This document shows, piece after piece, positions 1 to 64,000 of a stretch of DNA of 64,000 nucleotides (positions are counted from its first letter, which is position 1; each line of letters begins with the position of its first letter). Origin of the DNA: Dyella choica (GTDB lineage Bacteria > Pseudomonadota > Gammaproteobacteria > Xanthomonadales > Rhodanobacteraceae); contig NZ_RYYV01000009.1 in NCBI RefSeq assembly GCF_003977665.1, positions 62,001-126,000 on the forward strand. Direction: 5' to 3'. The translations under genes and the position numbers were made by a program. Below the pieces are notes generated by a model. That model was not told the origin of the DNA. It saw only the letters and a list, made by a program, of their open reading frames with translations, and did not search any database.

Positions 1-2
1 GT

Positions 3-557
3 ACCTACACCGCCGCCGGTCACCAGGAATTCCAGGCACTGATCGACGGCGTGGAGCGCGCCCAGCAGGATTTCGCTGCCAAGGTGCAACCTGGCCAGAG
101 CTATCCGGAACTGCACGTCCATGCCCACCATAGGCTGGCCGAGGTGCTGCGCGAGCACGGCCTGATCCGCATGAGCGCGGAGAGCGCCGTGCAGTCGGGT
201 GTGAGCTCCGCGTTCTTCCCGCACGGTCTTGGCCATCCCATCGGCTTGCAGGTCCATGACGTAGCCGGCTTCCAACGGGACGAAAGCGGCGGCTTCATTT
301 CACGTCCGGAAGGTCATCCCTACTTGCGCATGACACGCGTGCTGGAGCCGGGCATGGTGGTCACCATCGAGCCGGGACTATATTTCATCGACATGCTATT
401 GGAAGAACTGCGCGCCAAGCCCGTCGCCAGCGACATCGACTGGAACAGGGTGGAGGCGTTCCGGCCGTATGGCGGCATTCGTATCGAAGACGATGTGGCG
501 TGCACCGATGGAGTGCCGGAGAACCTGACGCGCAATGCTTTTACGGCACTGAACTGA
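3..557 (+). CDS. pepQ: Xaa-Pro dipeptidase PepQ, 3' part only
   Basis: This is the C-terminal catalytic half of an M24-family metallopeptidase that cleaves dipeptides ending in proline. The frame is already open at the left window edge, so the start lies outside. The metal-binding signature HGLGHPIGLQVHDVAGF is present, followed by a conserved Glu in VTIEPGLYF and a final metal Glu in GGIRIEDDV. The PYLRMTRVLEPGMV stretch and the segment after IEPGLYF match the PepQ branch rather than aminopeptidase P. A second M24 enzyme (pepP) lies 8 kb downstream. The downstream neighbours are the cyd genes, with their own promoter. Confidence 0.93.
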   Translation, partial: TYTAAGHQEFQALIDGVERAQQDFAAKVQPGQSYPELHVHAHHRLAEVLREHGLIRMSAESAVQSGVSSAFFPHGLGHPIGLQVHDVAGFQRDESGGFISRPEGHPYLRMTRVLEPGMVVTIEPGLYFIDMLLEELRAKPVASDIDWNRVEAFRPYGGIRIEDDVACTDGVPENLTRNAFTALN

Positions 558-632
558 GCGCCCGGCGCAGGCCCGGACAGCGTCGACGACGATAGCTAGT
601 CCGCAGGATGAATCGCCGCACCCCGAGACATC

Positions 633-681
633 TTGATCCTCGTCAATACCCCACCAGTCAGGTGAATCTATAAATCCTCCG
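633..681 (+). promoter_or_regulatory. FNR/Anr-type promoter of the cyd operon
   Basis: TTGAT-cctc-GTCAA at 633-646 matches the FNR/Anr box TTGATNNNNATCAA with one mismatch. A TATAAA -10 element lies at 669-674, which puts transcription start near 681. The box centre (639.5) is then about -41.5, the standard class II FNR activator position. Oxygen-responsive control of cytochrome bd is well established, so motif, spacing and downstream genes agree. The start site is inferred, not measured. Confidence 0.72.
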
Positions 682-703
682 CATTGAAGGCCTCGCGGAG
701 GAT
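674..703. promoter_or_regulatory. 9-bp inverted repeat at the cyd transcription start
   Basis: ATCCTCCGC at 674-682 is repeated in perfect inverted form as GCGGAGGAT at 695-703, with a 12-nt spacer. The left arm overlaps the end of the -10 element and the inferred start site. The right arm holds the GGAGG that could serve the small ORF at 712. It could be a repressor operator or, if transcription starts upstream of the left arm, an RNA hairpin hiding the ribosome site. No binding protein is identifiable. Confidence 0.4.
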
Positions 704-711
704 AGGTCACC

Positions 712-840
712 ATGCCCAGCCATTCTGCTGGATTACACCTTGCCATGGCCAATGGATCTGGCCGCTCATTCGCACAGGTGCGGCGACGTGGCGCACGACA
801 TCGCGCCACCAACAGGGTTATGCTGCACGTCATGTCATAG
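712..840 (+). CDS. Possible 42-residue leader ORF before cydP
   Basis: An ATG at 712 opens 42 codons ending in TAG at 838-840. GGAGGAT lies 9 to 15 nt upstream, a reasonable ribosome site. The predicted peptide is basic (several Arg and His) with no membrane segment or known motif. It occupies most of the roughly 180-nt leader between the inferred FNR-dependent start site and cydP. It may be a true small protein, a translated leader, or chance. I do not recognise it. Confidence 0.3.
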   Translation: MPSHSAGLHLAMANGSGRSFAQVRRRGARHRATNRVMLHVMS

Positions 841-859
841 TTAGTAGGAAGCCTGCTCT

Positions 860-1078
860 ATGCACATGCAATCGGAGCGCATCCGATCCACTTCGTCGCA
901 CAATCCGCTGCGTCGGCTGAGCACCGAACTCATTCTCATCGTCCTGGCCAAGCTCGCGCTGTTAGCGCTGATCGGCTGGTACCTATCCGTGCACTATCCC
1001 CGAGCGGACACCCGTCCCGCTGCGGTCGAGCGGCTCCTCGCGCCAGCTCCGCCCACCCCATCGGAAGCCAAACCATGA
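860..1078 (+). CDS. cydP: Cytochrome bd oxidase small subunit CydP
   Basis: This 72-residue protein has a basic N-terminus, one membrane segment (about residues 22-42, LILIVLAKLALLALIGWYL) and a Pro/Ala-rich tail. Position and features fit CydP, a single-span protein found just before cydA in Xanthomonadales and their relatives, thought to assist or stabilise cytochrome bd. The start follows TAGGAAG with a suitable gap. Its stop overlaps the cydA start by 4 nt (ATGA), indicating translational coupling. The name is based on context and topology more than on conserved residues. Confidence 0.78.
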   Translation: MHMQSERIRSTSSHNPLRRLSTELILIVLAKLALLALIGWYLSVHYPRADTRPAAVERLLAPAPPTPSEAKP

Positions 1079-2649
1079 TGATCGATCCGGATGTCGTTAC
1101 CCTCTCTCGCCTGCAATTCGCTCTTACGGCGCTCTATCACTTCCTGTTCGTACCCCTCACGCTGGGGCTGGTGTGGATCCTGGCGATCATGGAAAGCGTG
1201 TACGTGATGACCGGCCGCGACGTCTGGAAGCGCATGGTGCAATTCTGGGGCGTGCTGTTCGGCATCAATTTCGCCATGGGGGTCGCCACCGGCGTCACCA
1301 TGGAATTTCAGTTCGGCATGAACTGGGCTTATTACTCGCACTACGTGGGCGATGTCTTCGGTACGCCGCTGGCCATCGAAGGCCTGATGGCATTCTTCCT
1401 GGAGGGCACGCTGGTAGGACTTTTTTTCATGGGCTGGAAACGCCTTTCGCGCCTGGCCCATTTGCTGGTGACCTGGTTTCTCGCCTTGGGCACCAACCTC
1501 TCGGCACTATGGATACTGATCGCCAACGCATGGATGCAAAATCCGGTAGGCGCACAATTCAATCCGCAGACGATGCGCATGGAGGTGACGTCATTCAGCG
1601 AAGTCTTGTTCAACCCGGTGGCGCAAGCGAAGTTCGTACACACCGTAAGCGCAGGCTATGTGATTGGCTCCATGTTCGTGCTGTCGATCAGCGCCTGGTA
1701 CCTGCTACGGGGGCGCAATGTCGATTTCGCGCGTCGCTCGATGACGGTTGCAGCAAGCTTCGGACTTGCCGCTGCGTTGTCGGTAGTGGTACTCGGCGAC
1801 GAATCGGGCTACGCCGTCTCCGAAAACCAGAAAATGAAGATGGCGGCGATCGAGGCGATGTGGGAAACCGAACCGCCGCCGGCTTCGTTCACCTTGTTCG
1901 GCATTCCCGACGTGCAAAACCGTACCACGCACTACGCTGTGCACATCCCCTGGGTGATGGGCCTGATCGGCACCCGTTCGGTGGACAAACCGATCTTCGG
2001 CATCAACAACCTGGTGGAAGACACCAGGGGCAAGATCGGCAACGGGATCCAGGCATACGCAGCCATGCTGACGCTGCGCAAGGATCCTAGTGATGCCGAG
2101 GCAAAATCGACCCTGGCGCAATTCGATCGCGACATGGGCTACGCCCTGCTGCTCAAGCGCTACGTGGCCGACCCGCGCCAGGCAACCTCCAGCGACATCA
2201 ACAAAGCGGCCGAATCCACCATTCCCAACGTACCGGTGCTGTTCTGGTCGTTCCGTATCATGGTCGCCTGCGGCTTCTACTTCATTGCGTTGTTCGCGTA
2301 CTCGTTCTGGCTGGCCAGCAAACGGCGGCTCGACAGTTCCCGCTGGTACCTCAGACTGGCGCTGTACAGCCTGCCGCTGCCATGGCTCTCGACGGAACTT
2401 GGCTGGATCGTGGCCGAATACGGCCGGCAGCCATGGGCAATCGAAGGCATCCTGCCCACGGCGCTGGGCGTGTCGTCGGTATCCGCCGGACAGGTATGGA
2501 CTTCATTGGGCGGCTTCGTCTTGTTCTACACCCTGCTCGCAATCGTCGATGCAGTGCTGATGTTGAAGTACGCACGCAAGGGGCCGGACGAACTCGGCAT
2601 ATGGCCGGCAACGGCCGCACCGCTTGAAGGCCCGGCCGGCGCACATTGA
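1075..2649 (+). CDS. cydA: Cytochrome bd ubiquinol oxidase subunit I
   Basis: CydA (524 residues) carries haems b558, b595 and d and oxidises ubiquinol at the inner membrane. Visible landmarks are the haem ligand His in [31 protein letters not shown] with conserved Glu, a second haem His in [12 protein letters not shown], the b558 Met in [10 protein letters not shown] and the quinol motif AEYGRQPW. The long loop between residues of about 255 and 390 is of the E. coli long-Q-loop type. It is coupled to cydP upstream and precedes cydB by 10 nt. The length matches the E. coli protein (522). Confidence 0.98.
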
Positions 2650-2659
2650 GGAAAACGCC

Positions 2660-3790
2660 ATGTTCGATATGACGACCTTGCGGGTGATCTGGTGGGTTTT
2701 GCTCGGTGCATTGCTGATCGGTTTTGCCGTCATGGACGGTTTCGATTTCGGCATCGCCGCCTTGCTACGCGTGCTGAGCCGCAACGAGCACGAGCGTCAC
2801 GTTCTGCTTCAGACCATCGAACCGACCTGGGAAGGCAACCAGGTGTGGTTCATTCTCGGCGGCGGCGCCATTTTCGCCGCATGGCCGATCCTTTATGCCA
2901 CGGCGTTCTCAGGATTGTATTTCGCGCTCGCGCTGGTGCTGCTCGCCTTCATTCTGCGGCCGGTGGGCTTCAATTTCCGCGGCAAGGTACCGGATGCGCG
3001 CTGGCGCGCAGTGTGGGATGGCGCGCTGATCTTTTCCGGCTTCGTAGTGATGCTGATCACCGGCGTCTCCTTCGGCAACCTGTTCCTTGGCCTGCCGTTC
3101 CGCTTCGACGACGATCTGTACATGAGCTGGCAGGGCGGTTTCTTCGACCTGCTGCATCCCTTCGCCATCCTCGCCGGCCTGGTGAGCATTGCCATGCTGC
3201 TCACTCATGGCGCTTGCTGGGCAGCGTATCGTGCCGATCACGCCATCGCAGAGCGTGCTGCGCGGATCGCCCGCTGGATGGCGCTGACCTATGCCATCAC
3301 GTTCGTCGGCGCGGGCATCTGGCTGGGCTACGGTATCCCCGGCTTCACCGTTCTCGGCCCCATCGTGACCGACGGCGTATCCAATCCGCTGCTCAAGCAT
3401 GTAGCCATCGGCAGCAGCTGGTTTACCAGCTACATGCTGCATCCCTGGTTCTGGACAGCGCCGATGGTCGGCATCCTGGGCGCGGTCGGCGTGCAGTGGA
3501 CGGTAGGCAAGCTGAACCTGCTTGGCTTCCTTTGCAGCAGCCTGATGGTCTCGGGCACCATCCTTGCCGCCGGCTTCTCACTGTTTCCCTTTCTGCTGCC
3601 TTCCAAGCTCGATCCGGATTCCAGCCTTACCGTCTGGGATGCTTCATCCAGCCATGGCACGTTGATGCTGATGCTTGGCGCGACGGTGGTACTCCTTCCC
3701 ATCATCATCCTTTACACCAGCTGGGTGTACCGCGTGATGCGCGGACGCGTGCTGCTGGAAGACGTAAAGCATTCGCATAACGGCTATTGA
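2660..3790 (+). CDS. cydB: Cytochrome bd ubiquinol oxidase subunit II
   Basis: CydB (376 residues) is the structural partner of CydA. It begins [12 protein letters not shown] and contains the conserved [11 protein letters not shown] and [20 protein letters not shown] segments, [10 protein letters not shown] and several hydrophobic helices ending near [12 protein letters not shown] chose ATG 2660, 11 nt after the cydA stop and behind GAGGAAAA, over the upstream in-frame ATG 2624, which lies inside cydA. Membrane subunit of an oxygen-scavenging terminal oxidase. It is followed after 10 nt by cydX. Confidence 0.98.
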
Positions 3791-3800
3791 GGAGCGAACC

Positions 3801-3953
3801 ATGTGGTATTTCACCTGGATACTGGGATTGGGGCTGGCCTGTGCCTTTGCCGTGTTGAATGCAATGTGGTACGAGGTGCATGCAACGGACGAGGCACATC
3901 GCAGGAAAGAGCCGACACCGCCACAAGCGACCCATCGTGACTCCCTCCCCTAG
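3801..3953 (+). CDS. cydX: Cytochrome bd small subunit CydX
   Basis: This 50-residue single-span protein begins MWYFTWILGLGLACAFAVLN, the conserved start of the CydX/YbgT family, which is needed for stable cytochrome bd. GAGGAG lies just before the ATG, 10 nt after the cydB stop. The last codons (HRDSLP then stop) come from an intergenic GC palindrome at 3940-3963, so its stop codon lies within a repeat. The conserved membrane part is complete. It is the last gene of the cyd operon. Confidence 0.95.
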   Translation: MWYFTWILGLGLACAFAVLNAMWYEVHATDEAHRRKEPTPPQATHRDSLP

Positions 3954-3963
3954 CGGGGAGGGA
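3940..3963. repeat. Short GC palindrome (CCCTCCCC-type) ending cydX
   Basis: CTCCCTCCCC-TAGC-GGGGAGGGAG forms a near-perfect hairpin. Related palindromes occur at about 30908, 43738, 47697 and 52157. It lies between convergent genes and includes the cydX stop codon. It may act as a weak bidirectional transcription stop, although there is no long T run. Confidence 0.7.
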
Positions 3964-3971
3964 GCAGAACA

Positions 3972-4937
3972 TCACACAAGGCCCCAAAATTTGCGCGCCT
4001 CCTCCGCAATCACGTCCGGCCGCTCTTCCGGATAGAACAGCTTCGCATTGGCCACTCGCCGTATCCCGAGCGAATTCCCCAGCATCTTGTCCAGATACTC
4101 CGCCCCAGCGATGGAAAAGATAGTGTCGTCCACGCCCCATACGATACGCGCAGGTACTTTGCAGCGGCGCAGCGCAGGACCGATATCGTGCAGCGGATTG
4201 TGTTCCAGCGCGATCGCATAGGCATGCACCAGCGCTTTGCGGCGAGGCGAACTGACCAGCGGCGCAAAGTAGCAATCGATCGCCTCGTCCGTCGGGTCGG
4301 CCGGATTGGCGAAGCACATGCCGCCGATGCCTTGCGGCGAACGCGCCAGTTGCTTGTCGGCCAGCCAGGGCGCCAGCCATTGATCGACGAACTTGCCTTC
4401 GTGCGACAACGCGATCACCGGCTGCATGGCCGGCGGGGGGCTTTCGTGCTCCGTATCGCAATTGGTCAGCAGCAGACTGCGAACGCGCTCGGGATGCCGC
4501 GTTACGAATAGCTGTGCAACGGCGCCGCCACTATCGCTTCCAACCAGGTCCACGCTGGCAATACCGAGTGAATCCAGCAATGTGATCAGCATGGCAACCT
4601 GCGCGTCAGGCGCGACGCTCTGCCCTTCGGCCACTTCGGTAAACCCAAGACCGAGAAAATCCGGAGCGATGCAGCGGCGGTGCGGCGAAAGACGATCCAG
4701 CGCACCGCGCCACTGGAAGCTGTTCAACGGAAACCCGTGCAGGAACAGCGCCACCTCTCCGGTACCACGATCCATGTAGGCAACTCGGCCGAACGACGTC
4801 TGCAGGAATCGTCGACTGGCGTGGAAGCGCTTTTCATCCGTGCCCTGGATGCCTGCCTGGGTACGCGGCGCATAACTGGCCAGCATGCCGGAAGCGATCA
4901 AACCGGCGGTGAGTTGCAAGAAGGCTCTGCGTTGCAT
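3972..4937 (-). CDS. Exported alpha/beta hydrolase, Asp-nucleophile type
   Basis: This 321-residue protein begins MQRRAFLQLTAGLIASGMLA, a Tat-like or Sec signal. The oxyanion motif HGFPLNSFQWR is followed by a nucleophile elbow G-S-D-S-G-G (Asp135), which places an Asp where serine hydrolases have Ser, as in haloalkane dehalogenases and epoxide hydrolases. An acidic pair (Asp270/271) sits at the acid position. The C-terminal segment usually carrying the catalytic His reads KLFYPEERPDV, with Leu300 at the expected His position. The substrate is unknown. It is divergent from the XRE regulator at 5034, which may control it. Confidence 0.8.
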   Translation of the reverse strand: MQRRAFLQLTAGLIASGMLASYAPRTQAGIQGTDEKRFHASRRFLQTSFGRVAYMDRGTGEVALFLHGFPLNSFQWRGALDRLSPHRRCIAPDFLGLGFTEVAEGQSVAPDAQVAMLITLLDSLGIASVDLVGSDSGGAVAQLFVTRHPERVRSLLLTNCDTEHESPPPAMQPVIALSHEGKFVDQWLAPWLADKQLARSPQGIGGMCFANPADPTDEAIDCYFAPLVSSPRRKALVHAYAIALEHNPLHDIGPALRRCKVPARIVWGVDDTIFSIAGAEYLDKMLGNSLGIRRVANAKLFYPEERPDVIAEEARKFWGLV

Positions 4938-5005
4938 GACGTTTTCCCGCTGTGATTGGACATCGGCATCATTCGCTCACCGCTGCAGCCGATCAATGAC
5001 GCGTG

Positions 5006-5035
5006 AGGTCATGTCGATATGACCTAAGAGGTCAT
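5006..5035. promoter_or_regulatory. AGGTCAT operator-like triple half-site
   Basis: AGGTCAT (5006-5012) and ATGACCT (5019-5025) form a 20-bp near-perfect palindrome. A third AGGTCAT (5029-5035) follows in direct orientation and overlaps the first possible start codon of the XRE gene. It lies between two divergent genes, a usual place for an autoregulatory operator. Binding by the adjacent XRE protein is inference. Confidence 0.55.
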
Positions 5036-5915
5036 GGCTTTCCTGCAGGCCCCCGGTTTAGCATTCGGTCACTTCCTTACGTGCGCCGCAGCTTTGGACA
5101 CCAAGACCCTCGGCACCAACGCTCCCCACATCGGCCAGCTACTGCGTGAATGGCGCGCCAGCCGGCGACTGAGCCAGCTCGATCTGGCGCTGGCGGCGGA
5201 GGTATCGGCACGCCACCTCAGCTGCGTGGAAACCGGCAAAGCGCAGCCCAGCCGTGAAATGGTGCTGCGTCTAGCCGACGCGCTGGACATGCCGCTGCGC
5301 GAATGCAATGCCTTACTGATGGCAGCAGGCTACGCGCCGAAGTTTCCGGAGACTTCGCTGAGCACACCAGCCATGGCCCAGGTGCGCCGCGCGATCGAAT
5401 TGATGCTCGAGCAGCAGGAGCCTTATCCGGCCTTTTTGCTCAACCGCCATTGGGACATCCTGATGGCGAACCGTGCCGCCGCGCGCGTGGCAAGCTTTGT
5501 GCTACGCGGTGCCAGCAGCCCGCATGCGAACATGATTCGGCAGATCTTTGATCCCAACGATCTGCGCTCGGCCATCGTCAATTGGGAAGACGTGGCGGGG
5601 GATTTGATCCGGCATCTGCATGACGTGGTTTCCGCCACGCCTTCCGATGAGGTCGCACGAGACTTGCTGGACGAAGCGCTTGCCTATCCCGGGGTGCCGA
5701 TGCAATGGCGCATCCGGGATCTGGGCACGGCACCTTCACCGCTGCTGACCACCATCTTTCGCGTGGATGATCGGCAGCTGAGCTTCTTCTCGGCCATCAC
5801 AACGTTCGGCACGCCACGCGACGTGACCCTTGACGAATTGCATATCGAAGCGTGTTTTCCGATGGACGAACAAACGGCTGAGTTTTGCCGTGAGTTGTCG
5901 CAGCACGACGCATAA
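5034..5915 (+). CDS. XRE-family regulator with MmyB-like ligand domain
   Basis: The N-terminal half has a helix-turn-helix (about residues 32-90: HIGQLLREWRASRRLSQLDL, EVSARHLSCVETGKAQPSR). A C-terminal MmyB-type domain of about 170 residues follows, with YPAFLLNRHWDILMANRAA and a late PMDEQTAEF segment. This family usually controls a divergent short-chain dehydrogenase or hydrolase gene, and a hydrolase gene is divergent here. The start is uncertain: ATG 5034 overlaps an operator half-site and has poor ribosome-site spacing, so a TTG near 5094 is possible. The ligand is unknown. Confidence 0.85.
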   Translation: MAFLQAPGLAFGHFLTCAAALDTKTLGTNAPHIGQLLREWRASRRLSQLDLALAAEVSARHLSCVETGKAQPSREMVLRLADALDMPLRECNALLMAAGYAPKFPETSLSTPAMAQVRRAIELMLEQQEPYPAFLLNRHWDILMANRAAARVASFVLRGASSPHANMIRQIFDPNDLRSAIVNWEDVAGDLIRHLHDVVSATPSDEVARDLLDEALAYPGVPMQWRIRDLGTAPSPLLTTIFRVDDRQLSFFSAITTFGTPRDVTLDELHIEACFPMDEQTAEFCRELSQHDA

Positions 5916-5947
5916 GCCCCGCAACCGCCATGCCGGCGAGAAAAAGC

Positions 5948-6022
5948 CGCGAAGGCTGGAATGACAATCCCAGCTTTTTGGTTGCCGGACGAAACGCTGG
6001 GATTGTCATCCCAGCCTTCGCG
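5948..6022. repeat. Nested-palindrome repeat, copy A
   Basis: Two 27-bp arms (5948-5974 and 5996-6022) are inverted copies with one mismatch. Each arm itself holds the palindrome CTGGGATgacaATCCCAG or a near form. The element lies between the convergent ends of the XRE and phospholipase genes. Other copies are at 12192, 45875, 52088 (diverged) and 63944. It fits a REP/MITE-like element and could serve as a bidirectional terminator. Confidence 0.85.
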
Positions 6023-6034
6023 ACTCATACGCAG

Positions 6035-8110
6035 CTATGGAAACTGCTGGTATTTCAGCCAACGCGCCTGCCCGATTGCCGGGTCAGTGACGCTAGGCCC
6101 ATTCGTCTGCACCTGCCCCGCCAGGCGCTGCACGAAGCCGACTTCTGCATCGGCACGCACGATCAGGTCGTACCAACCGTAGCTGTCGCCCAGGAACCAA
6201 TGCTTCTCGGCATGCTCGCCGGGCTTGAGCATATAGGTCGCCGATTCGCCGTTATAGAGATTTTCGACCGTCACATTGCAGAAGTCGTGGCCTTTGTTGA
6301 CCATGGCCAGAATCAAACCGCCTCGTTCGTGGTGATAACGGCTCCCGACCTGCAAGGTGGACTTGCGCGATGCACTGTCGCCCTTGAAGCTGCGCATGAA
6401 GCCATTCGGGCCGTACACGTGCCATTCGTAGGCTCCCTGTACCTGCCAGGTGGCGGAAAGCGATTTCCCCGCCTCCACCGTGTAATACCGAGGGCTATGG
6501 GCGGCATTGGCGGAGCGGACATGGAAACATGCTCCCGCGTGCCCATCATTCTGGAAATCCATGTGCAGCTGCCCATCCTCACAGCAGCCGTTTGCGTTGA
6601 GATCGTAAGGCGACGCGCGCAAGGGTTTCACACCCTGTTCCTGAGCCGGCAGCACCTGCTCGGCAGGCGGCATAGGCGAATAATCGGGGTGACGCAAGGC
6701 ATCCGGCGGCACGTAGGTACTCGTGCCCGGCAGCGATGCTTGCGCGCCGCTTGGCTTGGAGAAATCAAAGGCTGAAGTCAGGTCACCGCAAACGGCGCGG
6801 CGCCATGGCGTGATGTTGGATTCGGGTACCCCGAAGCGCTGTTCGATGAAACGGATGATTGAGGTGTGGTCGAACACCTCCGAACACACCCAGCCGCCCT
6901 TGCTCCAGGGCGACACTACGATCATCGGCACCCGCGGCCCCAGCCCATATGGCCCGGCCGGGTAATAGAGGTTACCGGGAAAGAGTTCATTGGCGACCGA
7001 TACGGTGGATTGCCCTTGGGCTTCGGAAGGTGGCACGCAGGGTGGCACCATGTGATCGAAGAAGCCATCGTTTTCATCGTAGGTGATCAACAGCGCCGTC
7101 CTGCTGAAGACGGCTGGATTGCTGGTCAGTGCATCCAGGACTTGCGAGACGTACCACGCGCCATAGTTGGCCGGCCAGTTGGGATGTTCAGTGTACGCCT
7201 CCGGCGCAGCGATCCACGACACCTGGGGCAGCTTGTTGGCGAGCACGTCGCTGCGCAGCTGGTCGAACAGCGAGCCGCCGGCGGAAATATTCGTGCCGGT
7301 CCTGGCGTTTTGGTAAAGCGGGCTGCCCGGCTGCGCCTGGCGATACTGGTTGAAATACAACAGCGAATTGTCGCCGTAGTTGCCGATGTAGGCATCGTCG
7401 GTCCATCCCCATGAGCCGGCGGCGTCCAGACCGGTACCCGCGTCCTGGTAGATCTTCCAGCTGACGCCCGCGTTCTCAAGCGCTTCCGGATACGTGGACC
7501 AGGCGTAACCCGCTTCCGCGTTGTCGACCACCGGGCCGCCACCAGCGCCATCATTGCCCACCCAGCCCGTCCACATGTAGTAGCGATTCGGATCGGTCGG
7601 CCCCATCACCGAGCAGTGATAGGCATCGCAAATGGTGAACGCGTCGGCGAGTGCATAGTGGTAAGGAATGTCCTCACGCGTCAGGTACGCCATGGTAGTG
7701 GTGCCCTTGCTAGGCACCCACTGATCGTATTGGCCAGCGTTCCACGCCGAGTGCGTGCTGGTCCAGTCGTGGGCGAGATCTTCGAGGAATTGCAGCCCCA
7801 GGTCCGGTGCGGTCGGATGAAACGGCAGCACGTAACCTGTACCGTCAGGCTGATACCACACGGAGTTGCCGGAGGTGAGATTCACCGGCCGCGGATCGCC
7901 GAACCCGCGCACCCCTTTCAGCGATCCGAAGTAATGGTCGAAGGAACGGTTTTCCTGCATCAGGACGACGATGTGCTCGACATCTTCGATCGTGCCGGTC
8001 CGCCGGTTGGCAGGAATTTCCAGGGCACGCGTGATGCTGGCGGGAAGCATCGAGGCCAACGTGGTGCTGCCCAGCAACTGCAGGAATCGGCGACGGCTCA
8101 TCGAGGTCAT
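6035..8110 (-). CDS. Phosphocholine-type phospholipase C, Tat-exported
   Basis: This 691-residue enzyme of the phosphoesterase/acid phosphatase superfamily begins MTSMSRRRFLQLLG, a twin-arginine signal. Catalytic landmarks are VVLMQENRSFDHYFGS near the N-terminus, TYDENDGFFDHMVPP and RVPMIVVSPWSKGG. The last 200 residues hold the two small C-terminal repeats typical of bacterial phosphocholine-specific phospholipase C. It would release phosphorylated head groups from phospholipids outside the cytoplasm. AAGGAA precedes the start. The exact head-group preference cannot be read from the sequence. Confidence 0.9.
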   Translation of the reverse strand: MTSMSRRRFLQLLGSTTLASMLPASITRALEIPANRRTGTIEDVEHIVVLMQENRSFDHYFGSLKGVRGFGDPRPVNLTSGNSVWYQPDGTGYVLPFHPTAPDLGLQFLEDLAHDWTSTHSAWNAGQYDQWVPSKGTTTMAYLTREDIPYHYALADAFTICDAYHCSVMGPTDPNRYYMWTGWVGNDGAGGGPVVDNAEAGYAWSTYPEALENAGVSWKIYQDAGTGLDAAGSWGWTDDAYIGNYGDNSLLYFNQYRQAQPGSPLYQNARTGTNISAGGSLFDQLRSDVLANKLPQVSWIAAPEAYTEHPNWPANYGAWYVSQVLDALTSNPAVFSRTALLITYDENDGFFDHMVPPCVPPSEAQGQSTVSVANELFPGNLYYPAGPYGLGPRVPMIVVSPWSKGGWVCSEVFDHTSIIRFIEQRFGVPESNITPWRRAVCGDLTSAFDFSKPSGAQASLPGTSTYVPPDALRHPDYSPMPPAEQVLPAQEQGVKPLRASPYDLNANGCCEDGQLHMDFQNDGHAGACFHVRSANAAHSPRYYTVEAGKSLSATWQVQGAYEWHVYGPNGFMRSFKGDSASRKSTLQVGSRYHHERGGLILAMVNKGHDFCNVTVENLYNGESATYMLKPGEHAEKHWFLGDSYGWYDLIVRADAEVGFVQRLAGQVQTNGPSVTDPAIGQARWLKYQQFP

Positions 8111-8292
8111 GCTGAGTTCCTTTTTTTCGCGCTTGTGATGACGCTGCGCGATGCTGCGGTGTCAACGTTGCAGGCGTGCGACATTGACTGGACGGGTTTG
8201 AGAAGTTGGCATGCGATCACAGCATGCGCGAAATCATTGAAGACGGATTTTTCACGGATGCGAACAAGCAAGCGACGACACGGAGATTCCAT

Positions 8293-9603
8293 TTATCGTC
8301 CGGCCAGCAATGCCTCAAGCTCTTCCGGCAGCTTTGGCACATCCGCTGTCAGCACCTCGTTGCCGTCGCGTGTCACCGCCACATCATCCTCGATGCGAAT
8401 GCCAATGCCGCGCCATGCTTCCGGCACGGTCAAATCGTCCGGCGCAATGTAGATACCCGGCTCCACCGTAAGCACCATGCCGGGCTCCAGCATGCGCGGC
8501 TCACCGTCGACGCGGTAATCGCCTACGTCATGCACGTCCAGCCCCAGCCAGTGACTGGTCTTGGCGGGGAAAAATCGCTTGTAGCTGCCTTGCACGACGG
8601 CTTCGGCAGGGTCGCCCTTGATCAAGCCCAGTGCGCACAAGCCTTCGGTGATCACGTGTACCGCCACCTCGTGCGCCGTGCTGAACGAACGCCCTGGCTG
8701 TACCTCGTCGATCGCAGCCTGCTGGGCGGTGAGCACGATTTCGTAGAGCGCGCGCTGCTCACGACTGAAGCGGCCGCTGAGCGGGAAACTGCGGCTGATA
8801 TCGGAGGCATAGCACTCCAGTTCCGCACCCGCATCGATCAATAACAGATCGCCCTTGTTCAGCACCGCGCGGTTGGCCTGGTAGTGCATGATGCATGCAT
8901 TCACACCACCGGCAACAATAGGCGGAAAGGCCGCCACTGCGCCGCGGCTGCGCATGACGCGCAACAGTTCGGCTTCGACTTCGTATTCGTGCCGGCCGGC
9001 GCGCGCCATCTCCATGGCCGCCACGTGCGCCTCCGCCGCGATGGCGGCAGAAGCGCGCATCAGCTTCAGCTCCGCGCGCGACTTGTACAAACGCAGATCA
9101 TGCAATAGATGGCCAAGCGCGACGAATTCCTTGGGTACCACGCCGCCGCCGCGTAGCTGGCGCAGGCGGCGCATCCAGCCCAGCAATTGCGCATCGAATT
9201 GCGGCTCGCGTCCAAAATGGCAGTAGACGCGCGCGCGCCCTTCGATCATGCCGGGCAGGATGTCGTCGATGTCGTCGATGGGAAACGCGTCGTCCATGCC
9301 GTAATCGGCCACCGCGCGCTCAGTGCCGACGAACGAGCCATGCCAGCGCTCGCGTTCCCCATCGCGCTCGCGGCAAAACAGCACCACTTCACCGTGCTGC
9401 CGGCCCGGCAGCAGCGCGAGCACGGCGTCGGGCTCGGGAAAGCCGGAAAGGTAATGGAAGTCCGAGTCCTGTCGGTACGGCCATGCCGCATCGGCATTTC
9501 GCATGCGTTCGGGAGCGGTGGCGACCAGCACCACCGCGTCCTCCCCGGCCATTTTCATCAGCTGGCGACGGCGCCGGGTGAATTCCTCAGAAGCTATGTT
9601 CAA
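8293..9603 (-). CDS. pepP: Xaa-Pro aminopeptidase (aminopeptidase P)
   Basis: This M24B peptidase removes N-terminal residues preceding proline. The N-terminal domain has the family segment YRQDSDFHYLSGFPEP. The catalytic domain has DAGAELECYASDISRSFP, TSHWLGLDVHDVGDY, EPGMVLTVEPGIYI and GIGIRIEDDV, which supply the metal ligands. I prefer TTG 9603, which overlaps the ygfB stop (TTGA) and gives MNIASEEFTRRRRQLMK, matching the family N-terminus. An ATG at 9642 would add 13 residues reading into ygfB. The ygfB-pepP order is conserved in gammaproteobacteria. Confidence 0.92.
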   Translation of the reverse strand: MNIASEEFTRRRRQLMKMAGEDAVVLVATAPERMRNADAAWPYRQDSDFHYLSGFPEPDAVLALLPGRQHGEVVLFCRERDGERERWHGSFVGTERAVADYGMDDAFPIDDIDDILPGMIEGRARVYCHFGREPQFDAQLLGWMRRLRQLRGGGVVPKEFVALGHLLHDLRLYKSRAELKLMRASAAIAAEAHVAAMEMARAGRHEYEVEAELLRVMRSRGAVAAFPPIVAGGVNACIMHYQANRAVLNKGDLLLIDAGAELECYASDISRSFPLSGRFSREQRALYEIVLTAQQAAIDEVQPGRSFSTAHEVAVHVITEGLCALGLIKGDPAEAVVQGSYKRFFPAKTSHWLGLDVHDVGDYRVDGEPRMLEPGMVLTVEPGIYIAPDDLTVPEAWRGIGIRIEDDVAVTRDGNEVLTADVPKLPEELEALLAGR

Positions 9604-10163
9604 TGCAAGCTGCCAGGCGAAGACGGGTTGGGGATATGGCATTCGGTGAACAGCAGCATGGCGCCCATGCGCACGAATTCGTGCACCTCGATCAGGGCGT
9701 CCTCATCTTCCTCTTCGCTGCCAAAATCGAGCGACGAAGAAGCGATGGCGCCGATATCGCGCAAAATCTCCCGGCCCTCGTCAGACAGACGCCCATGCAC
9801 GCCCGGACCGCCCAGGCCAAAGCCGCTCAGGAAACCGCGGCACCAATCCACCAGGGCGTCGGCGCGTTCGGGCAAGGGGCGGTCATCCGCCGGAAGCAGG
9901 GGTTCGAAGCCAAGTTCGGGGTCGGCCAGTTCCTGCTCGCTTTGCCGGGCCACTTGATCCAGTACGTCCTGGTCGTGTTCGGACACGCTGTCGCTGCCGG
10001 GTTCGAGATGCAGGGCACTCAGCACCGCGCGCTTGCCCGGCCTGCCATGGGCAGCCAGCAAGCCGCATAGGGAGCCATGTAACTCACTGGCGGGGATGGA
10101 CAATCGCAGGTGCGCAACGACTTCGTCCAGTTCGTCGTGACCGATGGATTCGGGGGCGGTCAT
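9600..10163 (-). CDS. ygfB: UPF0149 family protein YgfB
   Basis: This 187-residue acidic helical protein of the YecA/YgfB family has LHGSLCGLLAAHG and GFLSGFGLGG motifs and an Asp/Glu-rich C-terminal part (SEEEDEDALIEVHEFVRMG). The biochemical role is not settled; in Pseudomonas a YgfB protein modulates gene expression linked to beta-lactam resistance. I chose ATG 10163, preceded closely by GGAGA, over ATG 10175, which lacks a ribosome site. It overlaps pepP by 4 nt. The divergent neighbour is the coiled-coil/zapA unit. Confidence 0.88.
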   Translation of the reverse strand: MTAPESIGHDELDEVVAHLRLSIPASELHGSLCGLLAAHGRPGKRAVLSALHLEPGSDSVSEHDQDVLDQVARQSEQELADPELGFEPLLPADDRPLPERADALVDWCRGFLSGFGLGGPGVHGRLSDEGREILRDIGAIASSSLDFGSEEEDEDALIEVHEFVRMGAMLLFTECHIPNPSSPGSLH

Positions 10164-10263
10164 CGCGGTCTCCATTAACGTTCAAGGTGCAAGTTTAATG
10201 CACCGTAGTCCCTAAGCGATCCGGCCCACAGATTTCCCACGGCGTCCTGATATAGTTCGCCGC

Positions 10264-10488
10264 ATGAAGACACCCGACGCCGCCCAGCACGAGCTTGCCG
10301 CCTTGAGCCAACAGCTTGACCGGCTGCTCGACCACGTCCATCGGCTGAGCGAAGAAAACCGCAGTCTGCGTCACAGCCAGGAGCAACTGGCGAACGAGCG
10401 TGCGAATCTGCTGGCCCGCAACGAACAGGCGCGCAGTCGGGTTGAGGCAATGATTCAACGACTCAAGGCACTCGAGAACAATGGCTGA
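10264..10488 (+). CDS. Short coiled-coil protein, TIGR02449/ZapB-like
   Basis: This 74-residue, almost wholly helical protein has a heptad pattern through LAALSQQLDRLLDHVHRLSE. It belongs to the small proteins encoded just before zapA in Xanthomonadales and pseudomonads (TIGR02449). A role with ZapA in Z-ring organisation, similar to ZapB, is plausible but inferred. It overlaps the zapA start by 8 nt, so the two are probably co-translated. Confidence 0.8.
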   Translation: MKTPDAAQHELAALSQQLDRLLDHVHRLSEENRSLRHSQEQLANERANLLARNEQARSRVEAMIQRLKALENNG

Positions 10489-10816
10489 CGTCATCAGCAT
10501 GTCTACCAACGAACCCGTTTCGCTACGCCTGATCGATCGCGAATTCCTGATTGCCTGTCCACCGGAAGAACGCGACGGCCTGCTGGAAGCCGCCAGTTTT
10601 CTGGATCGCAAGATGCGCGAGCTGCGTGCACATGCCAAAACGCCGGGTTTCGACCGCCTGGCGGTGCTGGCGGCGATCAGCATCACGCATGAATATCTGC
10701 AATTGCAGAAGCGTGCCAACGACACCAACGTGAACGTTGCTGAATCCGACATCGCTGACGGACTCGCTAATTTGCGCCGCAAGCTTGAAGCCGCACTGGA
10801 TGCGCAACTAAAATAG
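10481..10816 (+). CDS. zapA: Cell division protein ZapA
   Basis: ZapA (111 residues) binds FtsZ and cross-links protofilaments at midcell. The N-terminal domain reads VSLRLIDREFLIACPPEERD with FLDRKMRELR, the family pattern. The C-terminal half is a predicted coiled coil used for tetramerisation. ATG 10481 overlaps the upstream gene; an internal ATG at 10499 would remove six residues. Downstream lie 6S RNA and fau, the conserved gammaproteobacterial order, which strengthens the call. Confidence 0.93.
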   Translation: MADVISMSTNEPVSLRLIDREFLIACPPEERDGLLEAASFLDRKMRELRAHAKTPGFDRLAVLAAISITHEYLQLQKRANDTNVNVAESDIADGLANLRRKLEAALDAQLK

Positions 10817-10883
10817 TCCTCGGCGTTTTCTGCGGTGTGCGCCAGCACACTCTTACATATTGCCTTGTTCCTATATACGACCC

Positions 10884-11080
10884 GGGACGGTTACTTAAGG
10901 TTGTTGCGCACGTCCGCCGCGAGCGGAAAGCCTTTAGGCCTTAATTTCCCTCCCACCTGATCCCGCTTGGATCAAGGTCGTTTGGTGAGCAGCGGCACCG
11001 CGGTTTACGCCACCCCATTCCAACCCGGACGCCGTCCAGGCGACCTCCGGGCAACGGGGCGCCGGATGCGCCCCACCCTG
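10884..11080 (+). ncRNA. ssrS: 6S RNA
   Basis: The stretch between zapA and fau is the conserved ssrS locus. A TATATA -10 element at 10872-10877 predicts a start near 10884. TTTGGTGAGCA at 10980-10990 matches the conserved segment of gammaproteobacterial 6S RNA (TTGGTGAGCA in E. coli). GGTTGTTGCGCA (10899-10910) can pair, with mismatches, with TGCGCCCCACCC (11068-11079) to form the closing stem around a central bubble. 6S RNA binds sigma-70 RNA polymerase in stationary phase. The ends are approximate. Confidence 0.72.
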
Positions 11081-11094
11081 AGGAGACGCGCGAC

Positions 11095-11712
11095 GTGGAT
11101 ACCGCCGCACGACGTCGTGAACTACGCCAGCGCCTGGCCGAACGCCGCCGCGCCCTCCCCCCTCCCGAGCGCATCGCCGCCGCCCAAGGCCTGCGGCGCA
11201 GCCTGGAACACCTGCCTGAGTACCATACTGACAAGCGCGTTGCCGGCTACTGGGCTTGTGACGGTGAGCTGCCGCTCAACCTGGTGATTCCGCCCCTGGC
11301 TACGCGCGGCCAGCAGTTCCTGCTCCCTCTCATCGGCCAGGACAACCTGCTGCGCTTCGCACCCTGGTCGGCCGGCGACCCGGTCCAGCCCAACCGCTTC
11401 GGCATCCCGGAGCCGGTGACGCCGCACGAGTGGTTCGCGCCGTTCCAGCTCGACCTGGTATTCGTCCCTCTGCTCGCGTTTGACCGCCAAGGCAACCGCC
11501 TGGGCTATGGCGGCGGCTATTACGATCGTAGCTTCGCCTTCCTGAAGGATCAGTTGCGCCCTACCGAGCCCCTGCTGGTAGGGATTGCCTACGATTTCCA
11601 GGAGCTCCCCGAGATCGCCCCCGAGCGCTGGGACGTATCGCTGGACTTCATCGCCACCGACCGCGAACTTATCGACTGCCGCGCAGACACATCAGGAGGC
11701 CACGGCGCATGA
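11095..11712 (+). CDS. fau: 5-formyltetrahydrofolate cyclo-ligase
   Basis: This 205-residue enzyme (MTHFS/YgfA) converts 5-formyl-THF to 5,10-methenyl-THF using ATP. The signature LVFVPLLAFDRQGNRLGYGG continues into GYYDR, the ATP/substrate loop. The N-terminus has the usual Arg-rich helix. The start is GTG 11095 with GAGGAG upstream. Lying directly after the 6S RNA region, it is probably co-transcribed with it as in E. coli. Its stop overlaps the next gene by 4 nt. Confidence 0.95.
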   Translation: MDTAARRRELRQRLAERRRALPPPERIAAAQGLRRSLEHLPEYHTDKRVAGYWACDGELPLNLVIPPLATRGQQFLLPLIGQDNLLRFAPWSAGDPVQPNRFGIPEPVTPHEWFAPFQLDLVFVPLLAFDRQGNRLGYGGGYYDRSFAFLKDQLRPTEPLLVGIAYDFQELPEIAPERWDVSLDFIATDRELIDCRADTSGGHGA

Positions 11713-12161
11713 AGTACTGGCTGATGAAATCCGAACCGGACACTTTTTCCATCGACGACCTCAAGCGCAAGAAGCGCGAAGCTTGGGACGGCGTACGCAA
11801 CTATCAGGCGCGCAATTTCATGCGCGACGACATGCGCGCGGGTGACAGCGTGTTCTTCTATCACTCCAATTGCGCGGAACCGGGCATTGCCGGTATCGCC
11901 GAAGTGGCCAGCGACGCGTACCCAGACCCGTCCCAGTTCGATCCCAAGAGCAAGTACTTCGATCCGGCCAGCTCGCGCGACAACCCGCGCTGGATGCTGG
12001 TGGACGTGAAGTTCGTCAACAAGCTCAAGCGCGTGATCACGCTGGATGAACTGAAGAACCACCCTCAACTCGAAGGCATGACGCTGCTGCGCAAGGGCAA
12101 CCGCTTGTCGGTGATGCCGGTGGATGCGGTGGAGTGGAAGTACATTCTTACGCTGGAATGA
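11709..12161 (+). CDS. EVE domain protein
   Basis: This 150-residue single-domain protein begins MKYWLMKSEPDTFSIDDL and has WDGVRNYQARNFMRDDM and VFFYHSNC, the signature of the EVE fold, related to PUA domains. EVE proteins are thought to recognise modified bases in RNA or DNA; the ligand here is unknown. The ATGA overlap with fau indicates co-translation. The pair fau-EVE is common in this order. Confidence 0.92.
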   Translation: MKYWLMKSEPDTFSIDDLKRKKREAWDGVRNYQARNFMRDDMRAGDSVFFYHSNCAEPGIAGIAEVASDAYPDPSQFDPKSKYFDPASSRDNPRWMLVDVKFVNKLKRVITLDELKNHPQLEGMTLLRKGNRLSVMPVDAVEWKYILTLE

Positions 12162-12191
12162 TCCGGCGAGCACCTAAGCTGCGACGACAAT

Positions 12192-12267
12192 CGTAGGCTG
12201 GGTTGCAAAACCCAGCGTTGCCATGCATGCAAGCAATGCGATGCCGGGATTGTCATCCCAGCCTACG
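12192..12267. repeat. Nested-palindrome repeat, copy B
   Basis: Arms at 12192-12216 and 12243-12267 are inverted relatives of each other and of copy A (CGTAGGCTGGG at left, CCCAGCCTACG at right). The left arm has diverged internally (GGGTTGCAAAACCC), and the centre carries CATGCATG. It lies between convergent gene ends (EVE gene and GH31 remnant). Confidence 0.82.
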
Positions 12268-12278
12268 TCCCCGGGCGC

Positions 12279-13447
12279 CTACCTGCCGATCACCTTGACC
12301 AGCCCCTTGACCGCTCCGGCCATAGTCTTGTTGCCACCGGTAACGCCAAGCGTACCCGCTGCGTCGCTCCAATTGAGGTGCATCGTCGTCGTGCCTTTGC
12401 ACTGCTCATAGTCATACGAGGTTCCATCGTCATCATAGAGCGCAAAATCACCATCCTTGCCGGAATAGACGCGAATCTCGGTGATCGACTGCTTCGCTGC
12501 GGTCGACTGAATCTCCGCACCCAGCGGCACGATCGAGCCGGCGCGCACGAACACCGGGATCTGGTCGATCGGCACGGACACCTTCACCCAGCCCCTCCGC
12601 CGGCGAGCTTTTCGTAAGTCCAGAAGTTGTACCAGTCACTGCCGGCGGGCAGGTAGACGTCTTTCTCCGTCTGGCCCTGCTCGGTCACCGGCGCCACCAG
12701 GAAGGCGGGACCGAACAGGTACTGCGTACCCAGGTTGGCGACCTTCGGATCATTGGGAAAATCCATCCACAACGGCCGCATGAAGAGCGCGCCAGTGTCG
12801 TAGGTGCTTTTGGCCTGGCTGTAGATATAGGGAATCAGCCGATAGCGCAGGCGGTCGTAGCGGGCCTTGGACTGGATCAAGCCGAAAGCCGCCTTGGGCG
12901 GAATCGGCGTCTTGCCAGTCAGGCGGGCGTAGGCCGAATAGATCGCGACCGGATTGTCACCAGTGCTGACAATCGATCACACGTCCGCGCAGATCCAGCG
13001 CACCAGGGAGTCCTGGTTACGGCCCAAGCCGTAGTAGTGTTCATCGGCAGGTGCCATGAAGCTGGCGCCGACCTGATAGGTGGCTTCACCCGCCACCTCA
13101 TGCGGCGACATCTCCCACCCGGTCATGTCGACCAGGGTTTCGCCTTTGGCATTTTTGACCTGCAGGCTGACCGACGCCAGCGGCGGAATAAAACAGTGCT
13201 CGATCGCCCCCTATGCGGCCCGCGCAGGCACGGGATCGACATGCAGCGTCAAGGCAGAGGAGACAAAGCTGTCGCCGCCCCGGTCAGCCGTGTGGTGAAA
13301 AACCGAAGCGCTGGCATGATCGGCAAGAATCCCATAGCCCGGCGCCTTCAGCGCCTCGGCCTTGTCGGCGGCTATAGCCCAGACCTTGCGATAACGCCGA
13401 GGCTGCTTTCCCTGCAAAAACGCAGCGCAAGATGCGAAAAATCGCAA
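12279..13447 (-). pseudogene. Wrecked GH31 family glycosidase
   Basis: Successive frames read a GH31 alpha-xylosidase/alpha-glucosidase. One has an N-terminal segment with [16 protein letters not shown] and [10 protein letters not shown], then a shift gives [14 protein letters not shown] third frame reads [17 protein letters not shown] then IQSKARYD joined directly to [11 protein letters not shown]. The middle of the (beta/alpha)8 barrel with its catalytic acids is therefore deleted. A last shift near 12590 leads to [20 protein letters not shown]. At least three frame shifts, one large deletion and an in-frame stop show it is dead. Together with the adjacent TonB-dependent receptor it may mark a decayed glycan-use locus. 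Confidence 0.88.
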
Positions 13448-13489
13448 AATAAACGATTATTTCCGCCTTTCGCCATCCAGGACCATGCC

Positions 13490-14131
13490 ATGAGCAATGA
13501 TGAGAAGCGCCTCGCCGGCGAAGCCGCCATCCAGTACGTCGAAGACGGCGCCATCGTGGGCGTGGGCACCGGCTCCACCGTCGCCTACTTCATCGATGCG
13601 CTGGCCCGCATCAAGGATCGCATCCAGGGTGCGGTCTCCAGTTCCGAACAATCCACCGCCCAACTGAAAAAGCACGGCATCCCCGTGTTCGATCTCAACG
13701 CCACCGGCCCGCTTGCGCTGTACGTGGACGGCGCCGACGAATGCGATCCGCACAAGCGCCTGATCAAGGGTGGCGGCGCGGCGCTCACGCGCGAGAAGAT
13801 CATCGCCGAGGCCGCGCAGAAATTCGTCTGCATCATCGATTCCGGCAAGCGCGTGAACCTGCTCGGCAAATTCCCGCTGCCGATCGAAGTGATTCCGATG
13901 GCCCGCAGCCTGGTTGGCCGCGAGATCGTCAAGCGCGGCGGCAACCCCGTGTGGCGCGATGGCGTGGTGACCGACAACGGCAACTGGGTGATCGACGTCC
14001 ACGGCTGGCAGATCGCCGACCCGGTGGCCTTGGAGACCGAACTGAACCAGATTCCCGGCATCGTCACCGTGGGCCTGTTCGCGCGCCGTCCGGCCGATGT
14101 GGTACTGGTTGGCGACAAGCTGATGGGATGA
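13490..14131 (+). CDS. rpiA: Ribose-5-phosphate isomerase A
   Basis: RpiA (213 residues) interconverts ribose-5-phosphate and ribulose-5-phosphate in the pentose phosphate pathway. Family motifs are [41 protein letters not shown] and [14 protein letters not shown], which include the catalytic Asp and Glu/Lys region. ATG 13490 gives the normal family N-terminus; the frame stays open upstream, but that part runs antisense through the GH31 remnant. It is followed by a strong terminator. Confidence 0.97.
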
Positions 14132-14210
14132 TCGTAAGGATGGGCGGTGAAGAAGGACGACGTCGCACGCAACCAGGACGGCACACTGAGGTAGCACCTT
14201 TCCGCCGCAT

Positions 14211-14244
14211 AAAAAAGCCGGACCCGCAAGGGTCCGGCTTTTTA
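14211..14244. terminator. Bidirectional Rho-independent terminator
   Basis: AAAAAAGCCGGACCC-gcaa-GGGTCCGGCTTTTT forms a 10-bp GC-rich stem with A and T runs on both sides. It can end rpiA on the plus strand and the TonB-dependent receptor gene on the minus strand. Confidence 0.92.
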
Positions 14245-14264
14245 GGGTCTAACACTCCGATCGA

Positions 14265-17120
14265 TCAGTCGTGCGTCTTGCCGCCAAAGCGAAGGTTGAG
14301 CTGCAGCATGTACTCACGACCGTAGACGTTGTAGTTCTGCGTGTTGAAGTACGGATAGACCGTATAGGTCGAGTCCCTCGGCGGCATCCGGTTGAACAGA
14401 TTGTTGACCAGGAAAGACACGTCCAGGTTCTTCGCCGGCGAATAGCTCAGGCTGTAGTTGAAGGTATTCCACACACCGACGCGACCCGCGCCAGGTGCGG
14501 TGGCGCTTTGCGAAATGCCGATGTAGTTCGGCGACGGGCTGTAACGATGCCAGTACAACGTGCTGCCCCATTGGTCATGCAGGCTCCAGCTGACCGAGCC
14601 GGCCACGATGTCCTTGAACTCCGAGCTGTAGAACGAGTTGGTCAACTCGTTGATCGGCGTCGTGCCCGGATACAGCTGGTAAGCATGCTTGAGCATGTCG
14701 TTGTAGTCGAACTGCACACCGAACCGGCCGACCCGCGTTTCCGGGAAGGTGTACTTGACCTGTGCCGTGATCGAGTTGGTTTCTTCGTGGGCGATATTGA
14801 CGAAGTAGGTGTTGACGTTTTGCAGGATGCCGGCTCCATCGCGGGTCACCTGCCCCAGCGTCTGCTGGCAGGTCAGCGATGAGGCAGGCAGCTGGCCGAG
14901 CAGGCACTGCGAATCCAGGTTCAGCAAGGTCGGAATGTCCTGCTGCACCACCTCGTTGGTGATGTTGATATGCAGATAGTCGACGCTCAGGCTCAGGTTG
15001 TCGATCGGCGACCACACGGTGCCCACCGTCCAGCTCGTGGCGGTGGTCGGCTGCAACTTGGGATTGGAAAGCAGATTGCCGGAGAAGTTGTACTGGAACT
15101 GCTGCGCGCCACAGTTGGTACCGTGCTGGACAGCGCACTGATATGGATCAGGCAGGTTGTTGAAGAATCCGCTCGGTCCGATAAACAGCGAGGACATATC
15201 AGGCGCACGGAACGCAGTGGAGTAATTGCCGCGTATCAACCATGTGTCGAACGGGCGGTACTCAAGCGCGATCTTGTAAGTGAATTTGTGGTTCGTGCCA
15301 CCATTGGTCTTGTAGTGGTCGTAACGACCGGACAGATCCGCCGTCAATTGCTTCAACACCGGCAAATTGAGTTCGAACGCCGAGGCCTCATGCTGGCGCT
15401 GACCGCCGCCCGAGGTTCCGGTTGCGGCGAATATGCCGTTGTTGGCGAGCAAAGGATTGACTGGCTGATACCAGGCTTCGTTGCCGCCTTCAATCAATCC
15501 CGCAAAACCCGCATCACCGCCGGGCAAGTTGAACAGGCTGCTGTTGCTGAGCGTCAAACGCGTGTTGTTGAGCCAGGTATTGGTGGAGCCAGGAAGGTTG
15601 GTGCTGAACGATGCAAAGTCCGCCGGCGAAACCGGCATGAAAAACTGGTTGTAATTGATGTTGTAGATGCCCTGGCCGAGCGCATTGGGCTGTCCGGTCG
15701 GCTGCATGATGTTCAGGAAATAGCGGTTGACCGCCCCATCCAGCAGCGATGGAGTGCTGGTGGTGGTGCGATCGCCGGAACGCATGAAATACACGTCCCA
15801 GTCCCAGCCTGAATCGCCGAAATGGCCATTCGCGCCGATATCCGCCTGGTACATCAGGTCGTCCTGCCGGGTCAGCTGGCTGTTATAGCCACCCGGCATT
15901 TCTTCGGGGGCGAACACGTGCGTGGGACTGACGATATTGCCGTTCTGATCCTGCACATAGCTACCATAGTCGTTCGGTGCCCAGTACAGGAACTGCGAGC
16001 CTGGCGTGAATTTCTGCTGCTGCCAGTCCAGCAATACGTCGCTGTATAGGCGCAGGTTTGGATTGACGTCGTAACGCAGCTTCAGCAAGCCGTCATAGCT
16101 GCGCGACTGGTTGATGAAGGTGGTGTAGCCGTACACCTTGGGGGAGCCGCAGAAATGGCCGGGAACGGTCGGCGAAGGCGACAACGCCGTGGTGCCGCCA
16201 AACAGCCCGCTGACCGCACCGCAGCCGTTCGGTGGCTCGATATAGCTTTGGCGCGCGCCGGTAAAGGTATTCACGTTGCCGTAGTTGCCCACGCCGATCA
16301 CGCGTTCCGGCGTGGCCCCCGCGGGATCGCCCAGCGAGCCGTCGGTAAGCTTGCGCTGGTATCCCCACAGCGGCGAGGAGTTGTCGAATTCGATCGCGGC
16401 CAGCACGTTGAGCTTGCCGAAGTCGTGTCCCCAGCTGCCCGTGATGCGCTGGCTGGCGCCGCCGCCGCCATCGTACCCACCGGCGCGGACTTCGATTTCG
16501 CCGCCATCCATGTGCTGCTTGGTCACGATGTTGACTACACCAGCAATGGCGCTCGACCCGTAGATCGAAGAACCGCCGCCCGGCATGACGTCGATGCGTT
16601 CGACCAGGGAGATCGGAATATTGGAAATGTTGTTGAAGTTGCTCTGGCCGTTGTACAGCTGGCCGAAATTGGTGATCGGCTTGCCGTCGACCAGCAGCAG
16701 CGTGAATTCGGGGCTGAGGCCATACAGGCTGACAGTTTGCGCGCCCTGCGTGAAGCCACCACTGTTCTGCGGTCCCTGTACGGAGCCGGTCGCCTGCACC
16801 GCATTCTGCAGCACTTCGGTGACGCTGTTGAAACCACGCGCCTTGATCTCGGCGGCGGTAACCGTATAGGTCGGCGTGGCGGTCTGGATCTGCGCGTTGT
16901 TGATCAGCGAGCCGCTGACCACCACGGTATCGAGATTCTTCGGTTTCTCATCCGTCGTGCTGGAGGACGGGCCGGAAGCGCCCTGCGACGACGTCTGCAC
17001 GGCACCCGAAGCGGATGAACCAAGCACAGTCACCGATGAAGGTGCATCGGCATTCGCAGCGGCGGCAAACCCAAACGACAATGCAGCCAGAATGGCCGCG
17101 GCAATAGGTGTTTTCAGCAT
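14265..17120 (-). CDS. TonB-dependent receptor
   Basis: This 951-residue outer-membrane receptor has a signal peptide (about residues 1-26), a low-complexity Ser/Ala linker and a TonB-box region near LDTVVVSGSLI. The plug domain contains GFNSVTEVLQNAV, LLLVDGKPI and IERIDVMPGG-like VERIDVMPGGGSSIYGSSAI. A beta-barrel follows, ending YMLQLNLRFGGKTHD, so the usual terminal Phe is followed by six extra residues. Active uptake of a sugar, siderophore or peptide across the outer membrane is expected; the substrate is unknown. The nearby GH31 remnant suggests a glycan. AGGGAG precedes the ATG. Confidence 0.95.
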   Translation of the reverse strand: MLKTPIAAAILAALSFGFAAAANADAPSSVTVLGSSASGAVQTSSQGASGPSSSTTDEKPKNLDTVVVSGSLINNAQIQTATPTYTVTAAEIKARGFNSVTEVLQNAVQATGSVQGPQNSGGFTQGAQTVSLYGLSPEFTLLLVDGKPITNFGQLYNGQSNFNNISNIPISLVERIDVMPGGGSSIYGSSAIAGVVNIVTKQHMDGGEIEVRAGGYDGGGGASQRITGSWGHDFGKLNVLAAIEFDNSSPLWGYQRKLTDGSLGDPAGATPERVIGVGNYGNVNTFTGARQSYIEPPNGCGAVSGLFGGTTALSPSPTVPGHFCGSPKVYGYTTFINQSRSYDGLLKLRYDVNPNLRLYSDVLLDWQQQKFTPGSQFLYWAPNDYGSYVQDQNGNIVSPTHVFAPEEMPGGYNSQLTRQDDLMYQADIGANGHFGDSGWDWDVYFMRSGDRTTTSTPSLLDGAVNRYFLNIMQPTGQPNALGQGIYNINYNQFFMPVSPADFASFSTNLPGSTNTWLNNTRLTLSNSSLFNLPGGDAGFAGLIEGGNEAWYQPVNPLLANNGIFAATGTSGGGQRQHEASAFELNLPVLKQLTADLSGRYDHYKTNGGTNHKFTYKIALEYRPFDTWLIRGNYSTAFRAPDMSSLFIGPSGFFNNLPDPYQCAVQHGTNCGAQQFQYNFSGNLLSNPKLQPTTATSWTVGTVWSPIDNLSLSVDYLHINITNEVVQQDIPTLLNLDSQCLLGQLPASSLTCQQTLGQVTRDGAGILQNVNTYFVNIAHEETNSITAQVKYTFPETRVGRFGVQFDYNDMLKHAYQLYPGTTPINELTNSFYSSEFKDIVAGSVSWSLHDQWGSTLYWHRYSPSPNYIGISQSATAPGAGRVGVWNTFNYSLSYSPAKNLDVSFLVNNLFNRMPPRDSTYTVYPYFNTQNYNVYGREYMLQLNLRFGGKTHD

Positions 17121-17300
17121 GAAGGCTCCCTAGACCATATATGCGGTTGATTTTGTTGTTCCGCGGACGCCTTCCCGGGCAGTCCTTGCAACCAGTACGC
17201 CGCAGGCGTCCGGCTTCGCACAGCGAAGCAGGAGCAAGACGACGACTTTCCGTTTACACGAACCGAGCCATGATCCCTTAGCAGATTCGTGCTGCAAGGA

Positions 17301-17329
17301 TATTTACAAAAGATGCAATTCTTATGCAA
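17301..17329 (-). promoter_or_regulatory. Putative sigma-70 promoter of the receptor gene
   Basis: On the minus strand TTGCAT (17329-17324) and TAAATA (17306-17301) are separated by exactly 17 bp in an AT-rich patch. It would give a 5' leader of about 175 nt before the receptor start at 17120. Confidence 0.5.
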
Positions 17330-17833
17330 ATGGCTTGCGGCCTATTTGTGCTAAAAAAAATCCGAAAAATGCGGATATTTGTGATCTCTAATAAAAAGCA
17401 GATTTATTTTCGAATGACAGGTAGGGATTTCTGCACGACATCCGTCTTAGCTTAGTTTGCATTTATAAAAAGCTTCCACGCAGCATGACCAATTGCCGAT
17501 GAGTATGAGCTTTTCCGTCACCCTGTCACTAACCGACAGTCGCGCTGATTAAGTTTCAGCGCAAATCGTCACTCCGGCCAAAATGGAATGCCAAGGCAAG
17601 GACATCGAACGAAGTAGACAACGTGAAGCAAGCAGGCGGCTTGCGAAAGCGCTGACCCAGGGCAAGCCGGACAAGCCAGCTGCAAGCCGCGCCCGCCCCT
17701 GTTCGCGGGAAGGACAGGGGTGCAAAGACGAAGCACTAGGCAATAAGGCACAGACGCCCGGCAAACCCGGGCCAGTGCAGATGTTTGCGGCCGTCAAACC
17801 GGGCCCGCGTCCGCAATCATGGGAAATCTTGCG
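17330..17833. other. Intergenic region between receptor gene and pspA
   Basis: No convincing gene is present. The part at 17330-17480 is AT-rich compared with the rest of the window and probably holds further regulatory sites for the receptor gene. The part at 17580-17830 is GC-rich; open frames there have no recognisable product and extend antisense into pspA. It contains loosely paired CCCGGC/GCCCGGG segments but no T run. Confidence 0.5.
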
Positions 17834-18535
17834 TCAGGATTTGCCCAGCTCCGCCTTCAACTTTTCCAGCTCGGCGTCAACGCTGCTGTTCTTGCGCATG
17901 CTGTCGAGTTCCTTTTCAACACTGTTGCGGCGATCCAGCGGATCGTTCAGGATACCCGCCTTCAACAGGCCATCCATGGCATCGGCCTTGGCCTGCATGC
18001 CGGAGACCTTGTCTTCCGCACGGCGCATGGTATCGCCGACGTTGGAAAGATGGTCGCCCACCCCCGTCAGCGATTCGGTGACTTTCACCTGTGCCTGAGC
18101 CGCGGCGTAGCTGCTCTTCATGACTTCCTTTTGCGTGCGGAACTGCTCGATGCGGCCTTCCAACACCTTCTGGTAGCTGATCAGCTTATCCACCTGCGCC
18201 GAAATGTTGTCGTGCGCCTTGCTCAAGGTCTGCTGCTTATCCAACGCAGCCTGGCGAAGATGCAGCGCTTCGCGCGCCAGGTCTTCGCGGGACGACTGCA
18301 AAGCGAGACGCGCATTGTCCTGGGCCTGCTCGGCCTCCTGCCTGGCCTGATCCATCTGGCGCTCCAGCAGCTTCTGTTCGGTCACTACTTCGGCCAAATG
18401 CTGCTTGGTTTCCTGCAGACCGCTGATCATCTTCTCGTAGGACAGATCCAGCGTTTCGTTGGGATCTTCCAGTTTGTCCAGCAGCGCATGGGTTTTGGCC
18501 TGCAGGAGGTCGGCTACGCGTCCGAGGATACTCAT
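17834..18535 (-). CDS. pspA: PspA/IM30 family membrane-stress protein
   Basis: This 233-residue, almost fully helical protein begins MSILGRVADLLQAKTHALLD, followed by EDPNETLDLSYEKMISGLQE, the conserved first helices of the PspA/IM30 (ESCRT-III-like) family. Long coiled coils follow and the protein ends with ELEKLKAELGKS. PspA oligomers bind stressed inner membranes and limit proton leakage. No pspF, pspB or pspC is nearby. Instead it is the last gene of a unit with two YbjQ-domain proteins and a small orphan protein, 17 nt after its neighbour, so its control differs from the enterobacterial system. Confidence 0.95.
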   Translation of the reverse strand: MSILGRVADLLQAKTHALLDKLEDPNETLDLSYEKMISGLQETKQHLAEVVTEQKLLERQMDQARQEAEQAQDNARLALQSSREDLAREALHLRQAALDKQQTLSKAHDNISAQVDKLISYQKVLEGRIEQFRTQKEVMKSSYAAAQAQVKVTESLTGVGDHLSNVGDTMRRAEDKVSGMQAKADAMDGLLKAGILNDPLDRRNSVEKELDSMRKNSSVDAELEKLKAELGKS

Positions 18536-18552
18536 GGGTGTGCTCCGTAAGA

Positions 18553-19374
18553 TCAGTTGTTGACCGACAGGACCAGCTGCGGATCGGGAATGGTCGAGGC
18601 GTCGCGCTCGGTGGTGATCGGCGTGACTGCCGTACCCACCGCGAAGAATTCGATGATATGCGGCTGCCAGTTATGCGAGCCTTCGTGCAGGTCGACACCG
18701 ACCACGCCTTCGGCCTGCACCTGGATCGCCTCATGCTGCATGCGCTCCATGGCAATTTCGCGAGCATCGTAAAGGGCCTGCGAGTAGTTGGTCAGCTCAG
18801 TGTTGTTGCCGACGTTGCCGAGCGCCTTGAACATGCCCTGGTGCGCCACGTGATAGACGCAAGAGCCCATCACCATTTCGAGCGGACGATAACCGGCTTG
18901 CAGCAGCGTCCAGAAATCCTGGCCGGAAAGATCGGAGGTAAAAGGCTTGCCATTGTACCCCTTGAAGCCCGGATGTCCCTTGGCGTGGACCACGCCAGTG
19001 CCGATGGCGATGAATTCAAGGATCTTGTCGTCCCACTCCATGCGCTTGACGGTGAGTTCCACGCCCACGATACCGTCTGCGCCCATCCCTTCGGCCTCTG
19101 CGCGCATGCGCGACATCGCCAGCTCGCGAGCGTGATACATCGCTTGCGAAAGCACGTCCATTTCCTGGTTCTTGCTCCAGTTGGCGTACTGGATGCCCAG
19201 GTGGTAAATGCATGAGCCGACGCACAGGCCCACCGGCTCGAAGCCCGCCTTGCGCACCAGCAGGAATTCGTTGATCGAGAAATCCGAAGTAAAGATGCCG
19301 CCCGGATGCCCCTCGCTGCGCAGGCCCTTCAAGCGCTCCAAGGCGTGCTGGGGAATTGCCGTACCGTCACTCAT
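18553..19374 (-). CDS. Tandem YbjQ-domain protein (273 aa)
   Basis: Two YbjQ-like (PF01906, heavy-metal-binding fold) domains occur in tandem. The first, at about residues 28-130, has FEPVGLCVGSCIYHLG, ADGIVGVELTV and FIAIGTGVV. The second, at about 146-255, has YRPLEMVMGSCVYHVAHQG, AEGVVGVDLHE and EFFAVGTAVTPI. YbjQ proteins form pentamers, and metal binding is proposed but not well established. No signal peptide is present, so it is cytoplasmic. It overlaps the upstream YbjQ-like gene by 4 nt and lies 17 nt before pspA. The role is unknown, with a membrane-stress link inferred from context. Confidence 0.82.
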   Translation of the reverse strand: MSDGTAIPQHALERLKGLRSEGHPGGIFTSDFSINEFLLVRKAGFEPVGLCVGSCIYHLGIQYANWSKNQEMDVLSQAMYHARELAMSRMRAEAEGMGADGIVGVELTVKRMEWDDKILEFIAIGTGVVHAKGHPGFKGYNGKPFTSDLSGQDFWTLLQAGYRPLEMVMGSCVYHVAHQGMFKALGNVGNNTELTNYSQALYDAREIAMERMQHEAIQVQAEGVVGVDLHEGSHNWQPHIIEFFAVGTAVTPITTERDASTIPDPQLVLSVNN

Positions 19375-20318
19375 ATCGAACCCTCTTCCTGATTGGTGTC
19401 ATAAACGTTGTGGCTGCTGGGCCGCTGCTCGCACAGCGGCGACACGCCATCGCACATGTCGACGACGTGCCGGATATCGTGTGGCACCGAGCGGTAACGC
19501 TCGCCATCCACTACCGTTCCGATCACGATGTGCCGGCCGAGATAGCGCTCACTGTCGCCCTCTTCCGCTTTCAGCAACTGGCCGAAGTGGGTATGCGCCA
19601 ACACGCCGTTACCGGCTGCGTGAGCATCCTGTTTCAATTGAAGCAATGCCTGCTTGCGCACCCGCTCCCAGAAATTGCCCAGCGTGGTCAAGGGCTGATT
19701 GACCCAGCCGCCCTTGGCGTCCAGATTCCGCTGCCAGGAACCGAGCCATTCGTAGTGCGCGCCGATGGCAATGCCGGTCGGCACGATGCCTGCTTCGAGC
19801 AGCCGCATGAACTCCAGCGCGGAAACGGTGGCAACGACGGGCTCCGGATTGGGCGGCATGCCTTCGATGCGAACGGCCGTGCCGATCAGCGTGAAATCCA
19901 TGCTGGAGTCCAGCTCCATATCGATTTTCCGCATGCGGACATCGACGATCGCATTGGCGCCTGCGGCAGCGGCTTCCTGCTGCAATCTGCGCAAGGCCGT
20001 GTGCCATCCGGCGGCGTGCCCATTGGTCCAGGAGTAGCCGTAGTGGTACCAGCAAGTTCCGGAAACCATGGCGATGGGGCGCACGCGATAGCGATGCGTT
20101 TGCGCCAGCTCCGCCGGCGACATGGTGGCAATCCACGGCAATTTGCCGCTTCCGGCCTCGCCCAGGCGATGCTTTACGAACGCAGGCAGCCGATGGTGCT
20201 GCAGGGCACTTTCCCACTCGCTCGCCCGCTGCGCGGGATCGCCGGCAAAATCCTGCTGGGCAGGGCCGACTGGAGAGGCTGGAGGCGCACTTCCCTTGAA
20301 CCGATCGAACCAAGACAT
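19371..20318 (-). CDS. YbjQ-like two-domain protein (315 aa)
   Basis: After a short N-terminal region (MSWFDRFKGSAPP) two diverged YbjQ-like units can be seen. One, at about residues 78-153, has PIAMVSGTCWYHYGYSWTNG, ANAIVDVRMRKI and FTLIGTAVRI. The other, at about 160-280, has AGIVPTGIAIGAHYEWLGS, GNGVLAHTHFGQ and HIVIGTVVDG. The matches are weaker than in the next gene, with long insertions. It overlaps that gene by ATGA. It has no signal or membrane segment. Together the pair encodes four YbjQ-type domains in front of pspA. Confidence 0.75.
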   Translation of the reverse strand: MSWFDRFKGSAPPASPVGPAQQDFAGDPAQRASEWESALQHHRLPAFVKHRLGEAGSGKLPWIATMSPAELAQTHRYRVRPIAMVSGTCWYHYGYSWTNGHAAGWHTALRRLQQEAAAAGANAIVDVRMRKIDMELDSSMDFTLIGTAVRIEGMPPNPEPVVATVSALEFMRLLEAGIVPTGIAIGAHYEWLGSWQRNLDAKGGWVNQPLTTLGNFWERVRKQALLQLKQDAHAAGNGVLAHTHFGQLLKAEEGDSERYLGRHIVIGTVVDGERYRSVPHDIRHVVDMCDGVSPLCEQRPSSHNVYDTNQEEGSI

Positions 20319-20400
20319 CCGAAACCTCTGGCCTTATTCCATTACTCGTGGTCGAACGACGGCGCGACACCCCGGCGGGAACGCCGGACTTGCCTTTCCG

Positions 20401-20790
20401 TCAGGACATCAGGAAATCATGCAATACGTTCTGCGCCTGGCCGGCGTGCTCGGCCAGCAACTGAATATCGTGATGAAGCGCCGCGAGCCATACAGGAACC
20501 TCCATGTGCTCAGTACTCAACGTCACGCCATGCACCACCTTGCTGCGCTGGGTAGCCAGCCGGCTCTTTTGCAGATCGATGACATAAACGTGCTCATGCC
20601 CATCCACCGTGATCTTCCTGGCATGGCTGGCCTTGGAGAAGAAACCGTCCTTCTCCCGCTCCACCGCGACCCTTCCCGGAATGGCGCCTTCAAGCCGTAC
20701 GGCGAAAGCCTCCATGAATGCCTTCAGATCACCTTGCGCCTTGCGCAACCAGGCGGCATTCAAGTCGAAATCACTGGGTAACCCGCTCAA
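20401..20790 (-). CDS. Orphan 129-residue protein heading the PspA/YbjQ unit
   Basis: I do not recognise the family. I chose TTG 20790, preceded by AGGGA at good spacing and giving MSGLPSDFDLNAAWLRKAQG. The frame stays open to 21057 upstream but reads as low-quality Arg/Pro-rich sequence. The protein is mixed alpha/beta by inspection, with HARKITVDGHEHVYVIDL and a helical end (LAALHHDIQLLAEHAGQAQN). It has no signal peptide. It lies 82 nt before the two YbjQ genes on the same strand, so it probably belongs to the same operon. Confidence 0.65.
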   Translation of the reverse strand: MSGLPSDFDLNAAWLRKAQGDLKAFMEAFAVRLEGAIPGRVAVEREKDGFFSKASHARKITVDGHEHVYVIDLQKSRLATQRSKVVHGVTLSTEHMEVPVWLAALHHDIQLLAEHAGQAQNVLHDFLMS

Positions 20791-21299
20791 AGCCCTATCC
20801 CTGCAATACCCGCTCGCACCAGGATCGAGCCAGGCTGCGGCCCTCCGTGGTCCCTTGCGTCGCGTGGCTGGCGACGACACAGAATTAGCGTAGCACGGCG
20901 TCTTGCGCAAATGCATGCGCCTAGGGGCCAGCAAGCGTCGGAGCGGACCGCCGAAGTGGCTCAATGGGCAGTCCATGCTGGCTGCACCATCCATGAAATG
21001 AAAATCGGTTTGGTGCATGGCTGCGCATTTAGGTGGCCCGTGCACCTCTTGCCGCACTCAGACTTTCTCCTATACCGATGAACCGTGATCGACGTCACTC
21101 TCCTCCAAACACATCCCCTTCACGCTGCTGAACCATCCCGCACGATCTTGCTGCATAGCAGGATGACATCGGCAAATTCTGTCGCTCATTCTCTGCGCCA
21201 CTTCAAGGGTTCACCGATAACCGCACGCGCCACGCGCGTGCGCCAGGGGCATGTATTGCCTGACAAGCGCAAAAGGCGTTTTTCTTAGGGAGCGGATCA
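20791..21299. other. Intergenic region between the PspA unit and a receptor gene
   Basis: Divergent regulatory region: the PspA/YbjQ unit is read leftwards and the TonB-dependent receptor rightwards. No convincing gene, tRNA or strong palindrome was seen. Short frames here lack ribosome sites and known motifs. AGGGAGCGG at about 21288-21296 is the ribosome site of the receptor gene. Confidence 0.5.
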
Positions 21300-24227
21300 A
21301 TGAGTGGTCGCAAGTCACCGCGGAAGACGGTGAGCTTTACCGGTTTGCAGCGTAATCCGTTGATGGCGGCATGTGCGCTGGCGTTGATGATCAACTTGGT
21401 TGCGGTGGGCGTAAAGGCTCAGGACACTCAGGTTCAGCCGGATGCCAAGGCTAGCCCCCGGCAAAATTCTGCGCAGGCAGACAAACCGTCAGCCAAAACG
21501 CCAAAAGCCTCCGAGCAAGGCTCGGTACATAGCCTGGACAAGGTGGTTGTCACCGGTATCCGCGGCAGCATCGAGGCCGCACTGAAAGCCAAGCGAGATT
21601 CGAACGACATCGTCGAAGCGATTTCCGCCGAAGATATCGGCAAACTACCGGATGCGAGCATCGCCGAGAGCCTGTCCCGCCTATCCGGTCTGGCCACGCA
21701 GCGCGTGGACGGCCGCGCCAATGTCATTTCCATTCGCGGCTTCTCGCCCGATTTCACCGGCACCACGCTCAACGGACGCGAGCAAGCCACGATCGGCGAA
21801 AATCGTGGCGTGGAATACGACCAGTATCCGTCGGAGTTGATCAGCGGCGCGGTGGTGTACAAGACACCCGATGCAAGCGTGGTGGGGCAAGGACTCTCCG
21901 GAACGGTGGACTTGCACACCATTCGTCCGCTGGACATGCCCAAACGAGCTATTGCTGCCAACCTGCGCGGCGAGCTCACCACCAACGGCGTGCTCAATCC
22001 CGGCACAGGCGTGGGCGATTCGGGGCATCGCGCCAGCTTCTCGTATATCGATCAGTTTTTCGACCATACCCTAGGCCTGGCGATTGGTCTTGCCCAGCTC
22101 GACTCGCCGATCCAGGAGAAGCAGTACCAGTCCTGGTGGTGGAGCGTGGACAATGGGCCGGCCGGCATAAACCGCAATTGGGGCGGTCCGCATACGCCGG
22201 GCATGCCGGACAATGTGATCTCGCAGGAAGGCATGCAACTGCGCGCGCAATCGGAGAACCAGTTGCGCAACGGCCTGATGACCGTGCTGGAATGGGCGCC
22301 GGGCGACCACTACCACTCCACCCTGGACCTGTACTACTCCACGTTCAACGAGCGCAAATACAAGAACGGCGCACAGTGGTCGAGCAGTCCCTACAACAAC
22401 GTTTCCTATTCGGGCGTGGGCGTGACCCCGGCCCTGCCGTACCCCATCGTCACCTCAGGCACGGTCACCGGCATCCAGCCCATCCTGCAGAACGAATACA
22501 CCAAGGAGCATGACAAGCTGTTCGCCGCCGGCTGGAACAACCAGTACGACTTCGGCAACGGCTGGACGGCGATGGCCGACTTGTCGTACTCCAGCGCGAA
22601 AAAGGATCTACACGACGCGTATTTGTTCAGCGGCCTGCCAAGCAGCGGGACCACCAGCGTGCAGTTCAACTCCCCGGTCGGCAATGGCTATCCGGACTTC
22701 GCACCAGGCGTGAACCTCGCTGATCCCTCGGTCATCCGGTTCACCGACCCGGACAATTACGGCTACGACGGCCGCGAGGAGTTCGATCGCCAGAATGATC
22801 ACATCCGCGCTGTGCGACTGGAAGTGAGTCATCCGGTGGGCTGGATTTTCAGCGACGTGACGCTAGGCGTGAACTATTCGGACCGGAAGAAAACCAAGCA
22901 GGCCGATGTGTTTTTTGCGTGGCTCAACGGCAATGGTTCCGGCTCTATCTATCACCCGGGCTTCGGCGCACCGATCGATCCCAGCCTGCTGTACGGACCG
23001 ACGTCACTGGACTACGGCGGCATTCCCGGCATCCTGGACTACAACGTCCTGGACGCGCTGCAGGAGCAGTTCTACCTCACGCAACGCAATGGCCAATCCG
23101 ACTGGAGCCGCAATTACACGGTGGAGGAAAAAGTCCCGGTCGGCTACGTCAAATTCAATATCGACACCCAGCTTGGCGACGTACCGCTACGCGGTAATGT
23201 CGGTGTGCAATACGTGCACACTGATCAATCTTCGCGGGCCTTCCAGACCGATGGAAATACGCTGGTCGGCGGACTCACCGGCGGTATCAAATACCACAAT
23301 GTGCTGCCCAGTTTGAACCTGGTGGCACAGCTCAGTGAAGGTCAGTTCCTGCGTTTCGGCTTCGCCAAGACCATGGCACGCGGCCGCATCGACGATGAAA
23401 AAGTGGCAAGCTCCGCCAGCGTGGCGCTGGTCACCAATGGGCCTGGTGCCGGCCAGGTACTGTGGTCCGGCTCAGGCGGCAACCCGCAGTTGAAACCTTA
23501 CGTGGCGGTAGGCACCGATTTGTCGTGGGAGAAATATTTCGGCAAATCCAGCTACGTGGCCGTGGCGGTGTTCAACAAAAACCTGCTGAACTACATCTAT
23601 GACAAGACCGTCCTGGACTTCGACTTCGCCAAGGCTGGCTATGTCAACGACAACCCGTCGCTCCCCCCCACCAGCAACATCGGTTCGTTTACCCGTCCGC
23701 AGAACGGTACCGGCGGCAAGATGCGTGGCCTGGAGCTTTCCGGCGCACTGGAGGGCGGCCTGGCAACTCCGGCACTCGATGGCTTCGGTATCCAGGCCAA
23801 TTTCTCGCTCACCAACAGCACCCTCCCGGTAAGCGCGGTCTCCTCCATTCCCGGCAGCCCATCCACCCTGCCCGGCTTGTCGCGCAAGGTCGCAAACCTG
23901 GCACTGTATTACGAGAAATACGGCTGGTCCGCCCGCATTGCCGAACGCTATCGCTCATCCTTCACCGGCGAGGCGGTGGCGCTGTTCGACCAGCTTGGCT
24001 ACGACAAGATCCTGGCCAATAAGCAGACGGATCTGCAGCTTGAATACGATTTTCCCGAAGGACGCTGGAATGGCCTGTCGGTGTTGCTGCAGGTCTACAA
24101 CCTGACCGACTCGGCGGACATCACGCAGCAGATTTCCAAGCTGCCCAATAACGTGTCAGTGGCACGACCATTGGACTACGTCACCTGGGGGCGAACGATC
24201 ATGTTCGGGGTGAACTACAAGCTATAG
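21300..24227 (+). CDS. TonB-dependent receptor, TIGR01782 type
   Basis: This 975-residue receptor has a signal region (about residues 18-40), a Pro/Lys/Ala linker and the TonB-box zone LDKVVVTGIRGSI. The plug has the hallmark DIVEAISAEDIGKLPDASIA and ESLSRLSGLATQRVDGR, then INSIRGFSP-like VISIRGFSPDFTGTTLNGRE. The barrel ends GRTIMFGVNYKL. The DIGKLPDxS pattern marks the large Xanthomonas/Caulobacter group of receptors mostly linked to plant or algal oligosaccharides. The substrate is unknown and no glycosidase gene is adjacent. It is monocistronic by context. Confidence 0.95.
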   Translation: MSGRKSPRKTVSFTGLQRNPLMAACALALMINLVAVGVKAQDTQVQPDAKASPRQNSAQADKPSAKTPKASEQGSVHSLDKVVVTGIRGSIEAALKAKRDSNDIVEAISAEDIGKLPDASIAESLSRLSGLATQRVDGRANVISIRGFSPDFTGTTLNGREQATIGENRGVEYDQYPSELISGAVVYKTPDASVVGQGLSGTVDLHTIRPLDMPKRAIAANLRGELTTNGVLNPGTGVGDSGHRASFSYIDQFFDHTLGLAIGLAQLDSPIQEKQYQSWWWSVDNGPAGINRNWGGPHTPGMPDNVISQEGMQLRAQSENQLRNGLMTVLEWAPGDHYHSTLDLYYSTFNERKYKNGAQWSSSPYNNVSYSGVGVTPALPYPIVTSGTVTGIQPILQNEYTKEHDKLFAAGWNNQYDFGNGWTAMADLSYSSAKKDLHDAYLFSGLPSSGTTSVQFNSPVGNGYPDFAPGVNLADPSVIRFTDPDNYGYDGREEFDRQNDHIRAVRLEVSHPVGWIFSDVTLGVNYSDRKKTKQADVFFAWLNGNGSGSIYHPGFGAPIDPSLLYGPTSLDYGGIPGILDYNVLDALQEQFYLTQRNGQSDWSRNYTVEEKVPVGYVKFNIDTQLGDVPLRGNVGVQYVHTDQSSRAFQTDGNTLVGGLTGGIKYHNVLPSLNLVAQLSEGQFLRFGFAKTMARGRIDDEKVASSASVALVTNGPGAGQVLWSGSGGNPQLKPYVAVGTDLSWEKYFGKSSYVAVAVFNKNLLNYIYDKTVLDFDFAKAGYVNDNPSLPPTSNIGSFTRPQNGTGGKMRGLELSGALEGGLATPALDGFGIQANFSLTNSTLPVSAVSSIPGSPSTLPGLSRKVANLALYYEKYGWSARIAERYRSSFTGEAVALFDQLGYDKILANKQTDLQLEYDFPEGRWNGLSVLLQVYNLTDSADITQQISKLPNNVSVARPLDYVTWGRTIMFGVNYKL

Positions 24228-24361
24228 CTGCACGTGTAATGGTCAAATAAATGCGAAATCCGGGGCGGAGGTAGTTATCCGTCCCGGTTAGCGCCCAAGG
24301 CTACGCTCTGACCCATTGCTGTCAGAGAGTCGCGATGGCCTCCGATGCAGGCCGAAAGCCG

Positions 24362-24706
24362 TCACTTGCGGGCCTTTGGGGAAGAGGCCGATTTCTTCGG
24401 CTTTGGCACCGGCATAAGCGCGGCAGTCTCGAGAATGAGTTGGCGAATCAGATCGGATTCGTCGAGCAGCTCGTCGGCAACCGGATAGTCCTTGGCGCCA
24501 GGGTAAGGAGGTCGCCGGGGAAGCTTTGGCGCCAGCTTTGTTGCTGCCGCGGAGGGCTTGACGAAAAGACTGTTGTCGCACACGAAGGCGACGACCTTTC
24601 CATCTACGTACAAAGCGTACTCGCCAAACATCTTCTTATGGGTGAGGCGATCGCCCAACCCAATTTGTTCCGCCACGTAGTCCACGAAATCCTGGGTGGT
24701 TGCCAT
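24362..24706 (-). CDS. TfoX/Sxy N-terminal domain protein
   Basis: This 114-residue protein consists of the TfoX N-terminal domain alone: DFVDYVAEQIGLG, then KKMFGEYALYVDGKVVAFVC and DNSLFVKPS, followed by a Lys-rich tail. TfoX/Sxy proteins promote competence gene expression in some gammaproteobacteria, but short N-domain-only members are widespread and their role is unproven. The C-terminal helix-hairpin part of true Sxy is absent. A Lys/Ser tail (KPKKSASSPKARK) could bind nucleic acid. Confidence 0.85.
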   Translation of the reverse strand: MATTQDFVDYVAEQIGLGDRLTHKKMFGEYALYVDGKVVAFVCDNSLFVKPSAAATKLAPKLPRRPPYPGAKDYPVADELLDESDLIRQLILETAALMPVPKPKKSASSPKARK

Positions 24707-25004
24707 ACGGTGTCTCGGCTAATCCTTGAGTTGGGGCGCGCCCTGGCCCCGCTAATGCCACTTGAGTATACCTGCCCCGCCGGACGCTCCCGAGTGAGCC
24801 CGTCCTAGCCGAGGCACAGGTAAGGCTCTGCCTAGCTGCATGCCGTCCGGGCCCGACAATGCAAGCCAGATCTCAGCGCATGCGACCGGCTGATGCTCTA
24901 ATCGTCGGCCGATTTGGTGAGATCCACCTGTGAACGCCCTGCCCGATACCACCGCCACCCAATTTGTCCCGACATCCGCCCGCCCCAAAGGCCACGCGCT
25001 TGCC

Positions 25005-25400
25005 ATGTGGATTCGCCCAAAGACGTGGCTCGCCGTTGTGCTCCTGACTATCAGCTCCACGGCACTGTGCGCCCCACATGCCTCCCCTCATCTGTTTGGG
25101 GGAGTCCTCCATGCCCGTGGCCCGCATGGGGTTTACACCGAAATCCGGTTCGAACCACATCGCCTGGTGGCACAGGTGCATGAGCCTCACATGTGCGTCT
25201 TGCATGCTCATCTCGTTCACGGAGATCCGCACACCAGCCGCTACGCCATCGAGCCGCCTCGGGGTGGACGCTTCTGCGATGAGCTGGTCGACGGAGAAAT
25301 CGTGATCCATCCGCATTCGTCCAATGACGTGACAGCGGAATTCAGATCGGCGCGGATGGATTGGTCGGGAGAGTTTCGCCGCCACGCATCGGGTCGCTAA
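25005..25400 (+). CDS. Secreted His-rich orphan protein
   Basis: From ATG 25005 the product (131 residues) has a clear signal peptide, MWIRPKTWLAVVLLTISSTA ending near CAAP-like ALCAPHA. The mature part is rich in His (HEPHMCVLHAHLVHGDPHTS) with several Cys, suggesting metal binding, but no family is recognised. GTG 24930 is an alternative start that would put 25 residues before the signal. It stands alone between a divergent tfoX-like gene and the candidate Rsm RNA. Confidence 0.55.
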   Translation: MWIRPKTWLAVVLLTISSTALCAPHASPHLFGGVLHARGPHGVYTEIRFEPHRLVAQVHEPHMCVLHAHLVHGDPHTSRYAIEPPRGGRFCDELVDGEIVIHPHSSNDVTAEFRSARMDWSGEFRRHASGR

Positions 25401-25458
25401 CTGCTTGGGCGAGGCGGCGATCGGGAGGGAGGCCGCAGTGGCTGACGTCGGACGACCT

Positions 25459-25478
25459 TTGTAGGAATTCGCCTACAA
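25459..25478. promoter_or_regulatory. GacA-UAS-like palindrome
   Basis: TGTAGG-AATTCG-CCTACA (25460-25477), extended by one T/A pair on each side, is a perfect palindrome around a 6-nt centre. The GacA upstream activating sequence of rsmX/Y/Z promoters in Pseudomonas is TGTAAG-N6-CTTACA, so this site differs by one symmetrical base per half. It is centred about 65 bp before the inferred start of the GGA-rich RNA. GacA binding is inferred. Confidence 0.55.
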
Positions 25479-25498
25479 CTCAAAGGGGAGACGACTGA

Positions 25499-25527
25499 TT
25501 GCCCGACCCCAAGCATTCACAGAGAAT
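25499..25527 (+). promoter_or_regulatory. Putative promoter of the Rsm-like RNA
   Basis: TTGCCC (25499-25504) and GAGAAT (25522-25527) are separated by 17 bp, a weak sigma-70 match of the sort expected for an activator-dependent promoter. The predicted start is about 25534, exactly where ATGCCCC begins to pair with a distal GGGGCAT. Confidence 0.45.
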
Positions 25528-25533
25528 ACTCCC

Positions 25534-25667
25534 ATGCCCCGTGAGTCCCGCCGACGCATCGGCTGGTGGCACGGATGTCAGGGCGACAGGGATGTCGCGA
25601 TACGACGAGCGGGGCATCATCATGGATGATGGCGGATCCCAAGCCCCGGCAATGCCGGGGCTTTTCG
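25534..25667 (+). ncRNA. Candidate RsmY/RsmZ-like CsrA-titrating RNA
   Basis: No ORF with a ribosome site is evident here. The RNA would be about 134 nt, close to Pseudomonas RsmY/RsmZ. Four GGA motifs are seen: ACGGATGT (25571-25578), ACAGGGATGT (25586-25595), CATGGATG (25621-25628) and GCGGATCC (25632-25639). The second sits in the tetraloop of GCGACA-GGGA-TGTCGC and equals the CsrA/RsmA SELEX core. The third lies at the edge of the CATCAT/ATGATG hairpin loop. ATGCCCC at the 5' end pairs with GGGGCAT (25611-25617), closing a multi-hairpin domain. A terminator ends it. Confidence 0.62.
25641..25667 (+). terminator. Rho-independent terminator of the Rsm-like RNA
   Basis: AAGCCCCGGC-aat-GCCGGGGCTTTT forms a stem of about 9 bp, GC-rich, followed by TTTT and CG then TTTT. 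It faces the plus strand and no protein gene lies just upstream, which supports an independent short transcript. Confidence 0.88.
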
Positions 25668-25869
25668 TTTTCGCGTGGATGCACGCTTGCCCGTGAGTTG
25701 GATCAAAGGGGGCGGACACAGAGGGGCACGAACTCCTTCTCGCCCGCGTAACGAACCAAGCCTCAGTCTGTGCTGCCTAACGAGGAAGGGGGCGCGGACG
25801 AGACTTGCAGACGAACGGGGAGCGGACCTCGGCGATTGGATGTCGCGTATTCGCTACTTTAAGAGCACT

Positions 25870-26073
25870 TTAAAACGGCGTCGATGCGAACATGAGGCCC
25901 AAAGCTGTCAGCTTCCACTGACCGCTATCGCGGACCACCATACCTTTTTTCTGCAGGTCGAACATGCACTCGGCCGTCATAAGCTCACGATTCCGACGAC
26001 TAACAAGCCGCCCCATCAGCGAACGGATGACCCTGTATTCGATCACGGACAAATCAGGGCTCTCAGTGGACAT
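25870..26073 (-). CDS. Small winged-helix-like orphan protein
   Basis: This 67-residue protein begins MSTESPDLSVIEYRVIRSLM and ends GQWKLTALGLMFASTPF. The pattern of helices followed by a KKGMVVRDSGQWKLT hairpin resembles a small winged-helix DNA-binding fold, but no family is recognised. I chose ATG 26073, behind GAGGTGG, rather than ATG 26109. It lies in the lower-GC accessory stretch. Confidence 0.6.
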   Translation of the reverse strand: MSTESPDLSVIEYRVIRSLMGRLVSRRNRELMTAECMFDLQKKGMVVRDSGQWKLTALGLMFASTPF

Positions 26074-26344
26074 GGACCACCTCACCGGTCGACGACAGCA
26101 CTGCGACAAGCCAATCAGGACTTTGCAGCATACCGCATGCCGTCCAACACGTAGCGAATATTCATATTGTCATTTGGATTTTCGAATAAATTATCGCAAG
26201 ACAATCCACAACAAAATCACAGTGGCCAGGCGCTGGAAATCGTTCTTCATAGCAGAGCGAGCCTATCTGCCGGATACCAGCCCTGCTGTAGCCACGTGCC
26301 GACTGGTAGCTTTCGTGTCTGACCAGGACCCGTTGCGACGTGAT

Positions 26345-26569
26345 TTATGCGCCCATGGGGTAAGGCATGCAATGACGTGTACATACTTCATCGATCAAAT
26401 TGAATAGCCATTCGTCGTCTTCTCGATCGCATTGGGTCAGCACTTTCAAGAAAGCGCCATGGGCGGACCGGAAGAAATCCATGTCGACAGGATTCCTGGC
26501 GTGTAGTCGATAAAGGTTTGTATCTATTTGACACATTGTGCGCCGGAGCTCAGCTCTGGACTTGAACAT
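26345..26569 (-). CDS. Orphan 74-residue protein
   Basis: The product starts MFKSRAELRRTMCQIDTNLY and is largely helical, with an acidic patch (CDREDDEWLFNLIDE) and a Cys/His-containing end. AAGGT precedes the ATG at suitable spacing, which favours a real gene. It has no signal, membrane segment or family recognised. Its neighbours are other small orphan genes on the same strand, each apparently with its own ribosome site. Confidence 0.55.
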   Translation of the reverse strand: MFKSRAELRRTMCQIDTNLYRLHARNPVDMDFFRSAHGAFLKVLTQCDREDDEWLFNLIDEVCTRHCMPYPMGA

Positions 26570-26674
26570 GACATTTACCTTATTCGTAGGATTAGCGTTT
26601 TGATGTCAACCCCTCTCTGATTCATTGTGAGCTGGCAGGAAAGGTGCTGATTCAAAATCCTCGCCCGCGGGCGA

Positions 26675-26908
26675 TCAGTGCACGGCCGCTATTCCATAAC
26701 CACTGTGAGCATCTATGTCTCCGAAGATTTTGTGCCGAAGCTCTGTCTCACATTCGTCCGCTCCCTCATCGCAGAGGAAATAGCCGGCAATGAAGATCAC
26801 CGCACCGTCTTCATCTTCGAGGCTTGCCGACCAGCAAATTCCAAGTGGATCTCGCCGGTAAATGGCGATGTAAATCCATCCCCGATAGGAGCCTTTGATC
26901 TCTGACAT
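26675..26908 (-). CDS. Orphan 77-residue protein
   Basis: The product starts MSEIKGSYRGWIYIAIYRRD and reads as a small beta-rich protein with aromatic strands and acidic loops (LEDEDGAVIFIAGYFLCDEG). GAGGGGG lies about 7 nt before the ATG, a strong ribosome site. The family is not recognised. Codon use is less GC-biased than in flanking housekeeping genes, consistent with acquired DNA. Confidence 0.6.
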   Translation of the reverse strand: MSEIKGSYRGWIYIAIYRRDPLGICWSASLEDEDGAVIFIAGYFLCDEGADECETELRHKIFGDIDAHSGYGIAAVH

Positions 26909-27173
26909 GACTGCACCCCCTCGGGAAAGAATGATCCTTCAAGCGGCCTCCGCTGAGTATCGAATCTCATGATTGACGAGAGATACGCATCGGGATGGGT
27001 GAACACACAGGACTGTGGCACAGCCGACGTTGCCAAGAAGTGAGGTACTTGTTGGAAATCCCGACGAAAATCACCTTTAGCAGCACGTTATCTGCGCGAA
27101 GAACGCCACTAACGACGATATCGACTCAAATGAAGCTGGTCGTTCGACCAGAAGCTCGAACCAGCATCCTCTT

Positions 27174-27395
27174 TTAGATCGGATGGGTCCATGTCGATTC
27201 AATGTCGTCCCTGACAGCGTCATCAACGTCCTTCACAGAAACGCCTTTTAGCTGGTCGATGCGCCCATGCCGCATGCCATAGAAATGACCGCGTAGCCTA
27301 TAGGTGGCCGTCCATGTGACGCGATCAGAGTTCGCACATTGATAGTCGCCTTCATACGTAAATCCATTTTTTGTCTTGCCAGAAACGATGGCCAT
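27174..27395 (-). CDS. Orphan 73-residue protein
   Basis: From ATG 27395, with AAGGG upstream, the product starts MAIVSGKTKNGFTYEGDYQC and continues with a strand-rich middle (VTWTATYRLRGHFYG) and an acidic helical tail (KDVDDAVRDDIES). ATG 27419 would add eight residues. The family is not recognised. It is part of the series of small minus-strand genes in the accessory stretch. Confidence 0.55.
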   Translation of the reverse strand: MAIVSGKTKNGFTYEGDYQCANSDRVTWTATYRLRGHFYGMRHGRIDQLKGVSVKDVDDAVRDDIESTWTHPI

Positions 27396-27713
27396 GGCCG
27401 TTGCCCTTGGATAGGTCACCTCTGAGCATATTCCTTTATTGCAACCAAAGCGGTGCCAGCAAGCGAATCAAGGCTCGATGCGCACGATGCTGGAAAATTG
27501 GCTCAAGGAATCACGTCACCAAATTACGCTCAGCTAACAACTGTAAGCGCATGCTGGAAAAACGCCGGGAAAGTAAACCTTCTCCTTGGCAGGCGTCTCA
27601 GCCACGCGGTCCTATTCCCTAACGCCAACTGAGTATTTCTCCGATTGCTACGTCGGGGTTGCGGCTTTGTCCGCCCAAAATCCGTCACGCGGATTACCAC
27701 TCAAGGCAAACTC

Positions 27714-28166
27714 ATGTCAGCTCATGACTCCAACACCTCGCAAGCTTCTTCCAAAAACATTGTTGATACAGCAGCAGCGAGCGGCTCCTTCCATACACTA
27801 GGAAAGGCACTCGAAGCAGCTGAATTGACTGGCGTTCTGAAGAGTTCCGGCCCCTACACCTTTTTTGCGCCTACGGATGCCGCGTTCGAAAAGCTGCCCA
27901 AGGGCACGCTCGAAAACTGGCTGAAGCCGGAGAACAAGGCAGAGTTGATTTCCGTATTGAAGTATCACGTTCTGCCGGGCCGGGCATCGGCCGTTGACGT
28001 CGAGAAATTGAACGCACCAACCATGATGCAGGGCCAAAGCGCAACGGTAAAGAAGGACGGCGAAACACTTAGCATAGCTGGTGCCAAGATCACTCAACGG
28101 GACATCGCGTCGAGCAATGGCGTCATCCACGCCATCGACACCGTCATCGTACCCGCTAAGCGCTAA
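27714..28166 (+). CDS. Fasciclin (FAS1) domain protein
   Basis: This 150-residue single FAS1 domain has the conserved H1 segment NIVDTAAASGSFHTLGKAL, then YTFFAPTDAAFEKLPKGTLE, a YH motif in LKYHVLPGRAS and the closing H2 box NGVIHAIDTVIVPAKR. FAS1 domains mediate adhesion in secreted or surface proteins. No signal peptide is visible from ATG 27714, so it may be cytoplasmic or the true start may be missing. The start is supported by AAGG upstream and by family length. Confidence 0.92.
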   Translation: MSAHDSNTSQASSKNIVDTAAASGSFHTLGKALEAAELTGVLKSSGPYTFFAPTDAAFEKLPKGTLENWLKPENKAELISVLKYHVLPGRASAVDVEKLNAPTMMQGQSATVKKDGETLSIAGAKITQRDIASSNGVIHAIDTVIVPAKR

Positions 28167-28278
28167 CCAACAGGAAGTTGTCGCAGCGATTTCACCGCAG
28201 CAAATCGACCGAACACGCCATGGAAGGCACCCGGGTGCTGCCGGCACAAGCTTGCGGGGCGTGGGCGAGGTTTGTTGT

Positions 28279-28515
28279 ATGTCAAGCCATTCCATGTGCG
28301 AGAACTATCGCGGCTATCAAATTATCGCGATTGGGCATGTCTGCGAGGTTCTTCACGATAAAGTTCGGATCGATCGTTTTTCCCGTGACTACCTGCGCAT
28401 GGATGTTCCTGCCGAGCTTGCGCTAGCTCTGCTCATTGATGAAGCGGAAGAACGCATCGATGCAATAGTCAATGCTAAAGAATGCCTGTCGCGTCCGATG
28501 CCCAGTCCTCAATGA
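28279..28515 (+). CDS. Orphan 78-residue protein
   Basis: From ATG 28279 the product reads MSSHSMCENYRGYQIIAIGH, a small alpha/beta protein with strands (YQIIAIGHVCEVL) followed by a Leu-rich helix (PAELALALLIDEAEERIDAI). The family is not recognised. The ribosome site is weak (GGCGAGG further upstream), so the start is uncertain; the second Met is an alternative. It lies 112 nt after the fasciclin gene on the same strand. Confidence 0.5.
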   Translation: MSSHSMCENYRGYQIIAIGHVCEVLHDKVRIDRFSRDYLRMDVPAELALALLIDEAEERIDAIVNAKECLSRPMPSPQ

Positions 28516-29036
28516 GGAGACAGGCCTCCCGGCAAATGAGCGGGACGATCTGTTCCTGCTCCCACTTCTGTTGGAGCTTACCGGCTAGCGGGCGTGCGAC
28601 GGCTTGGAATTCAACAACGCCCGAGCCATTACAACGAAAAGTTCAAACGCCGCGTCCACACCCACGCCGCGTAAAGGCGATGCGCTGGGCTTTCGGGTTG
28701 TAATGACCACCGATAGCTGATGCCAGCCCGGCAACTCCGGCACCGATGCTGCGTGCAGCAGCGCTCTTTCTCCACACCACCGACCGCGGTCAATATACCG
28801 AGAAAAGTCGCATCTTCGAACGCAAGCTCCATCGCCCGCCGTTAACCGGTCATCTGGCTCAGATTCCGTGCAATAGGTACGCCCAAGCAGTGTGATGTGG
28901 GAAAAGGGGTTCAGAGACCCTTTCGGGATGAGCGGCGCCGATAGTCGTTGAAGCATCGCATAGTAGGCTTCGTACGGTTTATTCAATAGGAGACGGGAGT
29001 GGTTCGCCCTATGCATGGGCTCACCCTACGCGCCGT
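28516..29036. other. Accessory stretch without a convincing gene
   Basis: A minus-strand frame (28585-29016) is open but has Arg/Cys-rich composition, a poor ribosome site and no recognisable domain. A second frame from 28832 begins well (MELAFEDATFLGILTAVGGV) then degenerates. This may be a decayed small gene. No RNA gene was seen. Confidence 0.4.
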
Positions 29037-29100
29037 ACAAATTTGTTCCAGACAAATTTGTCGCACGGAGCCCGACTCATTGACCCTCCCGACGAAAAAC

Positions 29101-29137
29101 AAAAAGCCCGCCATAAAGGCGGGCTCTTTGTTTTTTG
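29101..29137. terminator. Terminator-like hairpin, outer copy
   Basis: AAAAAGCCCGCC-ataaa-GGCGGGCTCTTTG followed by TTTTTTG; A and T runs on both sides allow function in either direction. It is the outer duplicate of the tRNA-Gln terminator at 29288. Confidence 0.75.
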
Positions 29138-29138
29138 A

Positions 29139-29154
29139 CTGGGAGACTAGGATT
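29139..29154 (-). other. tRNA-Gln 3'-end fragment (att-like)
   Basis: The 16 bases CTGGGAGACTAGGATT are identical to part of the 3' end (T-arm and acceptor) of the tRNA-Gln gene at 29325-29340. A partial tRNA tail next to an intact tRNA is the usual scar of site-specific integration by a tyrosine recombinase. No integrase gene is present in the window. Confidence 0.6.
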
Positions 29155-29287
29155 GCGCACCCCATCCATGGGGTGCACCCCTCCGTGCTAAGCACTCCAG
29201 GGCCAGCGCACAAGCGCGCTGTCCAAATTTGTTCCCAACAAATTTGTCGAACGAGGTTGGAGTCCGGAAAGTCCCCCAGCCAAACAC

Positions 29288-29316
29288 AAAAAAGCCCGCC
29301 ATTGGCGGGCATTTTT
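29288..29316. terminator. Terminator downstream of tRNA-Gln
   Basis: On the minus strand ATGCCCGCC-aat-GGCGGGCTTTTTT follows the tRNA by a few bases. It is a GC-rich stem with a T run and should end the tRNA transcript. Confidence 0.85.
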
Positions 29317-29321
29317 GTGTT

Positions 29322-29395
29322 TGGCTGGGAGACTAGGATTCGAACCTAGATAAACGGAGTCAGAGTCCGTTGTCCTACCGTTAGACGATCTCCCA
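29322..29395 (-). tRNA. tRNA-Gln (anticodon CUG)
   Basis: The minus strand folds as a cloverleaf. The acceptor TGGGAGA (29395-29389) pairs with TCTCCCA, followed by discriminator G and an encoded CCA. The anticodon stem ACGGA/TCCGT encloses the loop CTCTGAC, giving anticodon CUG. The T-arm has GGTTCGAATCC. It decodes CAG. Next to rpsI-rplM on the same strand, it may lie in the same transcript. Confidence 0.96.
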
Positions 29396-29464
29396 AAACT
29401 CGTGCCGAGCCGGCGCGCTCTGACCTCGTGCACCGGACGGTGAAGGGCTTGCCTCTTGCGAGGA

Positions 29465-29857
29465 TTAGCGCTTCGAGAACTGGGTAGCGCGACGGGCCTT
29501 GTGCAGACCGACCTTCTTACGCTCGACCTCACGGGCGTCGCGAGTCACGAAGCCGGCCTTGCGCAGCGGCGACTTCAGGCTTTCGTCGTACTCGATCAGG
29601 GCGCGGGCGATGCCTAGACGGATCGCACCAGCCTGGCCGGTGATGCCGCCGCCGGAGACGGTGACCTTGATGTCGAACTTGTCGCTGTTCTGGGTCAGTT
29701 CCAGCGGCTGGCGCACGATCATGCGCGAGGTTTCGCGGCCGAAGAACTCGTCCAGGCTCTTGCCGTTCACTTCGATCTGGCCGTTGCCCTTGCGCAGGAA
29801 CACGCGGGCTGCGGAGGTCTTGCGGCGGCCGGTGCCGTAATTCTGCTGAATCGCCAT
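29465..29857 (-). CDS. rpsI: 30S ribosomal protein S9
   Basis: S9 (130 residues) begins [20 protein letters not shown] and ends with the basic tail RRATQFSKR that reaches into the ribosomal P site. It contains [20 protein letters not shown], the family core. It follows rplM by 9 nt on the same strand, the universal S9-L13 operon. The length equals the E. coli protein. Confidence 0.99.
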
Positions 29858-29866
29858 GATGCTTCC

Positions 29867-30295
29867 TTAGATTTCCAGCGCCTTCGGCTGCTGGGCGGTA
29901 TGCGGATGTTCGGCGCCGCCGTACACCTTGAGCTTGCGGTACATTTCGCGGCCCAGCGGGTTCTTCGGCAGCATGCCCTTCACGGCGATCTCGATGACTC
30001 GCTCGGGATAGGTGGCCAGCATATCCTTCAGACTGGTGGTCTTGAGGTTGCCGACATACCCGGTGAAGCGGTGGTACATCTTGTCGTCCAGCTTGGCGCC
30101 GGTAACGGCCACCTTCTCGGCGTTGATCACGACGATGTAGTCGCCGGTATCGACGTGCGGGGTGAACTCGGGCTTGTGCTTGCCGCGCAGGCGACGCGCA
30201 ATCTCGGTCGAGAGGCGACCGAGCGTCTTGTCCGTGGCATCTACCACGTACCAGTCGCGCTTGACGCTTTCCGGCTTGGCGCTGAACGTTTTCAT
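29867..30295 (-). CDS. rplM: 50S ribosomal protein L13
   Basis: L13 (142 residues, same as E. coli) starts [20 protein letters not shown] and has [36 protein letters not shown] and [18 protein letters not shown]. It is an early assembly protein of the large subunit. ATG 30295 is the family start; the same frame runs further upstream but that sequence is Pro/Ala/Arg-rich and antisense to the next gene. It leads the rplM-rpsI operon. Confidence 0.99.
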
Positions 30296-30356
30296 TTCGG
30301 AATACCTGTCTGCCGCCGATGGGGCGGTAAGCGGAATCGGTGAATAAAGGCGCGAG

Positions 30357-30386
30357 ATGATAGCGAAGCTTTCATCCATCGCGCAA
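30357..30386 (-). promoter_or_regulatory. Putative promoter of rplM-rpsI
   Basis: On the minus strand TTGCGC (30386-30381) and TATCAT (30362-30357) are separated by 18 bp, giving a leader of about 55 nt before rplM. The leader contains CGGCAGACAGG, but I see no clear L13-binding mimic. Confidence 0.5.
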
Positions 30387-30420
30387 GCCCACGGTGGGGT
30401 TGCGAGCTGCGGATGATAGC

Positions 30421-31635
30421 ATGAACGACATGCCTCTTGAGAACCCCCGCCACCGGATCGCCGTGCTGGCTGACCAGTGCGTGCAATGCGGCCTGTGCCT
30501 GCCCGTCTGCCCCACCTATACCGTGGACGGCAATGAGGCCGAGTCGCCGCGTGGGCGGATTGCGATCGCGGCGGCGCTGGCGCGGGGTGCGGTCTCATCC
30601 AGCGCCGAGCTGCGCGAGCCGCTGGATCACTGCCTGGGCTGCCTGAGTTGCGAGCGGGTTTGTCCGGCGGGGGTGAAATATGAGGAATTGCTGGTGGAGA
30701 CCCGGGGGCTACTGGGAACGGCGCCAGGGCGGCCCGGGTTTTTACTGGAGATAGTGAAGCGGCCATGGCTCAATCGCCTGGCGCAGCGCCTGGCTCGCTG
30801 GAGTGGCGTCAGGCGTTGGCCTGGGCTGGCGCTACCTGCCGCTTGGCGGGCGGGACTTGCTTTTGTAAAGCATGGCGGAAGCCTTGCCGCTTACGGCAAG
30901 CTCGGACGCCCCCACCCCAACCCTCTCCTGCCAAGCAGGGGAGGGGGAAGAGCGACGTTGGCCCTATTTCCGGGTTGCGCGGCCAGCGTTCTGGATGCGG
31001 AGGCCGAGCGCGCCGCTGAAACGCTGCTAACTGCCGCCGGCTATAACGTGGCGCGCCTGCCGGCGTTCTGTTGCGGGGCGCTGGATGCGCACGATGGCGC
31101 CACCCGCGCAGCCGAAGCAGCCGCCGAGCGTGTTCGGCAGTCGTGGGCGGAAGCACAGGCCGATTACCTGGTCACAGTGACGCCGGGCTGCTTGAGCACT
31201 TTGCGCAAAGTCCTGCCTACGGCGCGCGTGGAAGATCCCTATAGCCTGCTGGTCGAACAGATCGATAGCTTGTCGTTTCGCCCGCTGCGGATGCGGCTTG
31301 CGCTGCATGTGCCGTGCACGCAGGCCAATGTGGCGCGCAGCGATGCTGCCCTGCTGAAGCTGCTGCAGCGGATTCCCCAATTGGAGCTGCAGCGTCTGCC
31401 TGCCCCGCCTTATTGTTGCGGCGCCGCCGGCAGCCATGTGCTGCAGTTTCCGCAACGAGCTGAGCAATTGCGCGAAAGCGTGCTGGCACACATCGAAACG
31501 CTGGATGTGCAAGGACTTCTGTCGTCCAATATTGGTTGCCGGTTGCACCTGGCGGCAGGCCTGGAAGAAAAGGCTTCCCGGTTGGCCACGCTGCACCCGC
31601 TGACCCTGCTTGCACAGCAATGGATACCGTCATGA
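30421..31635 (+). CDS. GlcF-like (Fe-S)-binding oxidoreductase subunit
   Basis: This 404-residue protein has two N-terminal 4Fe-4S motifs ([14 protein letters not shown] and [12 protein letters not shown]) and two CCG domains (FPGCAAS ... [10 protein letters not shown] and HVPCTQ ... YCCGAAGSH). That is the layout of glycolate oxidase subunit GlcF and of lactate oxidase LutA-type proteins. It would pass electrons from a flavoprotein to the quinone pool, but no flavoprotein subunit is adjacent. A GC palindrome (30908-30955) has inserted in frame, adding about [15 protein letters not shown] between the Fe-S and CCG parts. It overlaps coq7 by 4 nt. Confidence 0.88.
30908..30955. repeat. GC palindrome inserted within a coding sequence
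   Basis: CCCCAACCCTCTCCTGCC followed by AAGCAGGGGAGGGGG forms a hairpin (CTCTCCTGC/GCAGGGGAG core) of the same class as the intergenic palindromes at 3940 and 43738. It sits in frame inside the GlcF-like gene and is translated. Confidence 0.7.
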
Positions 31636-32273
31636 ACGTACGCACGCTTACTCCGCTCGACCGCCTGCTCGCCGGCATCGAGCATGCCCTGGAAACCGTG
31701 GCCGGCACGCCGGAAGCGCACCGCCCTTCCCCGGCGCACCACCTTGCCGATGCCGAGCTGGATGACAAGGAACGCCGCCACGTTGCCGGCCTGATGCGCG
31801 TGAACCATACCGGCGAAGTCTGCGCGCAGGCGCTGTATGACGGGCAAGCCGCCCTGGCACGCAGGGAAGAGAACCGCACGCACCTCGCCGAGGCCGCCGC
31901 TGAGGAAACCGATCACCTCGCCTGGTGCGCCGAGCGCCTGCATGAACTGGAAAGCCAACCCAGCCTGCTCAATCCCCTGTGGTACGCCGGCAGTTACGCC
32001 ATCGGCGCGCTGGCGGCGTTGGCGGGCGACAAGGTGAGCCTGGGCTTCGTGGTGGAAACCGAGAAGCAGGTCGAAGCGCATCTGGCCGAGCATATGGACC
32101 GGCTGCCCGGGCAGGATGAGCGCTCACGCGCGGTGTTGAAGCAAATGCAGGAGGATGAGGTGCGCCATGCGCGCAATGCGCAGGAGCGTGGCGGGATCAA
32201 GCTGGCGTTTCCGATTCCGCAGCTGATGCATGCATCGTCGATGCTGATGAAGACGGTGGCGTATCGGATCTAA
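31632..32273 (+). CDS. coq7: 3-demethoxyubiquinol 3-hydroxylase (Coq7)
   Basis: This 213-residue diiron enzyme performs the last ring hydroxylation in ubiquinone synthesis. The ligands are visible in two half-repeats: Glu in [16 protein letters not shown] and EETDHLAWC, then Glu in [15 protein letters not shown] and the EDEVRHA motif. Hydrophobic surface helices suit a peripheral membrane protein. ATG 31632 overlaps the upstream stop (ATGA). Coq7 replaces the flavin enzyme UbiF in this order. It is followed by a terminator. Confidence 0.97.
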
Positions 32274-32292
32274 CGTCGCCGTGGCGACGGGC

Positions 32293-32325
32293 AAAAAAAA
32301 CCCGCCTTTCGGCGGGTTTTTCGCT
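32293..32325. terminator. Bidirectional terminator between coq7 and speD
   Basis: AAAAAAAACCCGCC-tttc-GGCGGGTTTTTCG has a 7-bp GC-rich stem with A and T runs on both sides. It serves convergent coq7 and speD, and its edge touches the speD stop codon. Confidence 0.9.
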
Positions 32326-33109
32326 ACATCAGGTTGCGCCCGTGGAACAGCTCTTCGATCTCCCGGCGCAGCAGCTGCTCGATCTTCTGCCGCTCCTTGA
32401 ACGAGAGGTCGTCCGCATGTGCCTCGAACAGGTAGGTGTCGAGGTCGAAGTCCTTGATGTGCATCTTGGTGTGGAAGATGTTTTCCTGGTACACGTTCAC
32501 GTCGAACATCTCGTACTTCTGGCGGATGTGGCGCGCCAGGTAGTCCTGCACCGAATTGATCTTGTGGTCGATGAAGTGCTTCTTGCCCTTCACGTCGCGG
32601 GTGAAGCCGCGCACGCGGTAATCGCACACCACGATGTCCGACTCGAAGCTGTCGATCAGGTAGTTCAGGGCCTTCAGCGGGGAAATCACGCCGCAGGTGG
32701 CCACGTCGATGTCCGCGCGGAAAGTGGCAATGCCGTTGTGCGGATGCGTTTCCGGGTAGGTATGGACGGTGATGTGGCTCTTGTCCATGTGCGCCACCAC
32801 GGCGTCCGAAATGGTGTCGCGGCCGAGCTTCTCCACCACCGGCTCCTCGGAGATGAGGATGGTCACGGAGGCACCCTGCGGGTCGTAGTCCTGGCGGGCC
32901 ACGTTGAGGATGTTCGCGCCGATGATCTCGGCCACGTCGGTCAGGATCTGGGTGAGACGATCGGCGTCGTACTGCTCGTCGATGTACTCGATGTAGCGCT
33001 GGCGCTGGTCTTCCGATACCGCGTAGCAGATATCGTAGATATTGAAGCTCAGGGCCTTGGTCAGGTTGTTGAAGCCTTGCAGGCGCAGGCGCGGGAGGGG
33101 TTTCACCAC
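32324..33109 (-). CDS. speD: S-adenosylmethionine decarboxylase proenzyme
   Basis: SpeD (261 residues) makes decarboxylated SAM for spermidine synthesis. It is the E. coli-type, pyruvoyl-dependent form, self-cleaving before the Ser of [13 protein letters not shown] (Ser111; Ser112 in E. coli). [20 protein letters not shown] and [20 protein letters not shown] are family segments. I chose GTG 33109, giving [20 protein letters not shown] as in Xanthomonas; an ATG at 33133 adds eight residues. speE is not in the window. It is divergent from the clp gene region. Confidence 0.96.
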
Positions 33110-33537
33110 GGCGACACTCCATGGCCGGGTCACGGCCGACAGGTGAGGCGGGTTAGCTACAAGGGTCCCCGCTGATTGAAAAAGCGTGCTGGACCCTTAT
33201 CCTGCACGCCCCTTGTGTACGGACGATGGCAGCGCTCTGCCAGCGGTCCGGAAGACTGCGAAGTATGCGGCAATTCGACTGAAAACAGAACCTGCCAGGC
33301 CGATATTTTTTGCAGTGCGGCGTGACAGGGCGCCACGGAGGTCCGGTGCAGGGCATCGGGTGGATCGCGGAGGCCGCTTTATCCGATGCTCACGTCCTTT
33401 ATGCGGTGTGCCGCAGAACATCCCTGCGCTTCACATGTCTTTGCCATAATGCGAAAGTCGCAAGGGATGCGCTTCGATCCGTACCAGGTCGCAGGATGGG
33501 CGGCCCTAGAGATCAACTCAGCTTGGGGAAAACTTCT
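33110..33537. other. Upstream region of speD and the CRP/Clp gene
   Basis: This divergent control region of about 430 bp is less GC-rich near 33240-33310 than its surroundings. No gene with a convincing start was seen. It should hold promoters for speD (leftward) and the CRP-like gene (rightward). Long leaders are usual for this regulator family. Confidence 0.45.
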
Positions 33538-34233
33538 GTGGTGCAACTGAAATACCAGTTACAACAGGCCTTCGAACGTTCACAGGCTCCGCTAGGCTTC
33601 GCGCCCGACCCAGCTTCCATGGAACGTTTCCTTGGGCTCTGCCACCGTCGCCGCTACCCGGGCAAGACCGCGATCATCCGTCCGGGCGACCCCGCCAATA
33701 CCCTTTACTACGTCATCGAAGGCTCGCTGGCCGTCTGCACGGAAGACGAGCAGGGCCGCGAACTCATCCTCGCCTACATCAGCCGTGGCCAGTTCATCGG
33801 CGAGATGGGCCTGTTCGTGGAGCAGGCGCAGCGCGAATCGATGGTGCGCACCCGCAGCCCCTGCGAGATGGCGGAGATCAGCTACGAGCGCCTGTTCCAG
33901 CTGATGGAAGGTCCGCTGCGTGACGAATGCCCGAAGATCCTGTTCGCCATCGGCGCCCAGCTCACCCACCGCCTGCTGCGCACTTCGCGCCAGGTGAGCC
34001 GCATGGCTTTCATGGACGTCACCAACCGCATCTCCCGCACGCTGCTGGACTTGTGCCAGGAACCGGACGCGATGAGCCATCCCGACGGCACGCAGATCCG
34101 CATCTCGCGCCAGGAAGTCAGCCGCATCGTCGGCTGCTCGCGCGAGATGGTCGGACGCGTGCTCAAGCAGCTCGAGGAGCAGGGCATGATCGACGTGTCG
34201 GGCAAGACTATCGTGGTGCGCGGCACTCGCTGA
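33538..34233 (+). CDS. clp: CRP-family global regulator, Clp-like
   Basis: This 231-residue protein has a cyclic-nucleotide fold (PGDPANTLYYVIEGSLAVCTED, GQFIGEMGLFVEQ), a dimer helix and a C-terminal HTH with ISRQEVSRIVGCSREMVGRV as recognition region. Length and sequence match Clp of Xanthomonas, a regulator of virulence and exopolysaccharide genes inhibited by cyclic di-GMP. In the binding pocket the Ser83 of E. coli CRP is replaced by Glu (AQRESMVRTRS), as in Clp. The start is uncertain: tandem GTG 33538/33541 behind GGGGA is preferred, and ATG 33496 is possible. Confidence 0.9.
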   Translation: MVQLKYQLQQAFERSQAPLGFAPDPASMERFLGLCHRRRYPGKTAIIRPGDPANTLYYVIEGSLAVCTEDEQGRELILAYISRGQFIGEMGLFVEQAQRESMVRTRSPCEMAEISYERLFQLMEGPLRDECPKILFAIGAQLTHRLLRTSRQVSRMAFMDVTNRISRTLLDLCQEPDAMSHPDGTQIRISRQEVSRIVGCSREMVGRVLKQLEEQGMIDVSGKTIVVRGTR

Positions 34234-34258
34234 GGGCCTGTCTCCCGAGGCCCTGATG

Positions 34259-34290
34259 GCCGTCATTCCCGCGCACGCGGGAGTGACGGC
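34259..34290. repeat. GTCATTCCCGC-type palindrome
   Basis: GCCGTCATTCCCGCG-ca-CGCGGGAGTGACGGC is a nearly perfect hairpin. A second copy lies at 35381-35414. It is the common GTCATTCCC REP-like palindrome of Xanthomonadales, placed between convergent genes. Confidence 0.8.
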
Positions 34291-34307
34291 ATGGCAAAAC
34301 AAAGCCT

Positions 34308-34336
34308 TTCGGCGACCTAAGCCAGGTCGCCGAAAA
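34308..34336. terminator. Bidirectional hairpin between convergent genes
   Basis: TTCGGCGACCT-aagcc-AGGTCGCCGAA, an 11-bp stem flanked by TTT and AAA, lies after the clp gene and at the end of the MarR-GNAT gene. It probably stops transcription from both sides, though the T run is short. Confidence 0.7.
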
Positions 34337-34339
34337 CGA

Positions 34340-35290
34340 TCAGCGCGGTTTGTAGATCATGTACACATCCGCCCGCTCGTAATGCGAGCCCGGGCGCACC
34401 GACGGCTGCAAGACGAAACCCGCTTTTTCGTACATGCGCAGCGCGGTATTGAGGCGGCTGTTGGATTCCAGAAACAGGGTCTGGCCATCACGCCGGTGGA
34501 ATTCGGCGATGCAGGCCTCAAGCAGGCGCTTGCCTGCCCCCAGCCCCCGGAAAGTTTCGTCCACGCCCATCTTGGTCAGCTCGAACACGCCAGGCGACTC
34601 CTGCAGCAAGGCGCAAGTGCCGATGATTTCCTCGCCCAGCTGCGCGAAGAAGATCGCCCCGCCCGGCTGCAGGATGTAGTGCTCCGGATCATTCAGCACG
34701 GCCCGGTCGATGTCTTCGATGCGGAAGTAGCGCTCCAGCCACTGGGCGTTCAAGCGGTAGAAGTGTTCGCGCAATTCGGGCGCGTAAGGAACGATCTGCA
34801 GCGGCGTTGCCTTGATCACTGCATGCTCGACCAGGATGGCCTCGGCCACCGGACGTTCCTGCAAGGCGCGCTCGCAGGCCTCAATGGCATCGAGCAGCCG
34901 CAAGGCATGCTCTTCCAGCGAGCGGCTGACTCCGCGCCGCACCGCACACCAGACCGGGCCGAGTTCGGCCAGGGACGCGTGCGCCTTGTCGGTGAGCACC
35001 AACACCGAGCGGCGGCCATCAGCCGGATCGCGCCGCCGCCGCACCATGCCCGCGCGCACCAGCTTGTCGGTGAGCTGGCTCACCGCCGAGTGGGTCTGGC
35101 CGATCGCAGCGGCCACTTCGGTCACCGAGCTGGGGCCGGTATCCCACAAATAACGCAGTACCGGTAGCCAGCGAGATTCGATGCGCGCGCCGAGGGTCTG
35201 GTAGACCTCGTCGGCGGCGCCATAGAAATGGTCACTGAGAGCTTTCAGACGGCTACCGAGCGCCAGTTTGCCCAGGGATGCCAAATACAT
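34340..35290 (-). CDS. MarR-type regulator fused to a GNAT acetyltransferase
   Basis: This 316-residue two-domain protein has a MarR-type winged helix at residues 1-145 (SSVTEVAAAIGQTHSAVSQL, RDPADGRRSVLVLTD). A GNAT fold follows at about 165-316 (TKMGVDETFRGLGAGKRLLE as acetyl-CoA loop, NTALRMYEKAGFV at the end). Such fusions are widespread; targets are unknown, and the acetyltransferase may act on a small molecule sensed by the regulatory half. Monocistronic, flanked by palindromic repeats on both sides. Confidence 0.92.
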   Translation of the reverse strand: MYLASLGKLALGSRLKALSDHFYGAADEVYQTLGARIESRWLPVLRYLWDTGPSSVTEVAAAIGQTHSAVSQLTDKLVRAGMVRRRRDPADGRRSVLVLTDKAHASLAELGPVWCAVRRGVSRSLEEHALRLLDAIEACERALQERPVAEAILVEHAVIKATPLQIVPYAPELREHFYRLNAQWLERYFRIEDIDRAVLNDPEHYILQPGGAIFFAQLGEEIIGTCALLQESPGVFELTKMGVDETFRGLGAGKRLLEACIAEFHRRDGQTLFLESNSRLNTALRMYEKAGFVLQPSVRPGSHYERADVYMIYKPR

Positions 35291-35380
35291 GAAGGTGCCT
35301 GCGGAACAAATACGTAAGCGCTAACGTATCTCTGCTAGTCAGCCTCTGCAAGCCCCATGACGGGCGAAACTCCCCGATGA

Positions 35381-35414
35381 GGCCGTCATTCCCGGGTTCG
35401 CGGGAGTGACAGCC
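35381..35414. repeat. GTCATTCCCGC-type palindrome, second copy
   Basis: GGCCGTCATTCCCG followed by GGTTCGCGGGAGTGACAGCC is a slightly diverged copy of the element at 34259. It lies between the start of the MarR-GNAT gene and the end of the HAD gene. Confidence 0.75.
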
Positions 35415-35429
35415 ATGACCACCAGACAG

Positions 35430-36131
35430 TCAGTACCAGGCCACCCGGGTTACCGCCCGACCCAGCGCCTTCTCCACCCGCTTACATAGCTTGGGCGTGC
35501 CATTGACCAGCACCGCCTCGGCGGCCTGCTTGAGCATCGGCATGTCCTGGAAGGAGTCGCTGTAGGCCAGCCGCCAGTTCGTCACGCCTTGGGTGGCCAG
35601 GTTCTGCACCTTGCGGCGGCCAACGTTGTGCATATGCACCCGCATACCGAACAAGCCGGGCTTGAGCTGCGAGGCAACGATGCGCAGTTCGGGCAGGCCC
35701 AGCTGGCTCAGCAGGCGTGCGACCAGGATCCGTTCGCAACCGGTGACGACGATCACCTGGTCGCCTTCCGCCAGATGCCGGCGCAGTACGCTCAGGCCAT
35801 CACGATAGAACTGGCGTGGCTGGCGCACGAGCTGGTCGGCGAAAGCTTCGGCGGCGACCTGGTAGCGTTGCGTCCCAAGGCCGCATAGCGCCACGTGGAT
35901 GAGCGTCCTGCTCGCGAGCCGTTGGGAAAACACACCGCACAACAACCACCACGGCATGCACAACATCGCCAGCATTCGGTACATCAACGAGCTGGCATAG
36001 CGATGCCGGATGAACAGCTGGAAAGCATCGCCCTGGAACAGCACGCCGTCAAAATCGAACAGCACTGTGCGCGACGCATCGGCATCGCTGCCGGCTTGCG
36101 CCGGCGCGTGAATCTTTTCCCCTGTAAACAT
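35430..36131 (-). CDS. HAD-family phosphatase (subfamily IB-like)
   Basis: This 233-residue protein has HAD motif I in VLFDFDGVLFQGDAF (two Asp), motif II in VIVVTGCERIL, a basic motif III in NVGRRKVQNL and motif IV in YSDSFQDMPML. The cap region contains a hydrophobic stretch (YRMLAMLCMPWWLLCGVF) that may contact the membrane. This resembles the phosphoserine-phosphatase-like group acting on lipid or small phosphate esters; the substrate is unknown. It starts 2 nt after the trpC stop and is probably the last gene of the trpGDC unit. Confidence 0.85.
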   Translation of the reverse strand: MFTGEKIHAPAQAGSDADASRTVLFDFDGVLFQGDAFQLFIRHRYASSLMYRMLAMLCMPWWLLCGVFSQRLASRTLIHVALCGLGTQRYQVAAEAFADQLVRQPRQFYRDGLSVLRRHLAEGDQVIVVTGCERILVARLLSQLGLPELRIVASQLKPGLFGMRVHMHNVGRRKVQNLATQGVTNWRLAYSDSFQDMPMLKQAAEAVLVNGTPKLCKRVEKALGRAVTRVAWY

Positions 36132-36133
36132 GA

Positions 36134-36928
36134 TCAGTGCGTATCGAACAGCCGCTTCAGTTCCTGTCCCGGATCGGCCGCGCGCATGAACGCCTCGCCG
36201 ACCAGGAATGCATTGATGCCCGCCTCACGCAAACGCGCCACGTCTTGCGGCGAGTGGATGCCCGATTCGGCCACCAGAATGCGGTCATATTCCATCAGTT
36301 GCTGCATCTCGAGCGTGATCTCGAGCGAGGTTTCGAAGGTGCGCAGATTGCGGTTGTTGACGCCGATCAGCGGCACCGGCACGGCTTGCGCGCGCTCCAG
36401 CTCTTCGGCGTCGTGGACTTCGCACAGCACGTCCAGGTCCAGTTCGGCGGCCAGCAACGACAGTTCCAGCAGGTCCGCATCGCCCAGCGCGGCCACGATC
36501 AGCAGGATGCAGTCGGCGCCGATCGCGCGCGCTTCGTACACCTGGTAGGGATCAATCACGAAATCCTTGCGCAGCACCGGCAGTGAGCATGCCGCGCGCG
36601 CCTGCCGCAGGAAATCCTCGCTGCCCTGAAAGAAATCCTTGTCGGTGAGCACAGACAGGCACGCCGCGCCACCCAGTTCGTAGCTGCGTGCAATGGCCAC
36701 CGGATCGAATTCGGCGCGGATCACGCCCTTGCTTGGGCTGGCCTTTTTCACTTCGGCGATCACCGCCACGTCGCCAGCAGCGATCTTCGCTTCGATCGCC
36801 GCGGCGAAACCGCGCGTATCGGGCATGTCCGCCACGCGCGCGCACAGCTCCTTCAGCGGCAACCTGGCGCTGCGTTCGGCGAGCTCTTCCGCCTTACGGG
36901 CAAGAATGCGTTGAAGAATGTCGGTCAT
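36134..36928 (-). CDS. trpC: Indole-3-glycerol phosphate synthase
   Basis: TrpC (264 residues) closes the indole ring in tryptophan synthesis. The TIM-barrel motifs are [16 protein letters not shown] (catalytic Lys and phosphate site), [29 protein letters not shown] and [16 protein letters not shown] 36928 is chosen because the frame beyond it is antisense to nothing conserved and lacks the family N-terminus ([16 protein letters not shown]). It is monofunctional, without a fused TrpF. It follows trpD by 64 nt. Confidence 0.97.
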
Positions 36929-36992
36929 GGGGTCCTGATCGGCGCAGGTGGAAAAACTCAAGAACACGGCGGGGCCGCGGCCGAGGCTAGTA

Positions 36993-38042
36993 TCAACTAT
37001 TCGCCAGCCGCTGGGTGGTCGCCACGAACGCGTCCATTTTGGCACGGGCCGCGCCGCTGGCGATGGCGGCCCGAGCCAGCTCGATGCCGTCGGCAATGCT
37101 GCCGGCCAGCCCGGAGGTATATAAGGCGGCCCCGGTGTTCAGGCAGACGATGTCGTGCGGCACCCCCTGGCGGCTCTGAAGGGCATCCAGCAGCATGGCC
37201 TTGGACTCCTCGGCGTTTTCCACCCGCAGGTTGCGGCTGGAGGCCATCGCCAGGCCAAAGTCCTCCGGTTCCACTTCGTATTCATGCACCTCGCCGTTGC
37301 GCAATTCGCCCACCAGGGTGGCGGCGCCCAGCGAAATCTCGTCCATGCCGTCACGCCCCCACACCACCAGGGCATGCTGGGCACCCAAGGCCTGCAACAC
37401 GCGAACCTGGATGCCGACCAGGTCCGGATGGAAAACCCCCATCAGGATGTTCGGCGCGGCGGCGGGATTGGTAAGCGGGCCGAGAATGTTGAACAGCGTG
37501 CGCACGCCCATTTCCTTGCGCACCGGGGCCACCACTTTCATGGCCGGATGGTGGTTGGGCGCGTACATGAAGCCGATGTCCGTCTCGACCATGCATTGCG
37601 CCACCTGCGCCGGCTTCAGGTCGATGCGCGCACCGAGTGCCTCAAGCACATCTGCGCTGCCCGACTTGGAGGAAACGCTGCGCCCGCCGTGCTTGGCAAT
37701 GCGCGCTCCTGCCGCTGCGGCGACAAACATCGCTGCCGTAGAAATATTGAAGCTCGACGCCCCATCGCCGCCGGTGCCGACGATATCCACGAAATAGGGA
37801 TGCGGCGGCGCATCCACCTTCGCCGACAGTTCGCGCATGACGCGCGCCGCGCCGGTGATCTCGCCCACCGTTTCCTTCTTCACGCGCAGGCCGGTGATGA
37901 TCGCCGCCGTCATCAGCGGACTCACTTCGCCATTCATGATCTGGCGCATCAGCGCGATCATTTCATCGTGAAAGATCTCGCGGTGCTCGATCGTCCGCTG
38001 CAATGCTTCCTGCGGCGTAATGGTGATGAGGCGCGCCGTCAT
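36993..38042 (-). CDS. trpD: Anthranilate phosphoribosyltransferase
   Basis: TrpD (349 residues) couples anthranilate to [24 protein letters not shown] is the PRPP-binding loop, with [20 protein letters not shown] and the anthranilate site [11 protein letters not shown]. The end has the usual [17 protein letters not shown] helix. It overlaps trpG by 4 nt and precedes trpC, the trpGDC order typical of Pseudomonas and Xanthomonadales. Confidence 0.98.
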
Positions 38043-38638
38043 GCGGCGAGCTTTTGCAGCGGAGACCCAAGGAAATTCCGCAGCAGGTCATGCCCGTGCT
38101 GGGTCAGGATCGATTCGGGATGGAACTGCACGCCTTCGACCGCCAGCGTCTTGTGGCGCAAGCCCATGATCTCGTCGATGGAGCCGTCCGGGTGTTCGGT
38201 CCAGGCGGTGATTTCCAGGCAATCCGGCAGCGAGGCCTGTTCCACCACCAGTGAGTGGTAACGGGTCGCTTCGAACGGATCCGGCAAGCCGGCAAACACA
38301 CCCTTGCCCCGATGACGTACCGGCGAGGTCTTGCCGTGCATGATCTGCTTGGCGCGAATGACCTTGCCGCCGAACGCCTGGCCGATCGCCTGATGCCCCA
38401 GGCAGACGCCGAACACCGGCACCTCCCCGCTCAGCTCACGCAAGATGGCCAACGAAATGCCGGCGTCGTCCGGCGTGCCCGGCCCGGGGGAAATCATGAT
38501 GTGCGAGGGTTTCAATGCGCGGATGCCGGCGATGTCCAACGCATCGTTGCGCACCACCTTCACCTCCTGCCCCAGCTCGCCCAGGTACTGCACGAGGTTG
38601 AAGGTGAAGCTGTCGTAGTTGTCGATCATGAGCAACAT
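38039..38638 (-). CDS. trpG: Anthranilate synthase component II (glutamine amidotransferase)
   Basis: This 199-residue class I glutamine amidotransferase supplies ammonia to Trp[21 protein letters not shown] is the conserved start. The catalytic triad is Cys in [17 protein letters not shown] and His/Glu in VQFHPESIL. In many bacteria the same subunit also serves aminodeoxychorismate synthase (PabA). Its partner TrpE lies 3.5 kb away on the same strand, separated by an inserted isochorismatase/pirin/LysR block. Confidence 0.96.
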
Positions 38639-38956
38639 ATTGATTCTACGCCATTCTACGCCATTGATTTAATTGATTTATTCGTCAACACGCAGGCGAG
38701 GTCGCCAGTCCGCCACAAAATCGGTGGGCAGGTGGAATGCCTGAGCCATACGTCGACGCAGAATGATTGTAGCGGGCCGCATCGCGGCAGCGCAGCAACG
38801 ATGACGGACCCGGCATGGCCGCAGGAGCTTGTGCAGCTGCCGACAAACCGGCACGACCGAGCTTGGACACTTTTCGGCCGGGGGCAATGCGCCGAACCGG
38901 CGTCGTTTGGCGTTGCTCGCCCGGCCCGCCGACCAGGCGAACGCTAGCGCCCACCC
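38639..38956. other. Promoter region of trpGDC and repeat of TTCTACGCCA
   Basis: Just before trpG the sequence ATTCTACGCC is repeated in tandem (38642-38663) followed by an AT-rich patch (38664-38688). On the minus strand TTGACG (38691-38686) is a good -35 candidate. The remaining 250 bp are GC-rich without a convincing gene. No Trp-rich leader peptide was seen. Confidence 0.45.
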
Positions 38957-39658
38957 TTATCGGTTGAGCATGGTGTTTTTGTAGAAGATCCCCAGCCCAG
39001 TCGAACCGGCGTGCCTGGAGAGGATATCGCCGACCTTGCCGGCGGTTTCCTTCCTGCTCCAATCCGCCTGCCATTCGAGCATGACGGGCAGCCAAGTGAT
39101 CGGCACCGCGCCTGCTTGCACCAGGCGCTGAACGGCGCGTTCGTGCGATTCGGCATCGTAATCGCCGCTGGCGTCCGTCACCACGTAGACCTCGTACCCT
39201 TCTTTGAGCGCCGAAAGGGCTGGCAGCACGACACAGTTATCGGTCCACAGTCCCGCCATGATGATTTTCTTGCGGCCCGCCTTGCGTGCCTCATGCACGT
39301 AATCGACGACTCGCGGATCCTCCCACGCATTGATGGTCGTGCGGTCGATCGGCGTGACGTTAGGCGCCGCGGCCTGGATTTGCGGGAACACCGGTCCACC
39401 GAAGCCCTTTGCGGTGATGGTGGTGATGAGAGTCGGCACCTTGAACGCTTGCGCCGCCTCGGTCAGTCCTTCGGCGTTGTTCAGCAGCGAGTCGATGGAA
39501 GTAGACCGGGTCGAAAAGGCGAATTGGGGCTGCATGTCGATCAGCATGACCATGCTGTTATCGGGTGTCAGTTGGTCCAGCACGGGTGTTGCCGCGTGTG
39601 CTGCGGCACCGGAGACAGCGAGCGAGAAGGCAAAAATTGCCGAAGACAAGCGTGACAT
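38957..39658 (-). CDS. Exported isochorismatase-family (cysteine) hydrolase
   Basis: This 233-residue protein has a signal peptide (MSRLSSAIFAFSLAVSGAAA then HAA). The family triad is visible: Asp in MVMLIDMQPQFAF, a Lys in TITAKGFGG and Cys in IMAGLWTDNCVVLPALSAL. The NAWEDPRVVDYVHE and YVVTDASGDYDAESHERA segments match YcaC-like hydrolases. Periplasmic location is unusual for the family, so the substrate is probably an external amide or ester, not cellular isochorismate. It lies 72 nt after the pirin gene on the same strand. Confidence 0.9.
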   Translation of the reverse strand: MSRLSSAIFAFSLAVSGAAAHAATPVLDQLTPDNSMVMLIDMQPQFAFSTRSTSIDSLLNNAEGLTEAAQAFKVPTLITTITAKGFGGPVFPQIQAAAPNVTPIDRTTINAWEDPRVVDYVHEARKAGRKKIIMAGLWTDNCVVLPALSALKEGYEVYVVTDASGDYDAESHERAVQRLVQAGAVPITWLPVMLEWQADWSRKETAGKVGDILSRHAGSTGLGIFYKNTMLNR

Positions 39659-39730
39659 GATGTTTCCTTGACAGGGAAAAGATGGGTACGAGAGGTATGG
39701 AGCGGTGCGAAGCGATGCCCCGCTGGGCCG

Positions 39731-40483
39731 CTACGTGGCCGAATGAGAGCGAACGGCTGGGAGATCGACCAATAAAAGCTCCTGACCCTGCTCGCCGATG
39801 GCCGTGACCGTGAAAGCCTGGGCGCTGGCCCAGGCCATGGCATCACCCGTTTCGAGCCGCTCGGGCGTGCCACCGTGAGCCGTTCGTACTTCTACCGGGC
39901 CGCTGGCCACGTGCAGATAGAGGCTGCGCTCAGGCGTCGGCGCGTAGCCTAGCGGGGTGTCATGCCGCGGGCGGGTCAAGTAAAGCTCCGCATCCTGATC
40001 CAGTGGCAGGCTGTCGTGCTCGTTCCGTCCGGACGCAATCAACTGCCACCGGCCTTCGCGTTCGGACAGGTCGAATCGCTTGATACTGATGCTCGGCGAA
40101 AGATCGCGTTGCCGCGGCGTGAGCCATACCTGCAAATGGTGGTCTACCGCTTGGTCGTCAGCATTCATCTGGCTGTGGTAGATGCCCGCTCCCGCTCGCA
40201 TCATCAGGACCTCGCCCGGCTGGATGACGGCCTTGTAGCCCAGGCTATCGGCATGCGCGATGGCTCCCGAGAGCGGAATCATGAAGATTTCCATGTCGCG
40301 ATGCGGATGCATGTCGAAGCCGCTTGCCGGTTGCACCCAGTCCTCATTGAGGACGCGCAGCGCACCGAATTGAGTGCGCGAAGCTTCCTGATAACTTCCG
40401 AAGGAGAAACTGAAGCGTGCTTCGAGCCAATCGATCGCCAGCTTGCCGCGCGACTCCGAGCGGCGAATTTCGTAGGACTCCAT
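39731..40483 (-). CDS. Pirin-family cupin (YhhW-like)
   Basis: This 250-residue double cupin begins with a basic segment. The metal-binding motif is in FDMHPHRDMEIFMIPLSG with H-x-H and Glu, and the fourth ligand is His in AGAGIYHSQMN. The C-terminal cupin is degenerate. E. coli YhhW has quercetin 2,3-dioxygenase activity; other pirins act as regulators. It is divergent from a LysR gene that probably controls it, and upstream of the exported isochorismatase-like gene. Confidence 0.92.
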   Translation of the reverse strand: MESYEIRRSESRGKLAIDWLEARFSFSFGSYQEASRTQFGALRVLNEDWVQPASGFDMHPHRDMEIFMIPLSGAIAHADSLGYKAVIQPGEVLMMRAGAGIYHSQMNADDQAVDHHLQVWLTPRQRDLSPSISIKRFDLSEREGRWQLIASGRNEHDSLPLDQDAELYLTRPRHDTPLGYAPTPERSLYLHVASGPVEVRTAHGGTPERLETGDAMAWASAQAFTVTAIGEQGQELLLVDLPAVRSHSAT

Positions 40484-40593
40484 TTCAGTATTTCCGTCTG
40501 TTCGGCTTCATGGCCGGTGAGGTCACTGTAAAACTTCCAAATGGGACTTAGTTGTACGATCCTGGAACTTGATTAAGTCGCAAATGGAATGAA

Positions 40594-41499
40594 ATGGAAG
40601 GACCTTCCCTGCAACATCTGCGCGCTTTTCGCGCCTTGGCCGAATTGATGTCTTTCAAGCGCGCGGGCGAGCGCCTGGGAGTCGGCGGCAGTGCTGTCAG
40701 CAAACTGATCGCGAACCTTGAGCAGGACCTGGGCGCGCAGCTGTTTCAGCGCACTACCAGAACATTGACCATGACCGAGGCCGGAGCGGTGCTCTATGAC
40801 TCGGTCGTGCGCATCCTCGACGAAACCGAGTTGGCCGTCGAGCGACTGAGAGACCAGGGTACCCAACCTCACGGGCAACTGCGCGTTTCGCTGCCACATT
40901 CCTTCGGATTGCGCTGGGTGTCTCGGCGCGTGCCGGATTTTTTGGCGCGTTACCCTCATTTGACGCTCGACCTGTCGCTCAACGACCGGCACGTCGACCT
41001 GGTGGCTGAGCGATACGACTGCGCGCTGCGCATCAGCTCGGCACTGCCGGATTCTTCGCTCTATGCTCGGCGAATCGGTGCCGTTTCACGTGTGCTGGTG
41101 GCTGCGCCACGCTATCTGAGGCACGCGCCGGCACTGAACAGTCCTGCCGACCTGGTTCACCATCGGGCCTTGTTCTATGCCCATTCCGACCGGGTTGCAT
41201 GGCCCTTCGTGGTCGATGGCCGCGAGCTGGCCATTCCTGTGAATGGCCGCCTGAAAGTGGACAGCAGCCTGATGCTGCGCGATGCGCTTTTGGCTGGGAT
41301 GGGCCTGACCCTCACACCGCATTTCATCGTTGACGACCTGATCGAGGCCGGGCAACTGATATCGCTACTGCCGACATTTCTGCCTGCTACGCATGGTGTT
41401 TACGTCGTCACTTCGCAAAGAAAACATCTGCCCGGCAAGACGCGAGCCTGGATTGAGTTCATCGAGCAGGAACTCCAAGCGAGTGGCTATGGCATATAG
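40594..41499 (+). CDS. LysR-family transcriptional regulator
   Basis: This 301-residue protein has an N-terminal winged HTH (LRAFRALAELMSFKRAGERL, GSAVSKLIANLEQDLGAQLF) and the periplasmic-binding-protein-like effector domain from about residue 90 (QLRVSLPHSFGLRWVSRRVP). It belongs to the branch near pirin and aromatic-oxidation regulators. It is divergently transcribed from the pirin gene across a 110-bp gap containing ACTTAG and TTAAGT, a possible LysR site. The effector is unknown. Confidence 0.93.
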   Translation: MEGPSLQHLRAFRALAELMSFKRAGERLGVGGSAVSKLIANLEQDLGAQLFQRTTRTLTMTEAGAVLYDSVVRILDETELAVERLRDQGTQPHGQLRVSLPHSFGLRWVSRRVPDFLARYPHLTLDLSLNDRHVDLVAERYDCALRISSALPDSSLYARRIGAVSRVLVAAPRYLRHAPALNSPADLVHHRALFYAHSDRVAWPFVVDGRELAIPVNGRLKVDSSLMLRDALLAGMGLTLTPHFIVDDLIEAGQLISLLPTFLPATHGVYVVTSQRKHLPGKTRAWIEFIEQELQASGYGI

Positions 41500-41524
41500 C
41501 CTGGGCAATGCAGGCTGCCTGACC

Positions 41525-42199
41525 TCAGGGGCTAACCAGAACGCGCGAGGTATAGCTCTCGACCACCAGGCTGAAGGGCTGGTTGTCACCGGTGTACAGC
41601 ACAGCGCGGTGCTGCAACACGTGGTCGGGGATGGCCAGCGGCTGGCCACTTGAGGGCGGCAAGGGCTTGCCGCTGTCCCAGCCTTCGGGCAGGGGCGACC
41701 ACAGCAGCTCGGCCGAAAGCGTCTGGCGGCGAAAGTGCAGCGGCTGGACGACTTTGCCGAACGGTACGTCGGAAGTATCCAGTTGATGGTTCATGTCGGC
41801 GGTCAGGCGAGAAGGCACGTACCAGTTGTCCGCATCGGACAGCACTACGTCACCGCAGCTCAGGGCCACCCGGCGGTAACGCACCGGTTCGTCCGGACCA
41901 ATGCCGAGCAGCGTGCGCGCATCATCGGGCAACGGTTTGTCATTCCCATGCACGCGATGGGCAACCACCTTTGCGTCCGGCGACAAGTGGTGCGCGGCGC
42001 ACCAACGCTCCAGCGTAAGCGTCGCGCTCGGGTGGCTCAGCAACTGCGCGTTCAAGGTCTGCAGTTCGGCCAACGCCTGCGTACGGCTGAGCGGGGTGTC
42101 CGGCCAATTCCGTGGCGACTCGCGCGCCAACAATGGCGATGCGCAGATAAGCGTAGCCATCACAGTAAGCCAGCTAAAACCGCGGGGAAAGTTGCGCAT
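41525..42199 (-). CDS. Exported chorismate-lyase-like protein
   Basis: This 224-residue protein has an N-terminal signal peptide (GFSWLTVMATLICASPLLAR). The mature part has the UbiC/UTRA-like fold pattern: VRYRRVALSCGDVVLSDADN then WYVPSRLTADMNHQLDTSDV, PFGKVVQPLHFRRQTLS, and the end VLQHRAVLYTGDNQPFSLVV. Chorismate lyase makes 4-hydroxybenzoate in the cytoplasm; an exported relative must do something else or bind a ligand. It begins 4 nt after the trpE stop and is probably co-transcribed with trpE, another chorismate-using gene. Catalysis is not proven. Confidence 0.75.
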   Translation of the reverse strand: MRNFPRGFSWLTVMATLICASPLLARESPRNWPDTPLSRTQALAELQTLNAQLLSHPSATLTLERWCAAHHLSPDAKVVAHRVHGNDKPLPDDARTLLGIGPDEPVRYRRVALSCGDVVLSDADNWYVPSRLTADMNHQLDTSDVPFGKVVQPLHFRRQTLSAELLWSPLPEGWDSGKPLPPSSGQPLAIPDHVLQHRAVLYTGDNQPFSLVVESYTSRVLVSP

Positions 42200-42202
42200 G
42201 TC

Positions 42203-43678
42203 TCACAGTCCTTTGGCCGCCTGCGCGACTGCACGGAATAGCGCGCGGCCCTTGTTCATCGTCTCTTCCCATTCTGACGCAGGGTCGGAGTCGTACACGA
42301 TGCCCGCGCCCGCCTGGACGTGAAGGCGACCGCCCTGGATGACTGCGGTGCGGATGGCAATGGCGGTGTCGGCATCACCCCACCAGCCGATCCAGCCGAT
42401 GGCGCCCGCGTAGATGTTGCGCTTGCAGGGCTCCAGTTCCTGGATGATTTCGATGGCGCGGATCTTTGGCGCGCCGCTGACGGTACCGGCCGGGAACGTT
42501 GCCTTGAGCACGTCCATGTAGCTCAGATGCGGCTGCGCATCGCCCTGCACCTGCGACACGATGTGCATCACATGCGAATACCGTTCGATCACGAAGGATT
42601 CGTTGACCTCGACGCTGCCGGTTTCGCAAATGCGGCCGATGTCGTTGCGGCCCAGGTCGATCAGCATGACGTGCTCGGCGCGTTCCTTGGGATCGGCCAG
42701 CAGTTCCGCTTCGAGCGCCTGGTCCTCCTGCTCCGTGGCGCCGCGCCTGCGCGTGCCGGCGATCGGGCGCACGACTACCTTGCCGTCCTTGAGGCGCGCC
42801 AGGATTTCCGGCGACGAGCCTACGATCTGCGTGTCGCCCAGGTCCACGAAATACATATAGGGGGAAGGATTCATCGCGCGCAGCGCGCGGTAGACATCCA
42901 CCGGCCTGGCATTGAAGCCGACGCTCAAGCGCTGTGACGGTACGACCTGGAAGACATCCCCCGCGCGGATGTATTCCTTCGCGCGCTCCACCACCGCTTC
43001 AAATTCTTCGCGCGTGAAGGAGGATTTGAAATCGCTCTCGTTCAACGCAGTCGATTGGGTGAGCTGCGGATACGCCGCACCGCCCTGCCGCAACCGATGC
43101 GTGAGCGCGTCGAGGCGGCGTTGTGCCTGTGCGTAGGCTTGCGGCTGTGCGGGGTCGGCGTGGACGATCAGGTACAGGCGCCCCTTGAGGTTGTCGAACA
43201 CTGCGACTTCCTCGGCCAGCATCAGCAGCACATCGGGCGTGCCCAATTCATCGGGGCGGTCCCATTGCGCCAGGCGCGGCTCGATGTAGCCCATCGTTTC
43301 GAAGCCGAAATAACCCACCAGCCCGCCACTGAAAGCCGGCAGCTGCGGCAGGCGTGGCACGTGGTACTGCCGGCGCAGCTGTTCGATTCCGGCAAGCGGA
43401 TCGTCCAGGTGGCAGCGCTCGGTGATTTCGCCGGCGTCCTCCACCTCCAGCTCATGCCCACGCAGGCGGTAAACGCGCTTTGCCGGCAGGCCGATGATCG
43501 AATAGCGGCCCCACGTCGCACCGCCTTCCACCGACTCGAACAGGAAGGTGTACGGGCCGTCGGCCAGCTTGAGGTAGACCGACAGCGGCGTGTCCAGGTC
43601 GGAGAACACTTCGCGCACCAGCGGGATGCGGGTGTGTCCTTGCGCGGCGAGCGCGTCGAATTCGTCGCGGGAAATCAC
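42203..43678 (-). CDS. trpE: Anthranilate synthase component I
   Basis: TrpE (491 residues) converts chorismate and ammonia to anthranilate. The N-terminal feedback region has TPLSVYLKLADGPYTFLFES (Trp-binding LxxS pattern). The catalytic part has FQVVPSQRLSVGF, PSPYMYFVDLGD, RPIAGTRRRG, IDLGRNDIGRI, FPAGTVSGAPKIRA and VQAGAGIVYDSDP. I chose GTG 43678, giving MISRDEFDALAAQGHTRIPL as in Xanthomonas; the frame continues to 43804 through a GC palindrome, which is unlikely to be translated. Its glutaminase partner is trpG at 38 kb. Confidence 0.97.
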   Translation of the reverse strand: MISRDEFDALAAQGHTRIPLVREVFSDLDTPLSVYLKLADGPYTFLFESVEGGATWGRYSIIGLPAKRVYRLRGHELEVEDAGEITERCHLDDPLAGIEQLRRQYHVPRLPQLPAFSGGLVGYFGFETMGYIEPRLAQWDRPDELGTPDVLLMLAEEVAVFDNLKGRLYLIVHADPAQPQAYAQAQRRLDALTHRLRQGGAAYPQLTQSTALNESDFKSSFTREEFEAVVERAKEYIRAGDVFQVVPSQRLSVGFNARPVDVYRALRAMNPSPYMYFVDLGDTQIVGSSPEILARLKDGKVVVRPIAGTRRRGATEQEDQALEAELLADPKERAEHVMLIDLGRNDIGRICETGSVEVNESFVIERYSHVMHIVSQVQGDAQPHLSYMDVLKATFPAGTVSGAPKIRAIEIIQELEPCKRNIYAGAIGWIGWWGDADTAIAIRTAVIQGGRLHVQAGAGIVYDSDPASEWEETMNKGRALFRAVAQAAKGL

Positions 43679-43737
43679 GTGGGGGGATTCCGTGAAACGC
43701 AGGAGAACCTGGGATTGTATAGGCAGCCCGCGTTTTG

Positions 43738-43790
43738 TCTCCCTCCCCTCGCAAACAGCTTGCCCCTCCCCTGAAAAGGGAGGGGGCGTC
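43738..43790. repeat. GC palindrome pair upstream of trpE
   Basis: TCTCCCTCCCCTCGC and, further on, CCCCTCCCCTGAAAAGGGAG then GGGG form one clear hairpin (CCCCTCCC/GGGAGGGG with AAAA-side loop) and a half copy. It lies between the pdsS-type kinase stop and trpE and extends the trpE frame without stop, which could mislead start prediction. Confidence 0.7.
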
Positions 43791-43800
43791 TGCCTGAGCA

Positions 43801-45807
43801 TCAACCCGCCAGGCGCTGCCTCGGCATGCCATGCAGGCGCAGGCTGAAAGCCACGCCGTTGCCGTCTTCGAGATTGCGCGCCGAGGCTACGCCGCCATGG
43901 CGCTCGGCCACCAGGCGCACCACGTACAAGCCAAGACCCAGGTGCGGCGCGTCGCCGGGCGTGGCCTTGTCGCGCAGGCTGACGAGCGAATCGAACAGCC
44001 GTCCCTGCATCGCCGCCGGCAAGGGCGGCCCTTGGTTGGCCAGCTCGATCTCCGCCCCGCCGTCGATGGCCCGCAAGGTGAGCCGCAGCCAGCCTTCGAC
44101 GGGGGTGAACGAGAGGGCGTTGTCGAACAGCTTGTCCAGCGCCTGTGCGATCAGCTCCGGCGCGCCGTGCAGATGCACCGGCTGATCAGGCAGCGCGCAT
44201 TCCAGCTGGCGCGTGCCGGCCAGCGGTCGATAAGCCTCGGCACAACCGCCCACCACCTCGGCCAGATCGACGTCTTCCGGTTCGGCAGCTGCGATGGCGC
44301 GCTCCATTCGACTGGCTTCACTCATCGCGCGCACCAGCGTACCCAGGCGGGCCACGCCATCCCTCGCGCGCGCCAGATAAGGCTGGGCTTCGTCGGAGAG
44401 TTCGGCATGTTCAAGGTTGTCCAGCGAGGACTTCACGATCGCCAGCGGCGTGTTCAATTCGTGCGAGAGCTTTGAGGCCAGCGTACGCAGGTAGTCGGTG
44501 TAGCCGCCCACCGCCTCGAACAGTTTCTGGAAGCTGCGGGCCAGGTCGCCGATCTCGTCATCCGCTTCGGCCATCGGAAAATGGCTCTGGATCATTTGGC
44601 CGTCCAGACGGCCGTCATTGAGCTGGGCACGCTCCACCGCATCGCGCAAGCGGCCAAGGCGCAGACTCAGGCGCGTGGCGAAGAACAACAGGATGGCGCC
44701 AGCTACCAGGGTCACCCCGAAGCTGGTCAACAGCAGGCTGAAGAAGGCGCGGTTGGCCAGCAAGGGCACGGCTCGGCTCGCCTGTTCCAGCAACAGCACG
44801 CCGACCACGCTCTGGCCGCGCTCCACCGGCACAGCGGTGGCCAGCACCACGCTGTCGCGTTGCTCACCCTGGCGCCACAACGTCGTTGCTTGGCCCTTGC
44901 CGGCGGTTTTCACCTCGGGCAGCTCCAGGCGCGGGGCGTCAGTGGTCCAGGCTTCGCCATCCTCCAGCGGATTGGCGAGTAACCAGTGATAGATCACCGA
45001 CGACCACCAGCTCGGCTGCGCACCGGAGGTGGTCAGCCGACCGCTCTGCGCCAACAGCCATCCCTCCGGCGCAACCAGTCGTGCGCGCGTGCCGCCCGGC
45101 GCCAGCTGCGCTAGCTCCTGCGACAGATACTGCGAGTAGCGCCAGAGCGGGCGGACATCCACCGCAAGCGGATCGCCTCCATCGGCCGCCGCATAGACAC
45201 CCACCCCGAGCGCGCTCAGGCCGAGACCACGCGGCAGGCGCAGTTCGGCGTGATAACCGCTGCCATCCTCCTGCCACTGCCCCACGATTCGGTCTGGCAG
45301 GTCGCCGGCAGGCGGATCGAGCGTCAGCGCCGTGAAGGCACCAGGCGCCGCGCTGGCGATCAGGTAACGCCGATGCTGGTCGCCTTGTACCAGTTGCAGG
45401 ATCAGGTGGTCTGCTGACAGCGCATTGACGTCGCCGGCATCGGCACGCATACGGCGCGATGCACGCACGTCGATGTAGAGATAAAAACCGTTCTCGTCCT
45501 CCGCCAGCAGCAGTTTGCTTTGCTTGCCCAGCGACTGGCTCCACGGCGTCATCGGTGCCCAATCGTCACCGTAGCCATCGATGACGATGGGATTCACCGC
45601 CTGCTGAACATACCAGCCCGTACCGGGCTGCGGCAGCGGCACATCGGTGACCGCAAGGCTGCGGGCGACCGCTGTGGCGGTGGCGGTCAGCGCCTGCTCC
45701 TGCCCCTGGCGCAGCAGGGTTTCCATCTGCCGCACGTACAGCCAGCCCGCCACCGGCAATGCAAGGGTGCACAGGGCCACGAGCAGAAGTTTTTGGCGCA
45801 GGCTCAT
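43801..45807 (-). CDS. pdsS: PdsS-type sensor histidine kinase
   Basis: This 668-residue kinase has a first membrane segment at about residues 7-25, a large external region with NPIVIDGYGDDWAPM near residue 73 (resembling CBM9/DOMON-type ligand folds), and a second membrane segment at about 356-376. HAMP and HisKA follow, with phospho-acceptor His449 in LASKLSHELNTPLAIVKSSL. The ATPase has DNALSFTPVEG and LGLGLYVVRLVAERHGG. It resembles the proteobacterial dedicated sortase system kinases (TIGR03785), although no sortase gene is nearby. ATG 45807 is chosen; the upstream frame crosses a repeat. Confidence 0.85.
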   Translation of the reverse strand: MSLRQKLLLVALCTLALPVAGWLYVRQMETLLRQGQEQALTATATAVARSLAVTDVPLPQPGTGWYVQQAVNPIVIDGYGDDWAPMTPWSQSLGKQSKLLLAEDENGFYLYIDVRASRRMRADAGDVNALSADHLILQLVQGDQHRRYLIASAAPGAFTALTLDPPAGDLPDRIVGQWQEDGSGYHAELRLPRGLGLSALGVGVYAAADGGDPLAVDVRPLWRYSQYLSQELAQLAPGGTRARLVAPEGWLLAQSGRLTTSGAQPSWWSSVIYHWLLANPLEDGEAWTTDAPRLELPEVKTAGKGQATTLWRQGEQRDSVVLATAVPVERGQSVVGVLLLEQASRAVPLLANRAFFSLLLTSFGVTLVAGAILLFFATRLSLRLGRLRDAVERAQLNDGRLDGQMIQSHFPMAEADDEIGDLARSFQKLFEAVGGYTDYLRTLASKLSHELNTPLAIVKSSLDNLEHAELSDEAQPYLARARDGVARLGTLVRAMSEASRMERAIAAAEPEDVDLAEVVGGCAEAYRPLAGTRQLECALPDQPVHLHGAPELIAQALDKLFDNALSFTPVEGWLRLTLRAIDGGAEIELANQGPPLPAAMQGRLFDSLVSLRDKATPGDAPHLGLGLYVVRLVAERHGGVASARNLEDGNGVAFSLRLHGMPRQRLAG

Positions 45808-45874
45808 GCTTGATACCGATCGGTGGATGCTTTGATCTATGCCACGTAGCCCGTGCCGCGCGGGATGCACAGTT

Positions 45875-45952
45875 GCGCAGGCTGGGATGATCATCCCTGC
45901 ATCGCGCAGTTGCATGCATGGCAATGCTGGGTTTTACAAGGCAAGCCTACGC
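45875..45952. repeat. Nested-palindrome repeat, copy C
   Basis: The left arm GCGCAGGCTGGGATGATCAT continues to 45900, and the right arm at 45926-45952 ends GCAAGCCTACGC. The centre has TGCATGCATGGCAATG. It separates the small secreted-protein gene from the kinase gene on the same strand, so it may reduce read-through between them. Confidence 0.78.
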
Positions 45953-45959
45953 CGCCAGT

Positions 45960-46559
45960 TTACGGCTTGGCGTTCGCGTGCATCGGGGTGGAGCCCTTTT
46001 CATACGTCATGTAGCTGGAGCGCTGCACCACTTGCTTGAAGGTGTCGATCAATGCCTGCCGGTTCGGATCATTCGCAGCAACCGTCATCGACCAGCTATA
46101 GCGAATCCCGCTCGGCTTGCCGGGATCGCAGAACACCACGACGTCATCGACCTTGTCGGAACCTTGAAAGAGCACTCCCTGGCAAGCGATCCCGTGCGGA
46201 TCCTGCAGCGCAAACACACTCGCCTTGCCGTGCGCATCCGATTGCAGGTAGTGCTGGCGATCATCCTGCAGTTCGGCGGCTAGCGTGGGCAATTTGGCCG
46301 GCCATACGTTGAGCACCATCACACCTTCCGGCTTGCCGCTCCATTCGCCTTGATAGAGCACCAGGTTGACACCGATGGCGGCAGCATACTTGCAGCAGTC
46401 CTCGGTCCAGCCCTTGGGCAGGTCGGTCATGATCGCCCAGCCCGGTGCCTTGCCATCAGTCTTGCCGTACGCCATCACATCCTGCCCACCCGCCTGCTTG
46501 GCGTACGCAAACGGCAGCAAAGTGCACAGCAGCAAGACAAGCAGCAAGCACCGCTTCAC
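45960..46559 (-). CDS. Exported orphan protein in the pdsSR operon
   Basis: From GTG 46559 the product (199 residues) begins MKRCLLLVLLLCTLLPFAYA, a signal peptide. The mature part has MTDLPKGWTEDCCKYAAAIG, VLYQGEWSGKPEGVMVLNVW and a Cys-containing end (VVVFCDPGKPSGIRYSWSMT). The family is not recognised. The GTG overlaps the response-regulator stop (GTGA), indicating coupling; GTG 46568 is an alternative. Lying between regulator and kinase, it may be a periplasmic partner or input of the sensor. Confidence 0.72.
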   Translation of the reverse strand: MKRCLLLVLLLCTLLPFAYAKQAGGQDVMAYGKTDGKAPGWAIMTDLPKGWTEDCCKYAAAIGVNLVLYQGEWSGKPEGVMVLNVWPAKLPTLAAELQDDRQHYLQSDAHGKASVFALQDPHGIACQGVLFQGSDKVDDVVVFCDPGKPSGIRYSWSMTVAANDPNRQALIDTFKQVVQRSSYMTYEKGSTPMHANAKP

Positions 46560-47245
46560 GGACGCCACCGGTAGCCGACGCCATGCACGGTCTCAATGGC
46601 ATCGAACTCCGCCGCCACGGCGATGAATTTCTTGCGGATACGCTTGATGTGCGAAGTGATGGTGGCGTCGTCCACCACCAGCTCGGCTTCACGCATCAGC
46701 TGGTCGCGGTTTTTCACGTGGCCGGGGAAGCGCACCAGGGTGTGCACCATCCAGAATTCGGTCACGGTAAGCGGCACTTCCTCGCCGTTCCAGGTAACGC
46801 GCATGCGCTCGGATTCGAGCTTGAGCGGACCGTGCCCGATCACGGTTTCGCTGGAGGCCGGCGCCTTCAACGACTCGATGCGGCGGAACAGCGCGGCGAT
46901 GCGTGCGGCCAGCTGATGCAGGCTGGTGTCCTTGCTTAGGTAGTCGTCGGCGCCCAGGCGCAGGCCGGAGATCACATCGAAGTCTGAATCGCGCGCAGTG
47001 AGAAAGATGATCGGCAAGGTGGCCGATTTCGCGCGCAGTTCGCGGCAGAGGTCGAAGCCGCCTTCCGGCTCGTCACCCAGGCCGATGTCAATGATGACCA
47101 GTTCGGGCAGGCGGATGGCGAAGGCATTGGAAGCCTCCTGCCGCGAGCCGTAGCCGCGCGTGTCGTAGCCGAAACGGTTCAGGGCTTCGACGTAATTGGC
47201 GCGAATGAGGGGTTCGTCTTCGACGATGGCGATGCTGCGTCCCAT
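46556..47245 (-). CDS. pdsR: PdsR-type response regulator
   Basis: This 229-residue OmpR-family regulator has a receiver domain with acidic pocket IAIVEDEPL, phospho-acceptor Asp53 in LVIIDIGLGDEP, Thr in IIFLTARDSDFD and Lys in YLSKDTS. A C-terminal winged helix follows with VPLTVTEFWMVHTLVRFPGH and VVDDATITSHIKRIRKKF. It resembles TIGR03787, the regulator paired with PdsS. ATG 47245 follows GAGGAA. It is coupled to the exported orphan and, past a repeat, the kinase. Confidence 0.92.
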   Translation of the reverse strand: MGRSIAIVEDEPLIRANYVEALNRFGYDTRGYGSRQEASNAFAIRLPELVIIDIGLGDEPEGGFDLCRELRAKSATLPIIFLTARDSDFDVISGLRLGADDYLSKDTSLHQLAARIAALFRRIESLKAPASSETVIGHGPLKLESERMRVTWNGEEVPLTVTEFWMVHTLVRFPGHVKNRDQLMREAELVVDDATITSHIKRIRKKFIAVAAEFDAIETVHGVGYRWRP

Positions 47246-47425
47246 GTGGATTCCTCGTGAGGATGGCGCGCAGGGTGCTATGCGGGACGGCGCCAGCGCA
47301 AGCCGGAGAGGCAGCTTGCCCGCGTTCTGCCACATTCCGTCGGCCGAACGCCCTGGAGGTGCCGGCGGTGACGCCCCGCGCGGGTGTCTGATAGGCCCAA
47401 CGCAACCCAGCAACGAGCCAAACCC

Positions 47426-47539
47426 ATGCGCGCCGACCCTTCCATCGACCCCAACGCGGAACTGCGTACCTTCGAGCCGCTGCGCGTGGTACTGGCCCTG
47501 GGTTCCCTGCTGCTGGCGGCCCTGCTGAGTCTGCACTGA
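47426..47539 (+). CDS. Possible 37-residue membrane peptide
   Basis: ATG 47426 opens a peptide MRADPSIDPNAELRTFEPLR followed by a single hydrophobic segment VVLALGSLLLAALLSLH and stop. The polar head and membrane tail look like a small membrane protein. The ribosome site is weak (ACGAG). It is divergent from pdsR, and downstream hairpins and a terminator (47697-47722) show that a short plus-strand transcript is plausible. Confidence 0.42.
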   Translation: MRADPSIDPNAELRTFEPLRVVLALGSLLLAALLSLH

Positions 47540-47572
47540 GTTCTACCGAGTAAAACTGCCGTGGAAGGCACG

Positions 47573-47636
47573 GGCGCGACCGGCGCGCCCAGGATGGGCG
47601 CCGGTCGCGCCAGCCGCCGAGATGGATCTGAGCGGC
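47573..47636 (+). other. Two hairpins exposing GGA motifs
   Basis: GGCGCGACCGGCG (47573-47585) pairs with CGCCGGTCGCGCC (47599-47611) around CCCAGGATGGG. A second stem GCCGC/GCGGC (47613-47636) encloses AGATGGATCT. Both put GGA in or near a loop. This may be RNA-level control after the small ORF, or simply stable termination structure. Confidence 0.45.
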
Positions 47637-47696
47637 AGCTCGCAAATCGCGTCACCTAGCCGTTTTCCGCTCAATCATGGTCCTCTGGCGTTCCTT

Positions 47697-47722
47697 CCCC
47701 TCCCTCTGGAGGGGATTTTTTT
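47697..47722 (+). terminator. Rho-independent terminator
   Basis: CCCCTCC-ctct-GGAGGGG followed by A then TTTTTTT. It faces the plus strand and would end the transcript carrying the 37-codon ORF and the GGA hairpins. It also resembles the GC palindrome repeat class. Confidence 0.8.
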
Positions 47723-47723
47723 G

Positions 47724-47957
47724 CCCCCTAAAATTTTTTCCCCGCAGCGGGAACCATTCGCAGGGAGCCCGGTCCGAATACCTGGCAGGCGCATTGTCCA
47801 TTGCCGTGGAACTCGCCGAGGCCTGAAGGACGGCCGAGCCTCCCGTCCTTCAGCCGCGCGCAGGCTGCAACTGCCGATGGTGTCTCCTCTAGCGTCATTC
47901 CGACGCCCCTCCAGCCCGGCACAGACTTCCCCCTGTGCCGGGTTTTTCTTTTTTGGA
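47724..47957 (+). ncRNA. Candidate structured RNA ending in a terminator
   Basis: No gene is evident. CTGAAGGACGG (about 47823) pairs with CCGTCCTTCAG (about 47849), an 11-bp stem with a CCGAGCCT-type loop. The region ends in CCCGGCACAG-acttcccc-CTGTGCCGGG then TTTTTCTTTTTT (47918-47957), a strong plus-strand terminator. That terminator has no upstream protein gene after the one at 47697, so an independent small RNA is possible. No promoter was identified with confidence. Confidence 0.4.
47918..47957 (+). terminator. Strong Rho-independent terminator
   Basis: A 10-bp stem CCCGGCACAG/CTGTGCCGGG with an 8-nt loop is followed by TTTTTCTTTTTT. It points rightwards into the 3' end of rpe, so it belongs to a plus-strand transcript; the A-rich complement gives rpe no T run on its own strand. 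Confidence 0.85.
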
Positions 47958-47965
47958 GGACGGGT

Positions 47966-48634
47966 TCAACCGATGGCGGCGCGCATCTTGCCGATCACGC
48001 TGGCGTAATCGGGCGCACCAAAGATGGCCGAGCCGGCCACAAAGGTGTCAGCGCCGGCCGCCGCAATCTCGGCAATGTTGTCCGCGCTGACGCCACCATC
48101 GATTTCCAGGCGGATGTCGCGACCGCTGTCGTCGATCAGGCGACGCACATGGCGCAGCTTCTGCAACGCCTCGGGGATGAATTTCTGGCCGCCGAAGCCG
48201 GGGTTCACCGACATGATCAGCACCAGGTCGAGCTTGTCCAGCACGTGGTCGAGCCAGTTCAGCGGCGTGGCCGGGTTGAAGACCAGGCCCACCTGGCAGC
48301 CGGCATCCTTGATCAGCCCAATGGTGCGATCCACATGCTCGGTCGCTTCCGGGTGAAAGCTGATCAGGCTGGCGCCCGCCTTGGCGAAATCCGGCGCGAG
48401 GCGATCCACCGGCTTGACCATCAGGTGCACGTCGATCGGCGCGGTGATGCCGTAATGGCGCAGCGCCTTGAGCACCATCGGCCCCATGGTGAGGTTGGGC
48501 ACGTAATGGTTGTCCATTACGTCGAAATGCACCCAGTCGCCACCGGCCGCGAGCACCTTGGCGGTGTCTTCGCCCAGCCGGGCGAAATCGGCAGAGAGGA
48601 TCGAGGGGGCGATGACGGGAGATTGTTTGGCCAT
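47966..48634 (-). CDS. rpe: Ribulose-phosphate 3-epimerase
   Basis: Rpe (222 residues) interconverts ribulose-5- and xylulose-5-phosphate. The TIM-barrel motifs are [60 protein letters not shown] and [12 protein letters not shown], which contain the metal His/Asp ligands and two catalytic Asp. ATG 48634 gives the family N-terminus ([17 protein letters not shown]); an upstream ATG adds 20 residues. The window also holds rpiA and tkt of the same pathway. Confidence 0.97.
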
Positions 48635-48736
48635 GGCAGGGATTCGGAAACGGGAAATGAGGAACGCGCCGACTTTCAGGCGCGAGAAGCTCACATTCTA
48701 GCGGGATGCAGACGCCTGCCGTTCCCGGTTCGTCCG

Positions 48737-49543
48737 CTATTTGAACCCGCGCTCCGCCTTGATCCGCTCGTACGCCGCATTGATCTCGCTGGCGCGCCCC
48801 TCCGCCCGCTTGCGCATCTCGTCCGGCAGGTCGCCCAGGCGATCGGGATGGTGTTCGGAAATCAGCTTGCGGTAGGCGCGCTTGATGACACGCTCATCAG
48901 CATCCCTGGTTATGCCCAGGACGGCGTAGGGATCGGGCCCTTGGGTGTTCCGCTGTGGCGGCACGTAACCGCCGCCCGTGCCGTAGGCACGTCCGCGTGC
49001 ACCGGCAGCGCCTTGCCATACGTAGCCCTTCATCGCCATCAAGGCCATCAATTCCATGTCGCTGATGCGCAGGGCAAAGGCCAGCTGGCGCAGGATCGCC
49101 ATCTTTTCCGGCGATGGGCTGCCTTCGGCCAGCACCGTCTCGATCACTACGTCGACCAAGGGAAAGGCGTGATCGCGGCGCAGACCCGCCCACTGGCGCA
49201 GCGAGTTGATCGGGCCGGTTACATCGAACTCGGGTTGCTTGCCCTGGTTGAACGCCTGCACTGCTTGCTGACGCGCGTCCCCATCCAGCCCCATGCGTTG
49301 CATGATGCGTTCGGCGGTGGCGATTTCGGCTTCGGATACGCGGCCATCGGATTTGGCAATCGCACCCAGCAAAGCGAACAGCGGCGAGATATAGCCACCC
49401 GCTTGGGGCGTCGCTGCACGCCGTTGGCTATAGCGCAAATTGTCGAACACGAAGCCTATGATGGCGCCCACTCCCATGCCCACGAAGCCGTGGCCAAGCA
49501 ACAGGCCCGCCATCGCGAACCAGAAAGTGTAGCTGTAGCTCAT
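48737..49543 (-). CDS. djlA: Co-chaperone DjlA
   Basis: This 268-residue protein has one N-terminal membrane segment (FWFAMAGLLLGHGFVGMGVG), a TerB-like helical domain (about residues 50-185, SDGRVSEAEIATAERIMQRM) and a C-terminal J domain with the HPD motif in KLISEHHPDRLGDLPD. DjlA is a membrane-anchored partner of DnaK, linked to envelope stress signalling in E. coli. It overlaps the cytochrome c gene by ATGA. The product matches the family in length. Confidence 0.95.
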   Translation of the reverse strand: MSYSYTFWFAMAGLLLGHGFVGMGVGAIIGFVFDNLRYSQRRAATPQAGGYISPLFALLGAIAKSDGRVSEAEIATAERIMQRMGLDGDARQQAVQAFNQGKQPEFDVTGPINSLRQWAGLRRDHAFPLVDVVIETVLAEGSPSPEKMAILRQLAFALRISDMELMALMAMKGYVWQGAAGARGRAYGTGGGYVPPQRNTQGPDPYAVLGITRDADERVIKRAYRKLISEHHPDRLGDLPDEMRKRAEGRASEINAAYERIKAERGFK

Positions 49544-49863
49544 GGGTGCGCAGCGGCCTGTGGTTGCGGAGTCTGCGCGCTATACCAGCGCGCCAGTTGA
49601 TCCAGTTCCGCATCGCTGAGCGGACCGATGGCGGTACGCATCAGTGGCACGTTGCGCGTGCCGTCGCGGTAATCCTTCAATGCGCTGCGCAAATAATCCA
49701 GCCGTTGCCCGGCGAGATTGGGGGCGGCGGGTATCTGCGCCATGCCGGTTTCGCCATGACAGGCCGCGCACAGGCCCAAGCGCGCCGGCTTGGGCGGCAG
49801 GTCGGCAGCAAGCGCTGGCAGGGCACAGGTCAAACCGAGTGCCGCGAGCAGGACGAATCGCAT
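49540..49863 (-). CDS. Small periplasmic c-type cytochrome
   Basis: From ATG 49863 the 107-residue product has a signal peptide (MRFVLLAALGLTCALPALAA) and one haem motif CAACHG. It has NLAGQRLDYLRSALKDYRDG and a Met in NVPLMRTAIG that is the likely axial ligand, then the terminal helix DAELDQLARWYSAQ. This is the cytochrome c4/c553-like class I fold. An ATG at 49893 is an alternative. It is translationally coupled to djlA downstream. The electron partner is unknown. Confidence 0.92.
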   Translation of the reverse strand: MRFVLLAALGLTCALPALAADLPPKPARLGLCAACHGETGMAQIPAAPNLAGQRLDYLRSALKDYRDGTRNVPLMRTAIGPLSDAELDQLARWYSAQTPQPQAAAHP

Positions 49864-49960
49864 GGGAAGCACACAGGCATCAAAGTCGTCCATTCTATAG
49901 CAGTGTCTTCCCGCGTCGGCCGGTACAATGGCCAGCTTGCCTTAGCTTTCGGAGTGCGCC

Positions 49961-50857
49961 GTGCCTACCACCCTGCTGCAATCGAACCTGCCTGGCCTGG
50001 AACTGATCCACCGCGGCAAGGTGCGCGACGTTCACGCGTTGTCCGGCAACCGCCTGCTGATCGTGGCCACGGATCGCCTGTCCGCGTTCGATGTGGTGCT
50101 GCCCGATCCGATTCCCGGCAAGGGCGAAATGCTTACGCAGATCTCCAACTTCTGGTTCGGCAAGACCGCGCACATCGTGCCCAACCATCTGTTGCATACG
50201 CCGCTGGAAGAGGTGCTGCCGCCCGGCACGGACCTGCAGTTGTACCGCAAGCGCGCCGTGGTCACCAAGCGCCTAAAGCCGGTTCCGGTGGAAGCCATCG
50301 CCCGCGGCTACCTGATCGGTTCGGGCTGGAAGGATTACCAGGCCAACGGTTCGCTGTGCGGCATCAAGCTGCCTGCCGGCTTGCGCCAGGCCGAGCAGTT
50401 GCCGCAACCGATCTTCACTCCGTCGACCAAGGCGGCCGTAGGCGATCACGACGAAAACGTCAGCTTCGACGCCGTAGTCGCGGCAGTCGGCAAGGACCTC
50501 GCCGAACATGTGCGCGACGCGACCCTGGCCATCTACAAGTGGGCTGCCGCCTACGCGGCCGAGCGCGGCATCATCATCGCCGACACCAAGTTCGAATTCG
50601 GCACCGATGAAGACGGCAAGCTGTACGTGATGGATGAAATGCTCACCCCGGATTCCTCGCGCTTCTGGCCCGCCGACCAGTACCAGGTGGGCATCAGCCC
50701 ACCGAGCTACGACAAGCAGTTCGTGCGCGACTATTTGGAAACGCTGGACTGGAACAAGCAAGCACCGGGCCCGCAGATTCCGGCGCAAGTGATCGCCGGC
50801 ACTTCGGCCAAGTATGCCGAAGCGCTGCAGCGCCTGGCCGGCATCACGCTGGAATGA
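49961..50857 (+). CDS. purC: Phosphoribosylaminoimidazole-succinocarboxamide synthase
   Basis: PurC (298 residues) joins CAIR and aspartate in purine synthesis. [20 protein letters not shown] and [20 protein letters not shown] form the nucleotide-binding front. [40 protein letters not shown] and [20 protein letters not shown] are the long (yeast-like) PurC motifs. The start is GTG 49961. It is followed after 4 nt by three membrane-protein genes, so it may head a mixed operon. Confidence 0.97.
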
Positions 50858-50861
50858 GCGC

Positions 50862-51194
50862 ATGAACGCCTGGATCTGCCTCGGCCTGGCGATCCTCGCC
50901 GAGGTAATCGCCACCAGTGCGTTGAAAGCGTCCCATGGCTTCAGCCAATGGGTGCCCAGCCTGGTGGTGATCGTGGGTTACGGCATCGCCTTCTATTGCC
51001 TGAGCCTCGCCCTGCGCAACGTGCCACTCGGCATTGCCTATGCGATCTGGTCCGGGGCGGGGACCGCACTGATCGCGCTGATCGGCGTGGTGCTGTACAA
51101 GCAGAAGCTCGATCCGGCCGCCCTGCTTGGGATCGCGCTGATCGTCGCGGGCGTGCTGGTTCTCAACCTGTTTTCCAACAGCAAGGCGCATTGA
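50862..51194 (+). CDS. SMR-family efflux transporter (EmrE/Qac type)
   Basis: This 110-residue protein has four membrane segments. The essential Glu lies in the first helix (LAILAEVIATSALKASHGFS), and helix 3 has LGIAYAIWSGAGTALIALIG, the EmrE/Qac pattern rather than the Gdx guanidinium pattern. It forms antiparallel dimers that exchange protons for cationic drugs. ATG 50862 lies 4 nt after purC; the frame is open upstream inside purC. It abuts the next gene. Confidence 0.93.
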   Translation: MNAWICLGLAILAEVIATSALKASHGFSQWVPSLVVIVGYGIAFYCLSLALRNVPLGIAYAIWSGAGTALIALIGVVLYKQKLDPAALLGIALIVAGVLVLNLFSNSKAH

Positions 51195-51682
51195 TGACGC
51201 CCGCATCCGGCCAACGCAATATGAGTGAGTGGCTGGCCAGCTACAGCCAGGACCATCAACACCCCGTCAATCGCGTACTGCACTGGATCTGCGTGCCACT
51301 GATCGTGTGGAGCGCCCTGGCCTTGCTGTGGACCGCACCGGTACCCGAATCCTTGCTGCGCCCGGGAGCGTGGGCAGTATTTACGATCGTGCTGGCGTTT
51401 GCATGGTATTGGAAGCGTTCGCATCGCCTGGGCGCTGCCCTGTTGGTGGCACTGTCCATTCTGGCGCTGATCTGTGCGTGGCTCTTCGCGCCACTGGGGC
51501 CGACACGCATGCGCTGGCTTGCGGTGGGCGTGTTCGCGATCGCCTGGGCGGGACAGTTCATCGGCCACCTATTCGAGGGAAGGCGGCCGAGCTTTTTCAC
51601 CGACCTGGCCTATCTGCTCGTCGGCCCGGCGTGGCTGATGGATAAACTGTTGAACCGCATCGGCCTGAAGGAAAAACCATGA
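51194..51682 (+). CDS. DUF962/Mpo1-like membrane protein
   Basis: This 162-residue protein has the DUF962 signature: SYSQDHQHPVNRVLHWICVP with catalytic-type His residues, and the closing FIGHLFEGRRPSFFTDLAYL. Four hydrophobic segments are seen. Yeast Mpo1 is an Fe-dependent dioxygenase in 2-hydroxy fatty acid breakdown, and the His residues are shared, but the bacterial role is unknown. It starts at the stop of the SMR gene and overlaps the next gene by 4 nt. ATG 51221 is an alternative start. Confidence 0.9.
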   Translation: MTPASGQRNMSEWLASYSQDHQHPVNRVLHWICVPLIVWSALALLWTAPVPESLLRPGAWAVFTIVLAFAWYWKRSHRLGAALLVALSILALICAWLFAPLGPTRMRWLAVGVFAIAWAGQFIGHLFEGRRPSFFTDLAYLLVGPAWLMDKLLNRIGLKEKP

Positions 51683-52092
51683 CGGGTTTGCTTGCGCTGC
51701 TAAGCAGCCTGATCTGGTGGGTCCTTTTCAGCAGCATGGGAGCGGTTCTTCCCAGCGCGATCGCCTGGGTGGTGTTGCGCTGGAGCGAAGGCGCGACGGT
51801 GGTGTTCAACCGTACTTATCTGGCGTGCCTGGTCTGGAGCTCGTTGACGCTGCTGATGGGCGCGATGGCCGCGGCGCACGTTGGTATCACCCGTCCGCCC
51901 TTCGGGCCTCTGCTTGCCAGCGGCGCGTTCAAGGTATCGCTGGTGTTGTCGATGTTGATTGGCGTGCTTGCGTTGTGGCGTTTGATCCCGCGGGTGGACG
52001 CACGTCGGATTCGCATTGGCAGCGCCTGTGTAGCGGTGGCCGTGGTGATGGCCATAGTGTTCGGTATCGCGACCACACTGGTGAGTTCGTAG
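51679..52092 (+). CDS. Four-span membrane protein, unknown family
   Basis: This 137-residue protein has hydrophobic segments at about residues 5-33, 48-68, 80-102 and 112-134. A conserved-looking GITRPPFGPL loop lies between segments 2 and 3. No catalytic motif or family is recognised. The ATGA overlap with the DUF962 gene suggests a functional pair. It is the last gene of the purC-SMR-DUF962 run, followed by repeats. Confidence 0.7.
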   Translation: MTGLLALLSSLIWWVLFSSMGAVLPSAIAWVVLRWSEGATVVFNRTYLACLVWSSLTLLMGAMAAAHVGITRPPFGPLLASGAFKVSLVLSMLIGVLALWRLIPRVDARRIRIGSACVAVAVVMAIVFGIATTLVSS

Positions 52093-52183
52093 GCTAGGCT
52101 GACCAGCCCAGCATTCTTTCGACCCGCCGATAGCGGGATTGCCGTCCCGGCCCACGCCCCTCCGCTACAAGGGAGGGGCGTAA
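52088..52183. repeat. Diverged nested palindrome (copy E) plus GC palindrome
   Basis: 52088-52156 is a diverged copy of the nested element (CGTAGGCTAGGCTGACCAGC at left, GCGGGATTGCCGTCCCGGCC at right). It is joined directly to CGCCCCTCC-gctacaa-GGGAGGGGCG (52155-52181), a GC palindrome of the second class. It lies between convergent genes and starts inside the last codons of the membrane-protein gene. Confidence 0.72.
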
Positions 52184-52195
52184 TAAAGCCTCGGG

Positions 52196-54190
52196 TTAGC
52201 CGGTTACGCGCTTCACCGCATCCACCACATTCGCCACAGTGAAGCCAAAGTGCTCGAACAACGCACCGGCCGGCGCGGAAGCACCGAATGTGCTCATGCC
52301 GATCACTTCGCCATCCAGGCCCACGTACTTGCGCCAGAAATCGGCGCTGGCCGCTTCCACCGCAACGCGCGCACGGCACCAACCGGGCAGAACGCCTTCG
52401 CGGTATTCCAACAGCTGGGCATCGAACACTTCGTTGCAAGGCATCGAAACCACGCGCACCGGCACGTTCTGTTGCGCGAGCGTGCGCGCAGCCTCCATGG
52501 CAAGCTCGATTTCGGAACCGGTGGCGATCAGGATCGCCTTGAACTTGGTATCGGCCGGATCATGCAACACATACGCGCCACGCTTGATATCGGCCAACTG
52601 CTGCGCAGTGCGTTGCTGATGCTTGAGCGTCTGGCGCGAGAAGATCAGGCAGGACGGGCCCCGCCGGTGCTCGATCGCCTCCTTCCAGGCCACTGCCGAT
52701 TCCACCGCGTCACAGGGACGCCACACACGGTTGTTCGGAATCAGGCGCAACGAAGCGAGGTGCTCCACCGGCTGGTGCGTGGGGCCGTCTTCGCCCAAGC
52801 CGATCGAATCGTGCGTGTACACGTGGATGGAGTGCGCGGGAATCAGCGCGCTCATGCGCACTGCGTTGCGTGCGTAATCGGAGAACACCAGGAAGGTGCC
52901 GTCGTAGGGAATGAAGCCGCCGTGCAGGGCCAGGCCGTTGGCGATCGCGCTCATGCCGAACTCGCGCACGCCATAGTGCACATAGTTGCCATCCGGTCCG
53001 GTGACGCTCCGGCTGCCCTTCCACATGGTGAGATTGGAGCCGGCCAGGTCGGCCGAACCGCCGATCATCTCCGGCAGCAGCGGACCGAATGCATCCAGCG
53101 CCATCTGCGAGGCCTTGCGGGAAGCGACGTCCGGGCCATCGGCCTGCACTTTGTCAACGTAGCCCTGCGACTGCCTGGCCCAGTCGGCCGGCAGTTCGCC
53201 CGCCATGCGACGGCGGAATTCCGCGGCAAGTTCAGGATAGGCGGCTGCATACTTGGCGAAAGCTTCGTTCCACTGCTGCTCGCGCTCAGCGCCGACTTTC
53301 TTCTTGTCCCATGCCGCATAAATGTCCTCAGGGATCTCGAAGGGCGGATGGCGCCAGTCCAGTGCATCCCGCGCGGCCGCCACTTCGTCCTTGCCAAGCG
53401 GCGCGCCATGCGATTCTTCCTTGCCCTGCTTGTGCGGGGCGCCGAAACCGATGATGGTCTTGCAACAGATCAGCGTGGGCTTTTCGTGCTGCGCCGTCGC
53501 GGCGGCGATCGCCTTCTTCACGGCTTCCGAATCGTGACCGTCCACGCCACGAATCACGTTCCAGCCATAGGCTTCGAAACGCTTGGGCGTGTCGTCGGTG
53601 AACCAGCCTTCCACTTCGCCGTCGATGGAAATGTTGTTGTCGTCGTAGATCGCGACCAGCTTGCCCAGCTTCCACGTACCGGCCAGCGAGGCCACTTCGT
53701 GCGAAACACCTTCCATCAGGCAGCCATCCCCCATGAACACAAAGGTGTGGTGGTCGACGATGGCATGGCCAGGGCGATTGAAGTGTTCGGCCAGCAGTTT
53801 TTCCGCCAGGGCAAAACCGACTGAGTTGGCCAGGCCCTGGCCCAGCGGGCCAGTGGTGGTTTCCACGCCTGGGGTTTCGCTCGCTTCCGGATGGCCGGCG
53901 GTCTTGGAATGCAGCTGACGGAAGCGCTTCAGTTGCGCCATCGGCAGTTCGAAGCCGGTCAGGTGCAACAGCGCGTACTGCAGCATCGAGCCATGGCCGT
54001 TGGAAAGCACGAAACGGTCGCGGTTGGGCCATTTCGGGTTGCCGGGGTTGTACTTGAGGAAATCGTTCCACAGCACTTCGGCGATGTCGGCCATACCCAT
54101 CGGCATGCCGGGGTGGCCGGACTTGGCTGCCTCCACGGCATCCATGGCAAGGGCGCGGACGGCGTTGGCAAGTTCGCGGCGGGACGTCAT
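52196..54190 (-). CDS. tkt: Transketolase
   Basis: Transketolase (664 residues) transfers two-carbon units with thiamine diphosphate. Motifs are [60 protein letters not shown] with the ThDP/Mg site, [15 protein letters not shown] and the pyrimidine region [23 protein letters not shown] 54190 follows GGAGAT; the upstream frame adds 23 residues without family match. It belongs to a dispersed cluster with fba, pyk and gap. A long antisense open frame in this gene is a composition artefact. Confidence 0.98.
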
Positions 54191-54457
54191 CAGGGTATCT
54201 CCGGGGGCAGGCGCAAAACGTCTATTGTCGCCGATTGACGACTTCCTGTCGTCCGACACCTAGGGATGAGCGGGACTTTGCGCCTGCCCGGCGCCATGGC
54301 GTGAAACACAGTTTAATTTTTAATATTGAACTACGCGGTATTGAATTTATCGGACGCGTCCTTATCTCCTGGCCACGCATCGCTAAAGCGTGCGTACGGG
54401 CGTTCGGCTTCCCCCTCTGTGCCGAGCTCCCGACCCATGCATAACAAGGAGTACTCC

Positions 54458-55054
54458 ATGAAGAAGTCGCTGTTCGCTGTTGCCCTGGCCGCCGCCGGTT
54501 TTGCTGCCGTACCCGCTGCCGCGTTCGCCCAAAGCGCCTCCTCCCCGACGGCCCAGCAAGGCTGGTATGTCGATGCCGAGGTCGGCTACGGCCAGATCAA
54601 CAAGGGCCCCTACGATTCCAAGGGTGACGCCATCGGCGGCCTCAAGGGCGGTTACCGCTTTGCGATCAATCCGGCCATGTCGGTCGGCGTGGAGGCCGGT
54701 TACGAGTACCTTGGCCGCATCGATGCGCGCTATTCGAATGCATCCTCGCTCCGCTCCAAGCTGTACGGCCCGACGCTGGGTGCGAACCTGCGCTACAACT
54801 TCAGCCCGGACTGGTATGGCGAAGTGCGTGGCGGCGCTTTCTATGCCCAGGGCCAGGGCCTCACCGATAGCACCAATCCGAACTACCAGCGCTTTGATCG
54901 CACCCGCTACTACGCCGGCGTGGGTGTGGGCTACAACATCAACCAGCACTGGAGCGTAGGTGTGAACTACAACTACTACGACGGCTCCAACCGCAGCCAT
55001 GGCGTGCAGTTGCAGACCAATGCCTATACCGCGCAGGTGGAATATCGCTTCTGA
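54458..55054 (+). CDS. Outer-membrane beta-barrel protein
   Basis: This 198-residue protein has a signal peptide (MKKSLFAVALAAAGFAAVPA then AAFAQ). Alternating aromatic strands build an 8-strand barrel like OmpA or OmpX, including WYVDAEVGYGQINKG, GLKGGYRFAINPAMSVGVEA and GVGVGYNINQHWSVGVNYNY. It ends AYTAQVEYRF with the terminal Phe needed for barrel assembly. AAGGAG precedes the ATG. It stands alone between tkt (divergent) and fba (convergent), followed by a terminator. The function is unknown. Confidence 0.92.
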   Translation: MKKSLFAVALAAAGFAAVPAAAFAQSASSPTAQQGWYVDAEVGYGQINKGPYDSKGDAIGGLKGGYRFAINPAMSVGVEAGYEYLGRIDARYSNASSLRSKLYGPTLGANLRYNFSPDWYGEVRGGAFYAQGQGLTDSTNPNYQRFDRTRYYAGVGVGYNINQHWSVGVNYNYYDGSNRSHGVQLQTNAYTAQVEYRF

Positions 55055-55082
55055 TCGGGCACGCTATCGACTGCAAAACGAA

Positions 55083-55111
55083 AAGAGCGCCTCTCGGCGC
55101 TCTTTTTTTGT
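55083..55111. terminator. Rho-independent terminator
   Basis: AAAAGAGCGCC-tct-CGGCGCTCTTTTTTTG forms a 9-bp stem with T run on the plus strand and A run on the other side. It ends the outer-membrane protein gene and probably also fba from the opposite strand. Confidence 0.9.
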
Positions 55112-55126
55112 TCGTACAACGACCTA

Positions 55127-56131
55127 TCAGCCCTTCCACTGGCCCAGCGCGGCCAGGCCATTGTCCTTGGCGCGGGCATGCACCACTTTCTGCGCGTCGC
55201 CGTAATGGGTCTTCATGTCCTTCGACCACAGCTTCAACGCGGCCTGCTGCATGGCGCGGCCGTAGGAGAAGGACAGCGGCCACGGATGCGGACCCATGCG
55301 GTTCATCGCATTGAGGTGCGCGGTGGACTGTTCGTCAGTCTGGCCGCCGGAAAGGAACACGATGCCCGGCAGGGTCGCCGGCACGGTGGTCTTGAGCACG
55401 CGCACCGTGGCTTCGGCCACTTCCTCGACGCTGGCCTGCTCATCCGCATCCTTGCCCGGAATCACCATGCTGACCTTCAGAATCGTGCCTTCCAGCAGCA
55501 CATTCTGCTCGTACAGCGCATTGAACAGGCTGCGCAGCACGGCTTCATGCACTTCGTAGCTCACTTCGATGCTGTGGTCGCCATCCATGATCACTTCCGG
55601 CTCCACCATCGGCACCAAGCCGGCTTCTTGGCACAGCGCGGCGTAGCGGGCCAGCGCGTGCGTGTTTGCTTCGATCGCGGTGGAGCTGGGGTTGTCTTCG
55701 CTGATATTGATCACGGCGCGCCACTTGGCGAATTGCGCGCCAAGCTTCACGTACTCGGCCAGCCGCTCGCGCAGGCCGTCCAGGCCTTCGGTCACCACGT
55801 CGCCCGGGAAACCGGCCAGCGGCACCGTGCCCTTGTCCACCTTGATGCCCGGGATGATGCCGTTCTTCTTCATGATCTGGGTGAACGGCACGCCATCCTT
55901 GGTGGACTGGCGGATCGTCTCGTCGTACAGGATCGCACCGGAAATGTGTTCGGACAGATTCGGCGTGGTGAGCAGCAGCTCGCGATAGGCGCGGCGATTT
56001 TCCTCGGTGTTCTCGATGCCGACCGACTCGAACCGCTTCTTGATGGTGTTGGTCGATTCATCGATGGCGATGATGCCCTTGCCCGGAGCCACCATGGCCA
56101 GGGCAACGCTCTCGAGATCTTCAATGCTCAT
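55127..56131 (-). CDS. Fructose-bisphosphate aldolase class I
   Basis: This 334-residue aldolase uses a Schiff-base Lys. GKGIIAIDESTNTIKKRFES and YRELLLTTPNLSEHISGAIL are the animal/plant-like class I motifs. The Lys is in TILKVSMVIPGKD, and FLSGGQTDEQSTAHLNAMNR is the phosphate-binding region. ATG 56131 is preferred (MSIEDLESVALAMVAPGKG); the upstream frame is not family-like. It works with tkt, pyk and gap in this neighbourhood. Class I enzymes are less common than class II in gammaproteobacteria but usual in Xanthomonadales. Confidence 0.96.
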   Translation of the reverse strand: MSIEDLESVALAMVAPGKGIIAIDESTNTIKKRFESVGIENTEENRRAYRELLLTTPNLSEHISGAILYDETIRQSTKDGVPFTQIMKKNGIIPGIKVDKGTVPLAGFPGDVVTEGLDGLRERLAEYVKLGAQFAKWRAVINISEDNPSSTAIEANTHALARYAALCQEAGLVPMVEPEVIMDGDHSIEVSYEVHEAVLRSLFNALYEQNVLLEGTILKVSMVIPGKDADEQASVEEVAEATVRVLKTTVPATLPGIVFLSGGQTDEQSTAHLNAMNRMGPHPWPLSFSYGRAMQQAALKLWSKDMKTHYGDAQKVVHARAKDNGLAALGQWKG

Positions 56132-56268
56132 GGGACGACTCCGTAAAACTTTGGCGGCACTTGGCCGCAAGGGAGGGATGCCGCCCATTCGGGCGGACAA
56201 GCTGGAAAGCGCGCGATTATAGCCCCATCCCGTCGGCGGGGCGTTCAGGGGCCGCCTGGGGAGGTCTA

Positions 56269-56712
56269 TCAGGCCTCGCCGTAGCCGGGCAGCTTGCAGG
56301 GCGCCATCAGCTGTGCGCGCCGGGCCGGGTCGTCGGGAGCATTAAAGGGAACGATGTAGTAAGTGGCTACCGGCGTATGGTTTTTGTTGCCTAGCGAAGG
56401 GCCATAACGGAAATTGGACACCGCGCTCACTGCCGCCTTGCCCAGGTCGCTGGGTGGCGCCAACTTGGCCACCTGTACGTTCAGCGGTACGCCATCGGTG
56501 TCGATCAGGTAGGTGACCGCCACGCAGCTGGGCTTGTAGATGTTCACGCCGCTGTTGGGCACGTCCACCGAAACATCGCGGTTGAGCAGGACCCAGTCAT
56601 TGAACAACTGCTCCGGCGCTACCTTGCGCGCCTCTTGTGCCATGGCCGGCATGCCGGCTGCCAGCAAGGCTGCCACGAGCAGGGATGAGGCAATACGAGT
56701 CGTCGTGCGCAT
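56269..56712 (-). CDS. Exported TonB-C-terminal-like protein
   Basis: This 147-residue protein has a signal peptide (SLLVAALLAAGMPAMAQ). The mature part has CVAVTYLIDTDGVPLNVQVA and AAVSAVSNFRYGPSLGN, the strand-helix pattern of TonB C-terminal domains, but without a membrane anchor or Pro-rich spacer. It is therefore probably a free periplasmic TonB-C-fold protein, not an energy transducer. Two Cys may form a disulphide. GGAGG precedes the ATG. It lies between fba and pyk on the same strand. Confidence 0.75.
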   Translation of the reverse strand: MRTTTRIASSLLVAALLAAGMPAMAQEARKVAPEQLFNDWVLLNRDVSVDVPNSGVNIYKPSCVAVTYLIDTDGVPLNVQVAKLAPPSDLGKAAVSAVSNFRYGPSLGNKNHTPVATYYIVPFNAPDDPARRAQLMAPCKLPGYGEA

Positions 56713-56798
56713 GGCGGAACCTCCGATGTCGAGCTGTGGGGACGTGGCGCCAGTCTAGCCAACCGACGGCGCTCCGGCGTAGCGCCTTGGCGCTCCCG

Positions 56799-58271
56799 TT
56801 ACAGATCGCGCAGGCTTTCCACCACGCCATCCGCCCCCACTGACAGCAGCTTGAGCGTATTGGTGCCGCCACCCTTGCCGATGTGGTCGCCGTGCGTAAG
56901 CACTACCCGATCGCCTTCCGACAGCTTGCCTGCCGCAAACAGCTGGCGCACCGCTTCACGAGCCGACACCGCCGGGTTCAAAGTGTCATGCGTGAACTTC
57001 ACCGGCTGCACATCGCGCAGCACCAGCATGCGGCGGCGCGCATCGTCAAACGGCGACAGCGCGTAAATCGGCACGGCGCTGCGGTAGCGCGAAAGCCATT
57101 GGGCGGTGGCGCCCGATTCGGTCAGGGCCACGATCGCACGCACGCCGATCTCGCTGGCCAGCAGCATCGCCGCGAGCGCGATCGCCTGGTCGGTACGATC
57201 CAGGTGATGCGCATCCTTGGTGAGGTCTTCCTTCGGCTCGAACTGGCGCTCGGCCCCCAGGCAGATGCGGCGCAGCGCCGCCACCGCCTTGTCCGGATGC
57301 GCACCCGCCGCCGATTCTTCGGACAACATCACCGCATCCGTGCCGTCGATCACGGCGTTGGCCACGTCCAGCACCTCGGCGCGGGTGGGGATGGGGGAAC
57401 GCACCATCGACTGCAGCATTTGCGTTGCGGTGATGACGGCGCGATTGCGCTGCACCGTTTCGCGGATGATCTTCTTCTGCAGGCCGGGCAGCTCGGCATC
57501 ACCGATCTCCACGCCCAGGTCGCCGCGCGCCACCATCACCACATCGGAGGCATCGATGATTTCGCCAAGCACCGGAATCGCATCAGCGCGCTCGATCTTC
57601 GCCACCAGCGATGCGTTGCCGCCGGCCTCCCTGAGCAGGCGACGCGCGAGGTCCATATCGGCAGCCGAGCGCACAAACGATACGGCCAGGAAATCCGCGC
57701 CGATTTCTGCGGCGAGCTTGATGTCCGCCTTGTCTTTATCGGACAGCGCATCGACAGACAAACCTCCGCCCTGGCGATTCAATCCCTTGCGATCGGAAAG
57801 ACGCCCCCCGATCAGCACCCTGCAGCGTATTTCGCTGCCGGCCACTTCAAGCACCGTGAGCGCGACCAGGCCGTCATCCAGCAACAGGACATCGTCCGCC
57901 TGCACATCCCTGGGCAAGCCCAGGTAGCTCACACCCACGCGCGTGTTGTCGCCGGGCGGTGCATCGGCGCGGCAATCAAGCACGAACGGATCGCCGTCGC
58001 GCAACTCGATCGGACCGTTGGCAAATCGCTCGACGCGAATCTTCGGCCCCTGCAGATCGGCGAGGATGCCCACTTCACGGCCCACCTTTTCGGCCGCCTT
58101 GCGCACCGCCGCCGCGCGAGCGCGGTGATCGTCGGGCTGCCCATGCGAGAGGTTGAGGCGTACGACGTTGACGCCTTCGGTTAGGATTTTCTCGAGCATC
58201 CCGGGCGCATCGGTGGCAGGCCCTAAGGTGGCGACGATCTTGGTGCGGCGGGAGGGGGTGTCGGTAGCCAT
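56799..58271 (-). CDS. pyk: Pyruvate kinase
   Basis: This 490-residue kinase makes ATP and pyruvate. Motifs are RTKIVATLGPATDAPGMLEK, VRLNLSHGQPDDH, VAKIERADAIPVLGEIIDAS with the catalytic Lys, and DVVMVARGDLGVEIGDAELP with the metal site. RAVITATQMLQSMVRSPIPT and a C-terminal allosteric domain ending GTNTLKLLSVG follow. Length and motifs fit the PykA group. It is transcribed alone or with the TonB-like and fba genes downstream. Confidence 0.97.
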   Translation of the reverse strand: MATDTPSRRTKIVATLGPATDAPGMLEKILTEGVNVVRLNLSHGQPDDHRARAAAVRKAAEKVGREVGILADLQGPKIRVERFANGPIELRDGDPFVLDCRADAPPGDNTRVGVSYLGLPRDVQADDVLLLDDGLVALTVLEVAGSEIRCRVLIGGRLSDRKGLNRQGGGLSVDALSDKDKADIKLAAEIGADFLAVSFVRSAADMDLARRLLREAGGNASLVAKIERADAIPVLGEIIDASDVVMVARGDLGVEIGDAELPGLQKKIIRETVQRNRAVITATQMLQSMVRSPIPTRAEVLDVANAVIDGTDAVMLSEESAAGAHPDKAVAALRRICLGAERQFEPKEDLTKDAHHLDRTDQAIALAAMLLASEIGVRAIVALTESGATAQWLSRYRSAVPIYALSPFDDARRRMLVLRDVQPVKFTHDTLNPAVSAREAVRQLFAAGKLSEGDRVVLTHGDHIGKGGGTNTLKLLSVGADGVVESLRDL

Positions 58272-58693
58272 TGCGGGAGTTTTGGAAATTGTCGGACGAG
58301 ACTAGCAGAACACCATGGCGCCCCTGCAATATCTTTTTGTGTGCAAACGTATGCAAGATTGCATGTGGCAGCGCGGCATGACCGACTCTGGCGATTTGGA
58401 CGGAAAGACGTAAAAGCGCGTTCTGTGCGAGCTGGCACACGTGTGCCGCCGGAACGCATGTCTATACGAAGGCGCATGGTACGCACACGCACCCGCTGTC
58501 GGATCGAGCTCACGCGTCAAAGGCGGTCATGCCGCCATCGAGGGCGTCGCGTACGAGCCGGATTTCTACAAGTGCGTCATCGGCTACGACGGCAGCCATG
58601 ATCTGCGCGTGCCATCGAGCAAAGGCGACGCCAGCAAAGCCGACGCGAGGAACGCTTGTCTACGCGCTGCCCTCGGCGACACGATCGTTCTGG
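58272..58693. other. Intergenic region upstream of pyk
   Basis: An AT-richer patch at 58290-58400 probably holds the pyk promoter. A plus-strand frame from 58441 contains GVAYEPDFYKCVIGYDGSHD and runs antisense into the nuclease gene. It could be a fragment of a decayed gene but has no known domain or good ribosome site, so I do not call it. Confidence 0.45.
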
Positions 58694-59506
58694 TCAACCG
58701 TTCTGCAACGCCAGGTTCAGCACTTCAGCCAGCCGCCTGCCCGCTTCGCGCAGGCGGCTGTCGGCCACAGGCAGCTCGGTATCGATGTAGGCCTGATCGA
58801 TCTTGTGACCGGCTGGATAGATATCGCGCGTGATCTGACAGGACTCTTCCGCCCATTGCGCCACCGGCTGGTCGAGCGGCGCGATCGGCTGCGGCAGCGG
58901 GGCAACGCCTTCGGCATCAAGCCGCTTGGCGTAGCTCTTCCAGTCCAGTCCACGCGTGCCCAGCAGGCCCGAATCCCACACCCGGTGCAGGTTCGAGCCT
59001 TGTCCCTGGAATTGCACCTGATAGGCGTTGCCGCCGGCATCGTCGCGATAGCCCGCGTGCAGCGGCTGATGCAGGTCGCCGATGAAATGCACCACGAACT
59101 TGAGCGCCTCTAGCCGTGCCGCATCCGGCTGGCTGCGATCGCCCAGGATGGCTACGTAACGCGGAATCGCCTCCACCACACACTGCCCGTCCTTGCAATC
59201 GCGCGGCGGCACGTACTTGCACGAAGGATCGCGAAAGTTGACGTAATGCAGGGTGCGCGTTTCCTTCCACAGTTCCTGCTGCTTGGGATCGTTGCGGATC
59301 TCGTCCGGCCAACTGGCAATATCGGCCAGCGACTTGGTGTGGTCCAGGGCCAGCAGGTGCTCTACCTCTGCCCGCGCGGCCGGGCTCAGATGGCGCTGGG
59401 CCAGTTCCGCCACCACGCTGTGTCCCAGCGGTCCCCATGCGTAGGCGGCGGGTGCGACGGTCAGCGCGGTGAACAAGGCTGCGGCAAGGCGACGGACGGA
59501 AACCAT
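58694..59506 (-). CDS. S1/P1-family zinc nuclease, exported
   Basis: This 270-residue protein has a signal peptide cleaved before Trp (AAYA then WGPLGHSVVAELAQRHLSP). In this family the mature N-terminal Trp itself binds zinc. Other ligands are Asp in IASWPDEIRND, His in LHYVNFRDPSC, and His/Asp in VVHFIGDLHQPLHAGYRDDA and SNLHRVWDSGLL. It is a single-strand-specific DNase/RNase of the periplasm or medium, able to free phosphate and nucleosides. AAGGGG precedes ATG 59506. It is flanked by pyk and gap. Confidence 0.95.
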   Translation of the reverse strand: MVSVRRLAAALFTALTVAPAAYAWGPLGHSVVAELAQRHLSPAARAEVEHLLALDHTKSLADIASWPDEIRNDPKQQELWKETRTLHYVNFRDPSCKYVPPRDCKDGQCVVEAIPRYVAILGDRSQPDAARLEALKFVVHFIGDLHQPLHAGYRDDAGGNAYQVQFQGQGSNLHRVWDSGLLGTRGLDWKSYAKRLDAEGVAPLPQPIAPLDQPVAQWAEESCQITRDIYPAGHKIDQAYIDTELPVADSRLREAGRRLAEVLNLALQNG

Positions 59507-59675
59507 CGGGTACCCCTTGGAAACAAGTGCGGAATGATGCCACACGCGTCATGACAATCCGACGTGAACGGCATGCCCGGATGAGGGAGACGGCCGGTTC
59601 GGGCTAGAATGCGGGTTTTGGCGGCCAACGAGCCGCCGTTTCGCTGCCCCATCATCCTTTGGAGGACGCTGTCTC

Positions 59676-60689
59676 ATGGCCATCAAGGTCGCCATCAACG
59701 GTTACGGTCGCATCGGCCGCAATACCCTGCGTGCGCTGTACGAAGCCAAGCGCACGAATGAAATCCAGATCGTCGCGGTCAACGACCTCGGCAACGCCGA
59801 AACCAACGCGCACCTTACCCAGTATGACACCGCCCACGGTCGGTTCCCCGGTGAAGTGTCGGTGGATGGCGGCGAGCTGGTCGTCAATGGCGACCGCATC
59901 AAGGTCTGCGCCGAACGTGATCCGGCCAAGCTGCCCTGGGGTGAGCTGGGCATCGACGTGGTGCTGGAATGCACCGGCCTGTTCACCTCCAAGGCCAAGG
60001 CCGGCGCGCACCTCGCGGCCGGCGCCAAGAAGGTGATCATCTCCGCGCCCGGCGACAAGGATGTGGACGGCACGTTCGTGTATGGCGTGAATCACGACCA
60101 GCTCACCGCCGCGCACCAGGTGATTTCCAACGCTTCCTGCACCACCAATTGCCTGGCGCCGCTGGCCAAGGTGCTGCACGAAAAGATCGGCATCGTGCAC
60201 GGCCTGATGACCACCATCCACGCCTACACCAACGACCAGGTGCTGACGGACGTCTACCACTCCGACCTGCGCCGCGCCCGTTCGGCCACGCATTCGCAGA
60301 TCCCGACCAAGACCGGTGCCGCCGCGGCGGTGGGCCTGGTGCTGCCGGAACTGTCCGGCAAGCTGGACGGCTTCGCGATCCGTGTGCCGACCATCAATGT
60401 GTCGGTGGTCGACCTCTCCTTCGTGGCCGCGCGCAACACCAGCAAGGAAGAAATCGACGCCGCCATCAACGAAGCTGCCAACGGTGCAATGAAGGGCATC
60501 CTGGCGGTCAACACCAAGCCGCTGGTGTCGATCGACTTCAACCACAATGCCCACTCCTCCATCTACGACTCGACGCAGACGCGCGTGATGGGCGGCACCC
60601 TGGTAAAGGTGCTGAGCTGGTACGACAACGAGTGGGGCTTCTCCAACCGCATGCTGGACATGACCAAGGCCTTGGTGGCGGCGAAGTAA
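59676..60689 (+). CDS. gap: Glyceraldehyde-3-phosphate dehydrogenase, type I
   Basis: GAPDH (337 residues) has the NAD fold [20 protein letters not shown], the catalytic Cys155 in [13 protein letters not shown], and [34 protein letters not shown] and [15 protein letters not shown]. The [20 protein letters not shown] segment resembles the betaproteobacterial and Epd-like type I enzymes rather than E. coli GapA. GGAGG lies 9 nt before the ATG. It is monocistronic, ending in a strong terminator. Confidence 0.97.
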
Positions 60690-60710
60690 GCCCAAGCTCC
60701 CCAGTTCACA

Positions 60711-60742
60711 CAAAAAAAGCCGCCCTCGGGCGGCCTTTTTTT
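60711..60742. terminator. Bidirectional Rho-independent terminator
   Basis: AAAAAAAGCCGCCC-tc-GGGCGGCCTTTTTTT, an 8-bp GC stem with A and T runs on both sides. It ends gap on the plus strand and the convergent oxygenase gene on the minus strand. Confidence 0.92.
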
Positions 60743-60759
60743 GGGGAGGTACAGAATCC

Positions 60760-61686
60760 CTAGCGCCGAAAGCGCACGAACGCTCGCTTGGCAAGATAAA
60801 GCAGGTGGCCGGTCAAGCCGCTGTCCTGTGCGGCACGCAACGCCGTGTTGTCCGTGTAAAGCATGCGGATATGTGCATCCCGCTGCTCCAACAGCTGCTT
60901 GATCTCCGCCAGATCGCCGCGCGTGAGCGCATGCCCCTCGGTGAAACGCTCGGACAACTGGCGGTTGACGTAGAAGGTGGTATGCCGCCCCGCGGTTTCT
61001 TCCGCCGGACGATCCTTGGTGTAGAAATACAGCGCCACAGAACGCCGCGTCATGTCGGCCTGTGCCTCGGGCAAGCGAATGGGATCAAAGCCATGCCATG
61101 AACGCTCCGAGGTTTCGAAGATCACGCAGCGATTGAACGCCGGGCTTACCAGGCGCGAAGCGCGGCCGTCCACATGCGGATCCCGGAACAACTCCAGGCA
61201 GCCACCCCACGCCTCCTCCCATTCGTGATTGAGATAGACGATGAGATTGAGTCGGCGATGCCAGCGTTCGCTGGGGTGATAATTGAAATCCACGTGCGCA
61301 TCCAGCGACATGCCGTTGCGGTTTTCGTGCGTACCGCCCCCCAGATACCATGGATCATAGATCAAGCCATCGATGCCGGTGACGCGACCGACCACGTCCA
61401 GGAATGCCGGGCTTTGAATCGCATCGTCCAGCTGCTGGTAAGCCGGCCCCAGGCTTCGCACCTTGGCAAGCGTGGATTTGCCGCCAGGCTCACCGCCGTC
61501 ACCGATGTAATTGCCGCGCTCGAAAGCGGGAAAAGCATCCAGCAAGGCCTGCGCGAAAGCCGGCTCGAGAAAGTCGTCGATGACGACGTGCGGAAACGGT
61601 GTCGCGGCCGCGAATTCCCCGGAATACTCGGCCAGCTTGGCCAGTACGGCCGGATTGATGATGGCGGTTCCTGCAGCAGCTTGCAT
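60760..61686 (-). CDS. 2-oxoglutarate/Fe(II)-dependent oxygenase
   Basis: This 308-residue protein has the prolyl-4-hydroxylase-like core: FPHVVIDDFLEPAFAQALLD near the N-terminus, the Fe motif H-x-D in LDAHVDFNYHPS, the distal His in SERSWHGFDPI and the 2-oxoglutarate Arg in TRRSVALYFY. A helical C-terminal part follows. The substrate is unknown; adjacency to a GtrII-like gene suggests a surface glycan or protein. ATG 61686 gives a normal start; the frame runs another 1 kb antisense to the neighbour and is not coding there. Confidence 0.9.
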   Translation of the reverse strand: MQAAAGTAIINPAVLAKLAEYSGEFAAATPFPHVVIDDFLEPAFAQALLDAFPAFERGNYIGDGGEPGGKSTLAKVRSLGPAYQQLDDAIQSPAFLDVVGRVTGIDGLIYDPWYLGGGTHENRNGMSLDAHVDFNYHPSERWHRRLNLIVYLNHEWEEAWGGCLELFRDPHVDGRASRLVSPAFNRCVIFETSERSWHGFDPIRLPEAQADMTRRSVALYFYTKDRPAEETAGRHTTFYVNRQLSERFTEGHALTRGDLAEIKQLLEQRDAHIRMLYTDNTALRAAQDSGLTGHLLYLAKRAFVRFRR

Positions 61687-61818
61687 GCAATCCCTTTTCG
61701 TCGGTATCTGGGCGCTCCACCAAGGATCGGCGCCGACCATGGCTCTTGCGCATGGGAGCTGGCATTCTAGCAATTTGGCCTTCGCCAAGAGCAGGCCGGG
61801 CGCCGATGCGCCTCGTTC

Positions 61819-63414
61819 ATGGCCATGGAGAAAAACCGGCTTATGCCCCCATCGCAACAAAACCTCGCCGGCAGCAAGCAGGTGTTCGGCATCCTGTTCA
61901 CCGGCTATCTGCTCTTCGTGCTCTACCCGATTCTGCGTGCAGACCGCCCCTGCAACGACGATATGGCACGCATGCTTTCGGGGGCGTACAGCTGGAACGA
62001 CAACGGGCGCCCGCTCACTACCGCCTTGATGCGCCTGCTGGAAGGAAACCTGCCACGCCTGGTCGATTTTTCGCCCATGCCACAGATCCTCGCCATCGCC
62101 CTGCTGGCCTTGGCCGGGGTGCTGATCGCGCGCCGCCACGCCATCCAGTCGCCATGGCTGGCCGCCATGCTCGTGCTGCCTTTGGGCGCGCAGCCGTTTT
62201 TCCTGGAAAACCTCTCGTTCCGCTTTGACGCAGTCGCCATGGGTGCGTCTGTGCTGCTGGCCGTGCTCCCGGTGAGCGTGTGTCGTGACAACCTGCGCGG
62301 CTTCGCCCTGGGAGCGCTTGCGCTGCTCGGTTGCCTGTGCAGCTACCAACCATGCCTGAACGTATTCCTGATCTTCATGCTGCTCGATCTGGTGGCGGCG
62401 CAGGCTCGCGATGAGAAACCGCAGCGTGTGGCGCGACTGGCCGCGTTCTACGTCGGCGAGGCACTGCTGGCCATGCTCGTTTACCAATGGAAGGTGGCGC
62501 CCTCGATCAAGGACTGGATCCACGAGCACAGCCAGATGATCCACAGCCCACAGCAGTGGGACGTGGTCATCGGCAATGCGAAGAACATGGCTGCCTTCCT
62601 GCTTCACGCACTGGCGCGGCGCTGGACGCCCGTACTTGTCTGGCTCCTCGCGCTCACGGCATTGGCTCCCGCCACCATCGGCCTGCATTACGCGTTTGCA
62701 TCCAGCGGGACGCGAACCCAGCCTATGTGGATCAGGTGCGGCCTGGCGCTCTTCGCGATCCTTCTGCCGTTAGTCGCCCTCGCCTGCGTGGCCGGCCCCA
62801 TGTTGCTGCTGGTCTCGCCGATCATTTCGCCAAGGGTGTTTCCCGGGGTGGGCGCACTGATGGTCGCAAGCCTGGTCACCTTGCACATCGCATTGCGCAA
62901 ATGGGGTGCCGGCTGGAGCCATGCGCTCTGCTTCACGGTAGCCGGAGTCTGGGCGCTGGGTATGCTGGGCTTTGCCAGCATCTACGGCAACGCGCTGTCC
63001 GCGCAAAAGCAATATGAAACGCAGATCGCCTCACAGCTTGCCAACGATCTGGCCGAGCTCCAGCAAAAACAGGGCATCACCCGCTTCCTGATGGACGGCT
63101 CGGCCGGCCTGTCGCCGCTTTCCGCCCATGCGGCCGAAGTCTTTCCGGTGCTCAACGTCCTGGTCTCGCCCTACCTGGTGGGGAACGACTTCCACTCGCG
63201 CAATTTCGTCAAGCTGTTCGGCACCGGACTGGACGAGGCCAGGCAGGATCCGACCGGCAATGCCGCGGCCGACGCGCTGCTGCTGCGTGCCTGTGATGCG
63301 CCGGCCGTCTACGTGAGAAACCGTTACGCGCTGCGCGTGGTCGACACTACCGCCGTGGTGACCTTCCCGGGCGGGCGTCCCTTGTCCTGTCCGGGCGGCT
63401 CGTCGAAGTCCTGA
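61819..63414 (+). CDS. GtrII-like polytopic membrane protein (glucosyltransferase domain)
   Basis: This 531-residue protein has about ten membrane segments starting with QVFGILFTGYLLFVLYPILR. The first loop has DRPCNDDMARMLSGAYSWND, with acidic residues typical of the GT-C/GtrII group that moves glucose from a lipid carrier to O-antigen. NGRPLTTALMRLLEG and SFRFDAVAMGASVLL are family-like. A soluble C-terminal region of about 120 residues lies outside. The usual partner genes gtrA and gtrB are not next to it. ATG 61825 is an alternative start. Confidence 0.8.
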   Translation: MAMEKNRLMPPSQQNLAGSKQVFGILFTGYLLFVLYPILRADRPCNDDMARMLSGAYSWNDNGRPLTTALMRLLEGNLPRLVDFSPMPQILAIALLALAGVLIARRHAIQSPWLAAMLVLPLGAQPFFLENLSFRFDAVAMGASVLLAVLPVSVCRDNLRGFALGALALLGCLCSYQPCLNVFLIFMLLDLVAAQARDEKPQRVARLAAFYVGEALLAMLVYQWKVAPSIKDWIHEHSQMIHSPQQWDVVIGNAKNMAAFLLHALARRWTPVLVWLLALTALAPATIGLHYAFASSGTRTQPMWIRCGLALFAILLPLVALACVAGPMLLLVSPIISPRVFPGVGALMVASLVTLHIALRKWGAGWSHALCFTVAGVWALGMLGFASIYGNALSAQKQYETQIASQLANDLAELQQKQGITRFLMDGSAGLSPLSAHAAEVFPVLNVLVSPYLVGNDFHSRNFVKLFGTGLDEARQDPTGNAAADALLLRACDAPAVYVRNRYALRVVDTTAVVTFPGGRPLSCPGGSSKS

Positions 63415-63485
63415 GCCGCCCCCATCGCAGCCCAAGCGGCATCCTGCCACGGGGAATACGATGGTCGGGGGAGTATCATGGCGGC

Positions 63486-63896
63486 ATGCAAGATGCAAAG
63501 CTCGATGCTGCACAAATCGCTCGACTCGTTGATCGCTTTTACGAGAAGGTGCGCGCCGATTCCCTGCTCGGCCCCGTGTTCAATGCCGCCGTTCACGACT
63601 GGGTCGAACACAAGCTCACGCTGACTTCCTTCTGGTGTTCCGTAGCTTTAGGCGCCAATAGTTATCGCGGAAACCCAATGGCCGTTCATCGCATGCTGCA
63701 CGGCATCCGCACCGAACATTTCGAGCGCTGGCTGTCGCTGTGGCAGAACACCACGCGCGAGGAACTGGACGAAGCCGGCGCCAGACTGATGCTTGGGCAC
63801 GCCGACCGTATCGGGCGCAGCCTGCGGCTGGGCATGGGCCTGCAGGAACGCATTGGCGTGCGCCCATTCTCCATTCCAGTGATCGGGCGCGGCTAG
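63486..63896 (+). CDS. Group III truncated haemoglobin
   Basis: This 136-residue globin has the group III pattern: IARLVDRFYEKVRADSLLGP, VFNAAVHDWVEHKLTLTSFW (B and E helices with His), YRGNPMAVHRML (proximal His region) and HFERWLSLWQNTTREELDEA. The family binds oxygen and often serves in protection against NO or as an electron-transfer partner. It starts 72 nt after the GtrII-like gene and is probably an independent unit. A repeat follows. Confidence 0.92.
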   Translation: MQDAKLDAAQIARLVDRFYEKVRADSLLGPVFNAAVHDWVEHKLTLTSFWCSVALGANSYRGNPMAVHRMLHGIRTEHFERWLSLWQNTTREELDEAGARLMLGHADRIGRSLRLGMGLQERIGVRPFSIPVIGRG

Positions 63897-63943
63897 GCAC
63901 ACGCCCCGGCATTGACCTGCCGCCCCGTACGTCGGGCGCTGTT

Positions 63944-64000
63944 CGCGTAGGCTGGGATGACAATCCCAGCTTTGATCGCAGCCAACCGATGCTGGGATTG
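63944..64000. repeat. Nested-palindrome repeat, copy D, cut by the window end
   Basis: The left arm CGCGTAGGCTGGGATGACAA continues to 63970, and the right arm GCTGGGATTG begins at 63991 and runs off the window. It is nearly identical to copy A at 5948. Confidence 0.85.

Follow-up and report, generated by a model that had tools for sequence, protein, structure and literature searches.

A candidate GacA-activated, CsrA-sequestering small RNA in Dyella, preceded by a palindrome that recurs across its family

In Pseudomonas, the small RNAs RsmX, RsmY and RsmZ are about 110-140 nt long, fold into hairpins that carry GGA, stand behind a palindromic GacA site, and occur as several per genome. For rsmX-2 a length of 110 nt is given (PMC7911923), the UvrY consensus is stated as TGTAAG-N6-CTTACA (PMC4682653), and CsrB is described with 22 GGA motifs (PMC7652899). 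For Xanthomonas, no rsmB or CsrB/CsrC homologues are reported according to the statements of two papers (PMC3937308, PMC7286519), and the RsmA pathway is called poorly understood there (PMC3937308, PMC7286519, PMC7694677); an RsmA-binding sRNA of that genus, RsmU, is described as having three or four GGA motifs and as being processed from the 3' UTR of XC1332, a predicted ComEA (PMC7694677). Among the matches listed in a literature search, judged by title and the start of the abstract, none deals with an RNA of this kind from Dyella or Rhodanobacter.

The DNA analysed here (the window) is a 64,000-nt stretch of the Dyella choica genome, in which an earlier note had proposed a candidate GacA-controlled Rsm (CsrA-titrating) sRNA. 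The conservation of the GGA loops and the presence of CsrA and GacA-type genes support that proposal, control and binding being predicted. That the locus is a real, conserved, non-coding gene we regard as almost certain; that it is a stand-alone gene which GacA would activate and whose RNA would sequester CsrA (RsmA) we hold, from its sequence, with good confidence. The features of the locus are as follows.

24930 to 25400, + strand: upstream His-rich open reading frame, 156 aa, no Pfam family; a neighbour outside the RNA.
25460 to 25477, + strand: palindrome TGTAGGAATTCGCCTACA, which may serve as the GacA upstream activating site; the match is exact, and the genome has 4 such sites.
25495 to 25500, + strand: CTGATT, a putative promoter element that reads CTGATA in 7 of the 11 copies and CCGATA in 3.
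25499 to 25504, + strand: -35-like TTGCCC proposed in the earlier note; other copies are without it.
25522 to 25527, + strand: -10-like GAGAAT; the 10 copies parsed all have GAGAAT or GAAAAT, and the eleventh has CAGAAT.
25533 to 25668, + strand: small RNA of about 135 nt, from conservation and structure; predicted 5' end.
25534 to 25617, + strand: closing helix formed by 25534-25541 and 25610-25617; pairing in 96.6% of cells, with both sides changed in 2 pairs.
25548 to 25566, + strand: GGA-less hairpin, GCCGA/TCGGC; 96.1% paired, no pair changed on both sides.
25567 to 25580, + strand: GGA hairpin A, TGGCA-CGGA-TGTCA; GGA present in all 11 copies, pairing in 89.1% of cells, with both sides changed in 1 pair.
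25583 to 25598, + strand: GGA hairpin B, GCGACA-GGGA-TGTCGC, containing ACAGGGATGT; GGA present in all but one of the 11 copies, pairing in 87.3% of cells, with both sides changed in 3 pairs.
25618 to 25631, + strand: GGA hairpin C, CATCA-TGGA-TGATG; GGA in 11 of 11 copies.
25641 to 25671, + strand: intrinsic terminator, a 10-pair GC-rich stem (25641-25663) and T run; stem 99.1% paired.

The closing helix encloses the GGA-less hairpin together with GGA hairpins A and B. The four GGA motifs that the earlier note had counted lie at 25573, 25590, 25624 and 25634; in the predicted fold three of them sit in apical loops, and the fourth, which is not conserved, is base-paired in the minimum-energy structure. 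As had been claimed, a 6-bp stem carries ACAGGGATGT at its tip, and the strong terminator was likewise found in its 10-pair stem at 25641-25663. Since terminator-like sites number two in the 2.1 kb scanned vs 1.3 in shuffles, it is the strength and position of this terminator that count, not its mere presence. The fold energy of the window copy has a z of -3.0, with none of 200 shuffles as stable; its in-loop GGA number three against a shuffle mean of 0.48, and none of 200 shuffles reaches three.

The unit from palindrome to terminator is present in 11 copies in six Dyella genomes, with up to three copies per genome. Two of the copies are in the window's genome, the second being full-length and 80% identical in a DNA search. 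A search that covered the window's own genome and 60 relatives gave full-length matches of 74-81% identity, with a left edge 0-14 nt before the palindrome. The earlier note had taken the RNA for the Xanthomonadales counterpart of the known Rsm/Csr RNAs; full-length matches are narrower than that, being found in only 6 of the 16 genus genomes, while analogous RNAs do stand behind the palindrome elsewhere. No full-length copy was found in the other 10 genus genomes and no full-length match among the other 45 of the 61 genomes, outside the genus; the remaining rows in a DNA-match tally of 17 of 61 are of the query's terminator end only. Five of the six carrier genomes correspond by sequence to named Dyella records, with two copies found in D. 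nitratireducens, three in D. flagellata, and one each in D. mobilis, D. acidiphila and D. acidisoli.

A covariance model built from 10 copies was run against 398 genomes sampled from the order. Among the matches listed by score, 11 exceed 100 bits, in six genomes; ten of these are the model's own training sequences, and the only new one is the second copy of G015, which scores 117.6 bits. Below these 11 the next match has 45.4 bits, and there was no match above 100 bits in the other genomes of the sample. A tally of 292 of the 398 genomes was rejected as the distribution of the sRNA, for which only matches above 100 bits count. Among the weaker-match loci L047-L070, the 22 of 24 examined (L059 and L069 apart) score below 46 bits as terminator-type hairpins, and any palindrome nearby matches at 9 of 12 bases at most; several of these hairpins lie, by eye, downstream of an apparent tRNA gene. 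Another set of matches comprised 18 stretches. Those from Bradyrhizobium, Flavisolibacter, Planotetraspora and others, ten in all, were dropped as chance because no palindrome lies within 130 nt upstream of the match, and the remaining eight are Dyella. At another place in the window's genome, in L180 at about 1030-1075 (G000:C12:139907-139980, 45.4 bits), the CACAGGATGTG hairpin and a terminator stand by themselves, resembling the 3' part of the sRNA.

On the 11 copies, the named structure of 39 pairs has 95.1% of its cells paired vs 25-44% when slid, a control that is partly favourable by construction, the structure having been derived from the same sequences. Seven of its pairs are changed on both sides vs a shuffle mean of 1.9, with none of 500 shuffles as high; letter shuffles can be beaten by related sequences even without structure. 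For the 10 copies taken first, RNAalifold gave a small covariation term (-0.9), and the GGA-less hairpin, with zero pairs changed on both sides, contributes no covariation evidence. The earlier note had made its reading depend on the conservation of the GGA loops in relatives; with pairs changing on both sides around them, GGA is kept at 32 of the 33 hairpin positions in the 11 copies, the one departure being a GGC in hairpin B of copy L021. Hairpin C occurs in two forms, CATCA-nGGA-TGATG in four copies and a CACAGGA(T/C)GTG-like form in 7 of 11; because the two do not align, hairpin C cannot be counted as one helix, and both forms present GGA. When ten copies were folded singly, their in-loop GGA numbered 3, 3, 2, 4, 2, 2, 3, 1, 0 and 2, with 2 in L128; the count lies above shuffles at 0.04 or below in 9 of 11 copies, and does not in L007 (1) or L021 (0).

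The same comparisons bear on three other readings of the locus. A small peptide gene (ATGCCCCGTGAGTCC...) would fit with the ATG kept at the 5' end (GTG in L006) and the likeness of the first codons. It was nevertheless rejected, the frames not being kept between copies: small indels shift them, the would-be peptides resemble one another for only some seven codons, and the sequence changes follow base pairs; no clear ribosome site precedes the ATG either, in agreement with the earlier note, which had seen no open reading frame with a ribosome site. We give a peptide gene practically no credence, and the same holds for a dispersed repeat or mobile element with no regulatory role, which would account for the multiple copies and for the 3'-end-like fragment at G000:C12, but sits badly with a unit bounded by palindrome and terminator, with its low copy number, and with pairs that have changed on both sides. 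It is very improbable, though a little less so, that we are dealing with a structured sRNA of the base-pairing (Hfq) type in which the GGA loops are incidental; the most conserved stretch is indeed the 5' half of the sRNA, yet GGA survives the replacement of the sequence of hairpin C, and the excess of in-loop GGA over shuffles in nine copies is also against it. That the sRNA acts as a CsrA sponge is, on the strength of its sequence and predicted loops, highly probable.

The 18-bp palindrome TGTAGG-N6-CCTACA that had been claimed upstream is confirmed at window positions 25460-25477 as TGTAGG-AATTCG-CCTACA. It is the only site in the window with zero mismatches; sites with up to two mismatches number 3 there vs 0.83 expected, and the 5.49 Mb genome has four exact sites vs one for the reversed-pattern control. 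Across the 11 sRNA copies it is exact in nine and one base off in two, and its distance to the -10 box is 44-45 nt in the 10 copies parsed. The -35/-10 pair proposed for this promoter held up in part: TTGCCC and GAGAAT are there with a spacer of 17, but the pair is weak (8 of 12 bases match the consensus by count) and was not flagged by the promoter scan. What is conserved between copies is the GAGAAT-like box and a CTGATA-like box, not TTGCCC. From the position of the -10 box we infer that the sRNA is transcribed from about 25533. The synteny proposed with the His-rich gene also applies to some genomes only, a homologue lying near one sRNA copy in three of the five other carriers (G003, G012, G014). 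Elsewhere in the window there are a 6S RNA (10824-11010, + strand, 85.5 bits) and a tRNA gene (29325-29395, - strand), beside which the open reading frames 29465-29857 and 29867-30766 look ribosomal-protein-like by eye.

In 117 genomes of the host family the palindrome has 197 sites vs 26 for the control, with at least one site in 84 genomes. Genus g11 (G025, G122, G127, G146, G160, G165, G183, G217) has 5-9 palindromes per genome and none of the control; in a sample of 35 genomes of family f2, TGTARG-N6-CYTACA is not in excess, with 14 sites vs 13 for the control. Among the loci fetched, 46 locus rows from at least 44 family genomes have the palindrome upstream of a P-II gene (glnB/glnK-type), at a distance of 64-149 nt; such sites, for example L033 (G000:C56:167424-167441), are also found in genomes without the Dyella sRNA. 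They raise a possible link to nitrogen, and would also fit a larger regulon or a different binding protein.

Other loci, unrelated to the Dyella sRNA family, also tie the palindrome to RNAs that look like CsrA sponges. Genus g19 has five GGA-rich terminated RNAs behind an exact palindrome, in four genomes (L133, L142, L144, L181, L182); they measure 90-95 nt between their conserved GTCCGG and the T run, carry GGA in the terminator loop, and constitute a second family of short GGA RNAs. Behind the palindrome on the minus strand of L166 (G044, family f9) there are 8 GGA in 193 nt, compared with a mean of 1.6 and a maximum of 6 in other windows of that locus; L167 (G042, family f7), also on the minus strand, has 14 GGA in 199 nt, compared with a mean of 2.9 and a maximum of 10. 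Neither matches Rfam at gathering score, and both candidate RNAs look CsrB-like. In-loop GGA lie above shuffles at 0.025 or below in six of these seven g19, G044 and G042 RNAs (L181, 0.15). The RNAs have no clear sequence relation to the Dyella sRNA, whose covariance model reaches at most 20.9 bits in those loci and 17.5 bits at an RNA itself. By eye, a further RNA with two GGA hairpins may be present at L154 in G407. In seven other genus genomes no convincing sponge RNA was seen among the fetched sites with up to one mismatch, L250 (G011) apart; as only fetched loci were inspected for GGA and terminators, the count of palindrome-driven RNAs is a lower bound.

A single CsrA gene is present in the window's genome; its product scores above the curated cut-off and aligns closely to the solved CsrA 1y00 over residues 1-56. 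Among the response regulators one is clearly the best match to the UvrY/SirA/GacA family, with 220 bits vs 146 for the next gene. This GacA-type protein reaches 220.9 bits for that family, below the NCBIfam cut-off of 280, vs 124.6 for the next NCBIfam family, and is 43% identical to E. coli UvrY. A GacA-type match at E 1e-40 or better turned up in 51 of 52 genomes sampled from the order, while 10 of the 16 genus genomes gave no full-length copy of the sRNA, a disparity that speaks against the reading. In the window's genome gacA is not adjacent to uvrC within the 3.6 kb seen, and lies beside an open frame that is RNase E-like by eye. In all six sRNA carriers a palindrome with 10 or 11 of 12 bases stands 139 nt before the gacA start codon (L035:2255-2272 in the window's genome, one mismatch). 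The gacA box thus occurs in the carriers, and it occurs in some non-carriers as well: G005, G006 and G009 have a site of 11/12 bases at the same position before gacA, and 8/12 bases remain there in non-carrier G001; among the loci read, G002, G010 and G011 have no gacA-linked site of 11/12 or better. In 22 further gacA loci from other genera (counted without L216), L221 has 11/12 bases and two others 10/12, at other distances.

These findings have to be weighed against the view that the RNA does bind CsrA, but that the palindrome is bound by some other NarL/LuxR-type regulator, perhaps nitrogen-related, and not by GacA. The recurrence of the palindrome before the P-II gene, also where the sRNA is absent, would be in line with this view, as would bases that differ from TGTAAG-N6-CTTACA and the 81 matches that the UvrY-family model has in the genome, receiver-only matches included. 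On the other hand, the length and layout equal those given for the UvrY inverted repeat (PMC4682653), gacA itself carries the box in every carrier and in G005, G006 and G009, and a site of at least 10/12 bases is seen at the highest-scoring of the genome's five best GacA-like loci but at none of the other four; the motif also stands before CsrB-like RNAs in distant families. We therefore consider another binder unlikely, though worth keeping in mind, and control of the sRNA by GacA likely as far as sequence comparison can tell.

For a GacA-controlled CsrA sponge, we propose that a phosphorylated GacA/UvrY-type response regulator would bind the palindrome and turn the promoter on. The RNA of about 135 nt would then present three GGA loops, held by the closing helix and the terminator, and by binding CsrA dimers would free CsrA-controlled mRNAs. 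Both binding steps, and hence the function, are predicted. More tentatively, and at somewhat less than even chances, we suggest that the palindrome marks a Gac regulon in the host family, made up of the sponge RNA, gacA (as feedback, in Dyella) and the P-II gene, with sponge RNAs repeatedly gained or replaced behind a fixed site; if this is true, nitrogen signalling and Csr control would come under one switch. In the order to which Xanthomonas belongs, a candidate sponge RNA whose activator site can be recognised suggests a Gac-Csr circuit in the lineage, and with TGTAGG-N6-CCTACA as a search motif, the gain, loss and replacement of such RNAs becomes testable.

The Dyella sRNA has in common with the CsrB/RsmXYZ class an intrinsic terminator, frames that are not kept, conserved GGA in loops, the layout of the 18-bp repeat, and a CsrA gene in the genome. 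At gathering score Rfam has nothing at the sRNA locus. The second copy gives 25.1 bits for RsmX (RF02144, gathering 56) and the window copy 13.5 bits for RsmY (RF00195, gathering 57); these two weak matches belong to the same Rfam clan, and being far below cut-off they do not allow the sRNA to be filed in either family. By its anatomy it would nonetheless work like RsmX and RsmY: it resembles RsmX, RsmY and RsmZ in being short and multi-copy, with GGA hairpins and an upstream palindrome, and differs from them in its site, TGTAGG-N6-CCTACA in Dyella and TGTAAG-N6-CTTACA in Pseudomonas. With the UvrY repeat of E. coli CsrB/CsrC the palindrome shares its 18 bp and an identical layout, and GGA motifs are found in both systems, whereas one base per arm departs from the UvrY consensus and the sRNA has fewer GGA than the 22 of CsrB. 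The csrB repeat is described as centred about 183 bp upstream (PMC4682653); the Dyella palindrome lies about 65 bp before the predicted start. The putative activator site is, in this comparison of sequences, lineage-specific. RsmU, from a related genus, is like the Dyella sRNA a GGA-bearing RNA, here a candidate RsmA binder; the two are set apart, going by the description of RsmU, by the palindrome and -10-like box that the Dyella sRNA has of its own and by an upstream open reading frame with no Pfam family. What is new is a candidate CsrA sponge in a lineage where the classic RNAs were reported missing.
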